Origin: Chryseobacterium daecheongense
Lineage (GTDB): Bacteria; Bacteroidota; Bacteroidia; Flavobacteriales; Weeksellaceae
Assembly: GCF_003729955.1 (NCBI RefSeq)
Contig: NZ_RJTX01000001.1
Location: 372,001-436,000, forward strand
Reading direction: 5' to 3'
Length of the DNA: 64,000 nucleotides
The position numbers were made by a program, and so were the translations under genes. Under the pieces are notes generated by a model. The model had not been told where the DNA came from, ran no database searches, and worked only from the letters and a program-made list of their open reading frames with translations. This document shows, one piece after another, positions 1-64,000 of the stretch (the first letter of the stretch is position 1; every line of letters begins with the position of its first letter).

Positions 1-2107
1 TTTCAAATTGATCCACCTTTTCAGAAGTGACATTTTTTTCTTTTGCCTTTTTAATAATGGCATTTGATAAAGGATGTTCTGAATTCTGGTTTAATGAATA
101 GGCCAGTTTTAAAATTTGAACACCATTTTCAGAATTTGTAGTTTCAATATGCTCCACAGACGGCTTGCCTTCTGTTAAAGTGCCTGTTTTATCAGTGATC
201 AGGACATTCACTTTATTCATTTGCTCAAGAGCTTCCGCATTTTTGATCAGGATACCGTTTTTGGCTCCTTTTCCAATTCCTACCATTAAAGACATCGGTG
301 TTGCCAAACCTAGAGCACACGGACAGGCTACAATTAATACGGCAACAGCATTTACGAAAGCAAATAAGCTTCTTTTACCTTCCGGTCCAAAAAATTGCCA
401 TGAAAGGAATGTGAGTATGGCAATAATAATCACAACCGGAACGAATACTTTAGATACCTTATCCGTTAATTTCTGAATAGGTGCTTTGCTTCGGCTGGCT
501 TCATTCACCATTTTGATGATCTGGGAAAGTAAGGTTTCATCACCTACCTTTTCTGCTTTCATGATGAAAACCTGATTACCATTGATAGTTCCGGAGGAAA
601 CTTTATCATTAATGCTTTTTTCTACAGGAATAGGTTCTCCTGTGATCATGCTTTCATCAATAATAGCATTCCCTTCAGTAATTTTTCCATCCACCGGAAT
701 TTTTTCGCCGGGTTTCACTTTTAAAAGATCTCCGATTTTTACTTCGGAAAGCAAGACTCTCTTTTCTTCGCCGTTGATGATGAGATTGGCTTCATCGGGG
801 GAAAGATTCATCAGCTCTCTGATGGCATTTCCTGTTTTCTTATGAGCAGCAGCTTCCATTAATTGTCCTAAAATAACAAGCGTTAAGATCACACAGACCG
901 CCTCAAAATATAATGGAATTTTGTGGTTGTGCCCTCTGATTTCATGCGGAATGATATCAGGAAAAGCTAAAGCGACTATACTAAAGAGAAATGCTGCGGC
1001 AACTCCCAGCGCAATAAGGCTGAACATATTCAGATTCCACGTCTTGAAGGAAACCCAGCCTCTTTTCATCAGGAACCAGCCTGCATAGAATAAAACGGGA
1101 AGTGTAAGAACAAGTTCGATGATTCCCTGAACCTGATGAGAAAAAGGAAGGTTAATCAGCATTCCACCCATGGAAAGAATAAAAACCGGAATGGTAAAAA
1201 CCAACGCAATGATGAATTTTCTTTTCAGAATGGTGTAGGTTTCATCTTCCTCATCCTCTCCGGAATCGGGCATTCTTACTAAGTCCATTCCACATATCGG
1301 GCAACTTCCGGGCTCATCACGGATGATTTCCGGGTGCATCGGACATGTGTATTTTGCTGTTTTCTTTTCGGGATATTTTACGAGATCCATTCCACAGACA
1401 GGACACCCAACATTACTATCATAGGTTTTATCGCCCTCACAATACATCGGGCAATAATACCTTCCCGCCATATCGTCAGTCACTTTTGGAGTTTCATGTT
1501 GATGGTGATCATGGGAATGATTGTGCGTATGACCGTGATGTGTATGATGTGCAGTGTCTTTTTTGATTACATCTTCAGTGATTTTTTCCAGGTGCATGTG
1601 GCAAACTGGGCAATCGCCTTTTTCGTCATATACTTTATCTCCTTCACAAAACATCGGACAGTAATATTTTCCGATATTATCTTTGAAGTTCTCTGGTAAG
1701 TTAGCAGAAGAATAAACTGGTTTATGATGCGGATCTTTTGCATGTTTCTCTTCAATAGGAACCAGATACATATTGCAAACTGGACATCTTTCTCCTTGTT
1801 TGAAGTACACTTTATCTCCTTCACATTCCATTGGGCAGTAATAAACGGAAGACGGCGAAACACGATCTTGTGGTTTAATGAATGTTTTTTCAGGCTTTCT
1901 GTTGGGGTTTTCCAATTGATATTTACCAATTTCCTCTAAAGCTTTATTCAAAACACCCAGCTCAATTTCGTGATCAGAAGTAATGGTTGCCGTATTGTTT
2001 TCTAGATTGACATCTGCTTTTACTCCTTCGATGCTATTAAGCTTTTCAGAGATTTTTTTCTGACAGCCGGAGCAAGTCATTCCAAGTATATTATATTGTC
2101 GTTCCAT
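1..2107 (-). CDS. copA: Copper-type P1B ATPase, C-terminal part outside window
   Basis: Metal-pumping P-type ATPase of the inner membrane, most likely exporting Cu(I). About 702 residues are visible and the frame is open to the window edge, so the ATP-binding half is missing. Order: an HMA domain (GMTCSGC, Cys12 and Cys15); four heavy-metal-binding-domain repeats of the form YYCPM..GD..CPVC.M near residues 89-115, 148-174, 217-243 and 253-277; a His-rich stretch at about 187-204 between repeats 2 and 3; then membrane helices, the CPC ion-path motif (about 595) and the DKTGTLT phosphorylation motif (about 637). CPC plus HMA indicates the copper/silver class. Usual CopA proteins carry none or one such repeat, so the N-terminus is extended. 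The start at 2107 is chosen because it gives a complete HMA domain. Confidence 0.93.
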   Translation of the reverse strand, partial: MERQYNILGMTCSGCQKKISEKLNSIEGVKADVNLENNTATITSDHEIELGVLNKALEEIGKYQLENPNRKPEKTFIKPQDRVSPSSVYYCPMECEGDKVYFKQGERCPVCNMYLVPIEEKHAKDPHHKPVYSSANLPENFKDNIGKYYCPMFCEGDKVYDEKGDCPVCHMHLEKITEDVIKKDTAHHTHHGHTHNHSHDHHQHETPKVTDDMAGRYYCPMYCEGDKTYDSNVGCPVCGMDLVKYPEKKTAKYTCPMHPEIIRDEPGSCPICGMDLVRMPDSGEDEEDETYTILKRKFIIALVFTIPVFILSMGGMLINLPFSHQVQGIIELVLTLPVLFYAGWFLMKRGWVSFKTWNLNMFSLIALGVAAAFLFSIVALAFPDIIPHEIRGHNHKIPLYFEAVCVILTLVILGQLMEAAAHKKTGNAIRELMNLSPDEANLIINGEEKRVLLSEVKIGDLLKVKPGEKIPVDGKITEGNAIIDESMITGEPIPVEKSINDKVSSGTINGNQVFIMKAEKVGDETLLSQIIKMVNEASRSKAPIQKLTDKVSKVFVPVVIIIAILTFLSWQFFGPEGKRSLFAFVNAVAVLIVACPCALGLATPMSLMVGIGKGAKNGILIKNAEALEQMNKVNVLITDKTGTLTEGKPSVEHIETTNSENGVQILKLAYSLNQNSEHPLSNAIIKKAKEKNVTSEKVDQFE

Positions 2108-2212
2108 GATCTTTTTAATTTATATTACAAAGTTCTGGATTGAAGATGGAAACTTGTTATAAATTTAAGGATAATAGTTATAGAATTAGTGAATCTGAGT
2201 TTGGAAGTGGAT

Positions 2213-3058
2213 TTATTTGTGTTCTTGAAGTGATTGATACTGCTCACGTTCCATTGTTATGTTCAGTTTTTCATAAAATTCTTTCGGATTAAATCCTATT
2301 CTCTTATATTCTGACTGAACTGCGGATTTTGCTTCATTCAATTTGTTTTGATTTTCCCATTCAGCAATAGTGATGATAGTTAGATTCTGATTGTCATCAT
2401 AACTTTCAAAAGCCTTATCGCTGACAAATCCTGAAAGAGTTTGAATGAATGTCCTGTTATATGCCATTTTCTCTTTAAATTCTTTGATAGAAGATTTAGG
2501 GACAAAGAATTTATCAATTAAATAAATGTCATTTAAATTATTGGATTTTGTTGGTTGAGTTGGCAAAATACCTAATTGTTGTAAAAAACTAAAACGGTCC
2601 GTCTGAATTTCGCTAAAAATAATTTTATTGTTTTTGAGGGTATAAGTTGCAATTCCACTTACGGAAACAGTTTTATTGGTTGGCTTTATGTCTTGAAATT
2701 GTTGTTGATGAGTCCCCGTAAATTTTTGTATTACAACAACTTTGTTGTCTTCCGCAATGATATCTTCAATTTTCCATTGTGCATCAGGAAAAGCTGCGGT
2801 TAATTCCACTATTGATTTTTTGAATGCATCAACACCTTTTGCTCCAGCAGGATTTATATACTCAGCAGAAATTATATTCTGCAATTTTTCAAATCTTTTG
2901 GCATTGAATATGGTGTTGTAAAGGAACTGAATAGTTTCTTTGTTTTTGAGAATGTTCATTTTTTGAGAATTTTTAAATGATTGGTCTGGCGATTGTGAAA
3001 ATGTCAGTTGGTTTGTTAACAAAGCCAGGATTAATATAAGTTTGAATTTTGATTGCAT
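2213..3058 (-). CDS. Secreted SnoaL-like / ABM two-domain protein
   Basis: Function unknown. The protein has 281 residues and starts with a signal peptide (hydrophobic stretch ending near TFSQ, residue 22), so it is probably periplasmic. Residues about 40-150 look like a SnoaL-type NTF2 fold (ester-cyclase style, with FNAKRFEKLQNIISAEYINP and AFPDAQWKIED), and residues about 175-270 resemble an antibiotic-biosynthesis-monooxygenase (ABM) dimeric barrel with a typical AEWENQ segment. Catalysis cannot be assigned because both folds are widely reused. It lies just downstream of, and on the same strand as, an AraC-family gene (70 nt gap), which suggests that regulator controls it. Confidence 0.72.
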   Translation of the reverse strand: MQSKFKLILILALLTNQLTFSQSPDQSFKNSQKMNILKNKETIQFLYNTIFNAKRFEKLQNIISAEYINPAGAKGVDAFKKSIVELTAAFPDAQWKIEDIIAEDNKVVVIQKFTGTHQQQFQDIKPTNKTVSVSGIATYTLKNNKIIFSEIQTDRFSFLQQLGILPTQPTKSNNLNDIYLIDKFFVPKSSIKEFKEKMAYNRTFIQTLSGFVSDKAFESYDDNQNLTIITIAEWENQNKLNEAKSAVQSEYKRIGFNPKEFYEKLNITMEREQYQSLQEHK

Positions 3059-3127
3059 TGTATTTCTATTTTTAATAATGCAAAGTTCAAAACATATACT
3101 TTCAAATCATTGTAAAAATTCATTGAT

Positions 3128-3904
3128 TTACCAAAACGATGCGCCTCGGTAAAATTCAGTTGGCGTTTGCCCTGTGAATAATTTAAAATCTTTGTTGAAA
3201 TGAGCCTGATCATAATATCCTGCTTCAAATGCAATGTCTAAAAATCGTTCGTTTGATTTCTGATGAATGATTGATGACATTCGTATAATAGATGCAAACT
3301 GTTTTGGTGAAGAACCGATAACTTTTCTGAAACGTTTCTCAAAAGCATCATTACTCATATGTAAGTCCAGTGCTAAGTCTTGTATTCTAATCAATCCTTT
3401 ACTTTGCTTAATTTTTGTAATGGCTGCAGAAACAATATTGTCTTCTCTTGTATAATTTAATTTTTTGATTAAAAACTGCTCAACAACTTTTACCCTCCGG
3501 ATATCAGTTTTTGCTTCACAAAGCATCTCTTCAATCATTCTAATTTCATTCGGATGTTCGATATTGTCAAGTGAAATACTTTTCTCAAATAATTCGTAAA
3601 GTGGTTCTTTGAAAAAAGCTGCTGCGCTATTCTCTTTAAACAAGACAATTAGTGTAGAAGTTTTTTTAGAATAATTGATGAGTCGCACAGATTTTCGTAG
3701 CCCCGAAACTGTCGTTTTGGGTAAAATATTTAATGATGAATTTTCGGTATAAGAGTTTTGTCCGTTAAAACAGAAAGCCAATGCCACTGAAGTGTTTGGA
3801 AGGACTCTATTTTGCAGTTGTTCACCGCCGCTTTCAATAATTATGATTGCTTTGATAAAGGGTTGCAGAATTTCTGTGGGTTTGTACTCGGCTATTGTCA
3901 TCAT
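3128..3904 (-). CDS. AraC-family transcriptional regulator
   Basis: DNA-binding regulator of 258 residues. The C-terminal third (about 170-250) is a two-helix-turn-helix AraC domain: IRIQDLALDLHMSNDAFEKR is the first unit, and DIAFEAGYYDQAHFNKDFK followed by TGQTPTEF is the second. The N-terminal 160 residues resemble the Bacteroidota sensor domain often joined to such HTHs; the ligand is unknown. Two ATG codons lie side by side at the start and the first is used. It precedes the SnoaL/ABM gene on the same strand, so local or self regulation is likely but not shown. Confidence 0.85.
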   Translation of the reverse strand: MMTIAEYKPTEILQPFIKAIIIIESGGEQLQNRVLPNTSVALAFCFNGQNSYTENSSLNILPKTTVSGLRKSVRLINYSKKTSTLIVLFKENSAAAFFKEPLYELFEKSISLDNIEHPNEIRMIEEMLCEAKTDIRRVKVVEQFLIKKLNYTREDNIVSAAITKIKQSKGLIRIQDLALDLHMSNDAFEKRFRKVIGSSPKQFASIIRMSSIIHQKSNERFLDIAFEAGYYDQAHFNKDFKLFTGQTPTEFYRGASFW

Positions 3905-3965
3905 ATTTGTTTCTGCTTGGTCGGACTACGGTTGCCGTGATTATCTCTCTAATGGTAAGAAAGCT

Positions 3966-4526
3966 CTATATACTATCCAAAGGTTTTCTGTTATGCACTT
4001 TCAGTTTTTTGAATTCAGTAGGAGTGAAGCCTGTACTATTCCTAAATTGTGAAGAAAGATGCTGAACGCTTTTGTAGCCTAATTTTCCGGCAATTTCAGT
4101 CAAAGTGAATTCACCATATAAAAGCAATTCCTTTACTTTTTCTATTTTTTGAAGAATAAAGAACTGTTCAAGGGTGATATTTTCATTTTGTGAAAAGGTT
4201 TTGGACAAAGAGCTGTAATCTTTATGAAGTTTGGCGCTTAAAAATTCGGATAACAGGAAATCCTCATCAATATCAAGCTCGCTTATTTTTGTAATGATGA
4301 AATTTTTTATTTTTTCAATAAGTTGATGTGCAGAATCTTTTATTCTTTCAAAACCGGTTTCTTCCAAACGTCTTTCAATAGCACTTAATTCCTGATCCGA
4401 AATTTCCGATGCTGTTTCTACTTCCCCCAAATTAACATATTGTAGGGGGATATCTGCATCATTAAAAATACTTTCAACAGCAGAAATACATCTGCCGCAA
4501 ACCATATTTTTGATGAATATTTTCAT
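3966..4526 (-). CDS. Small AraC regulator with N-terminal CxxC metal motif
   Basis: A 186-residue regulator. It opens with KNMVCGRC (Cys10, Cys13), the shape of the HMA copper-binding loop, and residues 1-70 have the length and alternating pattern of a small ferredoxin-like fold. Residues about 105-180 are an AraC HTH (FTLTEIAGKLGYKSVQHLSSQFRN then TGFTPTEFKKLK, shown in parts). This architecture is common in Bacteroidota, but I know of no characterised member. The start codon overlaps the stop of the upstream thioesterase by 4 bp, so the two are probably translationally coupled. A copper-type ATPase lies 1.9 kb downstream, which fits metal sensing; that link is inference. Confidence 0.82.
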   Translation of the reverse strand: MKIFIKNMVCGRCISAVESIFNDADIPLQYVNLGEVETASEISDQELSAIERRLEETGFERIKDSAHQLIEKIKNFIITKISELDIDEDFLLSEFLSAKLHKDYSSLSKTFSQNENITLEQFFILQKIEKVKELLLYGEFTLTEIAGKLGYKSVQHLSSQFRNSTGFTPTEFKKLKVHNRKPLDSI

Positions 4527-4918
4527 ATAGAGTTATTTAGTCTGTCTTTTACGAATTCGACTTTTGTTTTCCCATGCGGAGCCGGATTTCCATCTTCACC
4601 CAGATTAACCATTACGATTTTATCAACGGTGATAATGGTTTGTCTGGTCATTTTATTTCTGACGTCACATTTCAGAGTAATGGAGGTGGAACCAAAGTGT
4701 ACGACTTCAATACCGATTTCAATGATATCTCCCTGTTTAGCGGAGCTTACGAAATTGATCTCGGAAATAAATTTGGTGACAACTCTTGTGTTTTCAAGCT
4801 GAATAATAGTATACAAAGCAGCTTCTTCATCAATCCACTGCAGTAATCTTCCTCCAAAAAGGGAATGGTTCGGATTAAGATCTTCCGGTTTTACCCATTT
4901 TCTAGTGTGGTAGTTCAT
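4523..4918 (-). CDS. Acyl-CoA thioesterase, hotdog fold (YciA/BACH type)
   Basis: Predicted cytoplasmic acyl-CoA hydrolase of 131 residues. The family pattern is visible: LNPNHSLFGGRLLQWIDEEA carries the conserved N-x-x-x-x-x-F-G-G segment with the catalytic Asp/Glu region at about 16-35, and ISEINFVSSAKQGDIIEI is the usual second half. Length matches single-hotdog YciA-like enzymes. It is first in a two-gene unit with the CxxC AraC regulator (4-bp overlap). The substrate cannot be read from sequence. Confidence 0.85.
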   Translation of the reverse strand: MNYHTRKWVKPEDLNPNHSLFGGRLLQWIDEEAALYTIIQLENTRVVTKFISEINFVSSAKQGDIIEIGIEVVHFGSTSITLKCDVRNKMTRQTIITVDKIVMVNLGEDGNPAPHGKTKVEFVKDRLNNSI

Positions 4919-5313
4919 ATAAAGTAATTTGCATTACAAATGTAGCATTTATGGATGGGATTTCCTGCGCCAAGAGATTTAGTTATCCTAAGAAGATGAT
5001 TTATTTTCTCAATTGTTTTCTCGCTTTTTCATTTTTTTTGGCTATTATATAATATGGTTGATTTGTTTTTAAATTATATTAATTTGTTATTAATAAATAG
5101 TTTTGTTTTAAAATGTAATGTTTATTCGGGCATTTTTTAATGAAATAAATATCTAATTAAACATAATATGTGAAATTATATTAAAAAAAGCTTTGATTTG
5201 AAATTTTAAATCGTATATTGCATCAGTTTATATTTGGAATCAATATTTGTTCATTAATCTATGTTGTTTTTCTTTTATATACCAAATTTTTATTAATTTT
5301 TAATTTATTCAAA
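4919..5313. other. AT-rich intergenic region before the RRM gene
   Basis: 395 bp with very low GC between the divergent thioesterase and RRM genes. No open frame of interest and no stable hairpin was seen. It must hold both promoters. The best candidate for the RRM gene is TTG at 5193-5195, 18 nt before TATATTG at 5214-5220 (one T short of the TANNTTTG box), which would give a leader of about 90 nt. Confidence 0.4.
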
Positions 5314-5658
5314 ATGAACATTTTTGTTTCAAACATCAATTACGCAACTAAAGAATATGAGTTGCAGGATCTATTTGCAGAATACGGAGAAGTATCTTCT
5401 GCTAAAATTGTAACAGACAGAGAAACTGGTCGTTCAAGAGGTTTCGGTTTCATCGAAATGGGTGATGACGAAGGAAAACAAGCAATCGAAGCTCTTAATC
5501 AGAGAGAATTTAACGGAAAAGTATTAAACGTTTCTGAAGCTAAGCCAAGAGAAGAGAAGCCAAGAAGAAGTTTTGATAACAACAGAAGTGGTGGTTATGG
5601 AAACAACAGAGGCGGAGGTTACGGTAACAACCGTGGCGGCGGTGGAAATCGTTGGTAA
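5314..5658 (+). CDS. RRM-type RNA-binding protein with Gly-rich tail
   Basis: Single RNA-recognition-motif protein of 114 residues, of the cold-shock-like Rbp class found in Bacteroidota and cyanobacteria. RNP2 is IFVSNI (residues 2-7) and RNP1 is RGFGFIEM (about 40-47); the tail (about 85-114) is Arg/Gly/Asn-rich with repeated GGYGNNRG units. The start is placed at 5314, since the upstream in-frame codons (from 5218) encode only AT-rich hydrophobic residues and would put 32 residues before RNP2. A strong terminator follows. It likely binds mRNA post-transcriptionally; the targets are unknown. Confidence 0.92.
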   Translation: MNIFVSNINYATKEYELQDLFAEYGEVSSAKIVTDRETGRSRGFGFIEMGDDEGKQAIEALNQREFNGKVLNVSEAKPREEKPRRSFDNNRSGGYGNNRGGGYGNNRGGGGNRW

Positions 5659-5664
5659 AAATAT

Positions 5665-5689
5665 AAGCGGCTTAAAAGCCGCTTTTTTT
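5665..5689 (+). terminator. Rho-independent terminator after RRM gene
   Basis: A 9-bp inverted repeat (AAGCGGCTT / AAGCCGCTT) directly followed by a run of seven T residues. It sits 6 nt after the RRM stop and just before the convergent DUF4153 gene end. Confidence 0.9.
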
Positions 5690-5695
5690 ATGTCG

Positions 5696-7480
5696 TTATT
5701 TTTCTTTTACGAGCAGCACAGCATCATCATAATACACATTATCTGCTTTAGTATAGGGATTCTTTTCCCGGGTAATACTCATAAGAATCAACTTCAAATG
5801 ATATTTCCCAAGAGTATTTTCTATGGAAAGCTCTGGAACTCTTACCGTTCCGGTTTTATTCTTGTTCGCTTCAATGATCTGATTGATCGCCGGAGTGAAA
5901 TCTATTTCCTCATTTGAATTGAGAACAACTTTCAAAACTGAATTATGATCGGGTTTTTCTATAATATTGAAATGATCTCCATTGATTTCTCTGGTTTCCT
6001 TATTATACCTGTTTAAATCGATCATATAAGTATAATCTCCAATTTTAATGACCTTATTCTCAGAAGTAATGGTTAATCTTTCATATTCCGAAGCAGGCTT
6101 TGTTTTATCTGTATGGGTAAAGTTGTTTTTGATATGATCCGAAACCGCCCAGAAATCAACGGATTCCATATCTGTTTCTAACTGTTTATGATCTTGATCC
6201 GGAACAAGGTTTAAAAGGAAATCTTTCTGCTTTCTTTTAGCTAAGAATTCAAATTTATTGGCAATTTCGTTAACAAGGGTATCTGTAACTTTCTTTTGAA
6301 AATTTATTTTACCATTAACAATGATTTTGTTTTTATTCAAAAGCTTCGTTAATTCTATTTTCTGGCTTCTTTTAGCCACACTGAATGCATTCAGGTAAGG
6401 AAATATCAATGCAAAAACACCAAATACAAATAAGCTGATAGGAATATATTTGATAGTTGGCTTTTTACTGATTATAAAATAAATGACCACACTTAACAAC
6501 CATAACGCTAAAAGCAATACAAAGTATCTCGGTTCCGTATATCCATATTCTAATATTCTCGTGAAAATAGCAGTGAACAGTAGAATGATCAAAGGAATAA
6601 TAGTAAAATAAAAAAGCTTTGAAAATATTCTGACCCAGGATTTTGTATGGTCCTCTTTGAGAGGGTGTACCAACAGCAATGCTAAAATTCCGACAATACT
6701 GTAAGCCAGAATAAGGTAAGAAACCCAACCTCTCGGAAGTTCCCAGTTGATTAATATTTTAAGAGAGTAGAAGTACAGGATAACCAGATAGATAAATAAT
6801 AACGGGATCAGAACGAACTGAGTAAAAAACTTTAAAATGACAGGGTAGTTACCATCTTTTTCCAAACGATCCAGCCCTTTTTCATTGAAAAGAAGAAAAA
6901 TGAAACAACTTCCGAATATGACTAAAGCATATAAAGTATCTGTATACAATCTGTCACTAAAATTAAAGTCAAATAACTTGTCTACAGCAAGAATGGCAAG
7001 TTCAACTCCTCCTGTAAGAACTCCCGTAAAAATACCTGTAAGGAAAATGTTAATGAAAAGATTTTTATTGTATTGCCAGAACCTGAGCTCTCTGTCCTTA
7101 TTTAAAAAAGCAATAAATGAGACCAGTAAATGTGATAATATTGCGGTGATAGCAATAATGTATCCATAAACCTCCGTGAAATCTTTTTCTTTGGACGGTA
7201 ATATACAATAGAATCCAATCAGAAAAACAGTTCCTGCAATTTCCAATGCCAGAGACTTACCGATTCTTTGAGAAAGCATTTTTAAGGCAAACATTAATGA
7301 AATCCCTATACAGCAACACGCGGTGAACTTTGAAAAAACAAAAAAGATTTCCTGGTACCGGTTGTTCTCAAACATGCAAACAGCACCAATGGAAGCCAGA
7401 AGAGCCATTACCAGAACCATCGGGTAACGAAGCAGGACTTCACCGGCTTTCTGTATAATCTCCTTAAATTTTGTTTTCAT
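5696..7480 (-). CDS. DUF4153 family membrane protein
   Basis: A 594-residue protein with around twelve hydrophobic helices in the first 380 residues and a soluble C-terminal part (about 385-594). The sequence is recognisable as the DUF4153 family; its biochemical role is unknown. It is third in a minus-strand operon after a PAP2-like gene and a BlaI-type repressor, 18 nt behind the repressor stop. Repressor plus DUF4153 suggests an inducible membrane function. Length and layout are normal for the family. Confidence 0.82.
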   Translation of the reverse strand: MKTKFKEIIQKAGEVLLRYPMVLVMALLASIGAVCMFENNRYQEIFFVFSKFTACCCIGISLMFALKMLSQRIGKSLALEIAGTVFLIGFYCILPSKEKDFTEVYGYIIAITAILSHLLVSFIAFLNKDRELRFWQYNKNLFINIFLTGIFTGVLTGGVELAILAVDKLFDFNFSDRLYTDTLYALVIFGSCFIFLLFNEKGLDRLEKDGNYPVILKFFTQFVLIPLLFIYLVILYFYSLKILINWELPRGWVSYLILAYSIVGILALLLVHPLKEDHTKSWVRIFSKLFYFTIIPLIILLFTAIFTRILEYGYTEPRYFVLLLALWLLSVVIYFIISKKPTIKYIPISLFVFGVFALIFPYLNAFSVAKRSQKIELTKLLNKNKIIVNGKINFQKKVTDTLVNEIANKFEFLAKRKQKDFLLNLVPDQDHKQLETDMESVDFWAVSDHIKNNFTHTDKTKPASEYERLTITSENKVIKIGDYTYMIDLNRYNKETREINGDHFNIIEKPDHNSVLKVVLNSNEEIDFTPAINQIIEANKNKTGTVRVPELSIENTLGKYHLKLILMSITREKNPYTKADNVYYDDAVLLVKEK

Positions 7481-7498
7481 GATCAGTTTTTGTTGTGT

Positions 7499-7966
7499 TT
7501 AGTTTTTTTTCTTCTTTTTCTTTTTGTCCTTGCTTTTCTTATCCTTTTTCGGATTCAGAATTTCTTCCGCTATTTCATGTTTCGTTTCTTTGATTTTTAT
7601 CGGTTTCATCTCGATTTTCAGATCAAAATATTCTTTCAGATCATTTTGTGAGATCAGGTTTTCATTGAATAAGAACTGAAGAATTTCCTTCCCGGAATTA
7701 TTGAAAAAAAGTTGTGAAAGTTCTTTCAATAAAAATTTTTTATATTCTTCAACAGGAACCATAACGGTATATTTGAATATTCTTCCTTCTTTTTCGGTGG
7801 AGAGGTATCCTTTCTCTACCAATATCTTGAGATAGGTGGAAACGGTGTTTTGGTGCGGTTTAGGTTCCGGATGCTGCTCCATAATGTCTTTTAAATAAAA
7901 AGAGTTAAGCTTCCAGAAAAGCTTCATTAAATTTTCTTCCGCAGCGGTGAGGTGATTGATTTTCAT
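7499..7966 (-). CDS. BlaI/MecI/CopY-family repressor
   Basis: Winged-helix repressor of 155 residues. The first 75 residues match the BlaI fold (AAEENLMKLFW, then a recognition region with HQNTVSTYLKILVEKGYL and the wing around EGRIFKY). The remainder is a dimerisation segment (about 76-120) and an unusual Lys-rich tail ending in a run of eight Lys and one Asn. BlaI proteins are normally inactivated by a BlaR1-type metalloprotease, but no blaR-like gene is adjacent; the partners here are PAP2-like (15 nt upstream) and DUF4153 (18 nt downstream). Confidence 0.87.
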   Translation of the reverse strand: MKINHLTAAEENLMKLFWKLNSFYLKDIMEQHPEPKPHQNTVSTYLKILVEKGYLSTEKEGRIFKYTVMVPVEEYKKFLLKELSQLFFNNSGKEILQFLFNENLISQNDLKEYFDLKIEMKPIKIKETKHEIAEEILNPKKDKKSKDKKKKKKKN

Positions 7967-7981
7967 ATGATCTTCCTGATT

Positions 7982-8584
7982 CTAATGTTGAAACTGTATA
8001 TTGCAATAAAGATAAATAAAAGATACCACAATTGCTATTCCTGCCCCCATAAATACTTCTTTTACAGTATGTCTTTTTAAAATGATTCTTGTAACACCTA
8101 CCAAAGAAGCAATTCCCAACCATAGTAATCCCATTTTCCAGTTAATGGCAAAAAACAAAGCTGCCACGAAAACATTGAAAGCTGTATGCATAGAGCTTTT
8201 AATAAAGAAATTACTGATCTGTAAGGCAAAAAGAAGAATAAGGATAAAAAGCATCACAAAATCAATGGATCCGTTTTTTATGTAATGGAAAATAAGATAG
8301 GTAACAACGCAAGCTGCAATAAAAATATATAAAGTTTTTCTTTGTACCCGGTTGGAAACATCCATATTGGTATATCTTCCTGTTTTTACATTCCATACGA
8401 GCCAGATAATGACAGGTACTATAATCATTAATAATATCGGTAAAAAGTAAAGCAGGGAATCTTTTAAAGAATACACCTGAATACTCATATATATAAAGAA
8501 TATGAACAAGGAAATAAGAGGATTAAAAAAATCGGATATAATTTTTGAAAAAGTATGTATGAGTGAAGGCCGTTTTTCTTCCAT
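7982..8584 (-). CDS. PAP2-like membrane phosphatase, divergent motifs
   Basis: A 200-residue membrane protein with about six helices. The second and third PAP2 signature regions are visible near the C-terminus as KSSMHTAFNVF (PSxH-like, His in SMH) and TRIILKRHTVKEVF (SRxxxxxH-like), though the usual first motif KxxxxxxRP is not clear. Such proteins dephosphorylate lipid phosphates such as undecaprenyl pyrophosphate at the outer face of the inner membrane. The start at 8584 is preferred; a start at 8761 would place 59 extra residues inside pdhA on the other strand. Confidence 0.75.
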   Translation of the reverse strand: MEEKRPSLIHTFSKIISDFFNPLISLFIFFIYMSIQVYSLKDSLLYFLPILLMIIVPVIIWLVWNVKTGRYTNMDVSNRVQRKTLYIFIAACVVTYLIFHYIKNGSIDFVMLFILILLFALQISNFFIKSSMHTAFNVFVAALFFAINWKMGLLWLGIASLVGVTRIILKRHTVKEVFMGAGIAIVVSFIYLYCNIQFQH

Positions 8585-8663
8585 AATAAGTTTAAAATTC
8601 AAATATAAGATTAAACTGAAAAAACAATTGGTTAGGTATACAATAAAAACAAAGTTTTTTTTA

Positions 8664-8671
8664 TAATTTTG
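8664..8671 (+). promoter_or_regulatory. Candidate -7 box for pdhA
   Basis: TAATTTTG matches the Bacteroidota TANNTTTG -7 element, 38 nt before the pdhA ATG in the divergent spacer. No convincing TTG sits at the right distance upstream. Confidence 0.45.
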
Positions 8672-8709
8672 CTCAACTATTTCATCATAAATAAGCAAAG
8701 AGCTAACAC

Positions 8710-9717
8710 ATGAAAGAATTTTCGAAAGAGGTATACCTGAAGTGGTATGAAGATATGACAATGTGGAGAAGGTTTGAAGACAAATGCCGTTCTCTTTATC
8801 TAAAACAAAAAATCAGAGGTTTCTTACACTTGTATAACGGCCAGGAAGCTATTCCGGCAGGTTTTACCCATGCAATGGATTTAACCAAAGATAGTATGAT
8901 TACTGCTTACAGGTGCCACATCCATCCTATGGCGATGGGAGTAGATCCTAAGAGAATCATGGCGGAACTTTGCGGTAAAGCAACTGGAACGTCCGGAGGT
9001 ATGGGTGGTTCTATGCACATTTTCAGTAAAGAGCACCGTTTCTATGGAGGCCATGGTATCGTTGGAGGACAAATTCCTTTAGGAGCCGGAATCGCTTTTG
9101 CTGATAAATATTTTGACAGAAAGGCTGTCAATATCTGTTTCTTCGGAGATGGTGCGGCAAGACAAGGTTCATTACATGAAACATTCAATATGGCAATGAA
9201 CTGGAAGCTACCTGTAGTATTTGTGGTAGAGAACAACCAATATGCAATGGGAACTTCTGTAAAAAGAACAGCTAACCATGAAGATATCTATAAATTAGGT
9301 TTAGGGTATGAAATGCCTTGTCTTCCGGTAGACGCAATGGACCCGGAAAAAGTAGCAGAAGCTGCTTATGAAGCTATTGAAAGAGCAAGAAGAGGAGACG
9401 GACCTACTTTCATTGAAGCAAGAACTTACCGTTACAGAGGACATTCAATGTCTGATGCTGAACCATACAGAAGCAAAGAAGAGGTTGCTATTCATAAAAA
9501 TGATGACCCTATTGAATTGGTAAAACAAAGAATTTTAGCTAATAACTGGGCAACGGAAGAAGAATTGGAAGCTTTGGATAACAAATCAAGAGATTTTGTG
9601 GAGGAATGTATAGAATTTATGGAAAATTCTCCATATCCTACGGCAGAGAAGATCTATGAGTACGTTTACGCTCAGGAAGACTATCCGTTCTTAGATAAAT
9701 TAGAAAATAATAATTAG
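8710..9717 (+). CDS. pdhA: Pyruvate dehydrogenase E1 component, alpha subunit
   Basis: Thiamine-pyrophosphate-dependent decarboxylase subunit (335 residues) of the pyruvate dehydrogenase complex; with E1 beta it converts pyruvate to an acetyl group loaded on lipoate. The TPP-binding motif is clear: GDGAARQG at about 147-154 followed by ENNQYAMGT at about 174-182. The regulatory loop region YRYRGHSMSDAEPYR is at about 240-254. Length is typical for the E1-alpha of an alpha2beta2 enzyme. The E2 gene follows after 80 nt; E1 beta is not in this window, as is usual in Flavobacteriia. Confidence 0.97.
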   Translation: MKEFSKEVYLKWYEDMTMWRRFEDKCRSLYLKQKIRGFLHLYNGQEAIPAGFTHAMDLTKDSMITAYRCHIHPMAMGVDPKRIMAELCGKATGTSGGMGGSMHIFSKEHRFYGGHGIVGGQIPLGAGIAFADKYFDRKAVNICFFGDGAARQGSLHETFNMAMNWKLPVVFVVENNQYAMGTSVKRTANHEDIYKLGLGYEMPCLPVDAMDPEKVAEAAYEAIERARRGDGPTFIEARTYRYRGHSMSDAEPYRSKEEVAIHKNDDPIELVKQRILANNWATEEELEALDNKSRDFVEECIEFMENSPYPTAEKIYEYVYAQEDYPFLDKLENNN

Positions 9718-9797
9718 ATAATTTGAGAATTTGAAAATGAGTTAATTATTTTTAATTCTCACATCATCACATTAACAAATTATCATATTAGAAAATT
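9718..9797. repeat. Degenerate inverted repeat in the pdhA-E2 spacer
   Basis: The spacer reads as short AT-rich units: AATTTGAG/AATTTGAA-like units on the left and their rough complements (ATTCTCACATCATC, AACAAATTATCATATTAG) on the right, able to fold as an imperfect stem. It resembles the period-7 arrays at 43.26, 43.66 and 54.4-54.5 kb but is more degraded. Confidence 0.4.
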
Positions 9798-11417
9798 ATG
9801 GCAGAAGTTATTACAATGCCTCGTCTTTCCGATACAATGACGGAAGGTAAAGTGGCAAAATGGCATAAAAAAGTAGGAGATAAAGTAAAGGAAGGAGATA
9901 TTTTAGCTGAAATTGAAACAGATAAAGCGGTTCAGGATTTCGAATCTGAAATAGAAGGAACCCTTTTATACGTGGGTGTAGAAGAAGGTAATGCAGCAGC
10001 TGTAGATTCTGTTTTGGCAATTATTGGTAGTGAAGGAGAAGATATTTCCGGATTGACCGGAGAAAGCGCTCCTGCTGCATCCGGTTCTGAAGAAAAGAAA
10101 TCAGAAGAGGAATCTAAAACGGAAAACGAAACAACAAGCGTAGAACAAACTACAGCAGAAGTTCCTGCTGGCGTTGAAATTATTACCATGCCTAGACTTT
10201 CTGATACAATGACGGAAGGTAAAGTGGCGAAATGGCATAAAAATGTAGGCGATACAGTAAAAGAAGGTGATCTTCTTGCTGAAATCGAAACAGATAAAGC
10301 GGTTCAGGATTTTGAATCCGAATTCAATGGAGTGTTATTGAAGCAAGGGGTAGAAGAAGGAGGAGCTGCTCCGGTAGATTCTGTTTTGGCCATTATCGGT
10401 CCTGAAGGAACAGATGTTTCCGGAGTTGGTGCTGCTAAACCTGCTGTTCAATCTCAAGCAGAAAAACCTGCTGAACAAAAAACTGAAGCTAAGACAGAAG
10501 AAAAAACAGCTCCGGCTGCAAGCTCTTCATCTACGGACAGAGTAGCAATTTCTCCGTTAGCGAAGAAAATGGCTCAAGAAAAAGGAGTTGATATCAATGC
10601 TGTTCAAGGTTCAGGAGAAAATGGAAGAATCGTTAAAAAAGATATTGAAAATTATCAACCATCTGCAAAACCGGCAGCTTCTGCATCTGCTCCGGCTGTA
10701 AGTGCTGCTGCACAAGTTGCCGTCAACTTTGTACAGGGTGAAGATACAGAAACTCCAAACTCTCAGGTAAGAAATATTATTGCAAAACGTCTTTCCGAAA
10801 GTAAATTCACTGCTCCTCACTATTACCTGATGGTGGAGATCAATATGGATAAGGCCATTGAAGCAAGAAAAGAGATCAATTCTTTACCAGATACAAAAAT
10901 TTCTTTCAATGATATGATCATCAAAGCAACAGCGATTGCTTTAAGAAAACATCCGCAGGTGAATTCAAGCTGGGCTGGAGATAAGATCATTCATAGAGGA
11001 AATATCAATATTGGAGTAGCCGTGGCAATTCCTGACGGATTAGTAGTTCCTGTTCTAAGGAATACAGATCAGATGAGCTATACTCAAATTTCTGCTGCTG
11101 TAAAAGACATGGCTTCAAGAGCTAAATCTAAAGGTCTTAAAGCAAATGAAATGGAAGGTTCTACATTCTCTATTTCTAATTTAGGAATGTTCGGAATTGA
11201 AACCTTTACAAGTATCATCAATCAACCAAATTCTGCGATCCTTTCTGTGGGAGCAATTGTTGAGAAACCAATTGTTAAAGATGGACAGATCGTGGTTGGA
11301 AATATCATGAAACTTTCATTAGCTTGTGATCACAGAGTTGTAGATGGTGCTACAGGTGCAGAATTCTTACAAACTTTAAGAACATATCTGGAAAGTCCTT
11401 TAACTTTATTACTGTAA
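9798..11417 (+). CDS. pdhC: Pyruvate dehydrogenase E2, dihydrolipoamide acetyltransferase
   Basis: Core acetyltransferase (539 residues) of the pyruvate dehydrogenase complex. It has two lipoyl domains (about 3-78 and 131-206), each with the lipoylated Lys in ETDKAVQDFES; Ala/Pro/Glu-rich linkers; a peripheral-subunit-binding domain (about 250-287, ISPLAKKMAQEKG to GRIVKKDIE); and the catalytic domain (about 310-539) with the active-site motif DHRVVDG near 513-519. The two lipoyl domains are nearly identical over long runs, which indicates an internal duplication. It is co-directional with pdhA and ends at a strong terminator. Confidence 0.97.
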   Translation: MAEVITMPRLSDTMTEGKVAKWHKKVGDKVKEGDILAEIETDKAVQDFESEIEGTLLYVGVEEGNAAAVDSVLAIIGSEGEDISGLTGESAPAASGSEEKKSEEESKTENETTSVEQTTAEVPAGVEIITMPRLSDTMTEGKVAKWHKNVGDTVKEGDLLAEIETDKAVQDFESEFNGVLLKQGVEEGGAAPVDSVLAIIGPEGTDVSGVGAAKPAVQSQAEKPAEQKTEAKTEEKTAPAASSSSTDRVAISPLAKKMAQEKGVDINAVQGSGENGRIVKKDIENYQPSAKPAASASAPAVSAAAQVAVNFVQGEDTETPNSQVRNIIAKRLSESKFTAPHYYLMVEINMDKAIEARKEINSLPDTKISFNDMIIKATAIALRKHPQVNSSWAGDKIIHRGNINIGVAVAIPDGLVVPVLRNTDQMSYTQISAAVKDMASRAKSKGLKANEMEGSTFSISNLGMFGIETFTSIINQPNSAILSVGAIVEKPIVKDGQIVVGNIMKLSLACDHRVVDGATGAEFLQTLRTYLESPLTLLL

Positions 11418-11438
11418 CGATCTAGTATATAGTATATT

Positions 11439-11466
11439 AAACCTCTCACTTCGAGAGGTTTTTTTA
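11439..11466 (+). terminator. Terminator after pdh genes
   Basis: A 9-bp perfect stem (AAACCTCTC / GAGAGGTTT) with a 5-nt loop and a T-rich tail, 21 nt after the E2 stop. Confidence 0.9.
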
Positions 11467-11507
11467 TTGTTTTTATTTTTAAAATTTCAAAATTATCGCT
11501 TACTTTC

Positions 11508-11541
11508 TTGCTCGAATTTCAAAATCAATTTAGTATTTTTG
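11508..11541 (+). promoter_or_regulatory. Candidate lolD promoter, possibly leaderless
   Basis: TTG at 11508-11510, 23 nt, then TATTTTTG at 11534-11541, a perfect TANNTTTG box. The ATG begins at 11546, so a start site about 5-7 nt after the box would give an mRNA with little or no leader. Confidence 0.4.
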
Positions 11542-11545
11542 AATT

Positions 11546-12214
11546 ATGATTAAAGCAAGGAATATCCATAAGTCTTATGGGAATTTGGAAGTATTAAAAG
11601 GTGTTGACATCCACATAAAAGTTGGAGAAGTTGTATCTATTGTAGGAGAATCCGGTGCAGGAAAATCGACACTTTTACAGATATTAGGTACATTGGATCA
11701 ACCTACAAACTCTAAGCAGAATGATACTGAAATAACTATTGCAGGTGAATCCTTCATCAATATGAATGATAAGCAACTTTCTAAATTCCGAAATCAAAAT
11801 ATTGGTTTTGTATTTCAGTTTCACCAATTACTTCCTGAGTTTACAGCTTTAGAAAACGTTCTGCTTCCTACGAAAATTGCAGGTACCAGCGAAAAAGAAG
11901 CTATTGAAAAAGCCTATGCATTATTCGAAGACTTAAGAATTGAACAAAGATTGCATCATAAACCTAACCAATTATCAGGTGGTGAAGCACAGAGAGTAGC
12001 AGTCGCAAGAGCTTTGATCAATTCCCCGAAAATCATTTTTGCAGATGAACCTACAGGAAATCTGGATTCAAAAAATGCAGATGACCTTCACCGATTATTT
12101 TTTGATTTAAGAGACAAATATGACCAAACCTTCGTGATCGTTACCCATAACCCGAATCTTGCTGAAATTACAGACAGAAAGCTGGTGATGAAGGATGGTA
12201 TGATCATCGAGTAA
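11546..12214 (+). CDS. lolD: LolD-type ABC transporter ATP-binding protein
   Basis: ATPase of the MacB/LolD group (222 residues), expected to power release of lipoproteins from the inner membrane with a LolCE-type partner. Walker A is GESGAGKST (about 36-44), the signature LSGGEAQR is at about 148-155, and Walker B with the lineage-typical DEPTGNLDS follows at about 170-178. No permease gene is adjacent, which is common in Flavobacteriia. It heads a run of plus-strand genes with small gaps (next gene 13 nt away). Confidence 0.87.
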
Positions 12215-12227
12215 AACACACTTTCTG

Positions 12228-12803
12228 ATGATGAAACAGTTATTTTTTCTATTCCTTATTATTGTTTCCTGTTCTAAAGTTGAGTCTCAGGAAAATGCTG
12301 TTGATCTGCCCCAATCAAAGGTTTCAGAGATTAGAAGTTTTATAAAAGGAAGAAATTATAATCAGGATCTGGCTTTTTTCATTAATTTTAAAATTCATTC
12401 AGGAAAATATCGTTACTTCGTTTATGATTTAAAGAATGATAAAATCCTACAGAAAGCAATAGTTTCCCATGGTTCAGGCTCTGTAATTCAAAATTCAAAA
12501 GAACTTAGATTCAGTAATGTAGAAGGTTCTTACCAATCCTCTCTAGGGAAATATGAGATTAAGGAAAGTTATATTGGGAAATTCGGAAAGTCTTACCGCT
12601 TAAACGGACTGGAAAGTACAAACAATAATGCTTTGCAAAGAGCCATAGTCCTACATTCTTATAGCTGTATTCCGGATATTGAATCTCAAAATCCGGCATG
12701 TTTAAGTTTAGGATGCCCTATGCTTTCTGCCAATGCCTTTAATCAGACCGCAAAATATATAGACCAATCGAAACAGCCGATTATTCTTTACGCATTTTAT
12801 TAG
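12228..12803 (+). CDS. Lipoprotein with L,D-transpeptidase-like (YkuD_2) domain
   Basis: A 191-residue predicted lipoprotein (lipobox IIVSC, Cys about 16). The body matches the murein L,D-transpeptidase catalytic-like YkuD_2 family: the HGSGSV segment at about 84-89, the catalytic-region His in IVLHSYS (about 143) and the nucleophile in SLGCPML (Cys about 163). It may act on peptidoglycan cross-links, though this branch has not been tested to my knowledge. It lies 13 nt after lolD and 24 nt before radC. Confidence 0.8.
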   Translation: MMKQLFFLFLIIVSCSKVESQENAVDLPQSKVSEIRSFIKGRNYNQDLAFFINFKIHSGKYRYFVYDLKNDKILQKAIVSHGSGSVIQNSKELRFSNVEGSYQSSLGKYEIKESYIGKFGKSYRLNGLESTNNNALQRAIVLHSYSCIPDIESQNPACLSLGCPMLSANAFNQTAKYIDQSKQPIILYAFY

Positions 12804-12827
12804 CCCTCATTATCAAAAACACAAATT

Positions 12828-13505
12828 ATGACCATCAAATTCCTTGCACAAGACGATAGACCCAGAGAAAAATTTTTACTTAAAGGAAAAGGTTCTCTTT
12901 CAAATTCAGAACTTCTTGCTATCATTATGGGAAGCGGAAGCAAAGATGAATCTGCTTTGGAGCTGGCCAGAAAAATACTAATTTCAGTGGGAAATAACTG
13001 GAATCAACTGAGTTTACTTTCCGTGAAAGATCTGATGAAATTTAAAGGAGTAGGTGAAGTAAAAGCCATTTCTATTGCTACAGCTTTAGAGATCGGACGA
13101 AGGAGAGCGGGCCAGGAAGTTTCTGAAAAACCTACTATTTCGAATAGTGATGATGCTTATCAGGTATTTAAAAACCAATTGTCGGATTTACGGGCAGAGG
13201 AATTCTGGGCGGTTTTTGTAAATCAAAGCAACAAAATAGTTCATCTTTCCAAATTAACACAAGGAGGGATCAGTCAATCCATTGTTGATATAAGGATTTT
13301 ATTCAAAACAGCTTTAGATCATTTTGCTACAGGAATTATTATTGCCCATAATCATCCTTCAGGAAGTTTGAAACCCAGCAGAGAAGATATTAATATTACC
13401 AAGAAAATAAAAGAAGCCGGAGAATTTTTAAACGTTCAGCTTTTAGATCATTTGATTATAACACAAAATTCCTATTTTAGTTTCTCAGACGAAGGATTAT
13501 TATGA
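12828..13505 (+). CDS. radC: RadC-family JAB-domain protein
   Basis: A 225-residue protein with a helix-hairpin-helix N-terminal part (about 40-80, LMKFKGVGEVKAISIATALEI in the family position) and the MPN/JAB metal site: HNHPSG at about 174-179 followed by SREDINIT with the distal Asp. The domain order and length are normal for RadC. Its role in repair is disputed and the biochemical activity is unknown. The stop overlaps the start of the next gene by 4 bp (ATGA), so the pair is probably coupled. Confidence 0.92.
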   Translation: MTIKFLAQDDRPREKFLLKGKGSLSNSELLAIIMGSGSKDESALELARKILISVGNNWNQLSLLSVKDLMKFKGVGEVKAISIATALEIGRRRAGQEVSEKPTISNSDDAYQVFKNQLSDLRAEEFWAVFVNQSNKIVHLSKLTQGGISQSIVDIRILFKTALDHFATGIIIAHNHPSGSLKPSREDINITKKIKEAGEFLNVQLLDHLIITQNSYFSFSDEGLL

Positions 13506-14404
13506 TCAGAAGACTAAAATACCATGAAATTGATTTCAAAAAATATTCGGAATGCCTGGAAAACTCGGAGCAGAAGAAATACTCTGCTTCCAAAGACTTT
13601 CTGGATATCACCTCTGGGAAGCAATGGGAAATTTTAGTGTATAATGATTATGAAGCCGTAATGCCGGTTCCTTTTATCAAAAAAGGAGGATTAAAAATTG
13701 TTGTAAATCCTAAACTCTGCCAACAGCTAGGCATTTTTTCAAAAGCAGATAATATTCAGATCAATGATTTGTTTTTGAATTTTTTTGAAAGAAAATATAA
13801 CATTTGGTATTATGCGTTCAATGACTCAAATACATTCAGTGAGTCATTAAAACAAAGGAAAAATTTCCTTATTTTTCCAGAATCTTATGAAACAGTAAGG
13901 CAAAGATATTCACCCAAAAGAAAAAGAAAATTAAGACTGGATGAAGAAGTGATTGCCAAATCTGAAGTCCGGGAAGTCCGTTTGGAAGAAATATGGGATT
14001 TCATTGCCAAAAGCATGATCGGTGCAAAAAATCAGGAAGATAAAAAAGCTTTTTTGCAACTGTTTCTGGACTTTGAGAAAGCCGGATATCTGAAAACTAC
14101 GGCTTTTTTCTATGACAATGCCGTGATTAATGCTATTGCTGTATTCTATGATGAAAAAACGGTAGTTCTTTTAGGAACTTTTAATAATAAGGACTTTGTA
14201 AAACTTTCCGGGTCATCAGTCATTATAGATCACGTTATTTCAAAAAATATTGACAGCAGGGTTTTTGATTTTGAGGGAAGTGAAGTTCCTGCTATTGAGG
14301 AGTTTTTCAGAGGTTTTCGTCCGGAACTTAAACCTTATCCAATTATCCAATATTCGAAAAAATCACTCATAAAACAAGTATTGGGTTTAAAGAAATTTGT
14401 ATAA
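13502..14404 (+). CDS. GNAT/FemAB-like acyltransferase-fold protein
   Basis: A 300-residue cytoplasmic protein, not assigned to a characterised enzyme. The C-terminal half (about 150-280) has the look of a GNAT/FemAB-type fold common in Bacteroidota, with FDFEGSEVPAIEEFFRGF followed by a Pro-rich step, the usual end of that family. The N-terminal half may be a second degenerate acyltransferase lobe. Translation is probably coupled to radC through the ATGA overlap. A link to peptidoglycan or surface-peptide building would be inference. Confidence 0.7.
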   Translation: MIRRLKYHEIDFKKYSECLENSEQKKYSASKDFLDITSGKQWEILVYNDYEAVMPVPFIKKGGLKIVVNPKLCQQLGIFSKADNIQINDLFLNFFERKYNIWYYAFNDSNTFSESLKQRKNFLIFPESYETVRQRYSPKRKRKLRLDEEVIAKSEVREVRLEEIWDFIAKSMIGAKNQEDKKAFLQLFLDFEKAGYLKTTAFFYDNAVINAIAVFYDEKTVVLLGTFNNKDFVKLSGSSVIIDHVISKNIDSRVFDFEGSEVPAIEEFFRGFRPELKPYPIIQYSKKSLIKQVLGLKKFV

Positions 14405-14428
14405 GCTGAAGTTTTTAATTTACTCTTT

Positions 14429-15580
14429 ATGAAAAAAGGAATTGCTTATTTGATACTGTCTCTCTATACATTGATCATGTCTTATTATTTGTATACCCAT
14501 CAATATTACAATGCGGATATTGAAGCCTATATGGGATTGGTTTATAAGGCAAATCATCCGGAGATGAAGATTGAAGAAATTCATCATAAAGTATATACTG
14601 AGCTGAAAGATAAAAACCCAAAACTTTTCGAAGTGAGTGTTGGAAGAGAAGAAGAGGCTATAGGAGAGAATTCCTATTATAAAACCTTATCGGAAAACCC
14701 TAAAGCATATGAAGAAGAATTACAGCTATTTTCCGTGAAACCATTTTATAATTTCATTAATTCTATATTTTTTAAAATGGGCTTTCCGGCTTCTACATCT
14801 ACTTTCCTGATTACAATTATTTCTTATATCCTCATTGTATTCCTGATTTTTGTTTTTTTATCACAAATCCTGAAAAGCAATTTTTTGGCTTTGACGTTAA
14901 CACTTTTATTATCATTGTTCAAACCACTGCTGGATACTTCCCGTCACGCAACACCAGATGCTTTATCCTGTATACTTTTATTGCTTAGTATTTATTTTGT
15001 GGCAAGAAAGCGGAATTTATTTGTGGCAACCGTTTTGGGGATGCTTTGCATTCTGACGCGTCCGGAATATTTTATCTTTTATATCCTTTCACTAGTGGTA
15101 CTTTATATCTTTAAAAATGAATTTAGAATTAAAACAAAGGAACTGTTTTTCTCATTGATATATTTGTTCTTGTCTTTTGCTCTAATCCAATATTTCAATC
15201 AGATCCCATGGTCTGTTCTGTTTATGAACCAGTTCACTAAAGTTCAGATATATCCTATTTCGAACCCGGACCCATTTAATTTCCATGAATATGTATCTTT
15301 TGTAAAAAGTAAGATCTTTTTTGAATTCAACACCTCTTATTTTGTATTGTTAGCTATTTTTATTATCGTTATCGCAGATTATAAGCTGGTGTTGAAGAAA
15401 AATCCAAAAACTATACTATTCCTGAGTTTTATGGGGATTATTTATCTCACCGTTTTTATCAGATTTTTACTATTCCCGATTTTAGTGAACAGAATGATGG
15501 TAGGCTTTTATTTAGTGATTATTTTATCGTTAATAGCTTATCAAAGCTCTAAAAAAGAAATCATTCAAAGCCTGCCTTAA
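14429..15580 (+). CDS. Polytopic membrane protein, possibly GT-C-like
   Basis: A 383-residue membrane protein with one helix at residues 4-22, a large outside loop (about 23-115), then about eight to nine helices. The loop begins YYNADIEAYMG; an Asp in the first outer loop is a feature of GT-C glycosyltransferases, and the overall plan fits, but no diagnostic motif was recognised. It lies 24 nt after the GNAT/FemAB gene and 35 nt before the next. I would call it a hypothetical conserved membrane protein. Confidence 0.6.
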   Translation: MKKGIAYLILSLYTLIMSYYLYTHQYYNADIEAYMGLVYKANHPEMKIEEIHHKVYTELKDKNPKLFEVSVGREEEAIGENSYYKTLSENPKAYEEELQLFSVKPFYNFINSIFFKMGFPASTSTFLITIISYILIVFLIFVFLSQILKSNFLALTLTLLLSLFKPLLDTSRHATPDALSCILLLLSIYFVARKRNLFVATVLGMLCILTRPEYFIFYILSLVVLYIFKNEFRIKTKELFFSLIYLFLSFALIQYFNQIPWSVLFMNQFTKVQIYPISNPDPFNFHEYVSFVKSKIFFEFNTSYFVLLAIFIIVIADYKLVLKKNPKTILFLSFMGIIYLTVFIRFLLFPILVNRMMVGFYLVIILSLIAYQSSKKEIIQSLP

Positions 15581-15596
15581 ATTATAAAATTATCAC

Positions 15597-15604
15597 TAAT
15601 TTTG
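15597..15604 (+). promoter_or_regulatory. Candidate -7 box
   Basis: TAATTTTG matches TANNTTTG, 11 nt before the ATG at 15616, so the transcript leader would be very short. No clear upstream TTG was found. Confidence 0.3.
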
Positions 15605-15615
15605 CATCCTAAATT

Positions 15616-16128
15616 ATGACAAGTTTTTCAGGATATTTACCGTATGCATTTGCATTAATTATTGCAATTCCTTTTCTGGTTTTGCTGAGACAATTTGTAT
15701 ATACTTATATCAACCTAAAGAATCAGGAAATAAAGCTTCTTTCAGTGAAATCTAACTCTGAAAATAAAACTCATTCTTATGAAAGAATGACTCTTTTTTT
15801 AGAGAGAATGAAACCTTCTAATCTTATCCAGCGATTTGATAAAGGGTTGGCCGTTCATGAATTCATTTTTCTTACTGAAAAATCCATTAATGAAGAATTT
15901 GAATACAATTCTTCCCAACAGCTTTATTTAACAAAAAATTCATGGCAGAATATTGTTGATTCTAAAAATGCAGTCATAGATTTGCTTCACAAAACATATG
16001 AAAGCTTAAACAATAATCCTGATCTGGACGAATTTAAGACCGTTTTCATCATGAATTATATGAATGGTGAAGATTATATTGCTGCCACTATTGAAGACTT
16101 GAGAAGAGAAATTTTAATAATTGCTTAA
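15616..16128 (+). CDS. Conserved hypothetical, single N-terminal helix
   Basis: A 170-residue protein with one N-terminal membrane helix (about 9-30, with PFLVLLRQFVY at its end) and a mostly helical acidic cytoplasmic part. I recognise no domain, though the sequence has the style of a conserved Flavobacteriia hypothetical. It lies 23 nt upstream of ppa on the same strand, so it may be co-transcribed with it. Confidence 0.62.
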   Translation: MTSFSGYLPYAFALIIAIPFLVLLRQFVYTYINLKNQEIKLLSVKSNSENKTHSYERMTLFLERMKPSNLIQRFDKGLAVHEFIFLTEKSINEEFEYNSSQQLYLTKNSWQNIVDSKNAVIDLLHKTYESLNNNPDLDEFKTVFIMNYMNGEDYIAATIEDLRREILIIA

Positions 16129-16151
16129 TTAAAAAATAAAACAGATAGATA

Positions 16152-16763
16152 ATGATTCCAAATTTTAAAGCACATCCATGGCATGGTATTTCTGCGGGAG
16201 AAGATGTGCCAAATGTTGTAAATGTATTTGTAGAAATTGTTCCTTCAGATACCATTAAATATGAAGTTGATAAAGAAACAGGATATTTGAAAGTAGACAG
16301 GCCTCAGAAGTTCTCTAATATTATTCCTGCATTATACGGATTTGTTCCAAGAACCTATTGCCACGATGAAGTAAAGAGATTAGCTGTTGAAAGTGGTGCT
16401 GATGATGTAACGATGGGAGATCATGACCCATTGGATATCTGTGTGTTAAGCTCACATAATATTCACTCAGGGGGAATGTTGATGGAAGCTATTCCAATCG
16501 GAGGATTTAAAATGATCGATGGAGGAGAAGCGGATGATAAAATTGTTGCTGTAATGGTAGGAGATCACGCTTTCGGCCACTTCAGAGATATCGCTGAATT
16601 GCCTGAAGCTGAAGTAAGAAGATTGATGCACTACTTCCTGACGTATAAAAACTTACCGGATGAACCTGCAAAATGTAGAATTCATGAAGTATACGGAGCA
16701 GAACATGCTAAAAAAGTGATCAAAGCTTCACAAAAAGATTATGCCAACAAATTCGGAGGATAA
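16152..16763 (+). CDS. ppa: Soluble inorganic pyrophosphatase (family I)
   Basis: Hydrolyses pyrophosphate to phosphate in the cytoplasm and so drives biosynthetic reactions forward. The family I metal-site motif is DHDPLDICV (about 94-102), with further acidic ligands in the preceding YGFVPRTYCHDE region (about 62-73) and GDHAFGHFRDI (about 138-148). Length (203 residues) is normal for bacterial family I enzymes. The next gene encodes a membrane pyrophosphatase, so two enzymes for the same substrate are neighbours, separated by a terminator. Confidence 0.95.
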   Translation: MIPNFKAHPWHGISAGEDVPNVVNVFVEIVPSDTIKYEVDKETGYLKVDRPQKFSNIIPALYGFVPRTYCHDEVKRLAVESGADDVTMGDHDPLDICVLSSHNIHSGGMLMEAIPIGGFKMIDGGEADDKIVAVMVGDHAFGHFRDIAELPEAEVRRLMHYFLTYKNLPDEPAKCRIHEVYGAEHAKKVIKASQKDYANKFGG

Positions 16764-16787
16764 TGGATTTCTTTTTTGAAAAATATA

Positions 16788-16818
16788 AAGGATAAATGGA
16801 GACATTTATCCTTTTTTA
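16788..16818 (+). terminator. Terminator after ppa
   Basis: An 11-bp perfect stem (AAGGATAAATG / CATTTATCCTT) with a 4-nt loop and a T tail. It separates ppa from the membrane pyrophosphatase gene. Confidence 0.88.
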
Positions 16819-16932
16819 TTGGATAAAACCAGGGTTTTAAAATATAATTTTTGCAGAGTTATAATATTTTTGACAATATCATGAGAATTATTTATTATAT
16901 TTAGTTCTCTATTACCGAAAAAATATTAAACT

Positions 16933-19671
16933 ATGGATCTATTTGTGTTAGTGCCAATTTTTGGTGTGGTTGCTTTATTGTATACTTTTTTACAGAGTAA
17001 CTGGGTGAGTAAGCAAAACGCCGGAAATGAAAAAATGAAAATTATCAGCGGACATATCGCTGACGGTGCAATGGCCTTTTTAAAAGCCGAGTACAAGATT
17101 TTAACCTATTTTGTAGTTGTAGTAGCTATTTTATTGGCTGTGATGGGAATGAGTAATTCCAACTCCCATTGGAGTATCGGAATTGCCTTTGTAGTAGGAG
17201 CGGTTTTCTCTGCTTTGGCAGGGTTTATCGGAATGAAAATCGCCACAAAAGCAAATGTAAGAACAGCCGAAGCTGCAAAAACCTCTCTTTCCAAAGCGCT
17301 TAAAGTTTCTTTTACCGGAGGTTCGGTAATGGGAATGGGGGTTGCCGGATTAGCTGTTTTGGGTTTAGGAGCTCTTTTTCTGATCATCAAACAGATCTTT
17401 GCGCCTGATTCTTCTCCGGATTCTCATGAAATGGAAAGAGCCATAGAAATCCTTACCGGGTTTTCTTTAGGAGCCGAATCCATTGCATTATTTGCCAGAG
17501 TAGGTGGCGGTATTTACACAAAAGCTGCGGATGTTGGAGCTGACTTAGTAGGAAAAGTAGAAGCGGGCATTCCAGAAGATGATCCGCGAAACCCAGCTAC
17601 AATTGCAGATAATGTAGGAGATAACGTAGGTGACGTTGCCGGAATGGGGGCGGATTTATTCGGTTCATATGTGGCAACGGTTTTGGCAACGATGGTTTTA
17701 GGAAGGGAAACGATTTCCGAAGACTCTTTTGGCGGTTTTGCTCCGATCTTACTGCCAATGTTGATAGCAGGTACAGGAATTATCTTCTCTATTATAGGAA
17801 CTTTATTTGTGAGAATCAATGATAACGAAGGTGCATCTACTTCTAATGTTCAGAATGCTCTGAATCTTGGAAACTGGGGCAGCATCGTTATTACAGCGAT
17901 AGCATCTTATTTTTTGGTAACTTATATTTTACCGGAAACCATGGTTTTAAGGGGCCATGAATTTACAAAAATGGGGGTTTTCGGAGCCATTATGGTAGGA
18001 TTAGTAGTAGGTACTTTAATGAGTGTGATTACGGAATTTTATACAGCCATGGGCAAAAGACCGGTTTCAAGCATTGTAAGACAGTCTTCTACAGGTCACG
18101 CAACCAATATTATCGGCGGGCTTTCCGTAGGGATGGAATCTACGCTGCTTCCTATTATTGTATTAGCAGGTGGTATTTATGGTTCTTATTTATGTGCCGG
18201 ACTTTACGGGGTAGCCATCGCAGCAGCTGGAATGATGGCCACTACAGCAATGCAGTTGGCAATTGATGCTTTCGGGCCGATTGCAGACAATGCAGGAGGA
18301 ATTGCTGAAATGAGTGAATTGCCGAAAGAAGTTCGTGAAAAAACAGATATTCTGGATGCAGTAGGAAATACAACGGCAGCAACCGGAAAAGGATTTGCAA
18401 TTGCATCAGCAGCTTTAACGGCTTTAGCTCTGTTTGCGGCTTTTGTGGGAATTGCAGGAATTGATGGCATTGATATTTACAGAGCCGACGTTTTAGCAGG
18501 CTTATTTGTGGGGGGAATGATTCCGTTCATCTTTTCATCTTTAGCAATTACAGCGGTAGGAAAAGCAGCAATGGCGATGGTGGAGGAAGTAAGAAGACAG
18601 TTCCGTGAAATTCCAGGAATTTTAGAAGGGAAGGCAGAACCTGAATATGAAAAATGTGTGGCTATTTCTACTGATGCATCCATTAAAAAAATGATGCTTC
18701 CGGGTGCAATTGCTATTATTTCTCCACTTTTGGTTGGATTTATTTTTGGACCTGAAGTATTGGGAGGATTCTTAGCCGGAGCTACCGTAAGTGGTGTTCT
18801 GATGGGGATGTTCCAAAACAATGCAGGAGGAGCTTGGGATAACGCTAAAAAATCTTTTGAAAAAGGAGTTGATATTAATGGGCAGACCTATTATAAAGGT
18901 TCTGAACCTCATAAAGCATCTGTGACAGGAGATACGGTGGGGGATCCGTTTAAAGATACTTCCGGACCTTCTATGAACATTTTGATTAAATTAATGTCAA
19001 TTGTTTCATTGGTTATTGCGCCTACTTTAGCTACGTTGCATAAAGATAAAATTGAGGCCAATAGAAAAGCGAAAATTGAGGCTTTAACCGGAATTTCAGG
19101 AGTGCATTCTGTTACTGGCTCAACTACGGAAAACGGAGTGGTGGTTATAGCTCCAACTGAAATCAAAGGACATTTGAATGAAAGTGGAGATTTTGTGTAT
19201 GAAACGGGAAATGCTCAAGAAATTAAGCTGGAAGGAGGCCATACTATTTCTATGGGAGAAAATAGCCAATTGTACAGACTTTACAATGATGTGAAGCAAA
19301 AAAATCAGACAGCCTTAGATCCGAACAAATGGTACACCATTGAAAACTTATATTTTGAGACGGGGTCCAGTGATTTAAAAGCCGGTTCCGAGACTCAGCT
19401 GACTAATTTAGCTGAAATCCTTAATGCTTATCCTACTTTAAAAGTAAAATTAGGAGGATATACAGATAATACGGGAAATGAAGAAAGCAATATGAAGTTA
19501 TCTAATCTGAGAGCTCAAACAGCAAAGCTTAAATTACTAGAAATGGGCATTGCTTCAGACCGAGTGGAAGCAGAGGGATATGGATCTCAATACCCTGTTT
19601 GCGAGGCAAATGATACAGATGAATGTAAAGCTAAGAACAGAAGAATTGATGTAAGAATTCTTTCTTTATAA
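16933..19671 (+). CDS. hppA: Membrane pyrophosphatase fused to C-terminal OmpA domain
   Basis: Ion-pumping pyrophosphatase of the inner membrane (912 residues). Residues 1 to about 710 are the complete M-PPase with around 16 helices; the substrate site is marked by EDDPRNPATIADN and DNVGDVAGMGADLFG (about 215-245). The segment GNTTAATGKG (about 478-487) has Ala where K+-independent pumps have Lys, so a K+-dependent enzyme (H+ or Na+) is expected. Residues about 797-912 form an OmpA-type peptidoglycan-binding domain (FETGSSDLK, GYTDNTGNEESNMKLSNLRA, and RRIDVRI at the end), after an 85-residue linker. Typical M-PPases end near 700-750 residues, so the OmpA tail is an addition. The C-terminus of M-PPases faces away from the cytoplasm, which would put OmpA in the periplasm. 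Confidence 0.95.
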   Translation: MDLFVLVPIFGVVALLYTFLQSNWVSKQNAGNEKMKIISGHIADGAMAFLKAEYKILTYFVVVVAILLAVMGMSNSNSHWSIGIAFVVGAVFSALAGFIGMKIATKANVRTAEAAKTSLSKALKVSFTGGSVMGMGVAGLAVLGLGALFLIIKQIFAPDSSPDSHEMERAIEILTGFSLGAESIALFARVGGGIYTKAADVGADLVGKVEAGIPEDDPRNPATIADNVGDNVGDVAGMGADLFGSYVATVLATMVLGRETISEDSFGGFAPILLPMLIAGTGIIFSIIGTLFVRINDNEGASTSNVQNALNLGNWGSIVITAIASYFLVTYILPETMVLRGHEFTKMGVFGAIMVGLVVGTLMSVITEFYTAMGKRPVSSIVRQSSTGHATNIIGGLSVGMESTLLPIIVLAGGIYGSYLCAGLYGVAIAAAGMMATTAMQLAIDAFGPIADNAGGIAEMSELPKEVREKTDILDAVGNTTAATGKGFAIASAALTALALFAAFVGIAGIDGIDIYRADVLAGLFVGGMIPFIFSSLAITAVGKAAMAMVEEVRRQFREIPGILEGKAEPEYEKCVAISTDASIKKMMLPGAIAIISPLLVGFIFGPEVLGGFLAGATVSGVLMGMFQNNAGGAWDNAKKSFEKGVDINGQTYYKGSEPHKASVTGDTVGDPFKDTSGPSMNILIKLMSIVSLVIAPTLATLHKDKIEANRKAKIEALTGISGVHSVTGSTTENGVVVIAPTEIKGHLNESGDFVYETGNAQEIKLEGGHTISMGENSQLYRLYNDVKQKNQTALDPNKWYTIENLYFETGSSDLKAGSETQLTNLAEILNAYPTLKVKLGGYTDNTGNEESNMKLSNLRAQTAKLKLLEMGIASDRVEAEGYGSQYPVCEANDTDECKAKNRRIDVRILSL

Positions 19672-19694
19672 GAAAAGAAATGCAATAAATAAAA

Positions 19695-19720
19695 AGCACC
19701 GCTTCAAAGCGGTGTTTTTT
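19695..19720. terminator. Bidirectional terminator
   Basis: CACCGCTT / AAGCGGTG stem flanked by A-run and T-run on the two sides, between the convergent hppA and aminotransferase genes; it can stop both transcripts. Confidence 0.9.
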
Positions 19721-19721
19721 A

Positions 19722-20861
19722 TTATAAATTCCTTTTCAGGTGTTCCAAAGACTGAATAATCAATTCATCTTTTTTAGAAAAGCTAAACCGGATATAGTTT
19801 GAATCTGTTCTTGAATGATAAAACGCAGAAAGCGGAAGACAGGCCACTTTTTTTTCTATGGTCATCCATTTTGCAAACTCCACATCCGTCATGGTTTTAG
19901 AAACATTCCTGAAGTTGACGATCTGAAAAACACTTCCTTGTGCTTTTTGCTCCACTTCTAAAGGCGTCTCTTTGATCAGTTCATTGAAGATGTCCCTTTT
20001 TCTTTGCATGAAGCTTTGATTTTCTGCTGGGTCAAAAACTTCCAGGTATTTGGCTATCGCATATTGAGCCGGAGCATTGGCGCTGTAGGAAATATACTGT
20101 TGATGACATCTGAATTTAGAAGTCAGTTCCCCAGAAGCCAATAAATAGCTTACTTTCCACCCTGTAGAATGAAACATCTTGCCAAACGAAAAAATAGAGA
20201 ATGTTCTTTTCTTTAAATCCGGATGTGAAAACGGACTATAATGTTCTACACCGTCATAGCAATAAGTGTCATAAATTTCTTCAGAAATCACATAAATTTC
20301 CCTGCTCTCTATTAGAGAATATAATTGATTCCAATCGGTTTGTGACCATATTTTCCCGGTTGGATTTTGTGGAGAATTGATAATGATGGCTTTCGTTTTC
20401 TCAGAAATACAATTCCGGAATTTTTCCCAATTGATATTGAAATCGCAATCAAGGTCGTAATAAACCGGGATCCCTCCATTGAGAACAATAGAGGGGCCAT
20501 AAGTATAATAAGATGGCTGGATAATAATGACCTCATCACCTTGCATTAAAATGCACTTCAATGATGTATATAAAGCAAATGTAGCACAGGGAACAATACT
20601 TACTTCTTCTGTTTTAAGTTGAAGGCTGTTTTTTCTTTTTAAATTGTATTGAATAATGCTTTCAATTAATAATGGATTTCCCGCAAGAGGTTCATAATTA
20701 TGATTATTCTGATCAGCAGACTCTTTCAGATAATACCTTAAACGTGGATCAATCTCAAAATCCGGAATACCTAAAGATAAATCAAAACTATTATGCCTGG
20801 AAGCAAGATCAGACATTTCCGTAAAGAAAGAGTAGTGTGTGAATCCATAAATATTTTCCAT
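19722..20861 (-). CDS. PLP aminotransferase, methionine-aminotransferase type
   Basis: Class I/II aminotransferase of 379 residues. The PLP lysine is in FSFGKMFHSTGWKVSY (about 225-240), and INSPQNPTGKIW (about 162-173) and SEEIYDTY (about 192-199) are the usual cofactor-site motifs. The sequence best resembles the YbdL/MtnE-like methionine aminotransferase group common in Bacteroidota, probably acting on 2-oxo-4-methylthiobutanoate or aromatic oxo acids; the substrate is inferred. It stands alone on the minus strand, divergent from the M28 peptidase gene. Confidence 0.87.
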   Translation of the reverse strand: MENIYGFTHYSFFTEMSDLASRHNSFDLSLGIPDFEIDPRLRYYLKESADQNNHNYEPLAGNPLLIESIIQYNLKRKNSLQLKTEEVSIVPCATFALYTSLKCILMQGDEVIIIQPSYYTYGPSIVLNGGIPVYYDLDCDFNINWEKFRNCISEKTKAIIINSPQNPTGKIWSQTDWNQLYSLIESREIYVISEEIYDTYCYDGVEHYSPFSHPDLKKRTFSIFSFGKMFHSTGWKVSYLLASGELTSKFRCHQQYISYSANAPAQYAIAKYLEVFDPAENQSFMQRKRDIFNELIKETPLEVEQKAQGSVFQIVNFRNVSKTMTDVEFAKWMTIEKKVACLPLSAFYHSRTDSNYIRFSFSKKDELIIQSLEHLKRNL

Positions 20862-20948
20862 CTATTGGGCATTTATATCAAATATAAGAAAATTTGGATT
20901 CCATTATGAATTAAATAAATTTTGTTATTTTTAGGCAAATTATTAAAA

Positions 20949-21995
20949 ATGAAAAAACTTCTTATCCCCCTGTTTTCGGTGGTTTTACTTATAAGCTGTG
21001 AGACAGCGAATGTTTCTAATAACGGAACATCTCATCCAACCTCATCTGTTGCTAGAGGTAATAAAGCATTTCTCGCTGCCTATAAAACAATTAAAGCAGA
21101 TGATCTAAAGAAGAATTTATATGTGATTGCATCTGATGAAATGGGAGGAAGAGATACAGGAAGCCCGGGACAGAAAAAGGCAGGAGAATATATGGTGAAC
21201 TATTATAAGAATTTAGGAATCTCATATCCTAAAGCATTAGGTTCCTATTATCAGAAAGTTCCTGCCGACTATATGAAACAAAGAGGCGGAGGAAATCTTC
21301 CTGATTCTGAAAATATTCTTGCTTTCATTGAAGGAAGTGAAAAACCCGAAGAAATAGTAGTGATTTCTGCTCATTATGACCATGTAGGAACCAGAAATGG
21401 GGTTGTATATAATGGTGCGGATGATGACGGAAGCGGGACCGTAGGAGTCATGGAAATTGCAAAAGCTTTCCAGGCTGCCAAAAAAGCAGGAAAAGGTCCT
21501 AAAAGATCTATTTTATTCCTTCATGTAACAGGAGAGGAGCATGGTTTATTCGGTTCTGAATTTTACAGTGATAACCCTGTATTTCCGCTTGCCAATACAG
21601 TTGTAGACCTTAACATTGATATGATAGGTCGGGATGATCCGGAAAACAGAGGAAAAAGCTATGTTTACGTTATCGGTTCTGAAATGTTGAGTTCTGAACT
21701 GAAAGTTATTAATGAAGCAGCGAATAAAAAGACGAATAATCTTATTCTTAATTATAAGTATGATGATCCCAGCGATCCGGAAAGATTGTATTACAGATCG
21801 GATCATTATAACTTTGCGAAAAATAATATTCCTGTAGCATTTTTCTTTGACGGGATCCATGAAGATTATCATAAACCTACCGATGATGTAGAGAAAATTG
21901 ATTACGCTTTGTTGGAAAAAAGAACTCAGCTGATCTTTGCGACGGCATGGGAAATTGCTAACAGAGAGAACAGAATTGTAGTTGATAAAAAGTAA
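20949..21995 (+). CDS. M28-family zinc peptidase lipoprotein
   Basis: Predicted lipoprotein aminopeptidase of 348 residues (lipobox LLISC, Cys about 17). The zinc ligands of family M28 are visible in order: SAHYDHVG (His), NGADDDGSGT (bridging Asp), TGEEHGLFGS (catalytic Glu then ligand Glu), NIDMIGRDD (Asp) and HEDYHKPTDD (His). It probably trims peptides in the periplasm or at the surface. The start at 20949 is chosen because it begins directly with the Lys-Lys signal peptide; the earlier in-frame start at 20922 adds nine residues. Confidence 0.92.
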   Translation: MKKLLIPLFSVVLLISCETANVSNNGTSHPTSSVARGNKAFLAAYKTIKADDLKKNLYVIASDEMGGRDTGSPGQKKAGEYMVNYYKNLGISYPKALGSYYQKVPADYMKQRGGGNLPDSENILAFIEGSEKPEEIVVISAHYDHVGTRNGVVYNGADDDGSGTVGVMEIAKAFQAAKKAGKGPKRSILFLHVTGEEHGLFGSEFYSDNPVFPLANTVVDLNIDMIGRDDPENRGKSYVYVIGSEMLSSELKVINEAANKKTNNLILNYKYDDPSDPERLYYRSDHYNFAKNNIPVAFFFDGIHEDYHKPTDDVEKIDYALLEKRTQLIFATAWEIANRENRIVVDKK

Positions 21996-22017
21996 TAATT
22001 TATAAAGCCAAATAGAT

Positions 22018-22048
22018 AAGCCTGTAAGTTATTTCTTGCAGGCTTTTC
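22018..22048 (+). terminator. Terminator after M28 peptidase
   Basis: An 11-bp stem with one G-T pair (AAGCCTGTAAG / CTTGCAGGCTT), a 6-nt loop and a short T tail. Confidence 0.8.
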
Positions 22049-22058
22049 ATTGAACAGG

Positions 22059-22496
22059 ATGATAATAATTCGAGAAGCTAACATTGAAGATATTCCGCAA
22101 ATTCAGATAGTGAGGAATTCAGTGAAGGAAAATACCTTATCCGATCCAGGCCTTGTTACGGACAAAGACTGTGAAGAGTTTATGTTTGAGAGAGGGAAAG
22201 GCTGGGTTGCTGAAACTAAAGGGAAAATTGTAGGATTTTCTATTGTTGATATCAAGGAGAATAATATTTGGGCCTTATTTCTTCATCCCGATTTTGAAAG
22301 ACAGGGAATAGGCAGAAAGCTTCATGATATCATGCTGAACTGGTATTTTGAACAGACCAGAGAAACGATCTGGCTTGGAACTTCTCCTCATACCAGAGCG
22401 GAAACATTTTATAGGAAATCCGGATGGAATGAGATCGGGACTCACGGAAAAGGAGAAATTAAATTTGAAATGACTTATCATCACTGGAAAAAATAA
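22059..22496 (+). CDS. GNAT N-acetyltransferase
   Basis: Acetyl-CoA-dependent acetyltransferase of 145 residues with a complete fold. The acetyl-CoA loop is RQGIGRKLHD (about 85-94), preceded by WALFLHPDFE; the AETFYRKSGW segment (about 116-125) is the family's C-terminal strand-helix. The target is unknown. An ATG at 22059 is used instead of an in-frame TTG three codons upstream. VOC and EndoV genes follow with 6-nt gaps, so the three are probably co-transcribed. Confidence 0.87.
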   Translation: MIIIREANIEDIPQIQIVRNSVKENTLSDPGLVTDKDCEEFMFERGKGWVAETKGKIVGFSIVDIKENNIWALFLHPDFERQGIGRKLHDIMLNWYFEQTRETIWLGTSPHTRAETFYRKSGWNEIGTHGKGEIKFEMTYHHWKK

Positions 22497-22502
22497 TATA
22501 CC

Positions 22503-22871
22503 ATGAAACAAAGAATGAAATCTGCCCGGCCTTTTATCGGAGCTGAGAATTTTGAGATCAGCAGAAGTTTTTACGCTGATCTTGGGTTTGAAGAAGTGGT
22601 TCTGGAACCCAATCTGTCATTATTCAAAAAGGAAGAAATCGCATTCTACCTTCAGAATGCTTATGTCAAAGATTGGATAGATAATACCATGCTTTTCGTA
22701 GAAGTAGAAGATACGGATGAATTTTGGAAAGAGCTTCAATCTCTTAATCTGACAGAGAAATATGAGAATGTGAGATTAACTCCTGTAAGAACCATGGTTT
22801 GGGGGAAAGAATGTTTTGTACATGATCCCTCCGGGATTTTGTGGCACTTTGGAGAGTTTTTCATAAAATAA
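22503..22871 (+). CDS. VOC (glyoxalase/bleomycin-resistance fold) protein
   Basis: A 122-residue vicinal-oxygen-chelate protein. The AENFEISRSFYADLGF opening and the VHDPSGILWHFGE ending (about 105-117) are the usual paired beta-alpha-beta modules. The Glu near the end could be a metal ligand, but a full ligand set is not obvious, so it may bind rather than catalyse. It is the middle gene of a GNAT-VOC-EndoV run. Confidence 0.8.
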   Translation: MKQRMKSARPFIGAENFEISRSFYADLGFEEVVLEPNLSLFKKEEIAFYLQNAYVKDWIDNTMLFVEVEDTDEFWKELQSLNLTEKYENVRLTPVRTMVWGKECFVHDPSGILWHFGEFFIK

Positions 22872-22877
22872 GTAAAG

Positions 22878-23381
22878 ATGATTTACGCTTTTGATACCTA
22901 TTATTTAGATGATTTTGCGAATACGATTTGTATTGCTTTTGATGATTGGAGTTCTGAAAAAGAAAGCCACATTTTTCAAGAAAAAACAAGCATAGCTTCT
23001 GATTATGAAAGCGGGGCTTTTTATAAAAGAGAATTGCCATGTATTATGAGTCTGCTAAAGAAAATCCAGCTTCAAGAAGATGATTTGATCATTGTAGATG
23101 GTTATGTTACTTTAAATGATGATGGAAAGATAGGATTAGGCGGCTATCTTTTTAATGCTTTGGAACAAAAATATCCGGTGATCGGAATTGCTAAGAACGG
23201 GTTTTCGGTAACAGATTCTCAAAGAAGAAGCATTTACAGAGGTGAAAGCAAATCTCCTCTCTTCCTTACAGCAATGGGAATAGATGTTGATGCACTTGTG
23301 CCTAAGATACAGCGAATGCATGGCTCGTATAGAATTCCTACTCTTTTAAAAAAACTGGATCAACTGACAAGAGTAGTATAG
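22878..23381 (+). CDS. Compact endonuclease V-family protein
   Basis: A 167-residue protein related to endonuclease V, which nicks DNA or RNA near inosine. Candidate catalytic positions appear in the right order: Asp6 (AFDTYY), Glu in YKRELP (about 54), Asp in IVDGYVTLN (about 75), Lys in IGIAKNGF (about 103), and the C-terminal YRIPTLLKKLDQLTR strand-helix. Normal EndoV is about 210-230 residues, so this is a short branch missing part of the N-terminal insertion. The activity is inferred from family only. Confidence 0.68.
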   Translation: MIYAFDTYYLDDFANTICIAFDDWSSEKESHIFQEKTSIASDYESGAFYKRELPCIMSLLKKIQLQEDDLIIVDGYVTLNDDGKIGLGGYLFNALEQKYPVIGIAKNGFSVTDSQRRSIYRGESKSPLFLTAMGIDVDALVPKIQRMHGSYRIPTLLKKLDQLTRVV

Positions 23382-23444
23382 TTTTCGTTAGAATTAAATT
23401 TTAGAAAATAGCGATTCCTGATAAAAGTCATTACTGTATTTATT

Positions 23445-23473
23445 TTTATTCAGTCTAAATAAATATAAATTTG
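23445..23473 (+). promoter_or_regulatory. Fur-box-like operator overlapping a promoter
   Basis: TTTATTCAG-T-CTAAATAAA at 23445-23463 is a 19-bp 9-1-9 inverted repeat with one mismatch, the spacing of the Fur operator class. TAAATTTG at 23466-23473 is a perfect TANNTTTG box 2 nt downstream. A regulator bound here would block the promoter. Iron control is inference. Confidence 0.4.
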
Positions 23474-23492
23474 TCTTAGTAAACTTATTATA

Positions 23493-23552
23493 ATGAAAAC
23501 ATATTTCTTTTTTACCTCAAAGGATAAAACGTTGGGAAAAAATATTCCATAA
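23493..23552 (+). CDS. Possible 19-residue peptide in the Fur-like unit
   Basis: The only frame in the unit starts about 20 nt after the -7 box and encodes MKTYFFFTSKDKTLGKNIP. It has no recognised relatives and could equally be chance within a small RNA. Kept at low confidence because it is the first ATG of the predicted transcript. Confidence 0.25.
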   Translation: MKTYFFFTSKDKTLGKNIP

Positions 23553-23599
23553 GTAAGATACAAAACTAATCATATCCATATCAATTTTTGTTTTTTTTG

Positions 23600-23630
23600 A
23601 GCCGGTGAGAATTTTTCCCATCGGTTTTTA
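23600..23630 (+). terminator. Possible terminator of the mini unit
   Basis: GCCGGTG...CATCGGTTTTTA forms an imperfect hairpin (one G-T pair, one mismatch) followed by five T residues. Confidence 0.4.
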
Positions 23631-23761
23631 GTTGTATGTAGCAAAAAATAAATCTAAGAAATACCAGGCTTTCCATTTTGACTACTTCTTTCCCCAATTT
23701 GGCAACTTTACTCTTTTGTTGAAAACAGAACTTTGTCCTGTGAATTTTAAATCAATAAAAA

Positions 23762-24559
23762 ATGAAAACAATTTTTATAACAGGTGCTTCTACCGGATTA
23801 GGAAAAGCTACTGCCAGATTATTTCAAAGCAAAGGATGGAACGTCATTGCCACCATGCGAAACCCGGATTCAGAAACAGAGCTTACTGCATTGGAAAATG
23901 TAACATTACTTCCATTGGATGTAACCAACCTGGAGCAAATCCATACCACTGTAAAAAAAGCACTTGAAATCAGTGATATTGATGTGGTTTTCAATAATGC
24001 AGGATATGGTTTGATAGGGCCATTGGAAGCATTATCCGATGATCAGATTTTAAAACAACTGGATACTAATTTATTAGGAGTGATCCGTGTCACTAAAGCT
24101 TTCATACCTTATTTTAGAAAGAGAAAAGACGGATTGTTTATATCTACGACGTCCATTGGCGGATTGATTACTTTCCCATTAGGTTCAACGTATCATGCTA
24201 CGAAATGGGCACTGGAAGGATGGAGTGAAAGTATGGCCTTCGAACTGAATACATTCGGCGTAGGAATCAAAACCGTTTCTCCGGGAGGAATCAAGACAGA
24301 TTTTATGAGCCGTTCTCTTGATCTGGCTACTCACCCGGAATATGAGCAAATGGTCAATACTATGTTTTCAAATGCTGAAGATATGATGGATGGCGCTTCA
24401 ACAGCCGGAGAAATTGCAGAGGTAGTTTACCAGGCGGCTACTGATGGTAAAAAACAATTGAGATATGTAGCCGGAGAAGATGCTAAAGCTTTGTATGCAC
24501 AACGTTTGGAACTGGGAGACGAAGCATTCAGAGAACAGTTAGGAAAACAGTTTATTTAA
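23762..24559 (+). CDS. Short-chain dehydrogenase/reductase
   Basis: Classical SDR oxidoreductase of 265 residues. The cofactor motif is TGASTGLGKA (about 6-15), NNAGYG is at about 79-84, and the catalytic Tyr-x-x-x-Lys is YHATKWAL (about 148-155) with the Ser about a dozen residues before. An R after the second strand (MRNPD) favours NADPH. The substrate is unknown. An AraC-family gene follows 70 nt downstream beyond a terminator. Confidence 0.92.
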   Translation: MKTIFITGASTGLGKATARLFQSKGWNVIATMRNPDSETELTALENVTLLPLDVTNLEQIHTTVKKALEISDIDVVFNNAGYGLIGPLEALSDDQILKQLDTNLLGVIRVTKAFIPYFRKRKDGLFISTTSIGGLITFPLGSTYHATKWALEGWSESMAFELNTFGVGIKTVSPGGIKTDFMSRSLDLATHPEYEQMVNTMFSNAEDMMDGASTAGEIAEVVYQAATDGKKQLRYVAGEDAKALYAQRLELGDEAFREQLGKQFI

Positions 24560-24569
24560 ACTTATTAAG

Positions 24570-24602
24570 AGCTACATAGAAGAGAAATCTGTGTAGCTTT
24601 TA
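24570..24602 (+). terminator. Terminator after SDR gene
   Basis: A 10-bp stem with one wobble (AGCTACATAG / CTGTGTAGCT), a 9-nt loop and a short T-rich tail. Confidence 0.75.
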
Positions 24603-24628
24603 CTTACTTAATTTCATACATTTATAAA

Positions 24629-25543
24629 ATGGAAAAGAAAGATATTACTCCGTTTAAGATTTCATCCATTTCGGAATTGCATCAGTTATTATCGCTTCCC
24701 AAACCTCTTCATCCTCTGATCAGCTTGGTGGATAATACGAAAATGAGTGTCAATACACAACTGCTTGATACCAGTTTCATATTGAACTTTTATAAAATTT
24801 CATACAAGATCTCTATTAATGGAAAAATGGGATATGGGCAAGGCTATTATGATTTCAATGAGGGTGGTATGATGTTTACAGCTCCCAATCAGGTATTGTC
24901 TACAGATGAAGGTGCGGAATATTACGGTTATACTTTATTTATCCATCCTGATTTTATCAGGAATTATCCATTGGCGAAAACCATTAAAAAATATGGTTTT
25001 TTCTCTTATGATACCGATGAAGCATTGCATTTATCAGATAAAGAAAAGAATAATATTCTAGGTCTCTTAGATAGTATTAATGAAGAATTAAATACTTCTA
25101 TTGATGAGATTAGTCAGGATGTGATTGTCTCATATATTGAAGTCCTGTTAAACTACAGCAATCGATTTTATAAGCGGCAGTTTATTACCCGGAAAATAGT
25201 CAATAATAATTTACTTTCGAAAATGGAACAGCTTCTGGAAGAGTATTTCAGCCAACAGGAAACACTGACGAAAGGACTTCCTACTGTAGAGTTTCTGGCT
25301 TCGGAGCTCAACCTTTCACCTCATTATTTAAGTGATATGCTGAGAAGCCTTACAGGACAAAATGCTCAACAGCATATTCATGAAAAATTAATTGAAAAAG
25401 CTAAAGAATATCTTACCACGACTGATCTTTCGGTAGCTGAAATAGCTTATCAGCTTGGCTTTGAGCATTCCCAGTCTTTTAATAAATTATTCAAAAAGAA
25501 AACCAATACAACACCTTTGAGTTTCAGGCAGTCCTTTAATTAA
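24629..25543 (+). CDS. AraC-family transcriptional regulator
   Basis: A 304-residue regulator with an N-terminal cupin-like sensor half (about 30-170) and an AraC HTH at about 205-300: VEFLASELNLSPHYLSDML is the first helix-turn-helix and VAEIAYQLGFEHSQSFNKLF the second, ending in TPLSFRQ. In Bacteroidota this subfamily often sits beside SDR or aldo-keto reductase genes, as here, so it probably controls the upstream SDR; not demonstrated. Confidence 0.87.
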   Translation: MEKKDITPFKISSISELHQLLSLPKPLHPLISLVDNTKMSVNTQLLDTSFILNFYKISYKISINGKMGYGQGYYDFNEGGMMFTAPNQVLSTDEGAEYYGYTLFIHPDFIRNYPLAKTIKKYGFFSYDTDEALHLSDKEKNNILGLLDSINEELNTSIDEISQDVIVSYIEVLLNYSNRFYKRQFITRKIVNNNLLSKMEQLLEEYFSQQETLTKGLPTVEFLASELNLSPHYLSDMLRSLTGQNAQQHIHEKLIEKAKEYLTTTDLSVAEIAYQLGFEHSQSFNKLFKKKTNTTPLSFRQSFN

Positions 25544-25568
25544 AACTATTTTCCGTAATTTAAATACC

Positions 25569-26033
25569 ATGAAAAAAAGTGCGGGCATATTGCTATTCAA
25601 GCGAGATAAAGATAAAGTATGGTATTTCCTCGTTCATTCCGGAGGTCCATTCTGGAAAAATAAAGATTTGGGAGCCTGGTCTGTTCCAAAAGGAGAAATC
25701 ATGGATGGTGAAGATGCTTTAGAACGGGCAAAAATAGAATTTCAGGAAGAAACAGGGCAAACTGTTGAAGGTGAATTTATCCCATTGTCGTCCATACAGC
25801 AGAAAGGAGGGAAAATTGTTCATGCATGGGCGGTAGAAGGAGATATTGATCTCGGTTCACTGAGCAGTAACACCTTTGATCTCGAATGGCCTCCTAAATC
25901 AGGTAAAATAATTAAAGTTCCGGAAGTAGACCAATGGGAATGGTTTACCTTTCAAGAAGCCAGAACTAAGATCAATTCTGCCCAAATAGCATTCCTGCTT
26001 GAAGTTCAAAAGAGACTGGAAATCAATAAATAA
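25569..26033 (+). CDS. NUDIX hydrolase
   Basis: A 154-residue nucleoside-diphosphate-linked hydrolase. The NUDIX box runs from GEIMDGEDALERAKIEFQEE to TGQ (about 41-63; G-x5-E-x7-RE-type with FQEETG at the end). The family member closest in style hydrolyses diadenosine polyphosphates or is annotated as a general house-cleaning enzyme; the substrate is unknown. The start follows the AraC gene by 25 nt, so it may be co-transcribed. Confidence 0.88.
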   Translation: MKKSAGILLFKRDKDKVWYFLVHSGGPFWKNKDLGAWSVPKGEIMDGEDALERAKIEFQEETGQTVEGEFIPLSSIQQKGGKIVHAWAVEGDIDLGSLSSNTFDLEWPPKSGKIIKVPEVDQWEWFTFQEARTKINSAQIAFLLEVQKRLEINK

Positions 26034-26071
26034 TATTATTTTTATTGGTAAAGATTGTTTTTTAAATACAT

Positions 26072-26079
26072 TATATTTG
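26072..26079 (+). promoter_or_regulatory. Candidate -7 box for the lmo0937-like gene
   Basis: TATATTTG matches TANNTTTG, 56 nt before the ATG. Two TTG triplets upstream are 14 and 24 nt away, neither ideal. Confidence 0.4.
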
Positions 26080-26111
26080 ATTAAAAGGCATAAAATATGC
26101 ATGTATTGTAA

Positions 26112-26306
<195 letters not shown>

Positions 26307-26309
26307 ATT

Positions 26310-26342
26310 AAATCCCGCTTTTTGAGCGGGATTTAATTTTTA
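26310..26342 (+). terminator. Terminator after lmo0937-like gene
   Basis: A 9-bp perfect stem (AAATCCCGC / GCGGGATTT) with a 7-nt loop and a T-rich tail. Confidence 0.9.
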
Positions 26343-26386
26343 ATGATAGTTAAAATATTTCAAATACAAACCTCTACTATGTCATT

Positions 26387-26491
26387 ATGCTACAGTGGAA
26401 TATGTGAAAAATTGACAGCATTTCTGCAAAAATTTCATACTCAGTCCAGTGGTATTTTTTTTGCTGTAATACTAGAAAAGCCGGCCGGCTT
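26387..26491 (+). promoter_or_regulatory. hsp20 control region with sigma-54-like promoter
   Basis: GG at 26451-26452 and GC at 26463-26464 are separated by exactly 10 nt within TGGTAT-N5-TTGCTG, the -24/-12 pattern of sigma-54. A related sequence (ACAGTGGAATA against CCAGTGGTATT) lies 55 bp upstream as a direct repeat. TTGACA at 26412-26417 with 17 nt to TCATAC is a weak alternative. AAGCCGGCCGGCTT at 26478-26491 is a perfect 14-bp palindrome near the expected start site. Confidence 0.35.
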
Positions 26492-26535
26492 AGATGTTCT
26501 TTAAATTTTTGTTTAACTAAATAAAAGAGGTTATT

Positions 26536-26982
26536 ATGAATCTAGCAAAAAGGAATTGGAATTTTCCATTAATTCCCTCAATGTTCGAGGATGTTTTTAA
26601 CCGAGAGCTTTTAAATTGGGGAAACAACAATTATTCGTCGACCAGTACAACAGTACCGTCAGTGAATATTAAAGAAACAGGTGATGCCTATGAAGTAGAA
26701 GTGGCAGCACCGGGAATGGAAAAGAATGATTTTAAAGTTACCCTTGATGGTAATCTTTTAACTATTTCTTCTTCCAAAGAAGATCAAAGAGAAGAACAGA
26801 ACGACAATTACACAAGGAGAGAATTTAGCTATCAATCCTTCCAAAGAAGCTTCCAGCTTCCAAAAGATGTGGTGGATCAGGAAAACATCAATGCCAGATA
26901 TGAAAATGGCTTGCTACGTCTGACCATCCCTAAGAAGGAAGAAGCTAAAAAGAAAGAACCTCGTCTAATTGAGATTTCTTAA
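26536..26982 (+). CDS. Hsp20/alpha-crystallin small heat-shock protein
   Basis: ATP-independent holdase of 148 residues. The alpha-crystallin domain covers about 38-140, with the conserved APGMEKNDFKVTLDGNLLTI at about 54-73 and the ARYENGLLRLTIPK strand at about 119-132 containing the family G-x-L. A short N-terminal arm (1-35) and a charged tail follow the family plan. RBS-like AAAGAGG lies about 8 nt before the ATG. It is a single gene with its own upstream control region and terminator. Confidence 0.95.
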   Translation: MNLAKRNWNFPLIPSMFEDVFNRELLNWGNNNYSSTSTTVPSVNIKETGDAYEVEVAAPGMEKNDFKVTLDGNLLTISSSKEDQREEQNDNYTRREFSYQSFQRSFQLPKDVVDQENINARYENGLLRLTIPKKEEAKKKEPRLIEIS

Positions 26983-26986
26983 TAAA

Positions 26987-27015
26987 ATAAAGCCACCTAA
27001 GGTGGCTTTATTTTT
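26987..27015 (+). terminator. Terminator after hsp20
   Basis: A 9-10-bp stem (AAAGCCACC / GGTGGCTTT) with TAA loop and T-rich tail. Confidence 0.9.
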
Positions 27016-27081
27016 ATGTCTAGTGGAACCAACAAATTCCTTTCGCTGTTTGGCAATTTGGCTTGAAAATGAAATCCCCGT

Positions 27082-27129
27082 AATGAAATAATTAACTATC
27101 TTAGTTCAACTTTGAAATGAAATAATTAA
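27082..27129. repeat. Direct 14-bp repeat before CPBP gene
   Basis: AATGAAATAATTAA occurs at 27082-27095 and again at 27116-27129, start-to-start 34 bp, directly before the CPBP start codon. It may be a regulatory repeat or a local duplication. Confidence 0.5.
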
Positions 27130-27131
27130 GA

Positions 27132-27788
27132 ATGGAAAATAAAGGATTAAGAATAATTAAAGATATAGGTGTAATAGCCTTCTTACTACTTTTTCCGCAT
27201 TTTATACCATTGCCTTTTTATTCCTATGCTATTGTTGGGTTTGTTGTCATTTGGTTTATTTTACGGAAAGAGGGTAACACATTTCGTGATATAGGACTTT
27301 CTAAAAAAGGAATTACTCTAAGAGCATTTGTAATAGGTCTAGTTTCAGCTTTAGTCTGGGTAGGATTTATGCAGCTCCTGTATATTCCGGTAATAAAATC
27401 CTTATTTACTGTTCCTGATTATACAGAATATAATTTTATCAGGGGCGACATTTCAAAGCTGATAATGACAATTATCGCTGCGTGGCTTATAGGTGGATTT
27501 TATGAAGAAGTTGTATTTAGGGGATATATTCAGAACACATTAGAAAAAAAGCTTTTAAAAAGTTCCACTGCCCTTATGAGTATAATCATTACAAGTGTAT
27601 TATTTGGATTTTATCATTGGCAGCAGGATGTTTTTGGAGTAATCGCTGCCATTTTAGGAGGTTTTTTTTGGAGCAACCTATATAAGAAATTCAATAATAA
27701 TCTTTGGATATCTATTTTTTCCCATGCAATTTTCGACACTATTACATTGGTGCTTATTTATACTGGCAAATTTGGAAATCTGTATTAA
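27132..27788 (+). CDS. CPBP-family intramembrane protease (Abi-like)
   Basis: A 218-residue membrane protein of the CAAX-processing/bacteriocin-processing family. Motif 1 is EEVVFRGY (about 131-138) with the Glu-Glu pair, motif 2 is FGFYHW (His about 161), and motif 3 is SHAIFDT (His about 198). Around six or seven helices are visible. Substrates of most bacterial members are unknown; some protect against self-made bacteriocins. Stands alone beside an accessory region. Confidence 0.87.
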   Translation: MENKGLRIIKDIGVIAFLLLFPHFIPLPFYSYAIVGFVVIWFILRKEGNTFRDIGLSKKGITLRAFVIGLVSALVWVGFMQLLYIPVIKSLFTVPDYTEYNFIRGDISKLIMTIIAAWLIGGFYEEVVFRGYIQNTLEKKLLKSSTALMSIIITSVLFGFYHWQQDVFGVIAAILGGFFWSNLYKKFNNNLWISIFSHAIFDTITLVLIYTGKFGNLY

Positions 27789-27898
27789 TATACCATCCCA
27801 GCTTTATAATAAAATATCCTATAATCAATATATGCTAAGCTTCGCTTCATTTCTTGGTATCGAAAGTTGAAATAGAACGAAAGTATCGAACTTAGGTA

Positions 27899-28564
27899 TT
27901 ATTTTATCCAGCCCAGATAAATAGAAACAGGCATTATTGCCAGAGTTGAAGGTATTATTATTGCAAAGCTATAAGACAATTTTAAAATCAAAGGATTATA
28001 TTTTTTATGATTAATCCCTATTGAACGGAATGCACTTTGAAAGCCATGCAACAAATGCCAACTGAGTGACAAACATCCTATAAGGTAAATCGCTACTTCA
28101 ATTGGACTCTGAAATTTTTCGATGATCATTTCATATAAAGGCAGTTCTTCTCCATATTGAAATTGGTGGATCCGGTTAGGAATCCAAAAATTTTGTGTGT
28201 GAATAATTAAAAATAGCAGAATCAAAGTGCCGAGTAAAGTCATGCTTTTGCTATACCATTTTACATCTGGTGTATTATCCTTATAAAAATATTGAATCGA
28301 TCTGGCTTTCCTGTTCTTTCTCCAAAGAATAAGACCCTGTACGATATGAATGATGAAACCAAAGATGAGAACAATTTCAATAGTTCGGATAATAGGATTT
28401 GTAGCCATAAAATGTGCCCCAATGGTAAATGTCTTACCTTTATCATTATAGAAAATCAGTGCATTTACTGACGCATGCACAATGAGAAAACTGATTAGGA
28501 ATAAACCGCTTAATGCCATTAGGATTTTCCTGCCTATTGAACTTGTAAATGTATTTTTTAACAT
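27899..28564 (-). CDS. Orphan SdhC-like cytochrome b subunit
   Basis: A 221-residue protein of the single-subunit (b558-type) succinate dehydrogenase / fumarate reductase anchor family with five helices. Candidate heme His residues lie in helices 1-4 (LIVHAS, IHIVQG, LIIHTQNFW, WHLLHGF). The opening SSIGRKILMALSG is family-typical. The ATG at 28564 is used, since the in-frame codon three earlier is a TTG. No sdhA or sdhB is adjacent; a normal sdhCAB set is expected elsewhere, so this looks like an extra copy. Function outside the complex is unknown. Confidence 0.87.
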   Translation of the reverse strand: MLKNTFTSSIGRKILMALSGLFLISFLIVHASVNALIFYNDKGKTFTIGAHFMATNPIIRTIEIVLIFGFIIHIVQGLILWRKNRKARSIQYFYKDNTPDVKWYSKSMTLLGTLILLFLIIHTQNFWIPNRIHQFQYGEELPLYEMIIEKFQSPIEVAIYLIGCLSLSWHLLHGFQSAFRSIGINHKKYNPLILKLSYSFAIIIPSTLAIMPVSIYLGWIK

Positions 28565-28652
28565 GGTGATCAATTTTATAATATGATAGTATTGTTTTGG
28601 CTTGCGTCAAAGTCCCAACTGGGGCACAGAATTTTTTTACCTTTAATCAATA

Positions 28653-29408
28653 TCAACGTCTGTTTTCGGGTTTGGCGATCCATGACAAATATTCGGTAGT
28701 TCCTAAAAACACAGGATTTTCAGGAGTAAGTGTCATTTTTTGTAGTATTGCCCCTGAATAGGGTGCATTAATGTCAGTTTCAACTTCCAAAGATTTTTGA
28801 GTTGACAGGATATATTGTTTTATCCATTCATCTATTTGAAATCGTTCAGGTCCGCCTATTTCAAGAATTTTATTGGCAGGTTTTTCTGTGGTTATCTTGG
28901 CAAGAAATGCTGCAACATCAGCACTCGCAATAGGTTGAATATATGCATCCGAAAGTTTTACCTTTCCATCTTCTGAAGTACTTGTTGCAACAATACCGCC
29001 TGCAAACTCAAAAAATTGGGTAGCATGTACAATGGTAAAAGGCACACCGGATTCTCTAATTAAATTCTCTTGAACTTGCTTGGCGCGGAAATAACCGCTT
29101 TCCTGTAATTTATCTGTACCAACAACAGACAAAGCAATGTGATGTTGTACACCAGCTCTCTTTTCTGCTGGAAGTAAATTTTGATTTGAGGTTTTGAAGA
29201 AATTCATTACTGGTTCATCATCAAATGATGGTGAGTTGGAAACATCAATAACAACACTCGCATTTTTAAGAGCCTCTTCAAGTCCCTCTCCGGTTATAGT
29301 GTTTACACCCGTATTAGGTGATGCAGCAATTACTTCATGTTCCTTCTTTAAGATATTTACTACCTGGCTGCCGATAAGTCCAGTACCTCCAATGATTACA
29401 ATTTTCAT
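28653..29408 (-). CDS. NmrA-like NAD(P)-binding protein
   Basis: A 251-residue atypical short-chain dehydrogenase. The cofactor loop GGTGLIGSQV is at about 7-16; the usual YxxxK is replaced by YFRAKQVQE (about 122-130), which keeps the spacing Tyr-x-x-x-Lys. Such proteins act as redox sensors or quinone/flavin reductases. The gene is divergent from a SnoaL-like gene, and a 24-bp palindrome lies between them, which suggests joint control. Confidence 0.85.
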   Translation of the reverse strand: MKIVIIGGTGLIGSQVVNILKKEHEVIAASPNTGVNTITGEGLEEALKNASVVIDVSNSPSFDDEPVMNFFKTSNQNLLPAEKRAGVQHHIALSVVGTDKLQESGYFRAKQVQENLIRESGVPFTIVHATQFFEFAGGIVATSTSEDGKVKLSDAYIQPIASADVAAFLAKITTEKPANKILEIGGPERFQIDEWIKQYILSTQKSLEVETDINAPYSGAILQKMTLTPENPVFLGTTEYLSWIAKPENRR

Positions 29409-29463
29409 TATGATTTTTGTTTATAGTTGTTAATGGAACAAAATTGAAAATAAAAAAAACATT

Positions 29464-29487
29464 AAAACTTAAACTGGTTTAAGTTTT
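29464..29487. promoter_or_regulatory. 24-bp palindrome between divergent genes
   Basis: AAAACTTAAAC-TG-GTTTAAGTTTT has perfect 11-bp arms. It lies 56 bp before the NmrA-like start codon and 77 bp before the SnoaL-like ATG, the place expected for a dimeric repressor or activator site. No T-run follows on either strand beyond the arms themselves, so a terminator is unlikely. Confidence 0.55.
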
Positions 29488-29563
29488 TAAAAAAGCACTA
29501 TATCCATCTTTGCATAGTAATAGTCATCGAGGCTATTTTGAATTATTTTCTAAAAATTTAAAG

Positions 29564-29938
29564 ATGGACAGTAAAAAATTAATTGAACTAACAAAACAAC
29601 TTATTTATGAGGCGACACATTTTAATGTTCCTTATGTAATGCAAATTTATGCAGACAATTTACTCATTGTCAAAGTCGATAAAGATGGAGTAGTAGATAC
29701 TATGAACAAGGAACAGCTTGTGAGTTTTGTTCGTGGGAATAGTGAAGCCAAAGCTACACCGTTTTCCACTAAAGCTGACTTTCATTATGCTGTGTGTGAT
29801 GGAAATATGGGAATGATTGTGATGACCCGCGATCTGGAATTAAATGGAAAATCAGACCCTAAATTCTTTACTCTGATCTGGGAATATTCATCTGGAAGAT
29901 GGCAGGTGGTCAAAGAATCTTGTGTTGAACTTAATTAA
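29564..29938 (+). CDS. SnoaL-like / NTF2-fold protein
   Basis: A 124-residue single-domain protein of the NTF2-like (DUF4440/SnoaL) type: an N-terminal helix pair (LIELTKQLIYEATHFN) then strands ending FTLIWEYSSGRWQVVKESC. No signal peptide is present. The function cannot be named because the fold is used for many purposes. The ATG at 29564 is chosen, since the earlier in-frame ATG at 29510 overlaps the probable promoter. It is divergent from an NmrA-like gene. Confidence 0.72.
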   Translation: MDSKKLIELTKQLIYEATHFNVPYVMQIYADNLLIVKVDKDGVVDTMNKEQLVSFVRGNSEAKATPFSTKADFHYAVCDGNMGMIVMTRDLELNGKSDPKFFTLIWEYSSGRWQVVKESCVELN

Positions 29939-29964
29939 GTTAAGATTGCTCTTTCAAATGTCCG

Positions 29965-30007
29965 TTCTTAAGCCAGTACAATCTTGCATTGGCTTAAGAA
30001 TGTTTTT
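29965..30007 (+). terminator. Terminator-like hairpin after SnoaL-like gene
   Basis: An 11-bp perfect stem (TTCTTAAGCCA / TGGCTTAAGAA) with a 14-nt loop and a modest T-rich tail, 27 nt after the stop. Confidence 0.7.
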
Positions 30008-30105
30008 ATCTTAATCAAATTTTATTGGGACATGGATTTTTTATTAATTGGTAGAGGTGTCAAGTATTTCTTTTTGCTGTTTTTCTCAATTTTGTCCTAT
30101 AAAAT

Positions 30106-30281
30106 TTATTTAATTCCATACACATTTTTAATTTCCTTTTTTGTTCTTTCATCAGCTAACTCGAATCCGAATCCTTTACTCTGACTTCCCAAAACCCGAT
30201 ACTCATATTAAGTCCATAAAATCTGTCGATAAGTTCGTTACAGTAATTATTAATTTTTTCATTTGAATCTTTAATATTTTG
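30106..30281 (-). pseudogene. Frameshifted coding remnant next to tRNA-Arg
   Basis: On the minus strand one frame reads IKDSNEKINNYCNELIDRF then YGLNMSIGF and soon stops; a second frame opens at the same point and reads VLGSQSKGFGFELADERTK then KEIKNVYGIK to a stop. Joined by a single shift, the two give one plausible protein C-terminus. I do not recognise the family. It could be chance, but the amino-acid composition is protein-like and it lies just downstream of a tRNA gene. Confidence 0.3.
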
Positions 30282-30302
30282 CTAAAGTATATACTTCCTG
30301 CC

Positions 30303-30377
30303 TGGTGGCCCCACCAGGAATCGAACCTGGATCTAAAGTTTAGGAAACTTCTATTCTATCCGTTGAACTATGGGGCC
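30303..30377 (-). tRNA. tRNA-Arg (anticodon CCU)
   Basis: A complete cloverleaf reads on the minus strand: acceptor GGCCCCA pairing with TGGGGCC, D-arm GTTC...GAA, anticodon arm GAAGT-TTCCTAA-ACTTT with CCT at positions 34-36, T-arm CCAGG-TTCGATT-CCTGG, discriminator A and an encoded CCA. It decodes AGG codons. Confidence 0.97.
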
Positions 30378-30404
30378 GAAACAATCAAAGGTATGAAGAA
30401 AAAC

Positions 30405-30438
30405 ATAAAAAAAGAATCTGCTCTTTAGGAGCAGATTC
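30405..30438 (-). terminator. Hairpin terminator, minus strand
   Basis: GAATCTGCTC / GAGCAGATTC (10-bp stem, 5-nt loop) preceded on the plus strand by an A-run, which is a T-run for minus-strand transcripts. It lies between the hydrolase gene and the tRNA. Confidence 0.75.
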
Positions 30439-30477
30439 AATAGATAAAACATCTCATTTTTTTAATTAGACAACAAT

Positions 30478-30515
30478 AAAAAAGCACAGCCGACAATGCT
30501 GTGCTTAAATTTTTA
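30478..30515. terminator. Second hairpin, bidirectional
   Basis: AAGCACAGC / GCTGTGCTT, 9-bp stem with 7-nt loop and A/T runs on both sides. It is 45 bp from the preceding hairpin; the 134 bp up to 30640 show no gene. Confidence 0.75.
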
Positions 30516-30640
30516 TTTCAAATTTAATTGCAATTTCAAAGCTGAAAAAAGCAAAAAATGTTTCCACTTCAGTTTTATTACATAGTAAATGTAGTTATAA
30601 TTTTAATACAAAAGATAAATTAAATGTTAAAATTCACAAG

Positions 30641-30664
30641 TTATCCACAAAAAAATGTGGATAA
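30641..30664. repeat. Inverted pair of perfect DnaA-box sequences
   Basis: TTATCCACA at 30641-30649 and its complement TGTGGATAA at 30656-30664, separated by six A. Both match the E. coli R1 DnaA-box sequence. No T-run follows the stem, so it is a poor terminator for the adjacent minus-strand hydrolase. The flanking 130 bp are very AT-rich. Confidence 0.6.
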
Positions 30665-30666
30665 GT

Positions 30667-31443
30667 CTAAAATTGGATTTCTTTAAGAAAAGTCCAGATA
30701 TAAAAATTCAGTTTCTTTTTTTCTTCAAAACTGCCTTTATCATCCATTTTACCATGATTGATCTGGGTCGGTTGAACAATAATATTATACTTTGTCTGTT
30801 CATTGAGATTAGGGAGTACTCCTTCATCAGCAGGATAGTCGTTGGATCGTAAAGTATAGATTTTAGGGACAGATGTTTTGGGTAAATACATTCTCCGATG
30901 ATCCAGAGTAATAATCTTATATACTTGATCAGGATATTTTGTGGCAAATAAAGCTGTCATATCACCTCCATTGGAGTGTCCAATTAAAGTCAGATGCCCA
31001 TAATCTAACTCAGGTTTCGTTTTTTTGAGCTCATTTAGGACAAAAAGAATGTTCTCTGCCCCTCTTTCCCAGAAAGGCATTCTTACTATCTGCGGTTTTC
31101 CATCTACAGGAATAAGTTCGTCTGTAGGAAGCTCATGCTGAATACTGACTACTAAATATCCTTTGGAAGCCAAATTTTCTGTGAGATAAGAATAGTGGAG
31201 ATAATCTCCGCCTTTATTCTGACCATACCCATGACTGAAAATAACGATTTGCTGATTAGGGATTTTATTCTTTATATCAGGACTATAAAAAGCTACCGGA
31301 ATTTCGCGATTTCTGCTTGCGTCATATAAACGTAAAGTATCCAACTTCACTTTATAATCAGTTAGAGAAGTAGCAATCTTTTTAGAACTACAGCTGAAAG
31401 TCATTAAAAAAATAAAAGTATAAAAAGTCAGTTTAAAAATCAT
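30667..31443 (-). CDS. Alpha/beta-hydrolase lipoprotein
   Basis: A 258-residue predicted lipoprotein (lipobox MTFSC, Cys about 18) with an alpha/beta-hydrolase fold. The nucleophile elbow is GHSNGGD (Ser about 144), the oxyanion-region HGYGQN is at about 71-76, and the final His is likely in INHGKM (about 230). The layout resembles PAF-acetylhydrolase/dienelactone-hydrolase-like esterases that act outside the inner membrane. The substrate is unknown. Confidence 0.83.
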   Translation of the reverse strand: MIFKLTFYTFIFLMTFSCSSKKIATSLTDYKVKLDTLRLYDASRNREIPVAFYSPDIKNKIPNQQIVIFSHGYGQNKGGDYLHYSYLTENLASKGYLVVSIQHELPTDELIPVDGKPQIVRMPFWERGAENILFVLNELKKTKPELDYGHLTLIGHSNGGDMTALFATKYPDQVYKIITLDHRRMYLPKTSVPKIYTLRSNDYPADEGVLPNLNEQTKYNIIVQPTQINHGKMDDKGSFEEKKKLNFYIWTFLKEIQF

Positions 31444-31546
31444 TTTTAAGAGATTAGATGTGGATTCAAAAATAAAATATATCTGGATATGAACATTAAT
31501 TTATATCTTTGATTTATTAAAATCTCTTTACACATACTGTAATTAT

Positions 31547-31589
31547 ATCAGGATCCATTCCTGATTCTAAGATTCAGAATTTCTGAATC
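31547..31589. promoter_or_regulatory. Two palindromes before NmrA-like gene
   Basis: ATCAGGA-N5-TCCTGAT at 31547-31565, then GATTCAGAA-T-TTCTGAATC at 31571-31589, a perfect 9-1-9 palindrome. GATTC-type half sites recur about every 10 bp. The start codon of the next gene is 49 bp downstream, so an operator is the simplest reading. Confidence 0.5.
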
Positions 31590-31637
31590 CATTTTTCTAT
31601 TATTTCAATTCATTCAACTAAGTAAAGAGAAAACAAC

Positions 31638-32276
31638 ATGAAAAAACATCTCGTGGCCGTAATCGGTGGCACAGGAAAGTCGGGGCAGTATTTAGTCCAG
31701 CATCTTGTAAGAAAGGGATATCCCATGAAATTATTAGTCAGAAATCCTGAACATTTCACGCCCGGCAATTCATTGATCAAAATAGTAAAAGGAGATGCCA
31801 GAGACTATAATGCAGTTGATGCTCTGATTAAAGATTGTACTGTAGTCATAAGCACTTTAGGGCAGCCAAAAGGGGAGAAGTCCATATTTAGTGATGCTAC
31901 CGGAAATATGATCAAAGCTATGCATTCAAATGGAATCAAAAGATATATTGTAACTACAGGGTTAAGTGTAAGTACCCCTTTTGATATGAAAAACAAAACT
32001 GTAAAGGCGGCAACAGAGTGGATGTATGAGTATTATCCCGAGACAACTCTTGATAAACAAAAGGAATATGAGCTCCTCACAAAAAGTAATCTGGATTGGA
32101 CATTGGTAAGACTTCCCTTGATCCTACAGACTTTAGAAACGTTTCCAACAGAAGCCAATTTAAATGATTGCAAAGGGGAAAATATAAGCGCTACAGATTT
32201 AGCGGAATTTTTAGTTTCCGAAATTGAGGATGAACATTTCCTGGGCAAGAGTCCTTTTTTATATAATAAAAAGTAA
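31638..32276 (+). CDS. NmrA/BLVRB-like NAD(P)-binding oxidoreductase
   Basis: A 212-residue SDR-like protein. The cofactor loop GGTGKSGQYLV is at about 10-20 and an Arg in LLVRNPEHF (about 35) favours NADPH. The size and the STLGQPKG segment are like biliverdin-reductase-B / YwnB-type proteins; the active substrate is unknown. The RBS-like AGAGAAAACAAC precedes the ATG. Two strong palindromes upstream suggest it is regulated. Confidence 0.83.
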   Translation: MKKHLVAVIGGTGKSGQYLVQHLVRKGYPMKLLVRNPEHFTPGNSLIKIVKGDARDYNAVDALIKDCTVVISTLGQPKGEKSIFSDATGNMIKAMHSNGIKRYIVTTGLSVSTPFDMKNKTVKAATEWMYEYYPETTLDKQKEYELLTKSNLDWTLVRLPLILQTLETFPTEANLNDCKGENISATDLAEFLVSEIEDEHFLGKSPFLYNKK

Positions 32277-32283
32277 AATAAAA

Positions 32284-32310
32284 AACAGAGAGTCAATCTG
32301 GCTCTCTGTT
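32284..32310. terminator. Convergent terminator
   Basis: AACAGAGAG / CTCTCTGTT, 9-bp stem with 9-nt loop. For the minus strand (YheT-like gene) it is followed by T-rich sequence; on the plus strand the T-run is weak. Confidence 0.7.
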
Positions 32311-32313
32311 GTA

Positions 32314-33303
32314 TTATGCAGTTCTTATAAAACTTTGATTTTTAAGAGTATTTTGGATGAATTCCAACGATCGTTTTTCAGTGTAATAAACATTATTTTT
32401 ATCTACAAACCCAACATGTCCGCCATAATCAGGGATTTCTAAAAATAAATGCCCATTCTTATTAGCAATCTCAGTAGGATAACAGCTTTCTGAAAGGAAA
32501 CTGTCATTTTTTGCATTGATGATCAGGGTAGGAACCTGGATATAAGGCAAAAACTGTAAAGAATTGCTTTTGGCATAATAATCCAATGCATCTTTGAAAC
32601 CATTAGCTTTTGAAGTATAGAAATCATCATATTCTTTCAATGATTTGATTTTCCTGATATCATCCTGGCTAAGCTGGTCCGGGAACATTTTTTCTTTTTC
32701 CTTCAGTTTACCTTTCAACGTTAAAAGGAAATCAGTAGAGTACAATATATTTCTTGGGGTCTGAAGAGACCTCATGCAGCCTTCCAGATCTACAGGAGTC
32801 GATATAGCGATGACCGCTTTTACTTCTTTGGGTAAAACCTCATTTTCTCCTGCGAATTTCAAGGCAAGATTTCCTCCCAGGCTGAATCCATTGATATATA
32901 TATTCCGATAATCTCTTTCAAGAACAGATTCCAGTACTGTCTTCACATCTTCGGTTCTCCCTGAATGATAAGAAGAGAACAAGCGGTTCGGTTCCCCGGA
33001 ACAGCTTCTGTAATGTACCGCACAGCAATCTATCCCGTTTTCATTAAAGATCTTTGCTGCTCCCAACACATACGGACGTTTGGCATTTCCTTCCAAACCA
33101 TGTAGAATGATCACACAGCTATCAGCTTTCTTTGGGCTGTAGCTCCATTCCAGGTCCATAAAATCTCCATCCGGCAGTTCCAGTCTTTCCCGGATCTGAT
33201 TCACTCCGGTGACTTTTCTGAGCAATGCCGAATATAGGGTGGAAATATCTCCGTTTCTAAATAGTATTTTGGGTGGCAAGTACTGTGAAGAAAGTAAAGG
33301 CAT
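32314..33303 (-). CDS. YheT-like alpha/beta-hydrolase
   Basis: A 329-residue cytoplasmic hydrolase of the AB-hydrolase YheT/ABHD1-3 group. The N-terminal LHGLEGNAKRPYV (about 74-86) is the oxyanion region; NGFSLGGN (about 140-147) is the nucleophile elbow; NAKNDSFL and PDYGGHVGF (His about 302) complete the triad. Natural substrates are unknown. The start at 33303 lies 4 nt after the uvrA stop, so the gene is probably co-transcribed with uvrA; a longer in-frame start inside uvrA was rejected. Confidence 0.87.
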   Translation of the reverse strand: MPLLSSQYLPPKILFRNGDISTLYSALLRKVTGVNQIRERLELPDGDFMDLEWSYSPKKADSCVIILHGLEGNAKRPYVLGAAKIFNENGIDCCAVHYRSCSGEPNRLFSSYHSGRTEDVKTVLESVLERDYRNIYINGFSLGGNLALKFAGENEVLPKEVKAVIAISTPVDLEGCMRSLQTPRNILYSTDFLLTLKGKLKEKEKMFPDQLSQDDIRKIKSLKEYDDFYTSKANGFKDALDYYAKSNSLQFLPYIQVPTLIINAKNDSFLSESCYPTEIANKNGHLFLEIPDYGGHVGFVDKNNVYYTEKRSLEFIQNTLKNQSFIRTA

Positions 33304-33307
33304 ATTA

Positions 33308-36097
33308 TTATTCCAGCTTTTCTTTGATATATTTAGCGGTATGTGACTTTTTATTTTTCGTGAGATCTTCCGGTGTTCCGGCAAATACAACTTCTCCACC
33401 ATATTTTCCTGCTTCCGGACCGATATCGATAATATGATCGGCACATTTGATAATATCCGGTTGGTGCTCAATGACAATCACAGAATGCCCTAAATCAATT
33501 AAAGCCTGTAAAGATTTCAGCAGCTTTTGGATATCATGGAAATGTAATCCGGTTGAAGGCTCATCAAAGATGAATAATGTTTTGTCCGTTGTCACTCCTT
33601 TTACCAGGAAAGAAGCCAGCTTAACACGCTGTGCTTCTCCTCCGGAAAGAGTAGAAGAGCTTTGTCCTAATTGTAAATATCCCAATCCTACTTCCTGTAA
33701 AGGGGTCAGCTTGGTCACAATTTTATCCTCTTTGTTTTCTTTGAAAAATTCAATGGATTCATCAACGGTCATGTGAAGAATATCGGAAATGTTCTTCTCA
33801 TCATATTTTACTTCGAGAATTTCACTTTTGAATCGTGTTCCTTTGCAAACCTCACATTCCAGCTCAATATCTGCCATGAACTGCATAGAAACATTGATCA
33901 CTCCTTCACCTTTACATTCATCACATCTTCCGCCATCCACGTTGAAAGAGAAATGTTTTGGCTTGTATCCCATCATTTTGGCCGTTTTCTGCTTGGCAAA
34001 AAGGTCTCTGATATCGTCATAAGCCTTTAAATACGTTACAGGATTGGAACGGGAAGATTTACCAATCGGATTTTGATCAATCAATTCAATATTTTTAATG
34101 AGCTTTTTAGGGAATTCTACGGAATCGTAATCTCCTTTTTTTCCACCCATTCCCAATTGAATCTGAATATCATTAGTAAGGATTTCCTTCATTAACGTGG
34201 ATTTTCCACTTCCTGAAACCCCGGAAATAACAACCAGGCTTTCCAATGGAACATCAACATCTATATTTTTAAGATTGTTTTGCCGGGCTCCTTTAATATG
34301 AATCCATTCTTTAGCCTTTCTTCGCTTTTTAGGAACTTCGATTTCCAATCTTCCTGTCAAATATTTTGAAGTCAGAGTATCTGCATTTTTCAGGTCTTTA
34401 TAATCGCCGGCAAAGACCAGTTCTCCACCAAGATAACCCGCTTCCGGACCGATGTCAATAATATAATCAGCGGCTCTCATCACATCTTCATCATGTTCTA
34501 CGACAATCACGGTGTTACCCAGATCACGAAGACTTTTCAGCACTTCAATGAGATTTTCCGTATCTCTGGAATGCAGTCCAATGGAAGGTTCATCCAAAAT
34601 ATAAATGGAACCTACCAATGAACTTCCTAAGCTTGTGGCCAAATTAATTCTCTGGCTTTCCCCACCAGATAAGGTATTGGAAGTCCTGTTCAGTGTTAAA
34701 TATCCTAAACCTACCTTTAATAAGAATTCAAGACGGGTAGTAATTTCGTAAAGCAATCTTTTAGCTACTTCCTGATCGTGTTCAGAGAGTTTCAGGCTCT
34801 TAATTAAAGGAGCAAGCTCATCCAACGGTAGCTCGATCATTGATTGAATATTGTGTCCGTCTACTTTCACCCAGCTGGTTTCTTCACGTAAACGAAGTCC
34901 TTCACAAGTAGGGCATAATGTTTTACCACGATAGCGGGAAAGCATGACACGATATTGGATTTTATATAGATTTTCTTCAAGCATTTTGAAGAAATTATTG
35001 ATGGATGGGAAACTGCTGCTGCCGTCGCCTTTCCATAAAAAGTTTTTCTGTTCTTTGGTTAATTGGTGATAAGGTTTGTGAATAGGGAAGTCACCTGCTT
35101 TTTTGATAAACGCCTTTTTCCATTCACTCATGCTTTCCCCTTTCCAGGAAACAACAGCGTCTTCGTAAACAGACAAAGTTTTGTTGGGAACCACCAGGTC
35201 TTCGTCAATTCCGATCACTTTTCCGTATCCTTCACATGATGGACAGGCTCCGTAAGGATTATTAAAACTGAAAAAATGGACATTAGGTTCAAGAAACTCT
35301 ATTCCGTCCAGCTCAAATTTGTTGGAAAATTCTTTGATTTTCCCTGTTTCAGTATTTTTAAGCGAACAATATCCTCTTCCTTCATAAAAAGCCATCTGAA
35401 TGGAATCTGCCAAACGTTGAAGAAAACTTTCATCCTCTTCATAGGAAAAACGATCAATCACCAGATTGATGATCATTCCTTTTTCAGGTATGAATCCAAA
35501 GCTTTCCAGGTCTTCAATACCCGCTACATTTCCATTGATTTCCAGTCTTGTAAAACCTGCAAGCTTTAAAATATTCAAAGTTTCATTGAAATTGGCAATA
35601 TCATATTCTAAAGGAGCCGTCAAAAGGAAAGAATCATTTTCTTTGGAAGCTTTAATGAAATCCACCACGTCAGACACAGAATCCTTTTTGACTTCTTCTC
35701 CAGAAACCGGAGAATAGGTTTTTCCGATCCTTGCAAATAAAAGCTTCATATAGTCATAGATCTCCGTGGAAGTTCCTACGGTAGAACGTGGATTGGAAGA
35801 GATTACTTTCTGTTGAATGGCAATGGAAGGAGCAAGTCCTTTAATATCATCCACTTTCGGTTTTTCAAGCTTTCCTAAAAACTGACGGGCGTAAGAGCTT
35901 AAGCTTTCTACATATCTTCTTTGTCCTTCCGCGTAAATAGTGTCAAAAGCTAAAGATGATTTTCCGCTTCCGGAAACTCCTGTAATAACAATCAGCTTAT
36001 TTTTCGGGATGAGTACATCTATGTGTTTCAGGTTGTTAAGGTGTGCGTTTTTAACAAATACCTGTTTTTTTATATCTATTTCTGTAGTTGTGGCCAT
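33308..36097 (-). CDS. uvrA: Excinuclease ABC subunit A
   Basis: DNA-damage sensor ATPase of nucleotide excision repair, working with UvrB and UvrC. The 929 residues show two ABC modules with Walker A motifs GVSGSGKSS (near residue 30) and GVSGSGKST (near 628), two LSGGE signatures, and zinc modules [19 protein letters not shown] and CDECKGEGV with CEVCKGTRF. The start at 36097 gives the usual N-terminus (a short leader before [12 protein letters not shown]); an in-frame codon further upstream adds 32 atypical residues. Confidence 0.97.
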
Positions 36098-36348
36098 AGT
36101 AAAATTAAGACTAACAAAATTACGAATTTTCAGCGTAAATTTTTGATTAGAATTATAGAGAAAATGAAAATATATTATACAAGAAAACAGCAAAATATAA
36201 TTAATTTAATAATCATAATCTGATATACATAGAATATTATTTATTTCTAATGTTAAAGTTTATAATTTTCATTAGGGTTTTCACTTTCAAGTATTGTTTT
36301 TTATTTTGAAATTAATTAAAATTGCATTCATAAATATGTAATATAGAA

Positions 36349-36399
36349 ATGAGAAAATTATTCAGAGATCTAGTTACACATTTAATGAGAAAAAGATAA
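36349..36399 (+). CDS. Possible 16-residue peptide before an orphan terminator
   Basis: MRKLFRDLVTHLMRKR, very basic and amphipathic, with AATATAGAA just before the ATG and a terminator 24 nt after the stop. No relative is recognised. It may be a real mini-gene, a leader, or a coincidence in a small RNA. Confidence 0.3.
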   Translation: MRKLFRDLVTHLMRKR

Positions 36400-36422
36400 G
36401 TATACAAATCAGTTTCCCACAG

Positions 36423-36455
36423 AAGATGCAGCTCAAAAAGCTGCATCTTTTTTTA
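36423..36455 (+). terminator. Orphan terminator
   Basis: An 11-bp perfect stem (AAGATGCAGCT / AGCTGCATCTT), 5-nt loop, then seven T. No annotated gene lies upstream of it on this strand. Confidence 0.88.
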
Positions 36456-36467
36456 TGACAATAATCA

Positions 36468-36499
36468 TTTGTCTGTCTTAGTGAACTCTACTACTTTTG
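36468..36499 (+). promoter_or_regulatory. Promoter of TonB-receptor gene
   Basis: TTTG at 36468-36471, 20 nt, then TACTTTTG at 36492-36499, a perfect TANNTTTG box at the expected distance, 39 nt before the ATG. A purine-rich AAGGAG stands about 15 nt before the start. Confidence 0.6.
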
Positions 36500-36537
36500 A
36501 AGCTTGCTAAACTAAGGAGAATAAAAACTAATATAAT

Positions 36538-38349
36538 ATGCTAAAAAGAATCGGGAGTATGTTTTTTGTCGGGTCTTTATTTTTTATGAATGCCCAGGAA
36601 AGGACAGACGATATTGAGACGATAGAAATTCAGGGAAAATTAATTTCCACACCATATAAAAGTGCCAACCAGAATATTTCTGTGATCACAAAGGAAGAAA
36701 TTGCCAATTCTCCAGCAAAAAGTATTGATGAGATTCTTCAGCAAATTCCGGGAATGGACATCAGAAGAAGGGGTGCAAACGGAGTGCAGAGTGATATTGG
36801 CTTCCGTGGAAGTTCATTTGAGCAGGTTCTTCTTCTTTTAAACGGAATAAGAATGAATGATTCCCAAACCGGGCATAATTCATTAAACCTTCCCTTAGAT
36901 ATTGAAGATGTAGAGCGGATAGAAGTGATAAAAGGCCCGGCTGCAAGAAGATTTGGACAAAATGCTTATGCAGGAGTAATCAATATTATCACGAAAACAT
37001 ATCCTGGTAAAAGAGTAAAGATAAGTGCTGAAGGTGGAGATTATGAAACCTATGGATTCGGATTGAATGCCCAGCTTGGAAATGAAAAGTTTTCCAACTC
37101 ACTTCAGGCGAATTCCAACAGCTCTCAAGGTTATATGCATAATACTGATTATGAGATCAGGAATGTTTTTTATCAGAGTAAACTGAATATTAAAAACGGA
37201 AATGTAAGATTACAAGCTGGATTTTCGGAAAAGAAATTCGGTGCCAATGGTTTTTATGCATCTCCAAAAGCAACGGAACAATACGAAGAAACTCAGGCTT
37301 CCGTTGTGAGCCTTGCTCATCAGCAAACTTTTGGGAAACTTAAACTCAATTCAAACGTATATTGGAGAAGAGGTCAGGATATGTATCTGTTCAACAGAGA
37401 AAAGCCTGAAATCTACAGAAATATGCATATTGGAAACAATGTGGGTGGAGAAGTGAATTCCAGCTATTCATGGGGGTTAGGAACTACCGGACTAGGTGTT
37501 GAACTTAGAAAAGAATTTCTGGCTAGTAATAATTTAGGTGACAGAAACCGCTTTGTATCCCAGGTTTTCTTTGAACATCATTTTTCTTTGTTAGAGAATA
37601 AACTTAATATTTCTCCCGGAGTTTCCTGGGCGAATTATTCTAAGGAAGGGAACTTTTTCTATCCCGGATTGGATATAGGATATAATGCCGATCAGAATAA
37701 TAAATTCTACGGTAATATTTCTAAAGTTTATCGTGTGCCTACTTTCACGGACCTGTATTATTCAAGTAAGACAGAGCAGGGAAATGCAGAACTTCTCCCT
37801 GAAAATGCCGTTTCTGCCGAAGTTGGGTACCAATTTCAGAACGCCAGGCTTTTAGCTAAAATCAGTGGATTTATGAGAAATTCCAATAATTCTATTGATT
37901 GGATAAAAAAATCTCTGGAAGATCCGATATGGTACGCCCAGAATGTAGGAGAAATAGATACAAAAGGTGTTGAAGTGGAGCTGAATCATAAAGTACTTGA
38001 CTGGTTAAGATATTCTGCTGGATATACGTATCTGGATACTTCTTTCAAAGAATCAGATGGAGTGGTATCGAGATATGTTTTAGATAACTTAAAACATCAG
38101 TTTGTCGCTAAACTGGAAACAAGATTTCTTACATATTTTACCAATGAGTTTGTGTACAGGTACAATGAAAGGGTAAATCAGGGAAGCTATCATATATTGG
38201 ATCAAAAAATAAATTACACCAAAAATGATATTTCAGTGTATATTTTAATTAATAATGTTACGAGAACGAAATATACGGAAACATTTGGTGTTCAGATGCC
38301 TGACAGATGGTTTCATATTGGATTGTCTTATAATATTAATGTTAAGTAA
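36538..38349 (+). CDS. TonB-dependent outer-membrane receptor
   Basis: A 603-residue receptor: signal peptide (about 1-20, ending FMNAQ), plug domain (about 45-150, with DEILQQIPGMDIRRRG and RIEVIKGPAARRFGQNAYAG in parts) and a 22-strand-type barrel ending LSYNINVK. Its short size and lack of a carboxypeptidase-like front domain fit vitamin B12 or metal-chelate receptors, but the ligand cannot be read off. No cobalamin riboswitch was found upstream. DUF2490 follows 53 nt downstream and is probably co-transcribed. Confidence 0.92.
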   Translation: MLKRIGSMFFVGSLFFMNAQERTDDIETIEIQGKLISTPYKSANQNISVITKEEIANSPAKSIDEILQQIPGMDIRRRGANGVQSDIGFRGSSFEQVLLLLNGIRMNDSQTGHNSLNLPLDIEDVERIEVIKGPAARRFGQNAYAGVINIITKTYPGKRVKISAEGGDYETYGFGLNAQLGNEKFSNSLQANSNSSQGYMHNTDYEIRNVFYQSKLNIKNGNVRLQAGFSEKKFGANGFYASPKATEQYEETQASVVSLAHQQTFGKLKLNSNVYWRRGQDMYLFNREKPEIYRNMHIGNNVGGEVNSSYSWGLGTTGLGVELRKEFLASNNLGDRNRFVSQVFFEHHFSLLENKLNISPGVSWANYSKEGNFFYPGLDIGYNADQNNKFYGNISKVYRVPTFTDLYYSSKTEQGNAELLPENAVSAEVGYQFQNARLLAKISGFMRNSNNSIDWIKKSLEDPIWYAQNVGEIDTKGVEVELNHKVLDWLRYSAGYTYLDTSFKESDGVVSRYVLDNLKHQFVAKLETRFLTYFTNEFVYRYNERVNQGSYHILDQKINYTKNDISVYILINNVTRTKYTETFGVQMPDRWFHIGLSYNINVK

Positions 38350-38402
38350 ACTTAATATTACTGAATTGTTAAATCCTATATTTTTGCAAAAATTTTTTTT
38401 CC

Positions 38403-39119
38403 ATGAAACTTGTACTAAGCCTAAGCTTACTGTTTACCATCACATTTTTTAAAGCGCAAGAACATATTTCCAGCTTCAATGCATTAACCTTAACATACAA
38501 GTTTCACCCCAAGTTTTTTCTATATGCTGAAGGACAATTAAGGGGGAATGAAGATTTTACTTATCCGGATTATTATGAGATCAAAGGAGGGTTAGGATAT
38601 AATCTTACCAAAAATCATAAACCTTTTGTAGGAGTAGGAAGATATGTTAATTATAAAAATCATTCTTTAAGCAGGGAAGAATTAAGGGTTTGGCTGCAGG
38701 ATGTGATCGATATCAAAAAAGGAATCGTAAAATTTGAAAACCGTATCCGTGTTGAGAAGAGCTGGTTTTATGAGCCTCAAAAAGACAAGTCTTCTCAAAG
38801 AATGCGTTATCGTTACCGTTTGAATGTAACAGTTCCTTTAAATGCAAAAACAGTAGCACCGGGAACTATTTTTGCCAATGCCTATGATGAAGTCTTTTTT
38901 GTGACTCCAATGAAACCCACTTTTGCGAGAAACAGGGTATACGGCGGAATCGGTTATCAGATCGATGATAACTTTGGATTGGCAACGGGATATCTCTGGC
39001 AGAGAGAATTTGAAGCTGCAGGAAACAAAAATCTTCATTTCTTATATTTGGCCTTGAACATCAATATCGATGGAACCAAACACGAAACTAAAACATACGA
39101 TTTCCCGGGAGCCGATTAA
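38403..39119 (+). CDS. DUF2490 outer-membrane protein
   Basis: A 238-residue protein with a signal peptide (about 1-18, FFKAQ) and an all-beta body typical of the DUF2490 family, likely a small barrel in the outer membrane: alternating hydrophobic strands such as KFFLYAEGQLRGNE and FKLATGYLW-like repeats. Function unknown. It lies after the TonB receptor, and its last 4 bases overlap the end of the convergent HD gene. Confidence 0.82.
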   Translation: MKLVLSLSLLFTITFFKAQEHISSFNALTLTYKFHPKFFLYAEGQLRGNEDFTYPDYYEIKGGLGYNLTKNHKPFVGVGRYVNYKNHSLSREELRVWLQDVIDIKKGIVKFENRIRVEKSWFYEPQKDKSSQRMRYRYRLNVTVPLNAKTVAPGTIFANAYDEVFFVTPMKPTFARNRVYGGIGYQIDDNFGLATGYLWQREFEAAGNKNLHFLYLALNINIDGTKHETKTYDFPGAD

Positions 39120-39562
39120 TATTTTTCGATCAGATAGCGGTAAGCTTTCAGATATTTGTTGAATCTTTTGATATCTTTAGGAGTCAGCTCGCGGTTGACC
39201 CTTCTAAGATCCATATTATCTCGAAGGTCATTCAGTTTTACAGCAACTGCTAAAGGGGATCTTTCCGTTCTTCTTACGAAATCATCATAGTTTTCTTCAG
39301 GATCGAATTTGGTAAGGCAGCTTATCGCAAATAAAATGTATTCTGGGAAGCCTTCCGTTCTTAGAAACTCCAGGCTGAACTCTTCAGGATGATCTTCCAC
39401 CACATCGTGGAGAACACCTACGATTTTTTCATCTATGGTCTTGCCATATTCCATTACCCGCATAACGTGGGCAATGTAGGGAGCATGGTATTTATCAGTC
39501 TGGCCTTTATGTGCTTTATCAGCAATTTTAATTGCTTTATAGAGTAGTTCTTCTTTTGTCAT
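39116..39562 (-). CDS. HD-domain phosphohydrolase, SpoT-like hydrolase fold
   Basis: A 148-residue single-domain protein of the metal-dependent HD superfamily. The metal ligands fit HAPYIAHVMRV (first His), LHDVVEDHPEE (HD pair plus Glu-Asp) and LNDLRDNM (distal Asp), the order seen in small (p)ppGpp hydrolases and MESH1-like enzymes. It may clear alarmones or other nucleotides; not tested. Tail-to-tail overlap of 4 bp with the DUF2490 gene. Confidence 0.83.
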   Translation of the reverse strand: MTKEELLYKAIKIADKAHKGQTDKYHAPYIAHVMRVMEYGKTIDEKIVGVLHDVVEDHPEEFSLEFLRTEGFPEYILFAISCLTKFDPEENYDDFVRRTERSPLAVAVKLNDLRDNMDLRRVNRELTPKDIKRFNKYLKAYRYLIEKY

Positions 39563-39590
39563 TCTTGGTCACAATGGATTACAAAAATAA

Positions 39591-39622
39591 AAAAATGCCT
39601 CAACATGTTGAGACATTTTTTT
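39591..39622. terminator. Bidirectional hairpin
   Basis: The perfect palindrome CTCAACATGTTGAG with flanking AAAAATG and CATTTTT, between YegP and the HD gene on the minus strand; it probably ends the yegP transcript. Confidence 0.75.
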
Positions 39623-39641
39623 GTCAATATTTTTTACAATA

Positions 39642-39977
39642 TTATAAGTTGGTTTCATCTTCTACAGAAGCATTATGAGCATTGCTTTTCACAGAATCTA
39701 TTCCATTTTCCATTCCGTTTTCAGATTCATACATCTGGCTGTTGCCGATAATTTGTCCGTTCGTCGCTTTAAGATTGAAGTAAAATCTCCCATCTGAAGC
39801 TGTTTTTCGTTCAAATTTTGAATCATCCTGAGAGTTGGTTTTCACAGATGCAATTCCGTTTTCACAGGCAGACTTGGAGCTATATCCCTGGCTGGTCAAT
39901 ATTACCTGTCCGTTTCCGGCTTTAAGATTAAATTGGAAATCATCGTTAGTTCTTTTGGAGATAATAAATTTTCCCAT
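39642..39977 (-). CDS. YegP/DUF1508 two-repeat protein
   Basis: A 111-residue protein made of two DUF1508 repeats: FQFNLKAGNGQVILTSQGY (about 13-31) and FYFNLKATNGQIIGNSQMY (about 64-82), each followed by a short helix with NGI. The two repeats are the full family unit. Function is unknown; members are often strongly induced by stress. A single gene with its own terminator. Confidence 0.9.
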   Translation of the reverse strand: MGKFIISKRTNDDFQFNLKAGNGQVILTSQGYSSKSACENGIASVKTNSQDDSKFERKTASDGRFYFNLKATNGQIIGNSQMYESENGMENGIDSVKSNAHNASVEDETNL

Positions 39978-40154
39978 AGTATAATATTTTAGTTAACGGT
40001 TTTAGTTTTTTGTCATTATTTTCTTTGGTACCTGTAGCCCTTATTTGGTAATTTGGAAAGAAACTGAGGGTGAAATCAAATAAAAGGCATTCATAATGAA
40101 TTCATCAATTAATATTTTTAATAAAAATAATGAAAATTTATTAAAAATAAAAAA

Positions 40155-40175
40155 AACGTCTCAAAATGAGACGTT
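40155..40175 (-). terminator. Terminator of the beta-oxidation operon
   Basis: AACGTCTCA / TGAGACGTT, 9-bp stem and 3-nt loop; on the minus strand it is followed by a T-run, 27 nt after the acyl-CoA dehydrogenase stop. Confidence 0.85.
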
Positions 40176-40202
40176 CAAAATCAAATTATATATTTATAAA
40201 GA

Positions 40203-41993
40203 CTAATAGCTTCCTTTTTCAATGTAATGGGCAGCAATCTTCTCAGTTAAAGCCACTACATTCGGATGATTGGTATATTTAGTAAATCTTCTCAATCCGG
40301 AAAGCATCATTCTCTGTTCGTCTCCTTCGGCAAAAGAAACAATTCCTTCCTTAGCAGCTACAATGATCTTCTCAACGGCTTTATAAAGGTTTAATTGAGC
40401 CATTGCAGCCTCCACAGAATCAGGAGAGAAATGTTTTTCTGCTCTTAAAATTGCAGATTCAGCCATATAGATCTGGTTCAGGATTTCAGAAGCATTTAAT
40501 AGTAAATGTTGTTGCTTTTCAATATCCATCATATATTTTTGAAGAGCAGCCCCGGAAACCATCAGGAATACTTTCTTAAGATTAGCAATAATGGCTTTTT
40601 CCTCACTCATGAAAGCAGAGTAGTCCGGAACTTCAAATGAAGGAATACCCATTAATTCTTTGCTGATAGCCATTGCAGGAGATAACAAATCCAATTCTCC
40701 TTTCATTGCTCTCTTGATCAACATTCCTACCGCTAAGAGTCTGTTGATTTCGTTAGTTCCTTCATAAATTCTTGAAATTCTTGAATCTCTCCATGCACCT
40801 TCCATTGGTGTATCTTCAGAGAATCCCATTCCTCCGTATACCTGGATTCCTTCATCCGCAGTATGCTGAGCCAGGTCGGAAACGAAAACTTTAAGAATGG
40901 AACATTCAACTGCAAATTCCTCAACACCCTTCAATTCTGCTGCCTGGTGATCTAAACCACCCGCAACCAGTTCATTGATTTTATCTTCGATATTTTTTGC
41001 TGCTCTGTAAGAACCTGCCTCACTTACGAAAACTCCGGTTGCCATTTCAGCAATTTTCTTTCTGATCGCTCCGAAAGTGGAGATGGAAACCCCAAACTGC
41101 TTTCTTTCGTTAGAATACTGGATAGAATGGTTTAAAATTCTTCTTTGTGCATCCAGACATGCAGCAGCTAATTTGATACGTCCAACGTTCAATGCGTTCA
41201 ACGCAATTTTAAATCCGTTATTTCTTTCTCCTAAAAGGTTTTCAACAGGAATTTTCATATCATTAAAGAAAACCTGACGGGTAGAAGAGGCACGAATACC
41301 TAATTTATGTTCTTCTTCACCAAAAGTCAAGCTTCCGGGATTCTCCAATTCAGAACGGTTGATCACAAAACCTGTAATGTTCTTATCGTCATCAATTTTA
41401 GCAAACAAAGTGAATGTATCTGCAAATCCTGCATTGGAAATCCACATTTTCTGCCCGTTGATGATATAATGTTTTCTGTCTTCGGAAAGTTTTGCTTTTG
41501 TTTTCCCTGAGTTGGCATCAGAACCTGCATCCGGCTCTGTTAAACAGTAAGCTCCGAATTTTGTCCCGGTAGCTAAATCCGGAAGATATTTTTGTTTTTG
41601 AGCTTCAGTTCCATATAAAACGATAGGAAGGGTACCAATTCCCGTATGAGCTCCATAAGCTGTTGCTAATGAACCTGTAACACCGGAAATATAGTCGCAA
41701 GCTAACATGGTAGTTACGAATCCCATTCCAAGACCACCATATTCTTCCGGAACTGCAATTCCAAGCATTCCCATTTCCCCAAGTTTACGCATTACCTCTT
41801 CTGTGAATGCGTAATCTTTCTTTTCAAAACGTTCTTTTTGTGGAACTACTTCTCTGTCTATAAATTCTTTTGCAGAATCACGAAGCATTTTTTGTTCTTC
41901 TGAAAGCTCTTCTAAAGAGAAGATTTCCTGAGCTGGAATTTCTTTTATCAGGAATTCTCCTCCTTTTAATGTTTTATTAAGTGTATCACTCAT
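40203..41993 (-). CDS. Acyl-CoA dehydrogenase, long-form
   Basis: FAD enzyme (596 residues) that performs the first step of beta-oxidation, making trans-2-enoyl-CoA. Acyl-CoA dehydrogenase core at about 25-420: YCLTEPDAGSDANSG (about 150-164) and MWISNAG in the middle domain; the C-terminal catalytic region includes IQVYGGMGFSEDTPMEG and RISRIYEGTNEINR (about 400-413). The extra 170 residues at the end form the helical extension found in the long VLCAD/FadE-like branch. Last gene of the minus-strand fad operon, 86 nt after thiolase. Confidence 0.95.
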   Translation of the reverse strand: MSDTLNKTLKGGEFLIKEIPAQEIFSLEELSEEQKMLRDSAKEFIDREVVPQKERFEKKDYAFTEEVMRKLGEMGMLGIAVPEEYGGLGMGFVTTMLACDYISGVTGSLATAYGAHTGIGTLPIVLYGTEAQKQKYLPDLATGTKFGAYCLTEPDAGSDANSGKTKAKLSEDRKHYIINGQKMWISNAGFADTFTLFAKIDDDKNITGFVINRSELENPGSLTFGEEEHKLGIRASSTRQVFFNDMKIPVENLLGERNNGFKIALNALNVGRIKLAAACLDAQRRILNHSIQYSNERKQFGVSISTFGAIRKKIAEMATGVFVSEAGSYRAAKNIEDKINELVAGGLDHQAAELKGVEEFAVECSILKVFVSDLAQHTADEGIQVYGGMGFSEDTPMEGAWRDSRISRIYEGTNEINRLLAVGMLIKRAMKGELDLLSPAMAISKELMGIPSFEVPDYSAFMSEEKAIIANLKKVFLMVSGAALQKYMMDIEKQQHLLLNASEILNQIYMAESAILRAEKHFSPDSVEAAMAQLNLYKAVEKIIVAAKEGIVSFAEGDEQRMMLSGLRRFTKYTNHPNVVALTEKIAAHYIEKGSY

Positions 41994-42079
41994 TATTTTA
42001 ATTTTTTTAGATTAATTGTTTGTGTTAAAGTGTTCATATAAATATATTAATATCAAATTACATTATATATCAATACACT

Positions 42080-43258
42080 TTAAAGTAGTTCAAATATTGA
42101 TGCGGCTCCTTGTCCTGTTCCTACACACATTGAAACCATTCCGTATTTGTTTCCGCGTTTTCTCATTTCATCAAGAAGCTGAACGGTTAATTTTGTTCCT
42201 GTACATCCAAGAGGGTGTCCCAGAGCAATGGCACCTCCGTTTACATTCAAAATGTCAGGATTCAGTCCTAATTCTTTTTTAATGGCAACGGATTGAGAAG
42301 CAAATGCTTCATTCAGCTCAATCAATTCAATGTCCTTTAATTCAAGACCTGCTTGTTTTAATGCTTTTGGAATAGCATAGATGGGCCCCATTCCCATAAT
42401 TCTTGGTTCAAGCCCGGCTGCTGCATAAGCTACTAATCTTGCTTCTGGCTGCAGTCCTAATTCTTTCACCATTTCTTCACTCATTACCATTACGAAAGCT
42501 GCCCCGTCGCTCATTTGTGAAGAGTTTCCGGCAGTTACGCTTCCTCCATTGGCAAATACAGGCTTTAATTTTGCAAGACCTTCCAAAGAAGTATCTGCTC
42601 TTGGGCCTTCATCTACTGAGAAATCGAATTTTTTAGTCTGCATTTTCTGGTTTTCATCCAGAAAGTTATATTCAACAGGAATAGGAACGATCTGATTGAC
42701 AAATCTGCCTTCTTGATTAGCTTTTAAAGCTTTCATGTGAGATTCAAATGCAAACTGATCCTGTTCCTCTCTTGTGATTTTATATTGTTTGGCAACTTCT
42801 TCCGCAGTGTAGCCCATTCCCCAGTAATAGTCGGGGTTGGTTTTTGCAATATCCGTTTCCGGAACCGGTTTATAACCTCCCATTGGAATATAGGACATAG
42901 ATTCCGTACCTCCTGCGATGATACAGTCTGCCATTCCAGCTTGGATTTTTGCTGAAGCAATGGCGATCGCTTCGCTTCCTGATGCACAATATCTGTTGAC
43001 TGTAACCCCCGGAACTTTGTCTGTATTCAGTCCCATTAAGGAGATCAAACGGGCAACGTTCAAGCCCTGTTCAGCCTCAGGCATTGCATTTCCTACGATA
43101 AGGTCGTCAATCCTGTTTTTGTCTAATTGCGGAAGTTCAGCCATCAATTTTTCAATAACTGTAGCCGCCATTACATCGGGTCTTGTAAATCTTAAACTTC
43201 CTTTTGGAGCTTTTCCAACGGCCGTTCTGTAACCCTTTACTATGTATGCTGTTTTCAT
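42080..43258 (-). CDS. fadA: Acetyl-CoA acyltransferase (3-ketoacyl-CoA thiolase)
   Basis: Thiolase of 392 residues, the last step of each beta-oxidation cycle. The nucleophile is Cys91 in NRYCASG; GGAIALGHPLGCTG (about 342-355) holds the active-site His and MCVGTGQGAA (about 377-386) the proton-donating Cys. It is in the operon with the HCDH/ECH fusion (upstream) and acyl-CoA dehydrogenase (downstream); a four-helix-bundle gene interrupts the run just upstream. Confidence 0.96.
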   Translation of the reverse strand: MKTAYIVKGYRTAVGKAPKGSLRFTRPDVMAATVIEKLMAELPQLDKNRIDDLIVGNAMPEAEQGLNVARLISLMGLNTDKVPGVTVNRYCASGSEAIAIASAKIQAGMADCIIAGGTESMSYIPMGGYKPVPETDIAKTNPDYYWGMGYTAEEVAKQYKITREEQDQFAFESHMKALKANQEGRFVNQIVPIPVEYNFLDENQKMQTKKFDFSVDEGPRADTSLEGLAKLKPVFANGGSVTAGNSSQMSDGAAFVMVMSEEMVKELGLQPEARLVAYAAAGLEPRIMGMGPIYAIPKALKQAGLELKDIELIELNEAFASQSVAIKKELGLNPDILNVNGGAIALGHPLGCTGTKLTVQLLDEMRKRGNKYGMVSMCVGTGQGAASIFELL

Positions 43259-43261
43259 ATT

Positions 43262-43296
43262 TTAGAAGTTAGAATTTAGAGGTTAGATATTAGGTT
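43262..43296 (+). repeat. Array of five TTAGNNN heptads (left arm)
   Basis: TTAGAAG-TTAGAAT then TTAGAGG-TTAGATA-TTAGGTT, five units in strict period 7. The array stops 1 bp before the end of the four-helix-bundle gene and begins 3 bp before the thiolase start codon. The mirror array on the other side runs in the opposite direction. Confidence 0.85.
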
Positions 43297-43297
43297 T

Positions 43298-43660
43298 CTA
43301 ACCTTTTGTTAAATTAATTTTAAACTTATAAATCATCTTCTGAATTTCATTTAGATTATTTAATAAAGGTGTGACATCATCATCATTTATAAAACTTAAA
43401 TCAATTAAAAGAATTAGTTGTGTTCCAAGTTCATAGCAAGAACCTGAAGCAATACCTAAAAAATGATTAAATTCTTTCATGTTATTTCTTCCTGCACCTT
43501 CAGCGATATTAGAAGGAATTGAAACTGCACATCTTCTGATTTGAGGAGTAAGACCAAACTTTTCTTCGGAGGGTAGTTTCTCCGTTAAAAGATAAATTTC
43601 TTTAACCAAAACCATAGATTTCTTCCAAATAATTAAGTCTTGTAATCTATGTGCACTCAT
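43298..43660 (-). CDS. Four-helix-bundle protein (S23 / IVP family)
   Basis: A 120-residue helical protein of the 23S rRNA-intervening-sequence (S23, PF05635-type) family: HRLQDLIIWKKSMVLVKEIY (helix 1), FGLTPQIRRCAVSIPSNIAEG then AGRNNMKEFNHFLGIASGSCYEL (helices 2-3) and a last helix with QKMIYKFKINL. IPSNIAEG is the family signature. Relatives include the DGR accessory protein Avd. Function is unknown. The gene splits a beta-oxidation operon and is bracketed by inverted TTAGNNN arrays, so it looks like an inserted cassette. Confidence 0.93.
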   Translation of the reverse strand: MSAHRLQDLIIWKKSMVLVKEIYLLTEKLPSEEKFGLTPQIRRCAVSIPSNIAEGAGRNNMKEFNHFLGIASGSCYELGTQLILLIDLSFINDDDVTPLLNNLNEIQKMIYKFKINLTKG

Positions 43661-43695
43661 CTAGTTTCTAATATCTAATATCTAACTTCTAATTC
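43661..43695 (-). repeat. Array of five TTAGNNN heptads (right arm, inverted)
   Basis: Read on the plus strand: CTAGTTT, CTAATAT twice, CTAACTT, CTAATTC, and then CTAAGCG within the fad gene; on the minus strand these are TTAGNNN-type units (one CTAG variant) in period 7. The array starts 1 bp after the four-helix-bundle start codon and runs over the stop of the HCDH/ECH gene. Confidence 0.85.
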
Positions 43696-46094
43696 CTAAG
43701 CGGTTTTCCATTCTGTAACATGTACTGAATTCTCTCCAATGTTTTTCTTTCCCCACAAAGCTGTAAGAAAGTTTCTCTCTCAAGGTTCAATAGGTATTGT
43801 TCCGTTACAACGGTAGGTTCGGAAAGATTTCCTCCCACCATTACGTTAGCTAATTTGTCTGCAATTTTCTTATCGTGCTCAGAGATATAATTTCCGGTCA
43901 GCATTTGATCTGTTCCTACATAGAACATACCTAAAGCATCTTTACCTAAAACTTTTACAGATTGTTGAATAGGTTGAGTATACCCTTGTTCTGCCAATAA
44001 TCTGGCTACCTTTTTAGCTTCTGCGATCTGCCTGTTTTTATTTACAACTACGATGTCTTTTCCTTTTTCAAGGATTCCCATGTCATAAGCTTCATAAGCA
44101 GAAGTAGCCACTTTACCCATCGCAATGTTCATGAAGGCATCACGAAGTCTATTATTTTTAACGTCGTCATTGTGGAATTCTCTAGAAGTTCTTAAGGTTA
44201 ACTCCTTTGTACCACCACCACCAGGAATTACTCCAACGCCGGTTTCAACCAATCCTATATATGTTTCTGCTGCTGCAACCACTCTGTCGGCATGCATGGT
44301 CATTTCACAACCACCTCCTAAAGTCATTCCGTGAGGGGCAACCACTACAGGAATAGAGGAGTAGCGAACTCTCATCATCGATTTCTGGAAATATGCGATG
44401 GCCATATTCAAATCATCCCAATCCTGCTCGATAGCCATCATAAGGATCATGGCTAAATTGGCTCCCACGGAGAAATTAGACGCTTGATTTCCAATTACTA
44501 AACCGTCATACTCTTTTTCAGCTAAGTCGATAGCTCTGTTTAATCCGTCTAATACTTCGCCACCAAGAGAGTTCATTTTAGAACGGATCTCGAAGTTGAT
44601 GATTCCATCGCCTAAGTCTTCAATAGCAGCCCCGGAATTGCTCCAGAGTGTTTTGTTTTTTCTGATATTATCTAAAATGATGAATGCATCCTGCCCAGGA
44701 ATATTGTTATAATTTCCTGAATTTTTGTCATAATAAATGCTTTGGCCTTCATCATTCACTTTATAGAACGTTCCTCCTTTTTCAGCTAAAGATTTCGCCC
44801 AATCTGAAACTTCGTATCCTGCTTCTTTTGCCAATTCAACACCTTTTGCTACACCAACGGCGTCCCAGATTTCAAATGGTCCGTTTTCCCAACCGAAACC
44901 TGCTCTCATAGCGTCATCAATTTTGTAGATATCATCAGAGATTTCAGGAACTTTATGAGAAACATAAGCGAATAATGCTCCCAGAGATTTTCTGTACAAT
45001 TCGCCTGCTTTATCTTTTCCACCGATCAGAACTTTAAATCTGTCAATCGGTTTATCAATAGTTTTAGTTAATTCCAGAGTAGGGAATGAAGATTTTCCCT
45101 GAAGCTCATATTCTAAGGTATCAAGATTCAGCCCATGAATTTCAGATTTTCCTTCTGCGTTTTTCACTTTTTTATAGAATCCCTGTTCTGTTTTTGAGCC
45201 CAGCCATTTATTATCTACCATTTTCTGGATATAATCCGGAAGTGCAAATACATCATTAAAATCATTGGCTTCAGCTCCGCTTTGACGAACTCCATTGGCA
45301 ACCATAACCAAAGTATCAAGACCTACAACATCCGCCGTTCTGAATGTGGCAGATTTTGGACGTCCGATTACAGGTCCTGTTAATTTATCAACGTCAGAAA
45401 CGGTTAATCCTAATTTTTGAACGTTGTGAAGGAGATCCATCATGGAGAAAACTCCAATTCTGTTGGCAATGAATGCAGGTGTATCTTTAGCTAAAACAGT
45501 AGTTTTACCTAAGAATTTGGCTCCATAATTCATGTAGAAATCTACAATTTCAGGGGCTGTATCATTGGTTGGAATGATCTCTAAAAGAGGAAGATATCTT
45601 ACAGGATTAAAAAAGTGGGTTCCTGCAAAATACTTTTTAAAATCCTCGCTTCTTCCTTCCGTTAATAAATGGATAGGAATTCCGGAGGTATTAGAAGAAA
45701 TTAATGTTCCCGGTTTTCTGAACTGTTCGATCTTTTCATAGACAGATTTTTTAATGTCGAGTCTTTCCACCACAACTTCGATGATCCAGTCCGTATCTTT
45801 TATTTTCGGTAAATCATCATCAAAGTTTCCTATTTTTATCCTGTCAGCAAATTTTTGTGAATAAAGCAAAGCCGGGCTTGCTTTCTTCAGTTTTTCAAAG
45901 TTTTCCGCAGCGATCCTGTTTCTTACTGCTTTATCTTCTTTGGTCAAACCTTTTTTCTGTTCAGCTTCAGTCAATTCAAAAGGAACAATATCCAGCAATG
46001 ACACTTCCACACCAATATTGGCGAAGTGTGCCGCGATACCGCTTCCCATAATTCCTGAACCGAGAACCGTCACATGTTTGATTCTTCTTTTCAT
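43689..46094 (-). CDS. 3-hydroxyacyl-CoA dehydrogenase / enoyl-CoA hydratase fusion
   Basis: Bifunctional beta-oxidation enzyme (801 residues). NAD-binding HCDH first: VLGSGIMGSGIAAHF (about 10-24), FFNPVRYLPLLEIIP (about 170-184); then the enoyl-CoA hydratase domain in the last third, with GGGCEMTMHADR (about 587-598) and GVGVIPGGGGTKE carrying the two catalytic-type Glu positions. The order HCDH-ECH is the reverse of E. coli FadB and typical of Bacteroidota. It follows marR by 64 nt. The final codons coincide with the first heptads of the downstream array, so the array grew up to, or into, the 3' end. Confidence 0.95.
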   Translation of the reverse strand: MKRRIKHVTVLGSGIMGSGIAAHFANIGVEVSLLDIVPFELTEAEQKKGLTKEDKAVRNRIAAENFEKLKKASPALLYSQKFADRIKIGNFDDDLPKIKDTDWIIEVVVERLDIKKSVYEKIEQFRKPGTLISSNTSGIPIHLLTEGRSEDFKKYFAGTHFFNPVRYLPLLEIIPTNDTAPEIVDFYMNYGAKFLGKTTVLAKDTPAFIANRIGVFSMMDLLHNVQKLGLTVSDVDKLTGPVIGRPKSATFRTADVVGLDTLVMVANGVRQSGAEANDFNDVFALPDYIQKMVDNKWLGSKTEQGFYKKVKNAEGKSEIHGLNLDTLEYELQGKSSFPTLELTKTIDKPIDRFKVLIGGKDKAGELYRKSLGALFAYVSHKVPEISDDIYKIDDAMRAGFGWENGPFEIWDAVGVAKGVELAKEAGYEVSDWAKSLAEKGGTFYKVNDEGQSIYYDKNSGNYNNIPGQDAFIILDNIRKNKTLWSNSGAAIEDLGDGIINFEIRSKMNSLGGEVLDGLNRAIDLAEKEYDGLVIGNQASNFSVGANLAMILMMAIEQDWDDLNMAIAYFQKSMMRVRYSSIPVVVAPHGMTLGGGCEMTMHADRVVAAAETYIGLVETGVGVIPGGGGTKELTLRTSREFHNDDVKNNRLRDAFMNIAMGKVATSAYEAYDMGILEKGKDIVVVNKNRQIAEAKKVARLLAEQGYTQPIQQSVKVLGKDALGMFYVGTDQMLTGNYISEHDKKIADKLANVMVGGNLSEPTVVTEQYLLNLERETFLQLCGERKTLERIQYMLQNGKPLRN

Positions 46095-46158
46095 CTGTAA
46101 ATTATTATTTATTTGTTAATTGGTCAGATGGAACCTTTCGGTTTCATTTTACTTTATT

Positions 46159-46608
46159 TTATTTTCTATTGTTAAGATCGTTCGCGATTTTCATAATTTC
46201 AGTCATGACATCTTTGAAGACTTCCATTTTTTCTACGGGAATTCTTTCCATGACTTTTTTGTTAAAGTTCACGACCACTTCTTTTGAGAGGTTTCTTGAG
46301 TTTAATCCTTTTTCAGTAAGTTTAATAATTACTTCCCGTTTATCAGTGGTGGTTTTTTCCTTATAGATATATCCGTTATCCTCAAGAAGTTTGATAATCC
46401 TGGTGAGCGAAGTTGGTTCAATAGCCATTTTAGGTCCCAAATTGGTACTTCTTGTTCCTTCTTTGGGATCAATTTTAAGCAGTGTGAGAGCCTGAACTGC
46501 TGTTGAATCATATTCATGAGCCATATCTGAGTACATTTTTGATACAGCTAACCAGGTTTGTTTTAAAATTAAATCGACGTTTTCTATTTTTTCTTTATTA
46601 TCCATCAT
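46159..46608 (-). CDS. MarR-family regulator of the beta-oxidation operon
   Basis: A 149-residue winged-helix regulator: AVQALTLLKIDPKEGTRSTN, then the recognition helix in IEPTSLTRIIKLLEDNGYI (about 60-78) and the beta-wing DKREVIIKLTEKG (about 85-97). It is first in a minus-strand run with the fad genes, so it probably represses them and is released by fatty acyl-CoA, as in FadR/MarR-type controllers; that ligand is inference. Two palindromic sites lie just upstream. The start is one of two adjacent ATGs at 46605/46608; an earlier in-frame codon at 46632 was rejected. Confidence 0.87.
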   Translation of the reverse strand: MMDNKEKIENVDLILKQTWLAVSKMYSDMAHEYDSTAVQALTLLKIDPKEGTRSTNLGPKMAIEPTSLTRIIKLLEDNGYIYKEKTTTDKREVIIKLTEKGLNSRNLSKEVVVNFNKKVMERIPVEKMEVFKDVMTEIMKIANDLNNRK

Positions 46609-46629
46609 TATTGTGGTAATGGTTTTACC

Positions 46630-46657
46630 CAAATTTAGTAAATATTATGCATGCATA
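46630..46657 (-). promoter_or_regulatory. marR promoter box with operator in the spacer
   Basis: On the minus strand TAAATTTG (46630-46637) is a perfect -7 box. TATGCATGCATA (46646-46657), a 12-bp palindrome, begins 8 bp upstream, so a bound dimer would cover the promoter. Confidence 0.55.
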
Positions 46658-46724
46658 GCATTTATTTACGTTAAATTTTGTTAATGATTTGATAATAAGA
46701 TGATTAAATTGTATGATTAGCATA

Positions 46725-46744
46725 ATACTATGCATGCATAGTAT
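46725..46744. promoter_or_regulatory. 20-bp palindromic operator
   Basis: ATACTATGCATGCATAGTAT is a perfect 20-bp palindrome sharing its 12-bp core with the site at 46646-46657; the two centres are 83 bp apart (about eight helical turns). It probably belongs to the same regulator. Confidence 0.6.
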
Positions 46745-46770
46745 GTGATATACATAAAGAAAATTAAGTA

Positions 46771-47694
46771 TTAATGAATGTTTTTGATAAAATTAATGAT
46801 TTCTTCGAAAGATTCACATTGGTAGTGCAGGGTATTATTTGAGATAGCCCAAAAACCATTGTGAAATTCAAAATTGAAGTCTGAAAGATCTTTTTGGATG
46901 TTTTTCTGGAGTAAAGAATACAGCATTTCCTTATAAAAAGCCGGAGCTGTGATTTGGGGAGCAACAAAGTTTTCATTGACCTCAAATAAAGAAGCGTTGG
47001 TTAATTCTTCATGTTGAAGAAGAATATCCTCAACAATTCCTGAATACAAGTGATTTTCCTTAATATACCAAATTTTATCTGCGAACTCTTTTGCTAACCG
47101 CCAGTCATGGGATGAAAATAAGATGAGTTTATTTTGTTCTTTCGCTAACTTTCGAAGTGTTTTAAGAATGATGATCTTATTTTTTTCATCCAGATGAGTA
47201 GTGGGCTCATCAAGGATAATGACAGGTGAATTCTGGGTTAAAGCTCTTCCAATAAAAGCTTTTTGAAGATTCCCGTCCGAAAGATTTTTGAGAAGAGTAT
47301 GCTTGTACTGGCTTAAATCAAGCTCCGCAATAATCTCTGAAACTTCATCTCTGTCTTTCTTTTTTAATTCAAAATAAAAAGGGTAGTAGATGTATTTCCC
47401 TAAGGAGATAAGGTCTTCTACTGTATAGTTCTGAGGAATGAGTGATTTGGAAAAAACAACGGCAATGTTTTCTGCTATTTCTTTAACGGAAAGAGTTTTG
47501 ACATTTTTATTATTGATTAGAATTTCCCCGTTCAGTAGAGAAACCTGATGTAAAATAGATTTGATAAGCGTGGTTTTTCCTACCCCATTATTACCGATCA
47601 ACAAGCACACATCACCTAATTTCAATTCTGCATTGGCATTTGAAATTAAGTGGGTAGTATAACCAATATTGGCTTGTTTGATTTGTAGATGCAT
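46771..47694 (-). CDS. FecE/BtuD-type ABC ATPase with C-terminal extension
   Basis: A 307-residue ATPase for metal-chelate uptake. Walker A GNNGVGKTT (about 34-42), signature LSDGNLQKA (about 138-146) and Walker B VIILDEPTTHLD (about 158-169). The core ends near 230; a further 75 residues have no recognised motif and are unusual for this family. It works with the FecCD permease just upstream (69-nt gap). No binding protein gene is near. The ligand may be heme, siderophore or cobalamin. Confidence 0.88.
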   Translation of the reverse strand: MHLQIKQANIGYTTHLISNANAELKLGDVCLLIGNNGVGKTTLIKSILHQVSLLNGEILINNKNVKTLSVKEIAENIAVVFSKSLIPQNYTVEDLISLGKYIYYPFYFELKKKDRDEVSEIIAELDLSQYKHTLLKNLSDGNLQKAFIGRALTQNSPVIILDEPTTHLDEKNKIIILKTLRKLAKEQNKLILFSSHDWRLAKEFADKIWYIKENHLYSGIVEDILLQHEELTNASLFEVNENFVAPQITAPAFYKEMLYSLLQKNIQKDLSDFNFEFHNGFWAISNNTLHYQCESFEEIINFIKNIH

Positions 47695-47763
47695 TTATTT
47701 TCTAATACTTATGATTAATCTGGTTGCTTAAATTTCAGATTGTAAAAATTTACCCATTCATAT

Positions 47764-48735
47764 CTACACTTTATTCTGTTTTAAAAGCATAAACAGTATC
47801 ACCGGGATTCCAAATACAGAGCTTATAACATTCAATGGAATCATCGTTTTCTCAGCTACAATAGAGAATAGAAGCATGATCAGCATTCCTAATAACATAT
47901 TCAATATCCATTGCTGCCATAATTTGGCTGGATTATAGAGCAGCCTGCAAAAATGTGGCACAATAATTCCGATAAATAAAATAGGGCCTAAAAATGCCGT
48001 AATAGATGCGGAAAGCAGGGAAGATGCAGTGATGATCAATATTTTCAAATGCTGTAAATTCACTCCCAGACTTTGTGCATAAGAGTTTCCTAATGAATTT
48101 CCAATCAGAGGTTTTATGGTTTTAAAGCAAATAAACAATCCTGTAAAAATTAATATGGATAAAACTATAATTTGATTTCTAGTTACCATATTATTAGCTC
48201 CGAAAGACCATAAAATATAGTTTTTCAGACTTTGATTTTCAGCATACAATTGCAATAAAGAAACAATAGCTCCTGCAAATGCAGATACGAGAAATCCAAA
48301 TATAATAAGGTAAGATTTATCCTGGAATTTATTAGACATTGATAACAAAACCAACATCAGCAATAAGCTTCCGCCAATAGCGGTTATACTTAAAAAGCTG
48401 TTCTGCAGAAATTCCGGCAACTGAAGATTTGACGAAAAGAAAATATAAAACGCTACTGATAAACTAGCCACAGAAGTAATCCCTAAAATATCAGGTCCTG
48501 CCAATGGATTCTGAAAATATTCCTGCATCAGAAAACCCGAGGTAGGAATGGAAATTCCTGCTAAAAGCATTACCAAAACCCTATTGACACGGATCTCCGC
48601 GATCTGGCTGTTTCCGGAATCCTGGAAAAAATCAGTGAGATGTAAAGTTAAAAATCCGGTGTTCAGATTAATAATCGCAGCAATCATGATTACGATCAGA
48701 AATACCAAACACAGGATTTTAAATGGTTTTGACAT
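47764..48735 (-). CDS. FecCD-family iron/cobalamin ABC permease
   Basis: A 323-residue inner-membrane protein with about ten helices of the BtuC/FecCD family: the NTGFLTL beginning, LAGPDILGITSVASLSVAF (about 74-92), and the cytoplasmic coupling region near GPILFIGIIVPHFCRLL (about 248-264). It pairs with the ATPase downstream. A TlpA-like gene precedes it by 18 nt. A substrate-binding protein is missing here. Confidence 0.9.
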   Translation of the reverse strand: MSKPFKILCLVFLIVIMIAAIINLNTGFLTLHLTDFFQDSGNSQIAEIRVNRVLVMLLAGISIPTSGFLMQEYFQNPLAGPDILGITSVASLSVAFYIFFSSNLQLPEFLQNSFLSITAIGGSLLLMLVLLSMSNKFQDKSYLIIFGFLVSAFAGAIVSLLQLYAENQSLKNYILWSFGANNMVTRNQIIVLSILIFTGLFICFKTIKPLIGNSLGNSYAQSLGVNLQHLKILIITASSLLSASITAFLGPILFIGIIVPHFCRLLYNPAKLWQQWILNMLLGMLIMLLFSIVAEKTMIPLNVISSVFGIPVILFMLLKQNKV

Positions 48736-48753
48736 TATTCAGAAAGAATTCTG

Positions 48754-49317
48754 TTATTTTAAAAAGGAATTGATCTTTGAGTTTAACATGCCTTCAGACA
48801 TCATTCCTAATGTTTCATCGGTTTTATCTCCTTTTCTGATGTGAGTGAAGGGAATTGAGCCGCCGTCCCATTGCTTAAAGTTGTTCTTAAAGAAATTAGG
48901 GTCCAGCTTTTGCCCGTCCAATAAAACAATATGGGCAGCAAGATTATTGTCTTCCGCGAATTTTTTAACGGCGCCGTTCCATTCAGATTTATCATCCAGG
49001 CTTATGAAGGTGAATTTTACCGGTTTATTTTTCAATTCCTGCATTTTATCTTTAAAATGAGGGATTTCTCTCATACATGGTCCGCACCAGGTTGCAAAGA
49101 AATTGGTAACATATACCGTATCATTATTTTGAGCTAAAATCTGACCTACTTTTTCAGGACTGGTTTCAGGGTTGAAGTAGGCAGCTTTTTCGGGTTCCGG
49201 ATTATTTGCTACAGAAGCAGAATCCGAAGACGGAGCTGTCTCGTCAACTTTTGTGCTTTCTTTTTTGCAGGCGGAGAGAGCAATCAGAACCAGCGTGGAT
49301 AAAATTATCTTCTTCAT
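48754..49317 (-). CDS. TlpA-like thioredoxin-fold lipoprotein
   Basis: A 187-residue predicted lipoprotein (lipobox IALSAC, Cys17) with a Ser/Glu-rich spacer and a thioredoxin-like domain (about 50-187). The redox site is FATWCGPCMREIP (about 74-86). TlpA/ResA-type proteins reduce periplasmic disulphides, for example in cytochrome c maturation. It is 18 nt upstream of the FecCD gene and divergent (32 nt) from a PaaE-like reductase, so the two promoters are very close. Confidence 0.9.
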   Translation of the reverse strand: MKKIILSTLVLIALSACKKESTKVDETAPSSDSASVANNPEPEKAAYFNPETSPEKVGQILAQNNDTVYVTNFFATWCGPCMREIPHFKDKMQELKNKPVKFTFISLDDKSEWNGAVKKFAEDNNLAAHIVLLDGQKLDPNFFKNNFKQWDGGSIPFTHIRKGDKTDETLGMMSEGMLNSKINSFLK

Positions 49318-49349
49318 AATTATTTTTTTATCTATTTTTGAATTGAAGT

Positions 49350-50474
49350 ATGGAACAACAAATCTATAAGGGGAAACTGACGCAGTTTCATTGGTTAAAA
49401 ATAGCGAAAAAGGCAGAACTTACCAAAAATACTTTTTCTCTGGAGTTTGAAATTCCTGAGAATTTGCAGGAAAATTTCAAGTTTGAAGCGGGACAGTTTG
49501 TGAGTGTGAAATTTCAGGCTCATGGTAAGGATGTTATTAATGATTATTCAATGACTTCGGCTCCGTATGAGAAAAAAATATGCTTGGGAATAAAAGTTAA
49601 TTCTTCTGAAGGTGCAACAGCTCAGTTATTTAAGAACTATAATGAAGGAGATGAAATTTTAGTGAGCGAGCCCAATGGAAGGTTTACTATGGTTTCGAAA
49701 CCGAGTGAATTCAGAACGATTGTAGCATTTGCAGCCGGAATTGGAATTACTCCTATTTTAAGTCATTTCAAGAATATTCTTCATAATGAGCCCAGAACGA
49801 GACTGTTCCTGTTTTTCGGAAATAAAAATTCGGAGGAGTTGATTTATAGAGATATGTTGGATAATCTGGCCAGAAAATGCGGTGAAAGATTACAGATCTT
49901 TTATTTCTTTTCCCAGGAAAAAACGGCAGACCAATTTTTTTATGGAAGATTGGATGACAGAAAGCTGAATTTAATTATCAATCAAATCCTACATCTGGAT
50001 GATACAGATGAAGAATCCACCATTTGGGATGCAGTGGATGAAGTTTTGATCTGCGGAAAAGGGGAGATGATCAAAACGCTCGCGAATGCATGCTATCATC
50101 ATGGAATTCCGAAAAAAAACATTCATTTTGAACTTTTTGAAGAATATAATGATGATATTTATCCTCTTGAAAAAGAATTTCCTTTGATTGAAAATGTGGA
50201 AGTGGAATTCAGAATGCTGGGAAAAGAGTATCATACCGAGCTTCCTGATAATAAGGAGAAGATTTTGCAACAATTATTGGTTCAGAATTTTCAGGTCCCT
50301 TATTCATGCAAATCAGGGATTTGTGGCAGTTGTGAATGTATCCTCGAAGAAGGGGAAGTGGAATTGCTTGAAAATGAATATTTAACGGAAAAAGAGGAAG
50401 CACACGGACATATTTTAGCCTGTATGTCAATTGCAAAAACTAAGAAAATAAAGCTTAACTTTGATCTCATTTGA
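49350..50474 (+). CDS. PaaE-like ferredoxin reductase with C-terminal 2Fe-2S domain
   Basis: Flavin oxidoreductase of 374 residues: FAD domain (about 20-115, DYSMTSAP and SSEGATAQLF), NAD(P)H domain (about 120-260, AGIGITPILS and CGKGEM) and a plant-type ferredoxin domain (about 285-374) with CKSGICGSCEC and the fourth Cys in ILACMS. In the phenylacetate system PaaE feeds PaaABCD, but no paa genes are here, so it may serve another oxygenase or ring-cleaving step. The stop overlaps the next gene by 4 bp. Confidence 0.92.
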   Translation: MEQQIYKGKLTQFHWLKIAKKAELTKNTFSLEFEIPENLQENFKFEAGQFVSVKFQAHGKDVINDYSMTSAPYEKKICLGIKVNSSEGATAQLFKNYNEGDEILVSEPNGRFTMVSKPSEFRTIVAFAAGIGITPILSHFKNILHNEPRTRLFLFFGNKNSEELIYRDMLDNLARKCGERLQIFYFFSQEKTADQFFYGRLDDRKLNLIINQILHLDDTDEESTIWDAVDEVLICGKGEMIKTLANACYHHGIPKKNIHFELFEEYNDDIYPLEKEFPLIENVEVEFRMLGKEYHTELPDNKEKILQQLLVQNFQVPYSCKSGICGSCECILEEGEVELLENEYLTEKEEAHGHILACMSIAKTKKIKLNFDLI

Positions 50475-51088
50475 GAATCGTAAAAAACATATTTAACCTT
50501 TTATTTGTATCAATAGAGACAGGAATTCTATTGATATGCCTTGCTAATGCCTGGGTTTTTGCCCTTACCAACGGAAGGACCTATACTAAAATCTCCAAAA
50601 TACCGCCCCGCGAAATTGCACTTGTATTAGGAACGTCCCCTAAAATGAGATCGGGATTATCTAATCCGTATTTTACCAAGAGAATGGATGCGACGGCCTT
50701 ACTTTATCATCATGGAAAAATAAAGCAGATCATCGTAAGTGGTGAAAAAAGCAAAGGATATAATGAACCTGCGGCGATGAAAAACTATCTGATTTATCAG
50801 GAAGGTGTTCCGGAAGATATTATTGTAGAAGATCCGAAAGGTTTTAATACCTATAAAAGTATTTTGCGTTGTAAAGACGTTTATAAAAAAGATGATGTGA
50901 TTATTGTTTCACAGGGGTTTCATAATCTCCGTGCTTTGTTCTTTGCCAGAAATAACAATATGAATGCACTGGGATTTGATGCCCAGGATGTGAGCAAGCC
51001 TGAAAGCTACTACAGGAATCAGTTCCGGGAAATTTTCGCCAGAGTGATCGCTGTAGTTTATTTCATACTAGGAATATCTCCGGATTAG
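50471..51088 (+). CDS. SanA-like DUF218 membrane protein, TTG start
   Basis: A 205-residue protein with one N-terminal helix (about 10-33) and a DUF218/YdcF-fold domain: IALVLGTSPKM (about 49-59), KQIIVSGEKS (about 84-93), FNTYKSILR and the IIVSQGFHNLRALFFAR segment (about 143-159). SanA homologues affect vancomycin exclusion and envelope integrity. The only start in phase is TTG at 50471, overlapping the upstream stop by 4 bp, which implies translational coupling. It ends 4 bp inside the convergent tamA-like gene. Confidence 0.87.
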   Translation: MRIVKNIFNLLFVSIETGILLICLANAWVFALTNGRTYTKISKIPPREIALVLGTSPKMRSGLSNPYFTKRMDATALLYHHGKIKQIIVSGEKSKGYNEPAAMKNYLIYQEGVPEDIIVEDPKGFNTYKSILRCKDVYKKDDVIIVSQGFHNLRALFFARNNNMNALGFDAQDVSKPESYYRNQFREIFARVIAVVYFILGISPD

Positions 51089-53685
51089 AATGGATATCCG
51101 AAAGCAATATTTAATGTCGGCTTAAATGGCTGGAAGTATTTGAATCTCCATTTTTCACCATCCGGTTTATTGGGGTCATAGATTTTATAAGCCAGATCCA
51201 GTCTTAAAGTGATATACGCTACATTGACTCTCAATCCGAATCCACTACCTATACCTACTTGTCTTAAAAACTTATTGAATTTAAATTCATCTCCATATCC
51301 ATCATTATAATTACGGAGACTCCATGTATTCCCGATATCGGTAAATATTGCACCTTCATACATTTCATTGAAAGGAACCCTATATTCAATATTTGTCGTA
51401 AGTTTAAGGTTATCCGTCATATAAGTACGCACTCTTTCATCCACCTGAGAATCGGCCGGACCTAACCCGCCAAATGCAACCCAAGCTCTGATATCATTGG
51501 AACCTCCATTGAAATATGATCTGATCACAGGCATTGTAGAAGAATTACCATATGGAATCCCCACACCAACAAATTGGCGAAGCACTAACGTCTGATTCCC
51601 ATTGAATTTGAAATATTTTCTTACATCAATATCAAATTTCACAAACTGAGCATATGGAATTCCGAAAATTGTTCTTTGAGGGCTGGTTACCACACCTCCT
51701 TCATCTCTTTTCTGGTTGAATATGCTTAAAATATTTCCTGCCAATTCCACTTTACCGTTGAAATAAAAAGCATTAGGATAATCTTTCTTTCCAATCTCAT
51801 TGTATACAAAATTATAAATCATGGAAGAAATGATAACATCCTGTGTCTGTCTGTCTTTATTGATCAATGTCCCTAAAAATGCAGTAAGACGGTCGGCTCC
51901 CTGTTGATCAAGGTTATTTCTGTATCCCTGATCGTTTACGATTTGTGTGGAAACTTGATCGATAGTAGTCTGTCCCGCAAAAAATGCCTGTCCCGCTGTC
52001 GGATTATAGGTGAAATAATCTGTGAAAATCTCGCTTCTTACCTGCTCATCATTCACAAAATAATCGTAATAAGCATCTTTATTTTTAGTTAAACTCAGCT
52101 GTGTATTAAAAAGAGTAAGCCTGTGAGAAACTTTATCATTTACGGTTGCCATATAGTTCAAACCGGTATTGAAATTCACTCTTCCCAACCCAATATTATT
52201 TTGAATAGAGGCTCCTAAAACGATGGATGAAGTAGGACTATATCTTTTGGGCAACAATTTATAATAATCAAATGGTAATAAAAGTCTTGGGAAAGTAAGT
52301 GCAGCTTGTGCAGAAATTTCATAAGCCAAAACTCTTTTATCAATATTTTTGGTACTTCTAATCGATCCGAAAGTCCCTGAAAGACTGGTTGAAAGGTTTT
52401 CCGCCCCGTTAAAAACATTTCTTGTGGTTAAATCTACTGATGGAGAAATTCCCAGGTTTAACAGCTGAGAATAATTAATATCCGTTCCTACTTTTAATTC
52501 ATACTTAGGAAGCGGTTTCAAAATATACATCACATCAATAATACTGTCATTGGGAGAAATATCACCTCCTCTTCGCAATGAATCTTTAGCTTTCAGAATA
52601 CTGAAATTATTCATGGATAAGAGGTTTCTTTTGGTGAGATCCAGTTTTTTCTGATCATAGACCTGTTTGTGTCCTACCGTGATGGCTCTCCACAATGCTC
52701 TGGTTTTATACTGTTCATTCACTTTATGAAATCTGATCCCTCTTAAGCTGTCTTTAAATGTATTTTTAGGATAATCACTCATCTCATCAACAACGGCAAC
52801 ATCAATATTGCCTATGGTTGCAATTTTATAAGGACTGTCCGCAGAATCTTTATGGATTTCCAAGGTAAGAGGAACCTGTTTTCTGCTTTTCAGTGAATCA
52901 GCCACAAAGTAGATTTCTTCATTGGAATTATTGAATCTGTAATAGCCTTTTTCTCTCATCATTTCATTGATTCTTGTAACTTCCTTTTCCAGTACGGTTT
53001 GGTCAAGAATCTGGCCAGATTTTATAAGGCTGTTATGAAGCTTTTGCTTGTAAAGTTCTTTAATATTGGCATCAGGAATATTATAATAATAATCCTTGAT
53101 ATAAGTTGGGTCATTATGAGTAATATAATAAGTTACTGCAGCTTTTTTAGCAGCAGAATCCAGTTCATGTTTAAACTTTACCTGTCCGTCCCAATATCCT
53201 CTGTAAGTAAGCCTTTTATCGATAGATTCGGCTCCTTTTTCTGTCCTTGTCTGATCTAAAATGACAGGCGGAGATCCCCAACTGTGGAACAGTCTGTCCC
53301 AAAACAGGCTTTTTCCCACACTGCTTTTCATATTATATTTCAGGAAAAGTGAGTCTCTTAATTTCTGATCTCTCATTTCACTGGGATAGGTCATGTATTC
53401 ATTAAGAATGGTATCATATTTTGGATTGGCCATGTTATAGAACCATAAACTCAACGGCATGAAAAGCAATTGTTTCTTATTGGGCTTTTGCTGAACATAA
53501 CTTTTCAGCTCCTCATCAAAGAACTGTTTCTTATCTTCGAATTCAAAATTGTTTTTGGTAAGCAGGTATTCTCCGTCCGGAACCTTCTTCGTGGTACTAC
53601 AAGCATAAAGGAGACCAACAAATGTTGCAAATGAGATAATTTTATAATATTTTTGAGGAGAATTCTTATAATGCTTACAGCTCAT
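51085..53685 (-). CDS. TamA/BamA-family outer-membrane assembly lipoprotein
   Basis: An 866-residue protein: signal with lipobox LYACS (Cys about 29), POTRA-like modules (about 30-420) and a C-terminal Omp85-type barrel (about 440-866), with family landmarks GGSNDIRAW (about 735-743) and the final PTLNIAFGYPF. It likely inserts or exports surface proteins. The gene starts at 53685, inside the first codons of the divergent methyltransferase gene (15-bp overlap), since no other in-frame ATG lies before the signal. Confidence 0.9.
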   Translation of the reverse strand: MSCKHYKNSPQKYYKIISFATFVGLLYACSTTKKVPDGEYLLTKNNFEFEDKKQFFDEELKSYVQQKPNKKQLLFMPLSLWFYNMANPKYDTILNEYMTYPSEMRDQKLRDSLFLKYNMKSSVGKSLFWDRLFHSWGSPPVILDQTRTEKGAESIDKRLTYRGYWDGQVKFKHELDSAAKKAAVTYYITHNDPTYIKDYYYNIPDANIKELYKQKLHNSLIKSGQILDQTVLEKEVTRINEMMREKGYYRFNNSNEEIYFVADSLKSRKQVPLTLEIHKDSADSPYKIATIGNIDVAVVDEMSDYPKNTFKDSLRGIRFHKVNEQYKTRALWRAITVGHKQVYDQKKLDLTKRNLLSMNNFSILKAKDSLRRGGDISPNDSIIDVMYILKPLPKYELKVGTDINYSQLLNLGISPSVDLTTRNVFNGAENLSTSLSGTFGSIRSTKNIDKRVLAYEISAQAALTFPRLLLPFDYYKLLPKRYSPTSSIVLGASIQNNIGLGRVNFNTGLNYMATVNDKVSHRLTLFNTQLSLTKNKDAYYDYFVNDEQVRSEIFTDYFTYNPTAGQAFFAGQTTIDQVSTQIVNDQGYRNNLDQQGADRLTAFLGTLINKDRQTQDVIISSMIYNFVYNEIGKKDYPNAFYFNGKVELAGNILSIFNQKRDEGGVVTSPQRTIFGIPYAQFVKFDIDVRKYFKFNGNQTLVLRQFVGVGIPYGNSSTMPVIRSYFNGGSNDIRAWVAFGGLGPADSQVDERVRTYMTDNLKLTTNIEYRVPFNEMYEGAIFTDIGNTWSLRNYNDGYGDEFKFNKFLRQVGIGSGFGLRVNVAYITLRLDLAYKIYDPNKPDGEKWRFKYFQPFKPTLNIAFGYPF

Positions 53686-54396
53686 ACAATAAAAGTTTTA
53701 CAGTCTTTGGATAAAAAGAAGTTCAGACAAAAATACAATTTGTTTTTGGTTGAAGGTAATAAAATCATTTGTGAACTTTTCCAATCTAACTTTAAAATTA
53801 AAGAAATATTTTCTACTGATCCGCAAAAATTAGACCGTACAGATGTACCGGTAACTCATGTATCTGAAAATGAGCTGAAAAAAGTAAGTTTTTTAAAGAC
53901 CCCAAAAGATTCCATTGCGGTTTGCTATCTGAACCCTGAAGAGAAAATGGAAGATCAGCATGTTCAATTGGTACTGGATGGAATCCAGGATCCGGGAAAC
54001 CTGGGAACGATTATCCGTTTGGCCGACTGGTTCGGGATTGAGCAGATTATTTGCAGTAATGACACTGTAGATTTTTATAATCCAAAAGTGATCCAGGCAA
54101 GTATGGGATCTTTTACAAGAGTAAATATGGTGTACTGTGATCTTGTGGAATATTTGTCAAATACAAAGAATATCAATATAGGAACCGATATGGAAGGGGA
54201 AAACATTTATACTTTCCAAAGACCTGAAAAAATCAACCTGATTTTAGGAAATGAAGGAAACGGAATGCGTCCGGAGACGGAAAAGCTGCTTCAGAAAAGC
54301 ATCAGTATTCCAAGATTTGGGAAATCGCAGTCCACAGAGAGCCTGAACGTTTCTATGGCGGCAGGAATTATTTTAGGACAATTATTTTCTAAATAA
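53671..54396 (+). CDS. TrmH/SpoU-family RNA methyltransferase
   Basis: A 241-residue SAM-dependent 2'-O-methyltransferase of the SPOUT class. An N-terminal L30e-like substrate-binding region (about 1-95) is followed by the knotted catalytic core: LDGIQDPGNLGTIIR (about 108-122), LILGNEGNGM (about 193-202) and IPRFGKSQSTESLNVSMAA (about 215-233). The target (23S rRNA or tRNA) cannot be fixed. The start is the ATG at 53671, not the in-frame codon at 53653; GAGGAG lies about 10 nt before it. Confidence 0.9.
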   Translation: MLTAHTIKVLQSLDKKKFRQKYNLFLVEGNKIICELFQSNFKIKEIFSTDPQKLDRTDVPVTHVSENELKKVSFLKTPKDSIAVCYLNPEEKMEDQHVQLVLDGIQDPGNLGTIIRLADWFGIEQIICSNDTVDFYNPKVIQASMGSFTRVNMVYCDLVEYLSNTKNINIGTDMEGENIYTFQRPEKINLILGNEGNGMRPETEKLLQKSISIPRFGKSQSTESLNVSMAAGIILGQLFSK

Positions 54397-54398
54397 AA

Positions 54399-54528
54399 TT
54401 AGAGGTTAGAAGTTAGAAAAGATAATTCTGATAAGGTTATAATAGAGTAGAGATAAACATTATCAGATTATTGTTTGAATTGAATGTTCTATAAATTTTA
54501 CTAATTCCTAACTTCTAACGACTAATTT
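54399..54528. repeat. Inverted TTAGNNN heptad arrays around 81-bp spacer
   Basis: Left arm at 54399-54419: TTAGAGG, TTAGAAG, TTAGAAA. Right arm at 54501-54528: CTAATTC, CTAACTT, CTAACGA, CTAATTT, which are TTAGNNN-type units on the minus strand. Both are in strict period 7. The 81-bp spacer holds no gene, but TCTGATAA and TTATCAGA repeat inside it as a nested inverted pair. Confidence 0.8.
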
Positions 54529-54532
54529 ATGA

Positions 54533-55030
54533 TTATATCAGCTGTTCCATACTGGAAACACTTTTGTTCTTCTGGTAGTTTTCCAATTTTTTTCTGACGA
54601 ATTTCAAGGCAACAGGAGCCAAGTAAATCATAGCGAGACCTAACATTTTTTTCTTCCAATTAGGGCTGCTCATACTTTTCTTAGCATAATTTCCCACTAC
54701 TGCTGTAATCCCAAGTTTGATCACAGCATCCATTGCATTTCCTTTGAAAGCAGAATTGGCAATTCCCATTGCGGTATTTTTGCTGATAAGCAAATCTTTA
54801 ACTTCGGAAGTGATTTGCTTGGCAATGACATCTTTTCTAAGCACAACCTTTTCATCACCGTCTTCATCCACTTTTTCCTGCAGATACTGATCTGTTAAAC
54901 CATTGGTGAATGCACTTAAGCTTTCTTTGGTATTTTTGAAAGTAAGAAGGCCTTCCAAATCATTGATCTCGTTTTTCAATAATTTTTTCTTTCTCCTTAA
55001 TTCCTCTAAGCTCTCATAATTTCTGCCCAT
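54533..55030 (-). CDS. Conserved hypothetical, YtxH-cluster partner
   Basis: A 165-residue protein: a charged coiled-coil N-terminus (about 5-45, with ELRRKKKLLKNEINDLEGL), an acidic middle, and a C-terminal amphipathic/hydrophobic stretch (about 100-150) near KKMLGLAMIYLAPVALKF. No known domain is recognised. It follows the holin-like gene by 3 nt, and this three-gene set with YtxH is common in Flavobacteriia. Function unknown, perhaps envelope stress. Confidence 0.72.
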   Translation of the reverse strand: MGRNYESLEELRRKKKLLKNEINDLEGLLTFKNTKESLSAFTNGLTDQYLQEKVDEDGDEKVVLRKDVIAKQITSEVKDLLISKNTAMGIANSAFKGNAMDAVIKLGITAVVGNYAKKSMSSPNWKKKMLGLAMIYLAPVALKFVRKKLENYQKNKSVSSMEQLI

Positions 55031-55033
55031 AGT

Positions 55034-55342
55034 TTAATGATTTAAAAATTTAATAACCTGATCTGCTACTGAGTTTACAATGGTTTTCTTGAAAGCAATA
55101 ATGCCAAACATGATGACAAGATAAAATGCAGCAACAATTAAAAACCCATATGAAGTATTATCTAATGCTTTACCAATGAGAAATGCTATTCCAAAATTGA
55201 AAAGAATGATAAAAAAAGCAAAAGCTACTAATAATACTACAAGGTAAGTAATGATCCCTGCAGAAAGCGATGACTTTTCAGTCGCTTCAATTTTCAGCAG
55301 GTCTATTCTCTTCGATGCATATTCTTTAATAGTCTCTATCAT
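55034..55342 (-). CDS. Holin-X-like membrane protein
   Basis: A 102-residue protein with two strong helices (about 27-52 and 66-88) and a charged N-terminus (KEYASKRIDLLKIEATEK), the plan of the Actinobacterial Holin-X / DUF1469 family; despite the name it is a chromosomal envelope protein here, not a phage holin. It lies in a YtxH-holinX-hypothetical set of likely related role. Confidence 0.8.
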   Translation of the reverse strand: MIETIKEYASKRIDLLKIEATEKSSLSAGIITYLVVLLVAFAFFIILFNFGIAFLIGKALDNTSYGFLIVAAFYLVIMFGIIAFKKTIVNSVADQVIKFLNH

Positions 55343-55365
55343 TGTTTTTTTTTAAAGTTACAAAA

Positions 55366-55394
55366 AAAGGAACTTTACTACACAAAGTTCCTTT
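55366..55394 (-). terminator. Terminator after YtxH gene
   Basis: AAAGGAACTTT / AAAGTTCCTTT, 11-bp stem, 7-nt loop; T-run for the minus strand. It separates ytxH from the holin-like and hypothetical genes downstream, which may therefore depend on readthrough or their own promoter. Confidence 0.85.
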
Positions 55395-55418
55395 CATAAT
55401 TTCGAAAATTATTAAATC

Positions 55419-55763
55419 TTATTTAAGATCATTTAGTTCTGCTTCTACGTCTTTCACTACATCAGTAGTTTTAGAAACAATCTGATCTTTATATTTGTCA
55501 TAGCCATCTTTCACTGTATGAGCTACATTGCTGGCTGTTTCTTTAAATGTAGAAGAAATGTTGCTGTATTGGTCTTTTACCTTTTCAGAAACTTCTCCGT
55601 ACTTGTTTTTAGCCTGATCTTTAAGATCGTTTGCTTTATTTTTAATCTTTTTTCTTGTTTCTTTACCTTCTTCAGGAGCATAAAGCATTCCTAATACTAC
55701 ACCTGCTGCAGCACCTGCCAAAAGTCCTGCCAATATACCTGCTGTATTGTTTTTTTTAGACAT
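55419..55763 (-). CDS. YtxH-domain protein
   Basis: A 114-residue small protein with a glycine-rich helix (about 9-30, AGLLAGAAAGVVLGMLYAPE) and the YtxH signature GKETRKKIKNKANDLKD, followed by a long amphipathic, KVKDQY-type coil. General stress-type proteins of this family sit at the membrane with a cytoplasmic coil. First gene of the small envelope-stress set. Confidence 0.9.
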   Translation of the reverse strand: MSKKNNTAGILAGLLAGAAAGVVLGMLYAPEEGKETRKKIKNKANDLKDQAKNKYGEVSEKVKDQYSNISSTFKETASNVAHTVKDGYDKYKDQIVSKTTDVVKDVEAELNDLK

Positions 55764-55857
55764 TTTTCGTTTTTTTAATAGTTAATAAATATTAGTTTTT
55801 ACAGTAATATTGATTACAATTTACATACCAAAGGAAATTTTGTCTTATTAAAATTTG

Positions 55858-56532
55858 TTAAAAATTTTTAAGGTATGACAAGATGCTTTCAATGGTTTCT
55901 TCCTTGGTAAGGAAGGTATTATCTATGACAATAGCATCCTCTGCTTGTTTAAGCGGAGCTATTTCTCTTTCGCTGTCTATTTTATCTCTTTCAATAAGGT
56001 TTTCTTTTACCTGTTGCTCTTCAGCCTCTATTCCCAGACTTAAAAGCTCATGATACCTTCTTTTGGTTCTTTCATCAATACTTGCGGTAAGAAAGAACTT
56101 AAAATCAGCATTGGGCAGAACTACTGTCCCTATGTCACGTCCGTCCATAATAATGCCGCCTTTCTCTGCCAGAGAACGTTGATACTGAAGTAAAAAATCA
56201 CGTACTTCTTTTTGTTTGGCCACTACACTTACATTATCAGAAACCTCGTTGGAACGGATTTCTTTGGATATATCCTCATGATTAAGATGAAGAATAAGTT
56301 CCTCATCCAAATTTTTAAATTCAAGCTGAATGTTGTGCAGCGATAAAAAAAGTTGTTCCAGATCTATTGAGCCGTTCTTGTCTGTACAATTCTGAAGAGC
56401 AAACCACGTAATTCCCCTGTAAAGTGCACCGGTATCGAGATGGACAAGCCCAAGCTTTTCGGCAATGACCTTTGATATTGAACTTTTTCCGGTAGACGAG
56501 TACCCATCGATTGCTATTACAGGTTTTTTCAT
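55858..56532 (-). CDS. cmk: Cytidylate kinase
   Basis: Phosphorylates (d)CMP to the diphosphate with ATP. The P-loop is GYSSTGKSS (about 9-17), LDTGALYRG (about 33-41) is the CMP-binding region, and MDGRDIGTVV (about 129-138) the conserved loop near the lid. Length of 224 residues is standard. It lies downstream of porQ on the same strand, a gene pair seen in many Bacteroidota. Confidence 0.95.
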   Translation of the reverse strand: MKKPVIAIDGYSSTGKSSISKVIAEKLGLVHLDTGALYRGITWFALQNCTDKNGSIDLEQLFLSLHNIQLEFKNLDEELILHLNHEDISKEIRSNEVSDNVSVVAKQKEVRDFLLQYQRSLAEKGGIIMDGRDIGTVVLPNADFKFFLTASIDERTKRRYHELLSLGIEAEEQQVKENLIERDKIDSEREIAPLKQAEDAIVIDNTFLTKEETIESILSYLKNF

Positions 56533-56568
56533 ACCGCAAATTTCAAGAAATTTTCTTAAAAATCAAGA

Positions 56569-56593
56569 AACCTTAAGAGATTTTCTTAAGGTT
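56569..56593 (-). terminator. Hairpin between porQ and cmk
   Basis: AACCTTAAGA / TCTTAAGGTT, 10-bp stem with 5-nt loop. The T-tract on the minus strand is interrupted, so it may only partly stop porQ transcripts. Confidence 0.55.
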
Positions 56594-56626
56594 CCTGTTT
56601 ATTTAGCATTAAAAATTTCGCATGTA

Positions 56627-57619
56627 TTAGTATCCGGCGTGGCTTGTAAGATCTACAGAAACGCCTATCTGATTCACATTAGAAGAGTTATGATATCTCA
56701 CATGAGCATAATCGATACGGAATCTTGAAAGCTTGATCCCAAATCCTGCAGAAAGTCCAGAGAAGTTTCTTTGGTCCGCTACAGCCAGCTCATTTCCTCT
56801 TTTTACATTGTATCCTAATCTGATGTTGAAGTTCTTTTCAGGGAACAGTTCGGCTCCTAGGGAAAAGTGATCTGCAATTTTTCTTCCGGCGTTCACTTCC
56901 TGCCCGTTCACATTATATTCGGAGGAAATATCAAACTGCTGAAGATCATGTGCCGTAATGGTAATAGCAAGAGGAAAAGCTTTTAAAATCTTGGTGTATC
57001 CAAGATCTACTCTGAAAGGAAGGTTTTCTCTTTCTCCATTAAATGATTTGAATTGATATCCGAAGTTTCTGAACACCACGGAAACCACCTCTTTACTTTT
57101 TTTATTATGGTAGGTAATTCCGGCATTTCCTGCTATGGCAGAAGAAGTATAATTATCAATCTTCGAAGTAATAAAATTGATCCCTCCACCAATCGTCCAG
57201 TCTTCTTCAAACTGGTAGGCGTATCCTGCTCCAACAGCTACATCGGAAGCGGTAAAGTTACCGTTTTCAAAACCACTGTCGTCCGTTCTCGGAATATCAC
57301 CATAACTCATATATCTTGCATTGATGGTAGCCATATGACCATTATCAAAATCTTTGGCAAAAGCAATGGTTCCATATTTGGAATCGGCCAGGTAAGCAGC
57401 TCCGTTGATGGAAAGCTGTTTGTCAGAATCCTTATTCAGTAAAGCTGGATTGGCAATCGCAAAGGAAACATCATAATCTCTTATGGTAATTGCATCACCT
57501 CCTAGAGCAGCCTGTCTTGCAGATACAGGGATATTTAAAAAGGGATAAACATTGGTTCCCGTTTGTGCATGAGAAACCAATCCTGACAGAAATAATGAAA
57601 AAATGATAATTTTCTTCAA
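56627..57619 (-). CDS. porQ: Type IX secretion system protein PorQ
   Basis: A 330-residue outer-membrane barrel protein, a component of the attachment complex of type IX secretion (with PorU/PorV/PorZ). Signal peptide 1-18 (SHAQ), then YPFLNIPVSARQAALGGDA (about 25-43), the opening shared by PorV/PorQ, and a beta-barrel to the end. The organism therefore has type IX secretion and probably surface-attached cargo. Cmk lies downstream, conserved order. Confidence 0.9.
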   Translation of the reverse strand: MKKIIIFSLFLSGLVSHAQTGTNVYPFLNIPVSARQAALGGDAITIRDYDVSFAIANPALLNKDSDKQLSINGAAYLADSKYGTIAFAKDFDNGHMATINARYMSYGDIPRTDDSGFENGNFTASDVAVGAGYAYQFEEDWTIGGGINFITSKIDNYTSSAIAGNAGITYHNKKSKEVVSVVFRNFGYQFKSFNGERENLPFRVDLGYTKILKAFPLAITITAHDLQQFDISSEYNVNGQEVNAGRKIADHFSLGAELFPEKNFNIRLGYNVKRGNELAVADQRNFSGLSAGFGIKLSRFRIDYAHVRYHNSSNVNQIGVSVDLTSHAGY

Positions 57620-57724
57620 TTCAATTTATAATTAATGCAAAAATAATCCTTTTTCGTACTTTTCAAAATATTTCTAACATTATTTACATGTAAATATTTT
57701 TCTTTTTTCAATATTTTTAATGAT

Positions 57725-57732
57725 TATATTTG
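57725..57732 (+). promoter_or_regulatory. Candidate -7 box for pyrH
   Basis: TATATTTG, a perfect TANNTTTG box, 54 nt before the pyrH ATG. A TTG at the right distance is not present. Confidence 0.4.
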
Positions 57733-57777
57733 CAAAGTCAAATTTTAGGGAAATTTCCCGATCAAAAAATTTATTAA

Positions 57778-58494
<717 letters not shown>

Positions 58495-58610
58495 ATGGGC
58501 AGCAGATAATAGGAATTAGGATTTTGAATATATAAATTACTATTACCTATCGTTATCATTTATCAATCATCATTTATAAAATGTGTAACCTATCAAATTT
58601 TAATTATATA

Positions 58611-59165
58611 ATGGAAGAATTAGATCTTATATTAGAATCTGTAAAACAGGACATGGAAGCGGCTATCAAGCACTTGGATCATGCATTTCAAAAGATCAGA
58701 GCAGGACGTGCTTCTACGGCGATGGTTCAGGATGTAATGGTGGAATATTATGGAGCCCCGACTCCTATCAACCAGGTTGCTAATGTGTCTGTTCCGGATG
58801 CCATGACGATTTCTATTCAACCTTGGGATAAGACTGCGATCAACGCAATTGAAAAGGCGATCATCAATTCTAATTTAGGTTTTGCACCTTCTAACAACGG
58901 GGAAAATATTATCCTGAATGTTCCGCCTTTAACGGAGGAAAGAAGAAGAGAGCTTGCAAAACAGGCTAAAGCTGAAACAGAGCAAACAAAAATTGTGGTA
59001 AGAAACGCAAGACAAGACGGCTTAAAAGAGCTTAAAAAGCTTGAAGGTGTTTCTGAAGATGTAGTAAAAGGAGTGGAAGAGGAAATTCAGACCCTTACAG
59101 ATAAGTATGTAAAGCTTTGTGACGAACATCTTAAAGTGAAAGATGCTGAAATTATGAAAGTATAA
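58611..59165 (+). CDS. frr: Ribosome recycling factor
   Basis: Splits post-termination ribosomes with EF-G. 184 residues, the standard length; RAGRASTAMVQDVMVEYYGA (about 33-52) and LPPLTEERR-like PPLTEERRRELAKQAK (about 106-121) are the conserved parts of the two domains. The start at 58611 is preferred over an upstream in-frame ATG at 58581, since only the shorter form begins with MEELDLI as in homologues. Spacer to pyrH contains degenerate period-7-like units (ATAGGAA, TTAGGAT). Confidence 0.96.
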   Translation: MEELDLILESVKQDMEAAIKHLDHAFQKIRAGRASTAMVQDVMVEYYGAPTPINQVANVSVPDAMTISIQPWDKTAINAIEKAIINSNLGFAPSNNGENIILNVPPLTEERRRELAKQAKAETEQTKIVVRNARQDGLKELKKLEGVSEDVVKGVEEEIQTLTDKYVKLCDEHLKVKDAEIMKV

Positions 59166-59183
59166 TTTCAGTCTTAAATATAA

Positions 59184-59213
59184 AAAAGAGGTTTCATTTG
59201 AGGCCTCTTTTTG
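59184..59213 (+). terminator. Terminator after frr
   Basis: AAAAGAGG / CCTCTTTT with a 12-nt loop and T-rich tail, shared convergently with the lipoprotein gene end. Confidence 0.8.
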
Positions 59214-59216
59214 TTT

Positions 59217-59864
59217 TTATAAACATTGGATTTTCCTCCGCTTTTCTTTATTCTTCATCAGTAATTGATAGGTTTTCAATAGCTCTTCATCAGAACAATT
59301 CACTTCTTTGTTGGCAGTTTTCTGAGGGTTCGGGTTATGACTGTCACCCGATCTTATGGAGTAGTTTTTTTCAAGACATTTTATTGCTTTATTGTTTTGC
59401 AGATATATTCTTTGTTCGGTAATATCATCTTTTGTAATAGGCTTTTCCGGAGTTCCACCATCAAAATTCCATGATACATCTTCTTTAAAAATGAAAAAAG
59501 GCTTATTGTTTTTTACATAATAATTTTCAACTGAAGAAAAATGACTGTATTCTGCATAAGAATGTTGTATGATCCTCAAGCCTTCTTTATCTGAATAAAA
59601 AACAACTTTTCCAGATCTTTCACCATTACAATCGTATTCAAATTTTACTGAGTCTAACTTTTTGGTAATAAGAAGGTCCTGGAATTTTTCATACTCTTTT
59701 TTGATCTCTTCTACGGGAGAAGATTCATTTTTTACTGAATCTACTTTAGTTTGACTGATTACAGAACTGTCCGAAGAAGTTGAATTCTTCCCTGTATTTT
59801 GATTGTTTTCCTTCTTACATGAGAAGAAAGTTAGGAAACAGATAATTAGAAATAGTGTTCTCAT
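59217..59864 (-). CDS. Hypothetical lipoprotein
   Basis: A 215-residue predicted lipoprotein (lipobox LTFFSCK, Cys16), followed by an Asn/Ser/Thr/Lys-rich linker and a domain with a run of charged strands. No family is recognised. The start at 59864 begins the signal peptide; longer in-frame starts reach into the terminator. The gene end overlaps the frr terminator region, and a strong terminator lies upstream between it and lptG. Confidence 0.7.
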   Translation of the reverse strand: MRTLFLIICFLTFFSCKKENNQNTGKNSTSSDSSVISQTKVDSVKNESSPVEEIKKEYEKFQDLLITKKLDSVKFEYDCNGERSGKVVFYSDKEGLRIIQHSYAEYSHFSSVENYYVKNNKPFFIFKEDVSWNFDGGTPEKPITKDDITEQRIYLQNNKAIKCLEKNYSIRSGDSHNPNPQKTANKEVNCSDEELLKTYQLLMKNKEKRRKIQCL

Positions 59865-59905
59865 GATGATGATTTGGTATCTATTGTAGTGCAAAAAGTA
59901 TACAA

Positions 59906-59931
59906 AAAGATCCGGATATTTCCGGATCTTT
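59906..59931. terminator. Bidirectional hairpin
   Basis: AAAGATCCGGA / TCCGGATCTTT, 11-bp stem with 4-nt loop and A/T tails on both sides; it ends the lptG transcript (minus) a few bases after its stop. Confidence 0.88.
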
Positions 59932-59934
59932 ATT

Positions 59935-61389
59935 TTATTGATATCTCTTATGCTCTTTATTCTTAGAGAACCTTTGAGTAATCGGTTTGAATAATGCTTT
60001 GTATTTTTCCGCATCAAACAGCTGTGAATCGGTGAGTGCTTTATAGGTCATCCAGACCCCGAAAGGCAAGAGGATCATATTGGGAAGCCAGGCTGCTAAA
60101 TAAGGATTCATTTTTCCGCCCCATGCAATATTTTCGATAGCAAGGTTCATAACGTAAAAGATGATGAAAATAACAATAGCTATAATCACCGGAACCCCCA
60201 TACCTCCTTTTCTGATGATAGATCCTAAACTGGCACCAATCAGGAAGAAAATAATACAGGTAACGGAGTAGGAGACAATTCTCTGCTGGTAAATCACCAC
60301 TTTACTGAAGTACTTTACATTCGGTTTAATATCATTTGATTTTCCATCCAGTGTTACTTTTAAATTATCCAGCCTGTTGTAAGCATTGTAGATAATTTCC
60401 AGCTTTTTATCAGATTTTACTGTATCCAGTTTGATCTGGGATTTTACCGGAGCTTTAGACTTGTTCTTGTCCATATAACTTACCATGGAATTGGTCTGAT
60501 TAAGCGCGTCATTGCTTATGTTGGCAAAGAACTTGTCATTTTCTTGTTTATTCTTAAGAATGGTCGCATTAAGCTCGCTATAGGATTGAAAACGGTAATC
60601 ATCCGTGATCTGTTCTTTTTCGATAGCTTTATTAATGATTTCACTGACGTCAAAGTGGGAAACCAGCGTATCAAACTTAATAGCCTGATCCGGCTGTTTA
60701 TATCGTGCAGTTTCACCTTTTCCAGCCAGATTATCCTCAAATACATAACCGTTGTACAAAACCAGTTTAAGGAAATTTTTATTAGCTGCAGGAACAAATT
60801 TTCCTTTTTCTGCAACAATGGATTGTTGATTTTCAAAAGTGCTGGCTTTTTTGTGTACAAAAACTCCTTCTATATTTTCTCCGTTTTCACCATAAATTTT
60901 GTCAAACTTCACCATATATCCGGGAATCTGATCAATAAACTGTCCTGGTGTAAAATTCAACGCAGGCTTTGTCTGGGCAATATTAAAAAGCATATTTTTC
61001 GCCTTTCTCTGAAAATCAGGGATGATATTATTGGAAAAGAAAAACAGCATGACTGCCAATATCACGGATACTCCCAACAGGGGAGTCATTACCCTCGTTA
61101 ATGAAATTCCCGCTGCTTTCATGGCTGCAAGCTCATATCTTTCTCCAAATTCCCCGAAAGACATAATACTTGCCAGAAGGATTGTAAGCGGCATTACCAA
61201 GCTGACAACACTTACTCCCAGATAAAAAAGAAGTTTAAGGATTTGCCAATAGCTTAACCCTTTCCCCATAAACTGACCTAATTGTACCCAGATAATGTTC
61301 ACAATGAATATGAAAAACAATACACTGAATATAAAGAAAAAAGGCCCAAAGAAGGTTTTTATGATATATCGGTCTAGTATTTTTAACAT
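59935..61389 (-). CDS. LptF/LptG-family permease
   Basis: A 484-residue inner-membrane subunit of the LPS-export ABC transporter: three helices at the start (about 10-100) and three at the end (about 375-460) around a large periplasmic domain. KIGASIGSIIRKGGMG-type and FGEFGERYELAAMKAAGI (about 83-100) are recognisable. In Bacteroidota one or two such genes exist; the second partner is not here. It lies downstream of lolA. Confidence 0.87.
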   Translation of the reverse strand: MLKILDRYIIKTFFGPFFFIFSVLFFIFIVNIIWVQLGQFMGKGLSYWQILKLLFYLGVSVVSLVMPLTILLASIMSFGEFGERYELAAMKAAGISLTRVMTPLLGVSVILAVMLFFFSNNIIPDFQRKAKNMLFNIAQTKPALNFTPGQFIDQIPGYMVKFDKIYGENGENIEGVFVHKKASTFENQQSIVAEKGKFVPAANKNFLKLVLYNGYVFEDNLAGKGETARYKQPDQAIKFDTLVSHFDVSEIINKAIEKEQITDDYRFQSYSELNATILKNKQENDKFFANISNDALNQTNSMVSYMDKNKSKAPVKSQIKLDTVKSDKKLEIIYNAYNRLDNLKVTLDGKSNDIKPNVKYFSKVVIYQQRIVSYSVTCIIFFLIGASLGSIIRKGGMGVPVIIAIVIFIIFYVMNLAIENIAWGGKMNPYLAAWLPNMILLPFGVWMTYKALTDSQLFDAEKYKALFKPITQRFSKNKEHKRYQ

Positions 61390-61408
61390 GCGCCAAAATT
61401 AATCAAAA

Positions 61409-61433
61409 AAGCCACAAAGTTCACTTGTGGCTT
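61409..61433 (-). terminator. Terminator of lolA
   Basis: AAGCCACAA / TTGTGGCTT, 9-bp stem, 7-nt loop, with a T-run for the minus strand, between lolA and lptG. Confidence 0.85.
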
Positions 61434-61488
61434 CTATATTTTATGAATTTTTATAATAATATGAATTACAGTTTTGCAAATCCGCGAT

Positions 61489-62136
61489 TTATAATTCTGT
61501 AACAATATAATTTTTGTACTTATTCTTATCGAAAACAAACATGTTCGGGTCCAGATCCTGGTTTTCCTTATATTCTTTGATGGCAATTACTGCAACATCC
61601 TGATTCGTTCCGTGTTGTTCCAGTTTTACCATTTGCTTTTTGGCAGAATCTACAAACAGATAAACATATTTCAACCCGTTTGCTTTTACAGGAGTTAATT
61701 TGATGAAATCTGTACTTACCCCATTTACGGTTTTCTTTCCGTTGTACGTTACATTATAATCTTTTCTGTAGCTTGTAAGATAGTTGATCGGAGAGAACAT
61801 ACTGCTGCTTCCGTTAGGCTTTGCAATGGTTACCTCCATATCTTCAGCATTGATGTTATAGATCTTATTTCCGTCAAAAATCTGCTCTGTATCCATGATT
61901 TTCAACTTATACTTATCTCCTGCGGAGTAGTAGATTCCCGGTTCTGTTTTAGTAACCTGTCCCTTCATTCCGCTTCCGAAAGAGAATTTAAAATAAGTGT
62001 TCTTTTTAGCGTTATAATTGGCTGTAATATCATCCAGGATTTTTTTAGCTTTTGCATCTATTTTCTGTGCTTGGGCAAATCCAACTGTTCCTACTACCAA
62101 ACTCCCTAATATGACTTTTGAAATAATATTTTTCAT
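61489..62136 (-). CDS. lolA: LolA-like outer-membrane lipoprotein carrier
   Basis: A 215-residue periplasmic carrier with a signal peptide (about 1-23, GFAQAQ). The fold is the LolA half-barrel: YFKFSFGSGMKG (about 48-59), EPGIYYSAGDKYKLKI (about 65-80) and the IFDGNKIYNIN segment. It would accept lipoproteins from LolCDE for transport to the outer membrane; lolD is 50 kb away. It sits between ftsK and lptG. Confidence 0.83.
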   Translation of the reverse strand: MKNIISKVILGSLVVGTVGFAQAQKIDAKAKKILDDITANYNAKKNTYFKFSFGSGMKGQVTKTEPGIYYSAGDKYKLKIMDTEQIFDGNKIYNINAEDMEVTIAKPNGSSSMFSPINYLTSYRKDYNVTYNGKKTVNGVSTDFIKLTPVKANGLKYVYLFVDSAKKQMVKLEQHGTNQDVAVIAIKEYKENQDLDPNMFVFDKNKYKNYIVTEL

Positions 62137-62208
62137 TTTTTTTCTTTACTACTTTTAATCTTTAGACATTTTTCGACCTTAAAAGTTAAACACAATATGT
62201 TTTCCCTT

Positions 62209-64000
62209 TTAGTTACGCAGATCTTCCAAAAACTGTTCCAAAGAATGAAGGTCACTGATCAAGACCTCTCTTGCCTTCGCTCCGTTAAAGCCTCCCACAA
62301 TACCACTTGCCTCCAGCTGATCCATAATCCTTCCTGCTCTGTTGTATCCTAATTTCAATTGTCTCTGAAGCATTGAAGTAGATCCTTGCTGGGTAGAAAC
62401 AATAATTCTGGCCGCTTCTTCAAATAAAGCATCCTTTTCATTCGGGTCAAAAGCTCCGACTGTACTGGTAGAATCTTCAGAAACATATTCAGGAAGCATG
62501 AACGCCGAAGCATATCCTTTCTGCTCACCAATATATTCTGCGATTCTTTCCACTTCCGGAGTGTCTACAAATGCACATTGTAGTCTTAAAATTTCGTTTC
62601 CGTTGAAGTATAACATATCTCCTTTACCGATCAGCTGATCTGCTCCCGGAGAATCTAATATCGTTCTTGAATCCACACTTGAAATTACTCTGAACGCTGC
62701 TCTTGCCGGGAAGTTCGCTTTGATCATACCGGTAATTACGTTAACGGATGGTCTCTGTGTAGCAACAATTAAGTGAATACCCACTGCTCTTGCCAACTGC
62801 GCTAATCTTGCGATAGGTAATTCAACCTCTTTTCCGGCGGTCATAATTAAGTCTGCGAATTCATCAACTACTAAAACAATATAAGGTAAATAACGATGTC
62901 CGTTTTCAGGATTCAGTTTTCTCTCACTGAACTTCTTGTTATATTCCTTTAGGTTTTTACAGAAGGCATTCTTAAGAAGATCATACCTTGTATCCATCTC
63001 AACACAAAGGGAATTCAAGGTGTTGATTACTTTATTGGTATCTGTAATGATGGCTTCATCCGCATCCGGTAATTTAGCCAGATAATGTCTTTCAATTTTT
63101 GAGTATAATGAAAGTTCCACTTTTTTAGGATCCACCATCACGAATTTCAATTCGCTTGGATGCTTCTTATAGAGTAGGGAAGTAAGAATTGCATTGATCC
63201 CAACCGACTTACCCTGACCTGTAGCACCTGCCATCAATAAGTGCGGCATTTTGGCTAAATCCGCCATGAAAATTTCATTGGAGATCGTTTTGCCGAATAC
63301 CACCGGTAGATCCATATCCGTATTCTGGAATTTCTGTGAAGCAATCACAGAACGCATAGAAACCATAGTAGGATTTTTTCTAGGAACTTCTATCCCGATT
63401 GTTCCTTTTCCAGGCATTGGGGCAATAATTCTGATCCCTAATGCAGAAAGGTTCAAAGCAATATCATCCTGTAGCTTTTTAATGGCTGCTACTCTGATTC
63501 CCGCTTCAGGAACAATTTCGTATAAAGTAACTGTAGGACCAATAGTTGCTTTGATTTCAGCAATTCCTACGTTGAAGTTCTTTAATAATCCAACAATCTT
63601 ATTTTTATTTTCTTCTAATTCTTCTTTATTGATAGAAATTTCTTCACTACCATAATCTTTCAGTAAATCTACTGTTGGCATCTGGAAGTTGGCCAAATCC
63701 AATTTATGGTCATAAAGTCCATGCTTTTCAACAAGTTCCTGTGATTTTCTGTCAGAATCATCCAATATGTCCACAACAGGAGCTACTTCAACATTGAATT
63801 TGATATCTTCCTTCGGCGCTGTAGTCGTCGGAGCATTAAAGTCAAAAGCCTGTTCCGGTGTTGCCACAGGAGTCGTAGGTTTTGTATTAAGGTTGAGATT
63901 AACGGAAGGCGAAAAATCTTTTTCTTCATCTTCAAATGAAGTCTGATTCGGAGTGGCAATAGGTTCTAAGTTGGTTGAAACAGGAACTTCAGGAAATCCT
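62209..64000 (-). CDS. ftsK: FtsK-type DNA translocase, N-terminus outside window
   Basis: About 597 residues are visible; the frame is open to the right edge, so the four-helix N-terminal part and start are missing. Walker A is GATGQGKSVG (about 220 residues after the internal GTG-preceded MATPEQ-like segment), Walker B LVVDEFADL, and the C-terminal gamma winged-helix runs from DALFEEAARIIV to QLEASGIVGG. It pumps chromosomal DNA at the septum and helps XerCD resolve dimers. An acidic/Pro-Thr linker precedes the motor. Confidence 0.95.
   Translation of the reverse strand, partial: GFPEVPVSTNLEPIATPNQTSFEDEEKDFSPSVNLNLNTKPTTPVATPEQAFDFNAPTTTAPKEDIKFNVEVAPVVDILDDSDRKSQELVEKHGLYDHKLDLANFQMPTVDLLKDYGSEEISINKEELEENKNKIVGLLKNFNVGIAEIKATIGPTVTLYEIVPEAGIRVAAIKKLQDDIALNLSALGIRIIAPMPGKGTIGIEVPRKNPTMVSMRSVIASQKFQNTDMDLPVVFGKTISNEIFMADLAKMPHLLMAGATGQGKSVGINAILTSLLYKKHPSELKFVMVDPKKVELSLYSKIERHYLAKLPDADEAIITDTNKVINTLNSLCVEMDTRYDLLKNAFCKNLKEYNKKFSERKLNPENGHRYLPYIVLVVDEFADLIMTAGKEVELPIARLAQLARAVGIHLIVATQRPSVNVITGMIKANFPARAAFRVISSVDSRTILDSPGADQLIGKGDMLYFNGNEILRLQCAFVDTPEVERIAEYIGEQKGYASAFMLPEYVSEDSTSTVGAFDPNEKDALFEEAARIIVSTQQGSTSMLQRQLKLGYNRAGRIMDQLEASGIVGGFNGAKAREVLISDLHSLEQFLEDLRN

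Follow-up and report, generated by a model that had tools for sequence, protein, structure and literature searches.

The window, i.e. the whole stretch of 64,000 nucleotides that was analysed, carries a fad operon on its minus strand, and a small gene of the S23 family stands in this operon between a fadB-like gene and a thiolase gene, with an array of tandem heptanucleotides on either side. The features are listed below in the order of the operon.

43689-46094, minus strand: fadB-like host gene, upstream in the operon (3HCDH_N, 3HCDH and ECH_1)
43661-43699, minus strand: 5' arm in the sense of the S23 gene (heptad scan, arm complementarity)
43298-43660, minus strand: S23 / 23S_rRNA_IVP four-helix-bundle gene, 120 aa (PF05635, TIGR02436, AlphaFold model, fold match)
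43262-43297, minus strand: 3' arm in the sense of the S23 gene, five CTAA units, inverse of the 5' arm (heptad scan, RNA fold)
42080-43258, minus strand: thiolase host gene, downstream in the operon (family search)

On the plus strand the TTAGNNN units start at 43262, 43269, 43276, 43283 and 43290 and the CTAA units at 43668, 43675, 43682, 43689 and 43696, both series in strict 7-nt register. The five TTAG heptads per side, in opposite orientation, of the original prediction are thus confirmed at every start position, and complementarity between the two arms (43262-43293 and 43668-43699) is 84% over 32 nt, with 374 nt separating them. Read 5' to 3' towards the ATG, the 5' arm is TTAGGAA TTAGAAG TTAGATA TTAGATA TTAGAAA CTAG. 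On the fadB side the outermost TTAG belongs to the coding sequence of fadB, and the unit after it holds the fadB stop codon; since these outer units overlap the end of fadB, about four units there are clearly outside it. None of 200 shuffles of the window (single bases, 1-kb blocks) gave four TTAGNNN units in register. An acyl-CoA dehydrogenase gene is a further operon neighbour and a MarR-family gene lies upstream, so that the interruption of a fad operon by the S23 gene, as first described, was correct for all four neighbours. The element sits in a gap of a protein-coding operon, not in an rRNA gene.

The S23 protein

The window protein matched PF05635 at 139.5 bits (cut-off 33.8), the sole domain found, and TIGR02436 at 129.1 bits. 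Its AlphaFold model, built as a monomer, has four helices (pLDDT 94.7); the best fold match was Xcc0516 (2gsc_B, TM 0.92, rmsd 0.8), and BT_0352 (2rld) was matched as well. Both solved relatives have five chains per entry, and the coincidence of a putative five-member ring with arms of about five repeats is at most suggestive. The next fold matches were Avd, the DGR accessory protein (TM 0.77-0.80 to chains of 4dwl, ~11% identity), and chains of the RT ribonucleoprotein 8ub7 (a DGR reverse-transcriptase particle) that we take to be Avd. Membership in the DGR Avd family was rejected at 26.1 bits to NF033474 (cut-off 80); the Avd/DGR link suggested earlier for this gene therefore stands for the fold and falls for family membership. 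To our knowledge S23 proteins have no catalytic domain. Identity as a REP/RAYT gene was likewise rejected, the Y1 transposase domain being absent and PF05635 alone being found. A single-sequence query found no relatives in viral contigs. PF05635 is likened to Avd in a passage of PMC10053308.

Arrays and S23 genes in the same genome

In 464 kb of the same genome, the window included, we counted seven strong arrays (at least 21 matches in 28, low-complexity arrays excluded) at period 7 and between zero and two at any of the other periods in the range 4-15. The arms of the window element account for two of the seven; among the other five, one falls within a long ORF and the remaining four carry words resembling S23 arm words (two TTAG, one GCTTATT and one GTACAAT). 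The genome has six S23 genes, and the check for arrays at each copy, as suggested with the original prediction, showed that four of the six have paired short-period arrays, one pair being of period 8 and one upstream arm weak. The best matches in 28 (upstream, downstream) were 23 and 21 for the window gene, 18 and 22 for L004 and 16 and 22 for L006, the one with the weak upstream arm, all at period 7, and 20 and 19 at period 8 for L002; L003 (16 and 18 at period 6) and L005 have no clear paired arrays. By eye, without family search, L004 lies between apparent groES and groEL genes.

Three further places in the window carry arrays. A gene-less inverted pair of period-8 arrays (9695-9803) fills the gap that separates the pyruvate dehydrogenase E1 gene from the E2 gene; a gene-less TTAG/CTAA inverted pair, seen by eye at 54397-54535 between convergent ORFs, has the word of the fad element; and a short period-7 array (58553-58588) occupies the gap after a gene that, by eye, resembles UMP kinase.

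Heptad arms across the S23 family

The flanks of 163 Bacteroidota S23 genes, dereplicated and each with at least 150 nt of flanking sequence, were scored, an arm being called at 18 or more matches in 28. Since 95 of these genes come from the window's genus, many at shared sites, the entries are not independent. Period 7 passed in 76/163 upstream and 80/163 downstream flanks, vs 32/583 and 34/524 flanks of control genes and 1/326 shuffles; the corresponding counts for the S23 flanks were 10 and 13 at period 8, 41 and 49 at the harmonic period 14, 7 and 2 at period 15, and 0-4 at the remaining periods. Outside the genus, 22/68 upstream and 25/68 downstream flanks passed at period 7. At least one arm passed in 105/163 genes and both in 51/163, and an inverted-arm score of 16 or more was reached by 93/163, vs 13 in direct orientation and 7 after shuffling. 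The arms have a median of 4 to 5 units (139 arrays passing a stricter score).

A second set spans many phyla: 80 loci were kept out of at least 569 confirmed relatives, and 79 were used after one at a contig edge (L256) was dropped. This set was drawn from the matches listed and is therefore biased toward relatives of the query. Among the matches listed, period 7 passed in 44 upstream and 33 downstream flanks of the 79 loci, vs 51/1769 control segments; 37/79 were inverted, vs 9 direct and 0 shuffled, and both arms passed in 23/79. By record title 42 of these listed matches are Bacteroidota and 37 are not, and the latter (Chloroflexota, Acidobacteria, Planctomycetota, Poribacteria, Proteobacteria, Cyanobacteria, CPR and others) have 23 upstream and 14 downstream arms, at least one arm in 29 loci and both in 8. 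The sole archaeal locus kept, L272, has no period-7 arm. By the flank counts, strong arrays are present at this threshold in about half of S23 flanks and absent from the other half. Other S23 copies lacking arrays had been named as grounds against the original prediction; this objection fails, since arrays were found upstream of 76 and downstream of 80 of the 163 genes and, among the matches listed, upstream of 44 and downstream of 33 of the 79.

The arms also have a polarity. The 5' arm is richer in G than in C in 85 Bacteroidota cases, vs 6 with the reverse, and in 29 vs 15 of the many-phyla cases among the matches listed, where the bias is weaker; a G-rich 5' arm was thus rejected as a universal rule. 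A global link between repeat word and protein was rejected as well, since the Mantel correlation was -0.04 (p = 0.95) once orthologous sites were removed. Within orthologous elements, arms of the same genome were no closer to each other than arms taken from two genomes (p = 0.52 when pooled; p = 0.02 in one of the nine orthologous groups), and no ongoing joint renewal of the two arms is therefore visible.

The fad gaps of related genomes

Two gaps of the fad operon were compared in 60 congeners, gap1 between fadB and thiolase and gap2 between thiolase and acyl-CoA dehydrogenase. Gap1 holds an S23 gene in 21/60 genomes (17 of MHNFR type, 2 of the window's AHRL type and 2 of MHNIKK type) and a REP-flanked insertion of more than 400 nt in another 21/60 (pattern-based); the rest are other insertions of more than 400 nt in 5, gaps of 61-400 nt in 12 and a gap of 27 nt in one. 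The single REP-flanked ORF tested is a Y1 transposase (PF01797). One such REP-flanked insertion, at L012:901-1401, occupies the place where other congeners hold S23. Gap2 holds S23 in 32/60 genomes (FKEDN 12, MKHNF 11, FKRHN 7, QKENL 2), and those without it have 3 gaps of 60 nt or less, 18 of 61-130 nt, 6 longer ones and 1 unreadable. Among the 18 gaps of 61-130 nt, 11 have inverted structure beyond their own shuffles (p <= 0.05 each, uncorrected). Two gap2 loci (L013 and L009) contain an insertion of ~570 nt with no S23 detected, and in three others (L024, L019 and L032) the gene-less or shrunken arms look, by eye, as though an S23 cassette had been deleted between direct repeats of one word.

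All 53 fad-gap S23 copies are oriented with the operon. On the tree at least three label changes are needed for gap1 and two for gap2, gains and losses being counted alike. In the S23 tree, which has few columns for its rows and some long branches that were flagged, the window S23 and L099 are joined (support 100/97) with S23 genes of another site that carry the same TTAG heptads. The near-empty fad gaps measure 27, 18 and 5 nt, in relatives too distant for the junctions to be defined, and neither a target-site duplication nor a fresh insertion between near-identical genomes turned up in the genomes compared. Presence at the same site in all relatives would have spoken against mobility; S23 was found in gap1 of only 21/60 genomes, and this patchy presence, with three S23 types and at least three label changes, agrees with the proposal of a mobile or once-mobile cassette ending in heptad arrays. 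Recurrent insertion as a unit is well supported.

The REP-flanked insertions raise the question of whether the arrays are moved in trans by another transposase, e.g. a RAYT, with S23 as cargo. The 21 pattern-based insertions of more than 400 nt in gap1, one with a tested Y1 transposase, place such an enzyme at the same site; the REP palindromes and the heptad arrays differ in sequence, however, and the array load follows S23 (see below), so that we regard this explanation as highly improbable.

Operon gaps and an rRNA gene

The neighbours were counted for 114 S23 loci that had not been obtained via thiolase (two of them, L001 and L063, are nonetheless fad copies). Both neighbours are co-directional with S23 in 80, the upstream one alone in 14, the downstream one alone in 5 and neither in 4, and the other 11 have a contig edge or a distant neighbour. 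Of 32 records with a match 16 were taken. In the 14 annotated cyanobacterial plasmid loci S23 has the orientation of both neighbours in 10 and the opposite one in 3, and one locus is mixed. In cyanobacterial plasmids S23 splits cas6-cas4 (two records) and cas10-cmr3, and one copy, in opposite orientation, splits nrdB-nrdA; these cas- and nrd-splitting genes (L195, L196, L200 and L201) have short-period arms by eye. Tandem heptanucleotides of period 7 were also seen by eye beside cyanobacterial S23 genes. In Sphaerospermopsis (G352), STRR1 adjoining an S23 gene was looked for and not found among the matches listed; some STRR1 loci of this genome pair inversely, by eye, with GGTAATT-type arms like those of one resident S23.

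One locus lies in an rRNA gene. In an Azospirillum plasmid record (L209), an unannotated S23-like ORF is located within an LSU rRNA gene, which the Rfam LSU model matched at 1469 bits, and the ORF is flanked on either side by heptads, among them GACGGAT and GACAGAG. The exact rRNA helix motif occurs in 1/381 loci, so that L209 is a single case. In passages of the literature, S23 genes are placed in or near cas loci (PMC3936711, PMC10910872), S23 ORFs are contained in CPR rRNA insertions (PMC11270868), and S23 genes are listed beside a guanylate kinase gene (PMC5524665). The anatomy is found at about half of the S23 genes tested and is spread over many phyla, with an operon-gap niche and an orientation bias.

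This niche is also what would be expected of a host regulatory cassette, in which an S23 ring binds the arrays in mRNA and regulates its own operon. S23 would then be a ring protein like TRAP. The pentameric relatives, the 4-5 units per arm, the arms near start and stop codons and the mostly co-directional operon position fit such a role. The patchy presence, the several S23 types and the REP-flanked insertions in the same gap do not, and the few named hosts (fad, nrd, cas and rRNA) have no common function; we consider it very unlikely.

Pairing of the arms

The RNA of the window element has a predicted folding energy of -93.6 kcal/mol (z = -2.92), which none of 100 shuffles reached, and the arms pair and enclose the gene; the long stem around the gene that had been anticipated is thus present in the predicted fold. 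In the Bacteroidota set the arm duplex has a median of -26.4 kcal/mol, vs -16.8 for shuffled arms, and beats its own single shuffle in 143/163 cases; the many-phyla duplex does so in 64/79 among the matches listed. The possible link to RNA processing that the original prediction had raised as a question is made stronger, since the S23-like ORF of the rRNA gene has heptad arms and the window arms pair.

Array load and S23 content

Matches to the TTAGANN array pattern were counted in 40 congeners with overlaps allowed, a long array thus being counted several times. Seven genomes have a member of the TTAG-word clade (at least 66% identity to L055; one copy is 102 aa), and their median is 41 matches, vs 3 in 31 genomes without a member (p = 1.2e-4); two genomes with truncated clade copies (38 and 23 matches) were set aside. 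The reversed pattern gave medians of 3 vs 2 (p = 0.13, or 0.04 with the truncated-copy genomes added). Several of the clade genomes are kin, yet non-clade neighbours at a like distance are low; G001 has 54 matches without a clade member. For the GTA word, grouped by gap1 presence in 60 genomes, the figures are 7 vs 3 (p = 0.008). A trans effect for the AGC word, whose pattern matches all 40 genomes, was rejected as not significant (p = 0.11). As judged from these sequence counts, a trans effect would be clear for one word only, TTAG.

The total load was followed in five congeners chosen for their S23 number. Those with 0, 1, 6, 11 and 13 S23 genes have 3, 5, 11, 29 and 35 period-7 arrays per 400 kb, a perfect order that at n = 5 would arise by chance once in 120. 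Averaged over seven other periods, the count stays at 0.9-2.1; in the genome with 13 S23 genes period 8 rises too, to 10. Of the 83 arrays, 80 are away from S23 genes and 3 are within 150 nt of an S23 ORF. The S23-free congener (G046) has three arrays, one of TTAG type, and its period 7 is about as frequent as other periods. One site is recurrently occupied by different S23 types, gene-less forms occur, and array and S23 loads co-vary in this small sample.

Two simpler readings bear on these counts. Heptad arrays could arise first, by replication slippage in A+T-rich operon gaps, with S23 landing in or beside them; gene-less arrays are indeed common, and among long simple repeats heptamers are the commonest class in the majority of genomes surveyed, according to passages of PMC4679880. 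Slippage alone gives neither inverted pairs flanking a gene nor arms within a 23S rRNA gene, and it fits poorly with the S23-free congener, where period 7 does not stand out; its probability is low. The other reading is a passenger like an rRNA intervening sequence (IVS), whose arms serve RNA processing or a hairpin and whose S23 protein has no part in making or spreading the arrays. The Coxiella IVS, as described in parts of PMC4990558, ends in a 28-bp stem, is a substrate of RNase III in vitro and contains an S23 gene suspected to be poorly translated; the paired arms in predicted RNA and the absence of concerted evolution of the arms (p = 0.52) would also suit a passenger. A mere stem does not need a 7-nt period, however, and gene-less arrays climb with S23 number and TTAG arrays with the TTAG-word clade, in samples that are small and partly kin; a passenger of this kind is in our judgement rather unlikely.

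Relation to known elements and a proposed mechanism

The 23S rRNA IVSs of Leptospira, Coxiella and others resemble the window element in having an S23 ORF between terminal inverted repeats, an RNA stem and a patchy distribution, and the sole rRNA copy examined here (Azospirillum, L209) is heptad-armed. The window element differs in that it lies in a protein-coding operon and its arms are tandem heptads. For the Coxiella IVS, a transposition remnant is among the hypotheses given in the same parts of PMC4990558. With REP/RAYT systems (REPIN) the element shares a single gene, flanks of inverted short repeats and an intergenic position, and both kinds occupy fad gap1; gene-less copies of the repeat in genomes with the gene are in clear excess for the TTAG word, less so for GTA and not significantly for AGC. 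In contrast to those systems, its gene lacks a Y1 transposase domain and its arms are tandem arrays instead of palindromes.

Period 7 is also shared with the cyanobacterial STRR, the Xanthomonas GGGAATC and Nostoc GGGGA(C/T)T repeats (PMC4692102) and TAACTGA (PMC4679880). According to the passages of PMC4692102, the GGGAATC and GGGGA(C/T)T heptads lie between aligned ORFs with four units preferred, either on the sense strand, within 50 bp past a stop codon, or on the antisense strand, up to 50 bp ahead of an ORF, and are generally not associated with mobile elements. As described there, the Xanthomonas and Nostoc heptads have the geometry and the G-rich polarity of the Bacteroidota S23 arms. 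A term search of PMC4692102 and PMC4679880 gave no mention of S23 or of a four-helix protein, and no link between S23 and heptad arrays was found in the titles, abstract openings and passages of the open-access papers listed.

We propose, with about an even chance of being right, that the gene and its inverted heptad arrays form an insertion element of the rRNA-IVS kind, the arms of which pair and the ring protein of which recognises the heptads and spreads or keeps such arrays in trans. The element would reside mostly in co-directional operon gaps and, in some bacteria, within rRNA genes as an intervening sequence, and would probably be transcribed with the host transcript. As the 5' arm pairs with the 3' arm, the gene would come to lie in the loop of a long imperfect hairpin; this hairpin could be excised by a double-strand RNase, and such excision would make the insertion tolerable. 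To judge from its relatives, S23 may form a ring of five four-helix bundles that reads repeats in 7-nt register, with about one subunit per repeat, and may promote the spread or upkeep of arrays of the matching word, gene-less ones included. RNA excision, recognition of the repeats by the protein and action in trans are the parts of this mechanism that we infer.

A wider proposal is made tentatively and with less than even confidence: S23 proteins would be the trans-acting factors behind bacterial heptanucleotide repeats, in an arrangement like REP/RAYT but lacking any transposase that can be recognised. A ring of five subunits resembling Avd would read the 7-nt repeats and seed inverted arrays both in the gaps of operons and within rRNA genes, and STRR, the GGGAATC-type repeats and rRNA intervening sequences would be one class of element. 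Three puzzles may then be one, namely the role of S23, its presence in rRNA intervening sequences and the origin of heptad repeats such as the cyanobacterial fingerprinting repeats and the Xanthomonas repeats. The S23 genes in cas loci may thereby be explained as well, as in the three cyanobacterial plasmids in which cas6-cas4 or cas10-cmr3 is split. The findings suggest an overlooked class of insertion elements that may explain 7-base repeats scattered through bacterial genomes.
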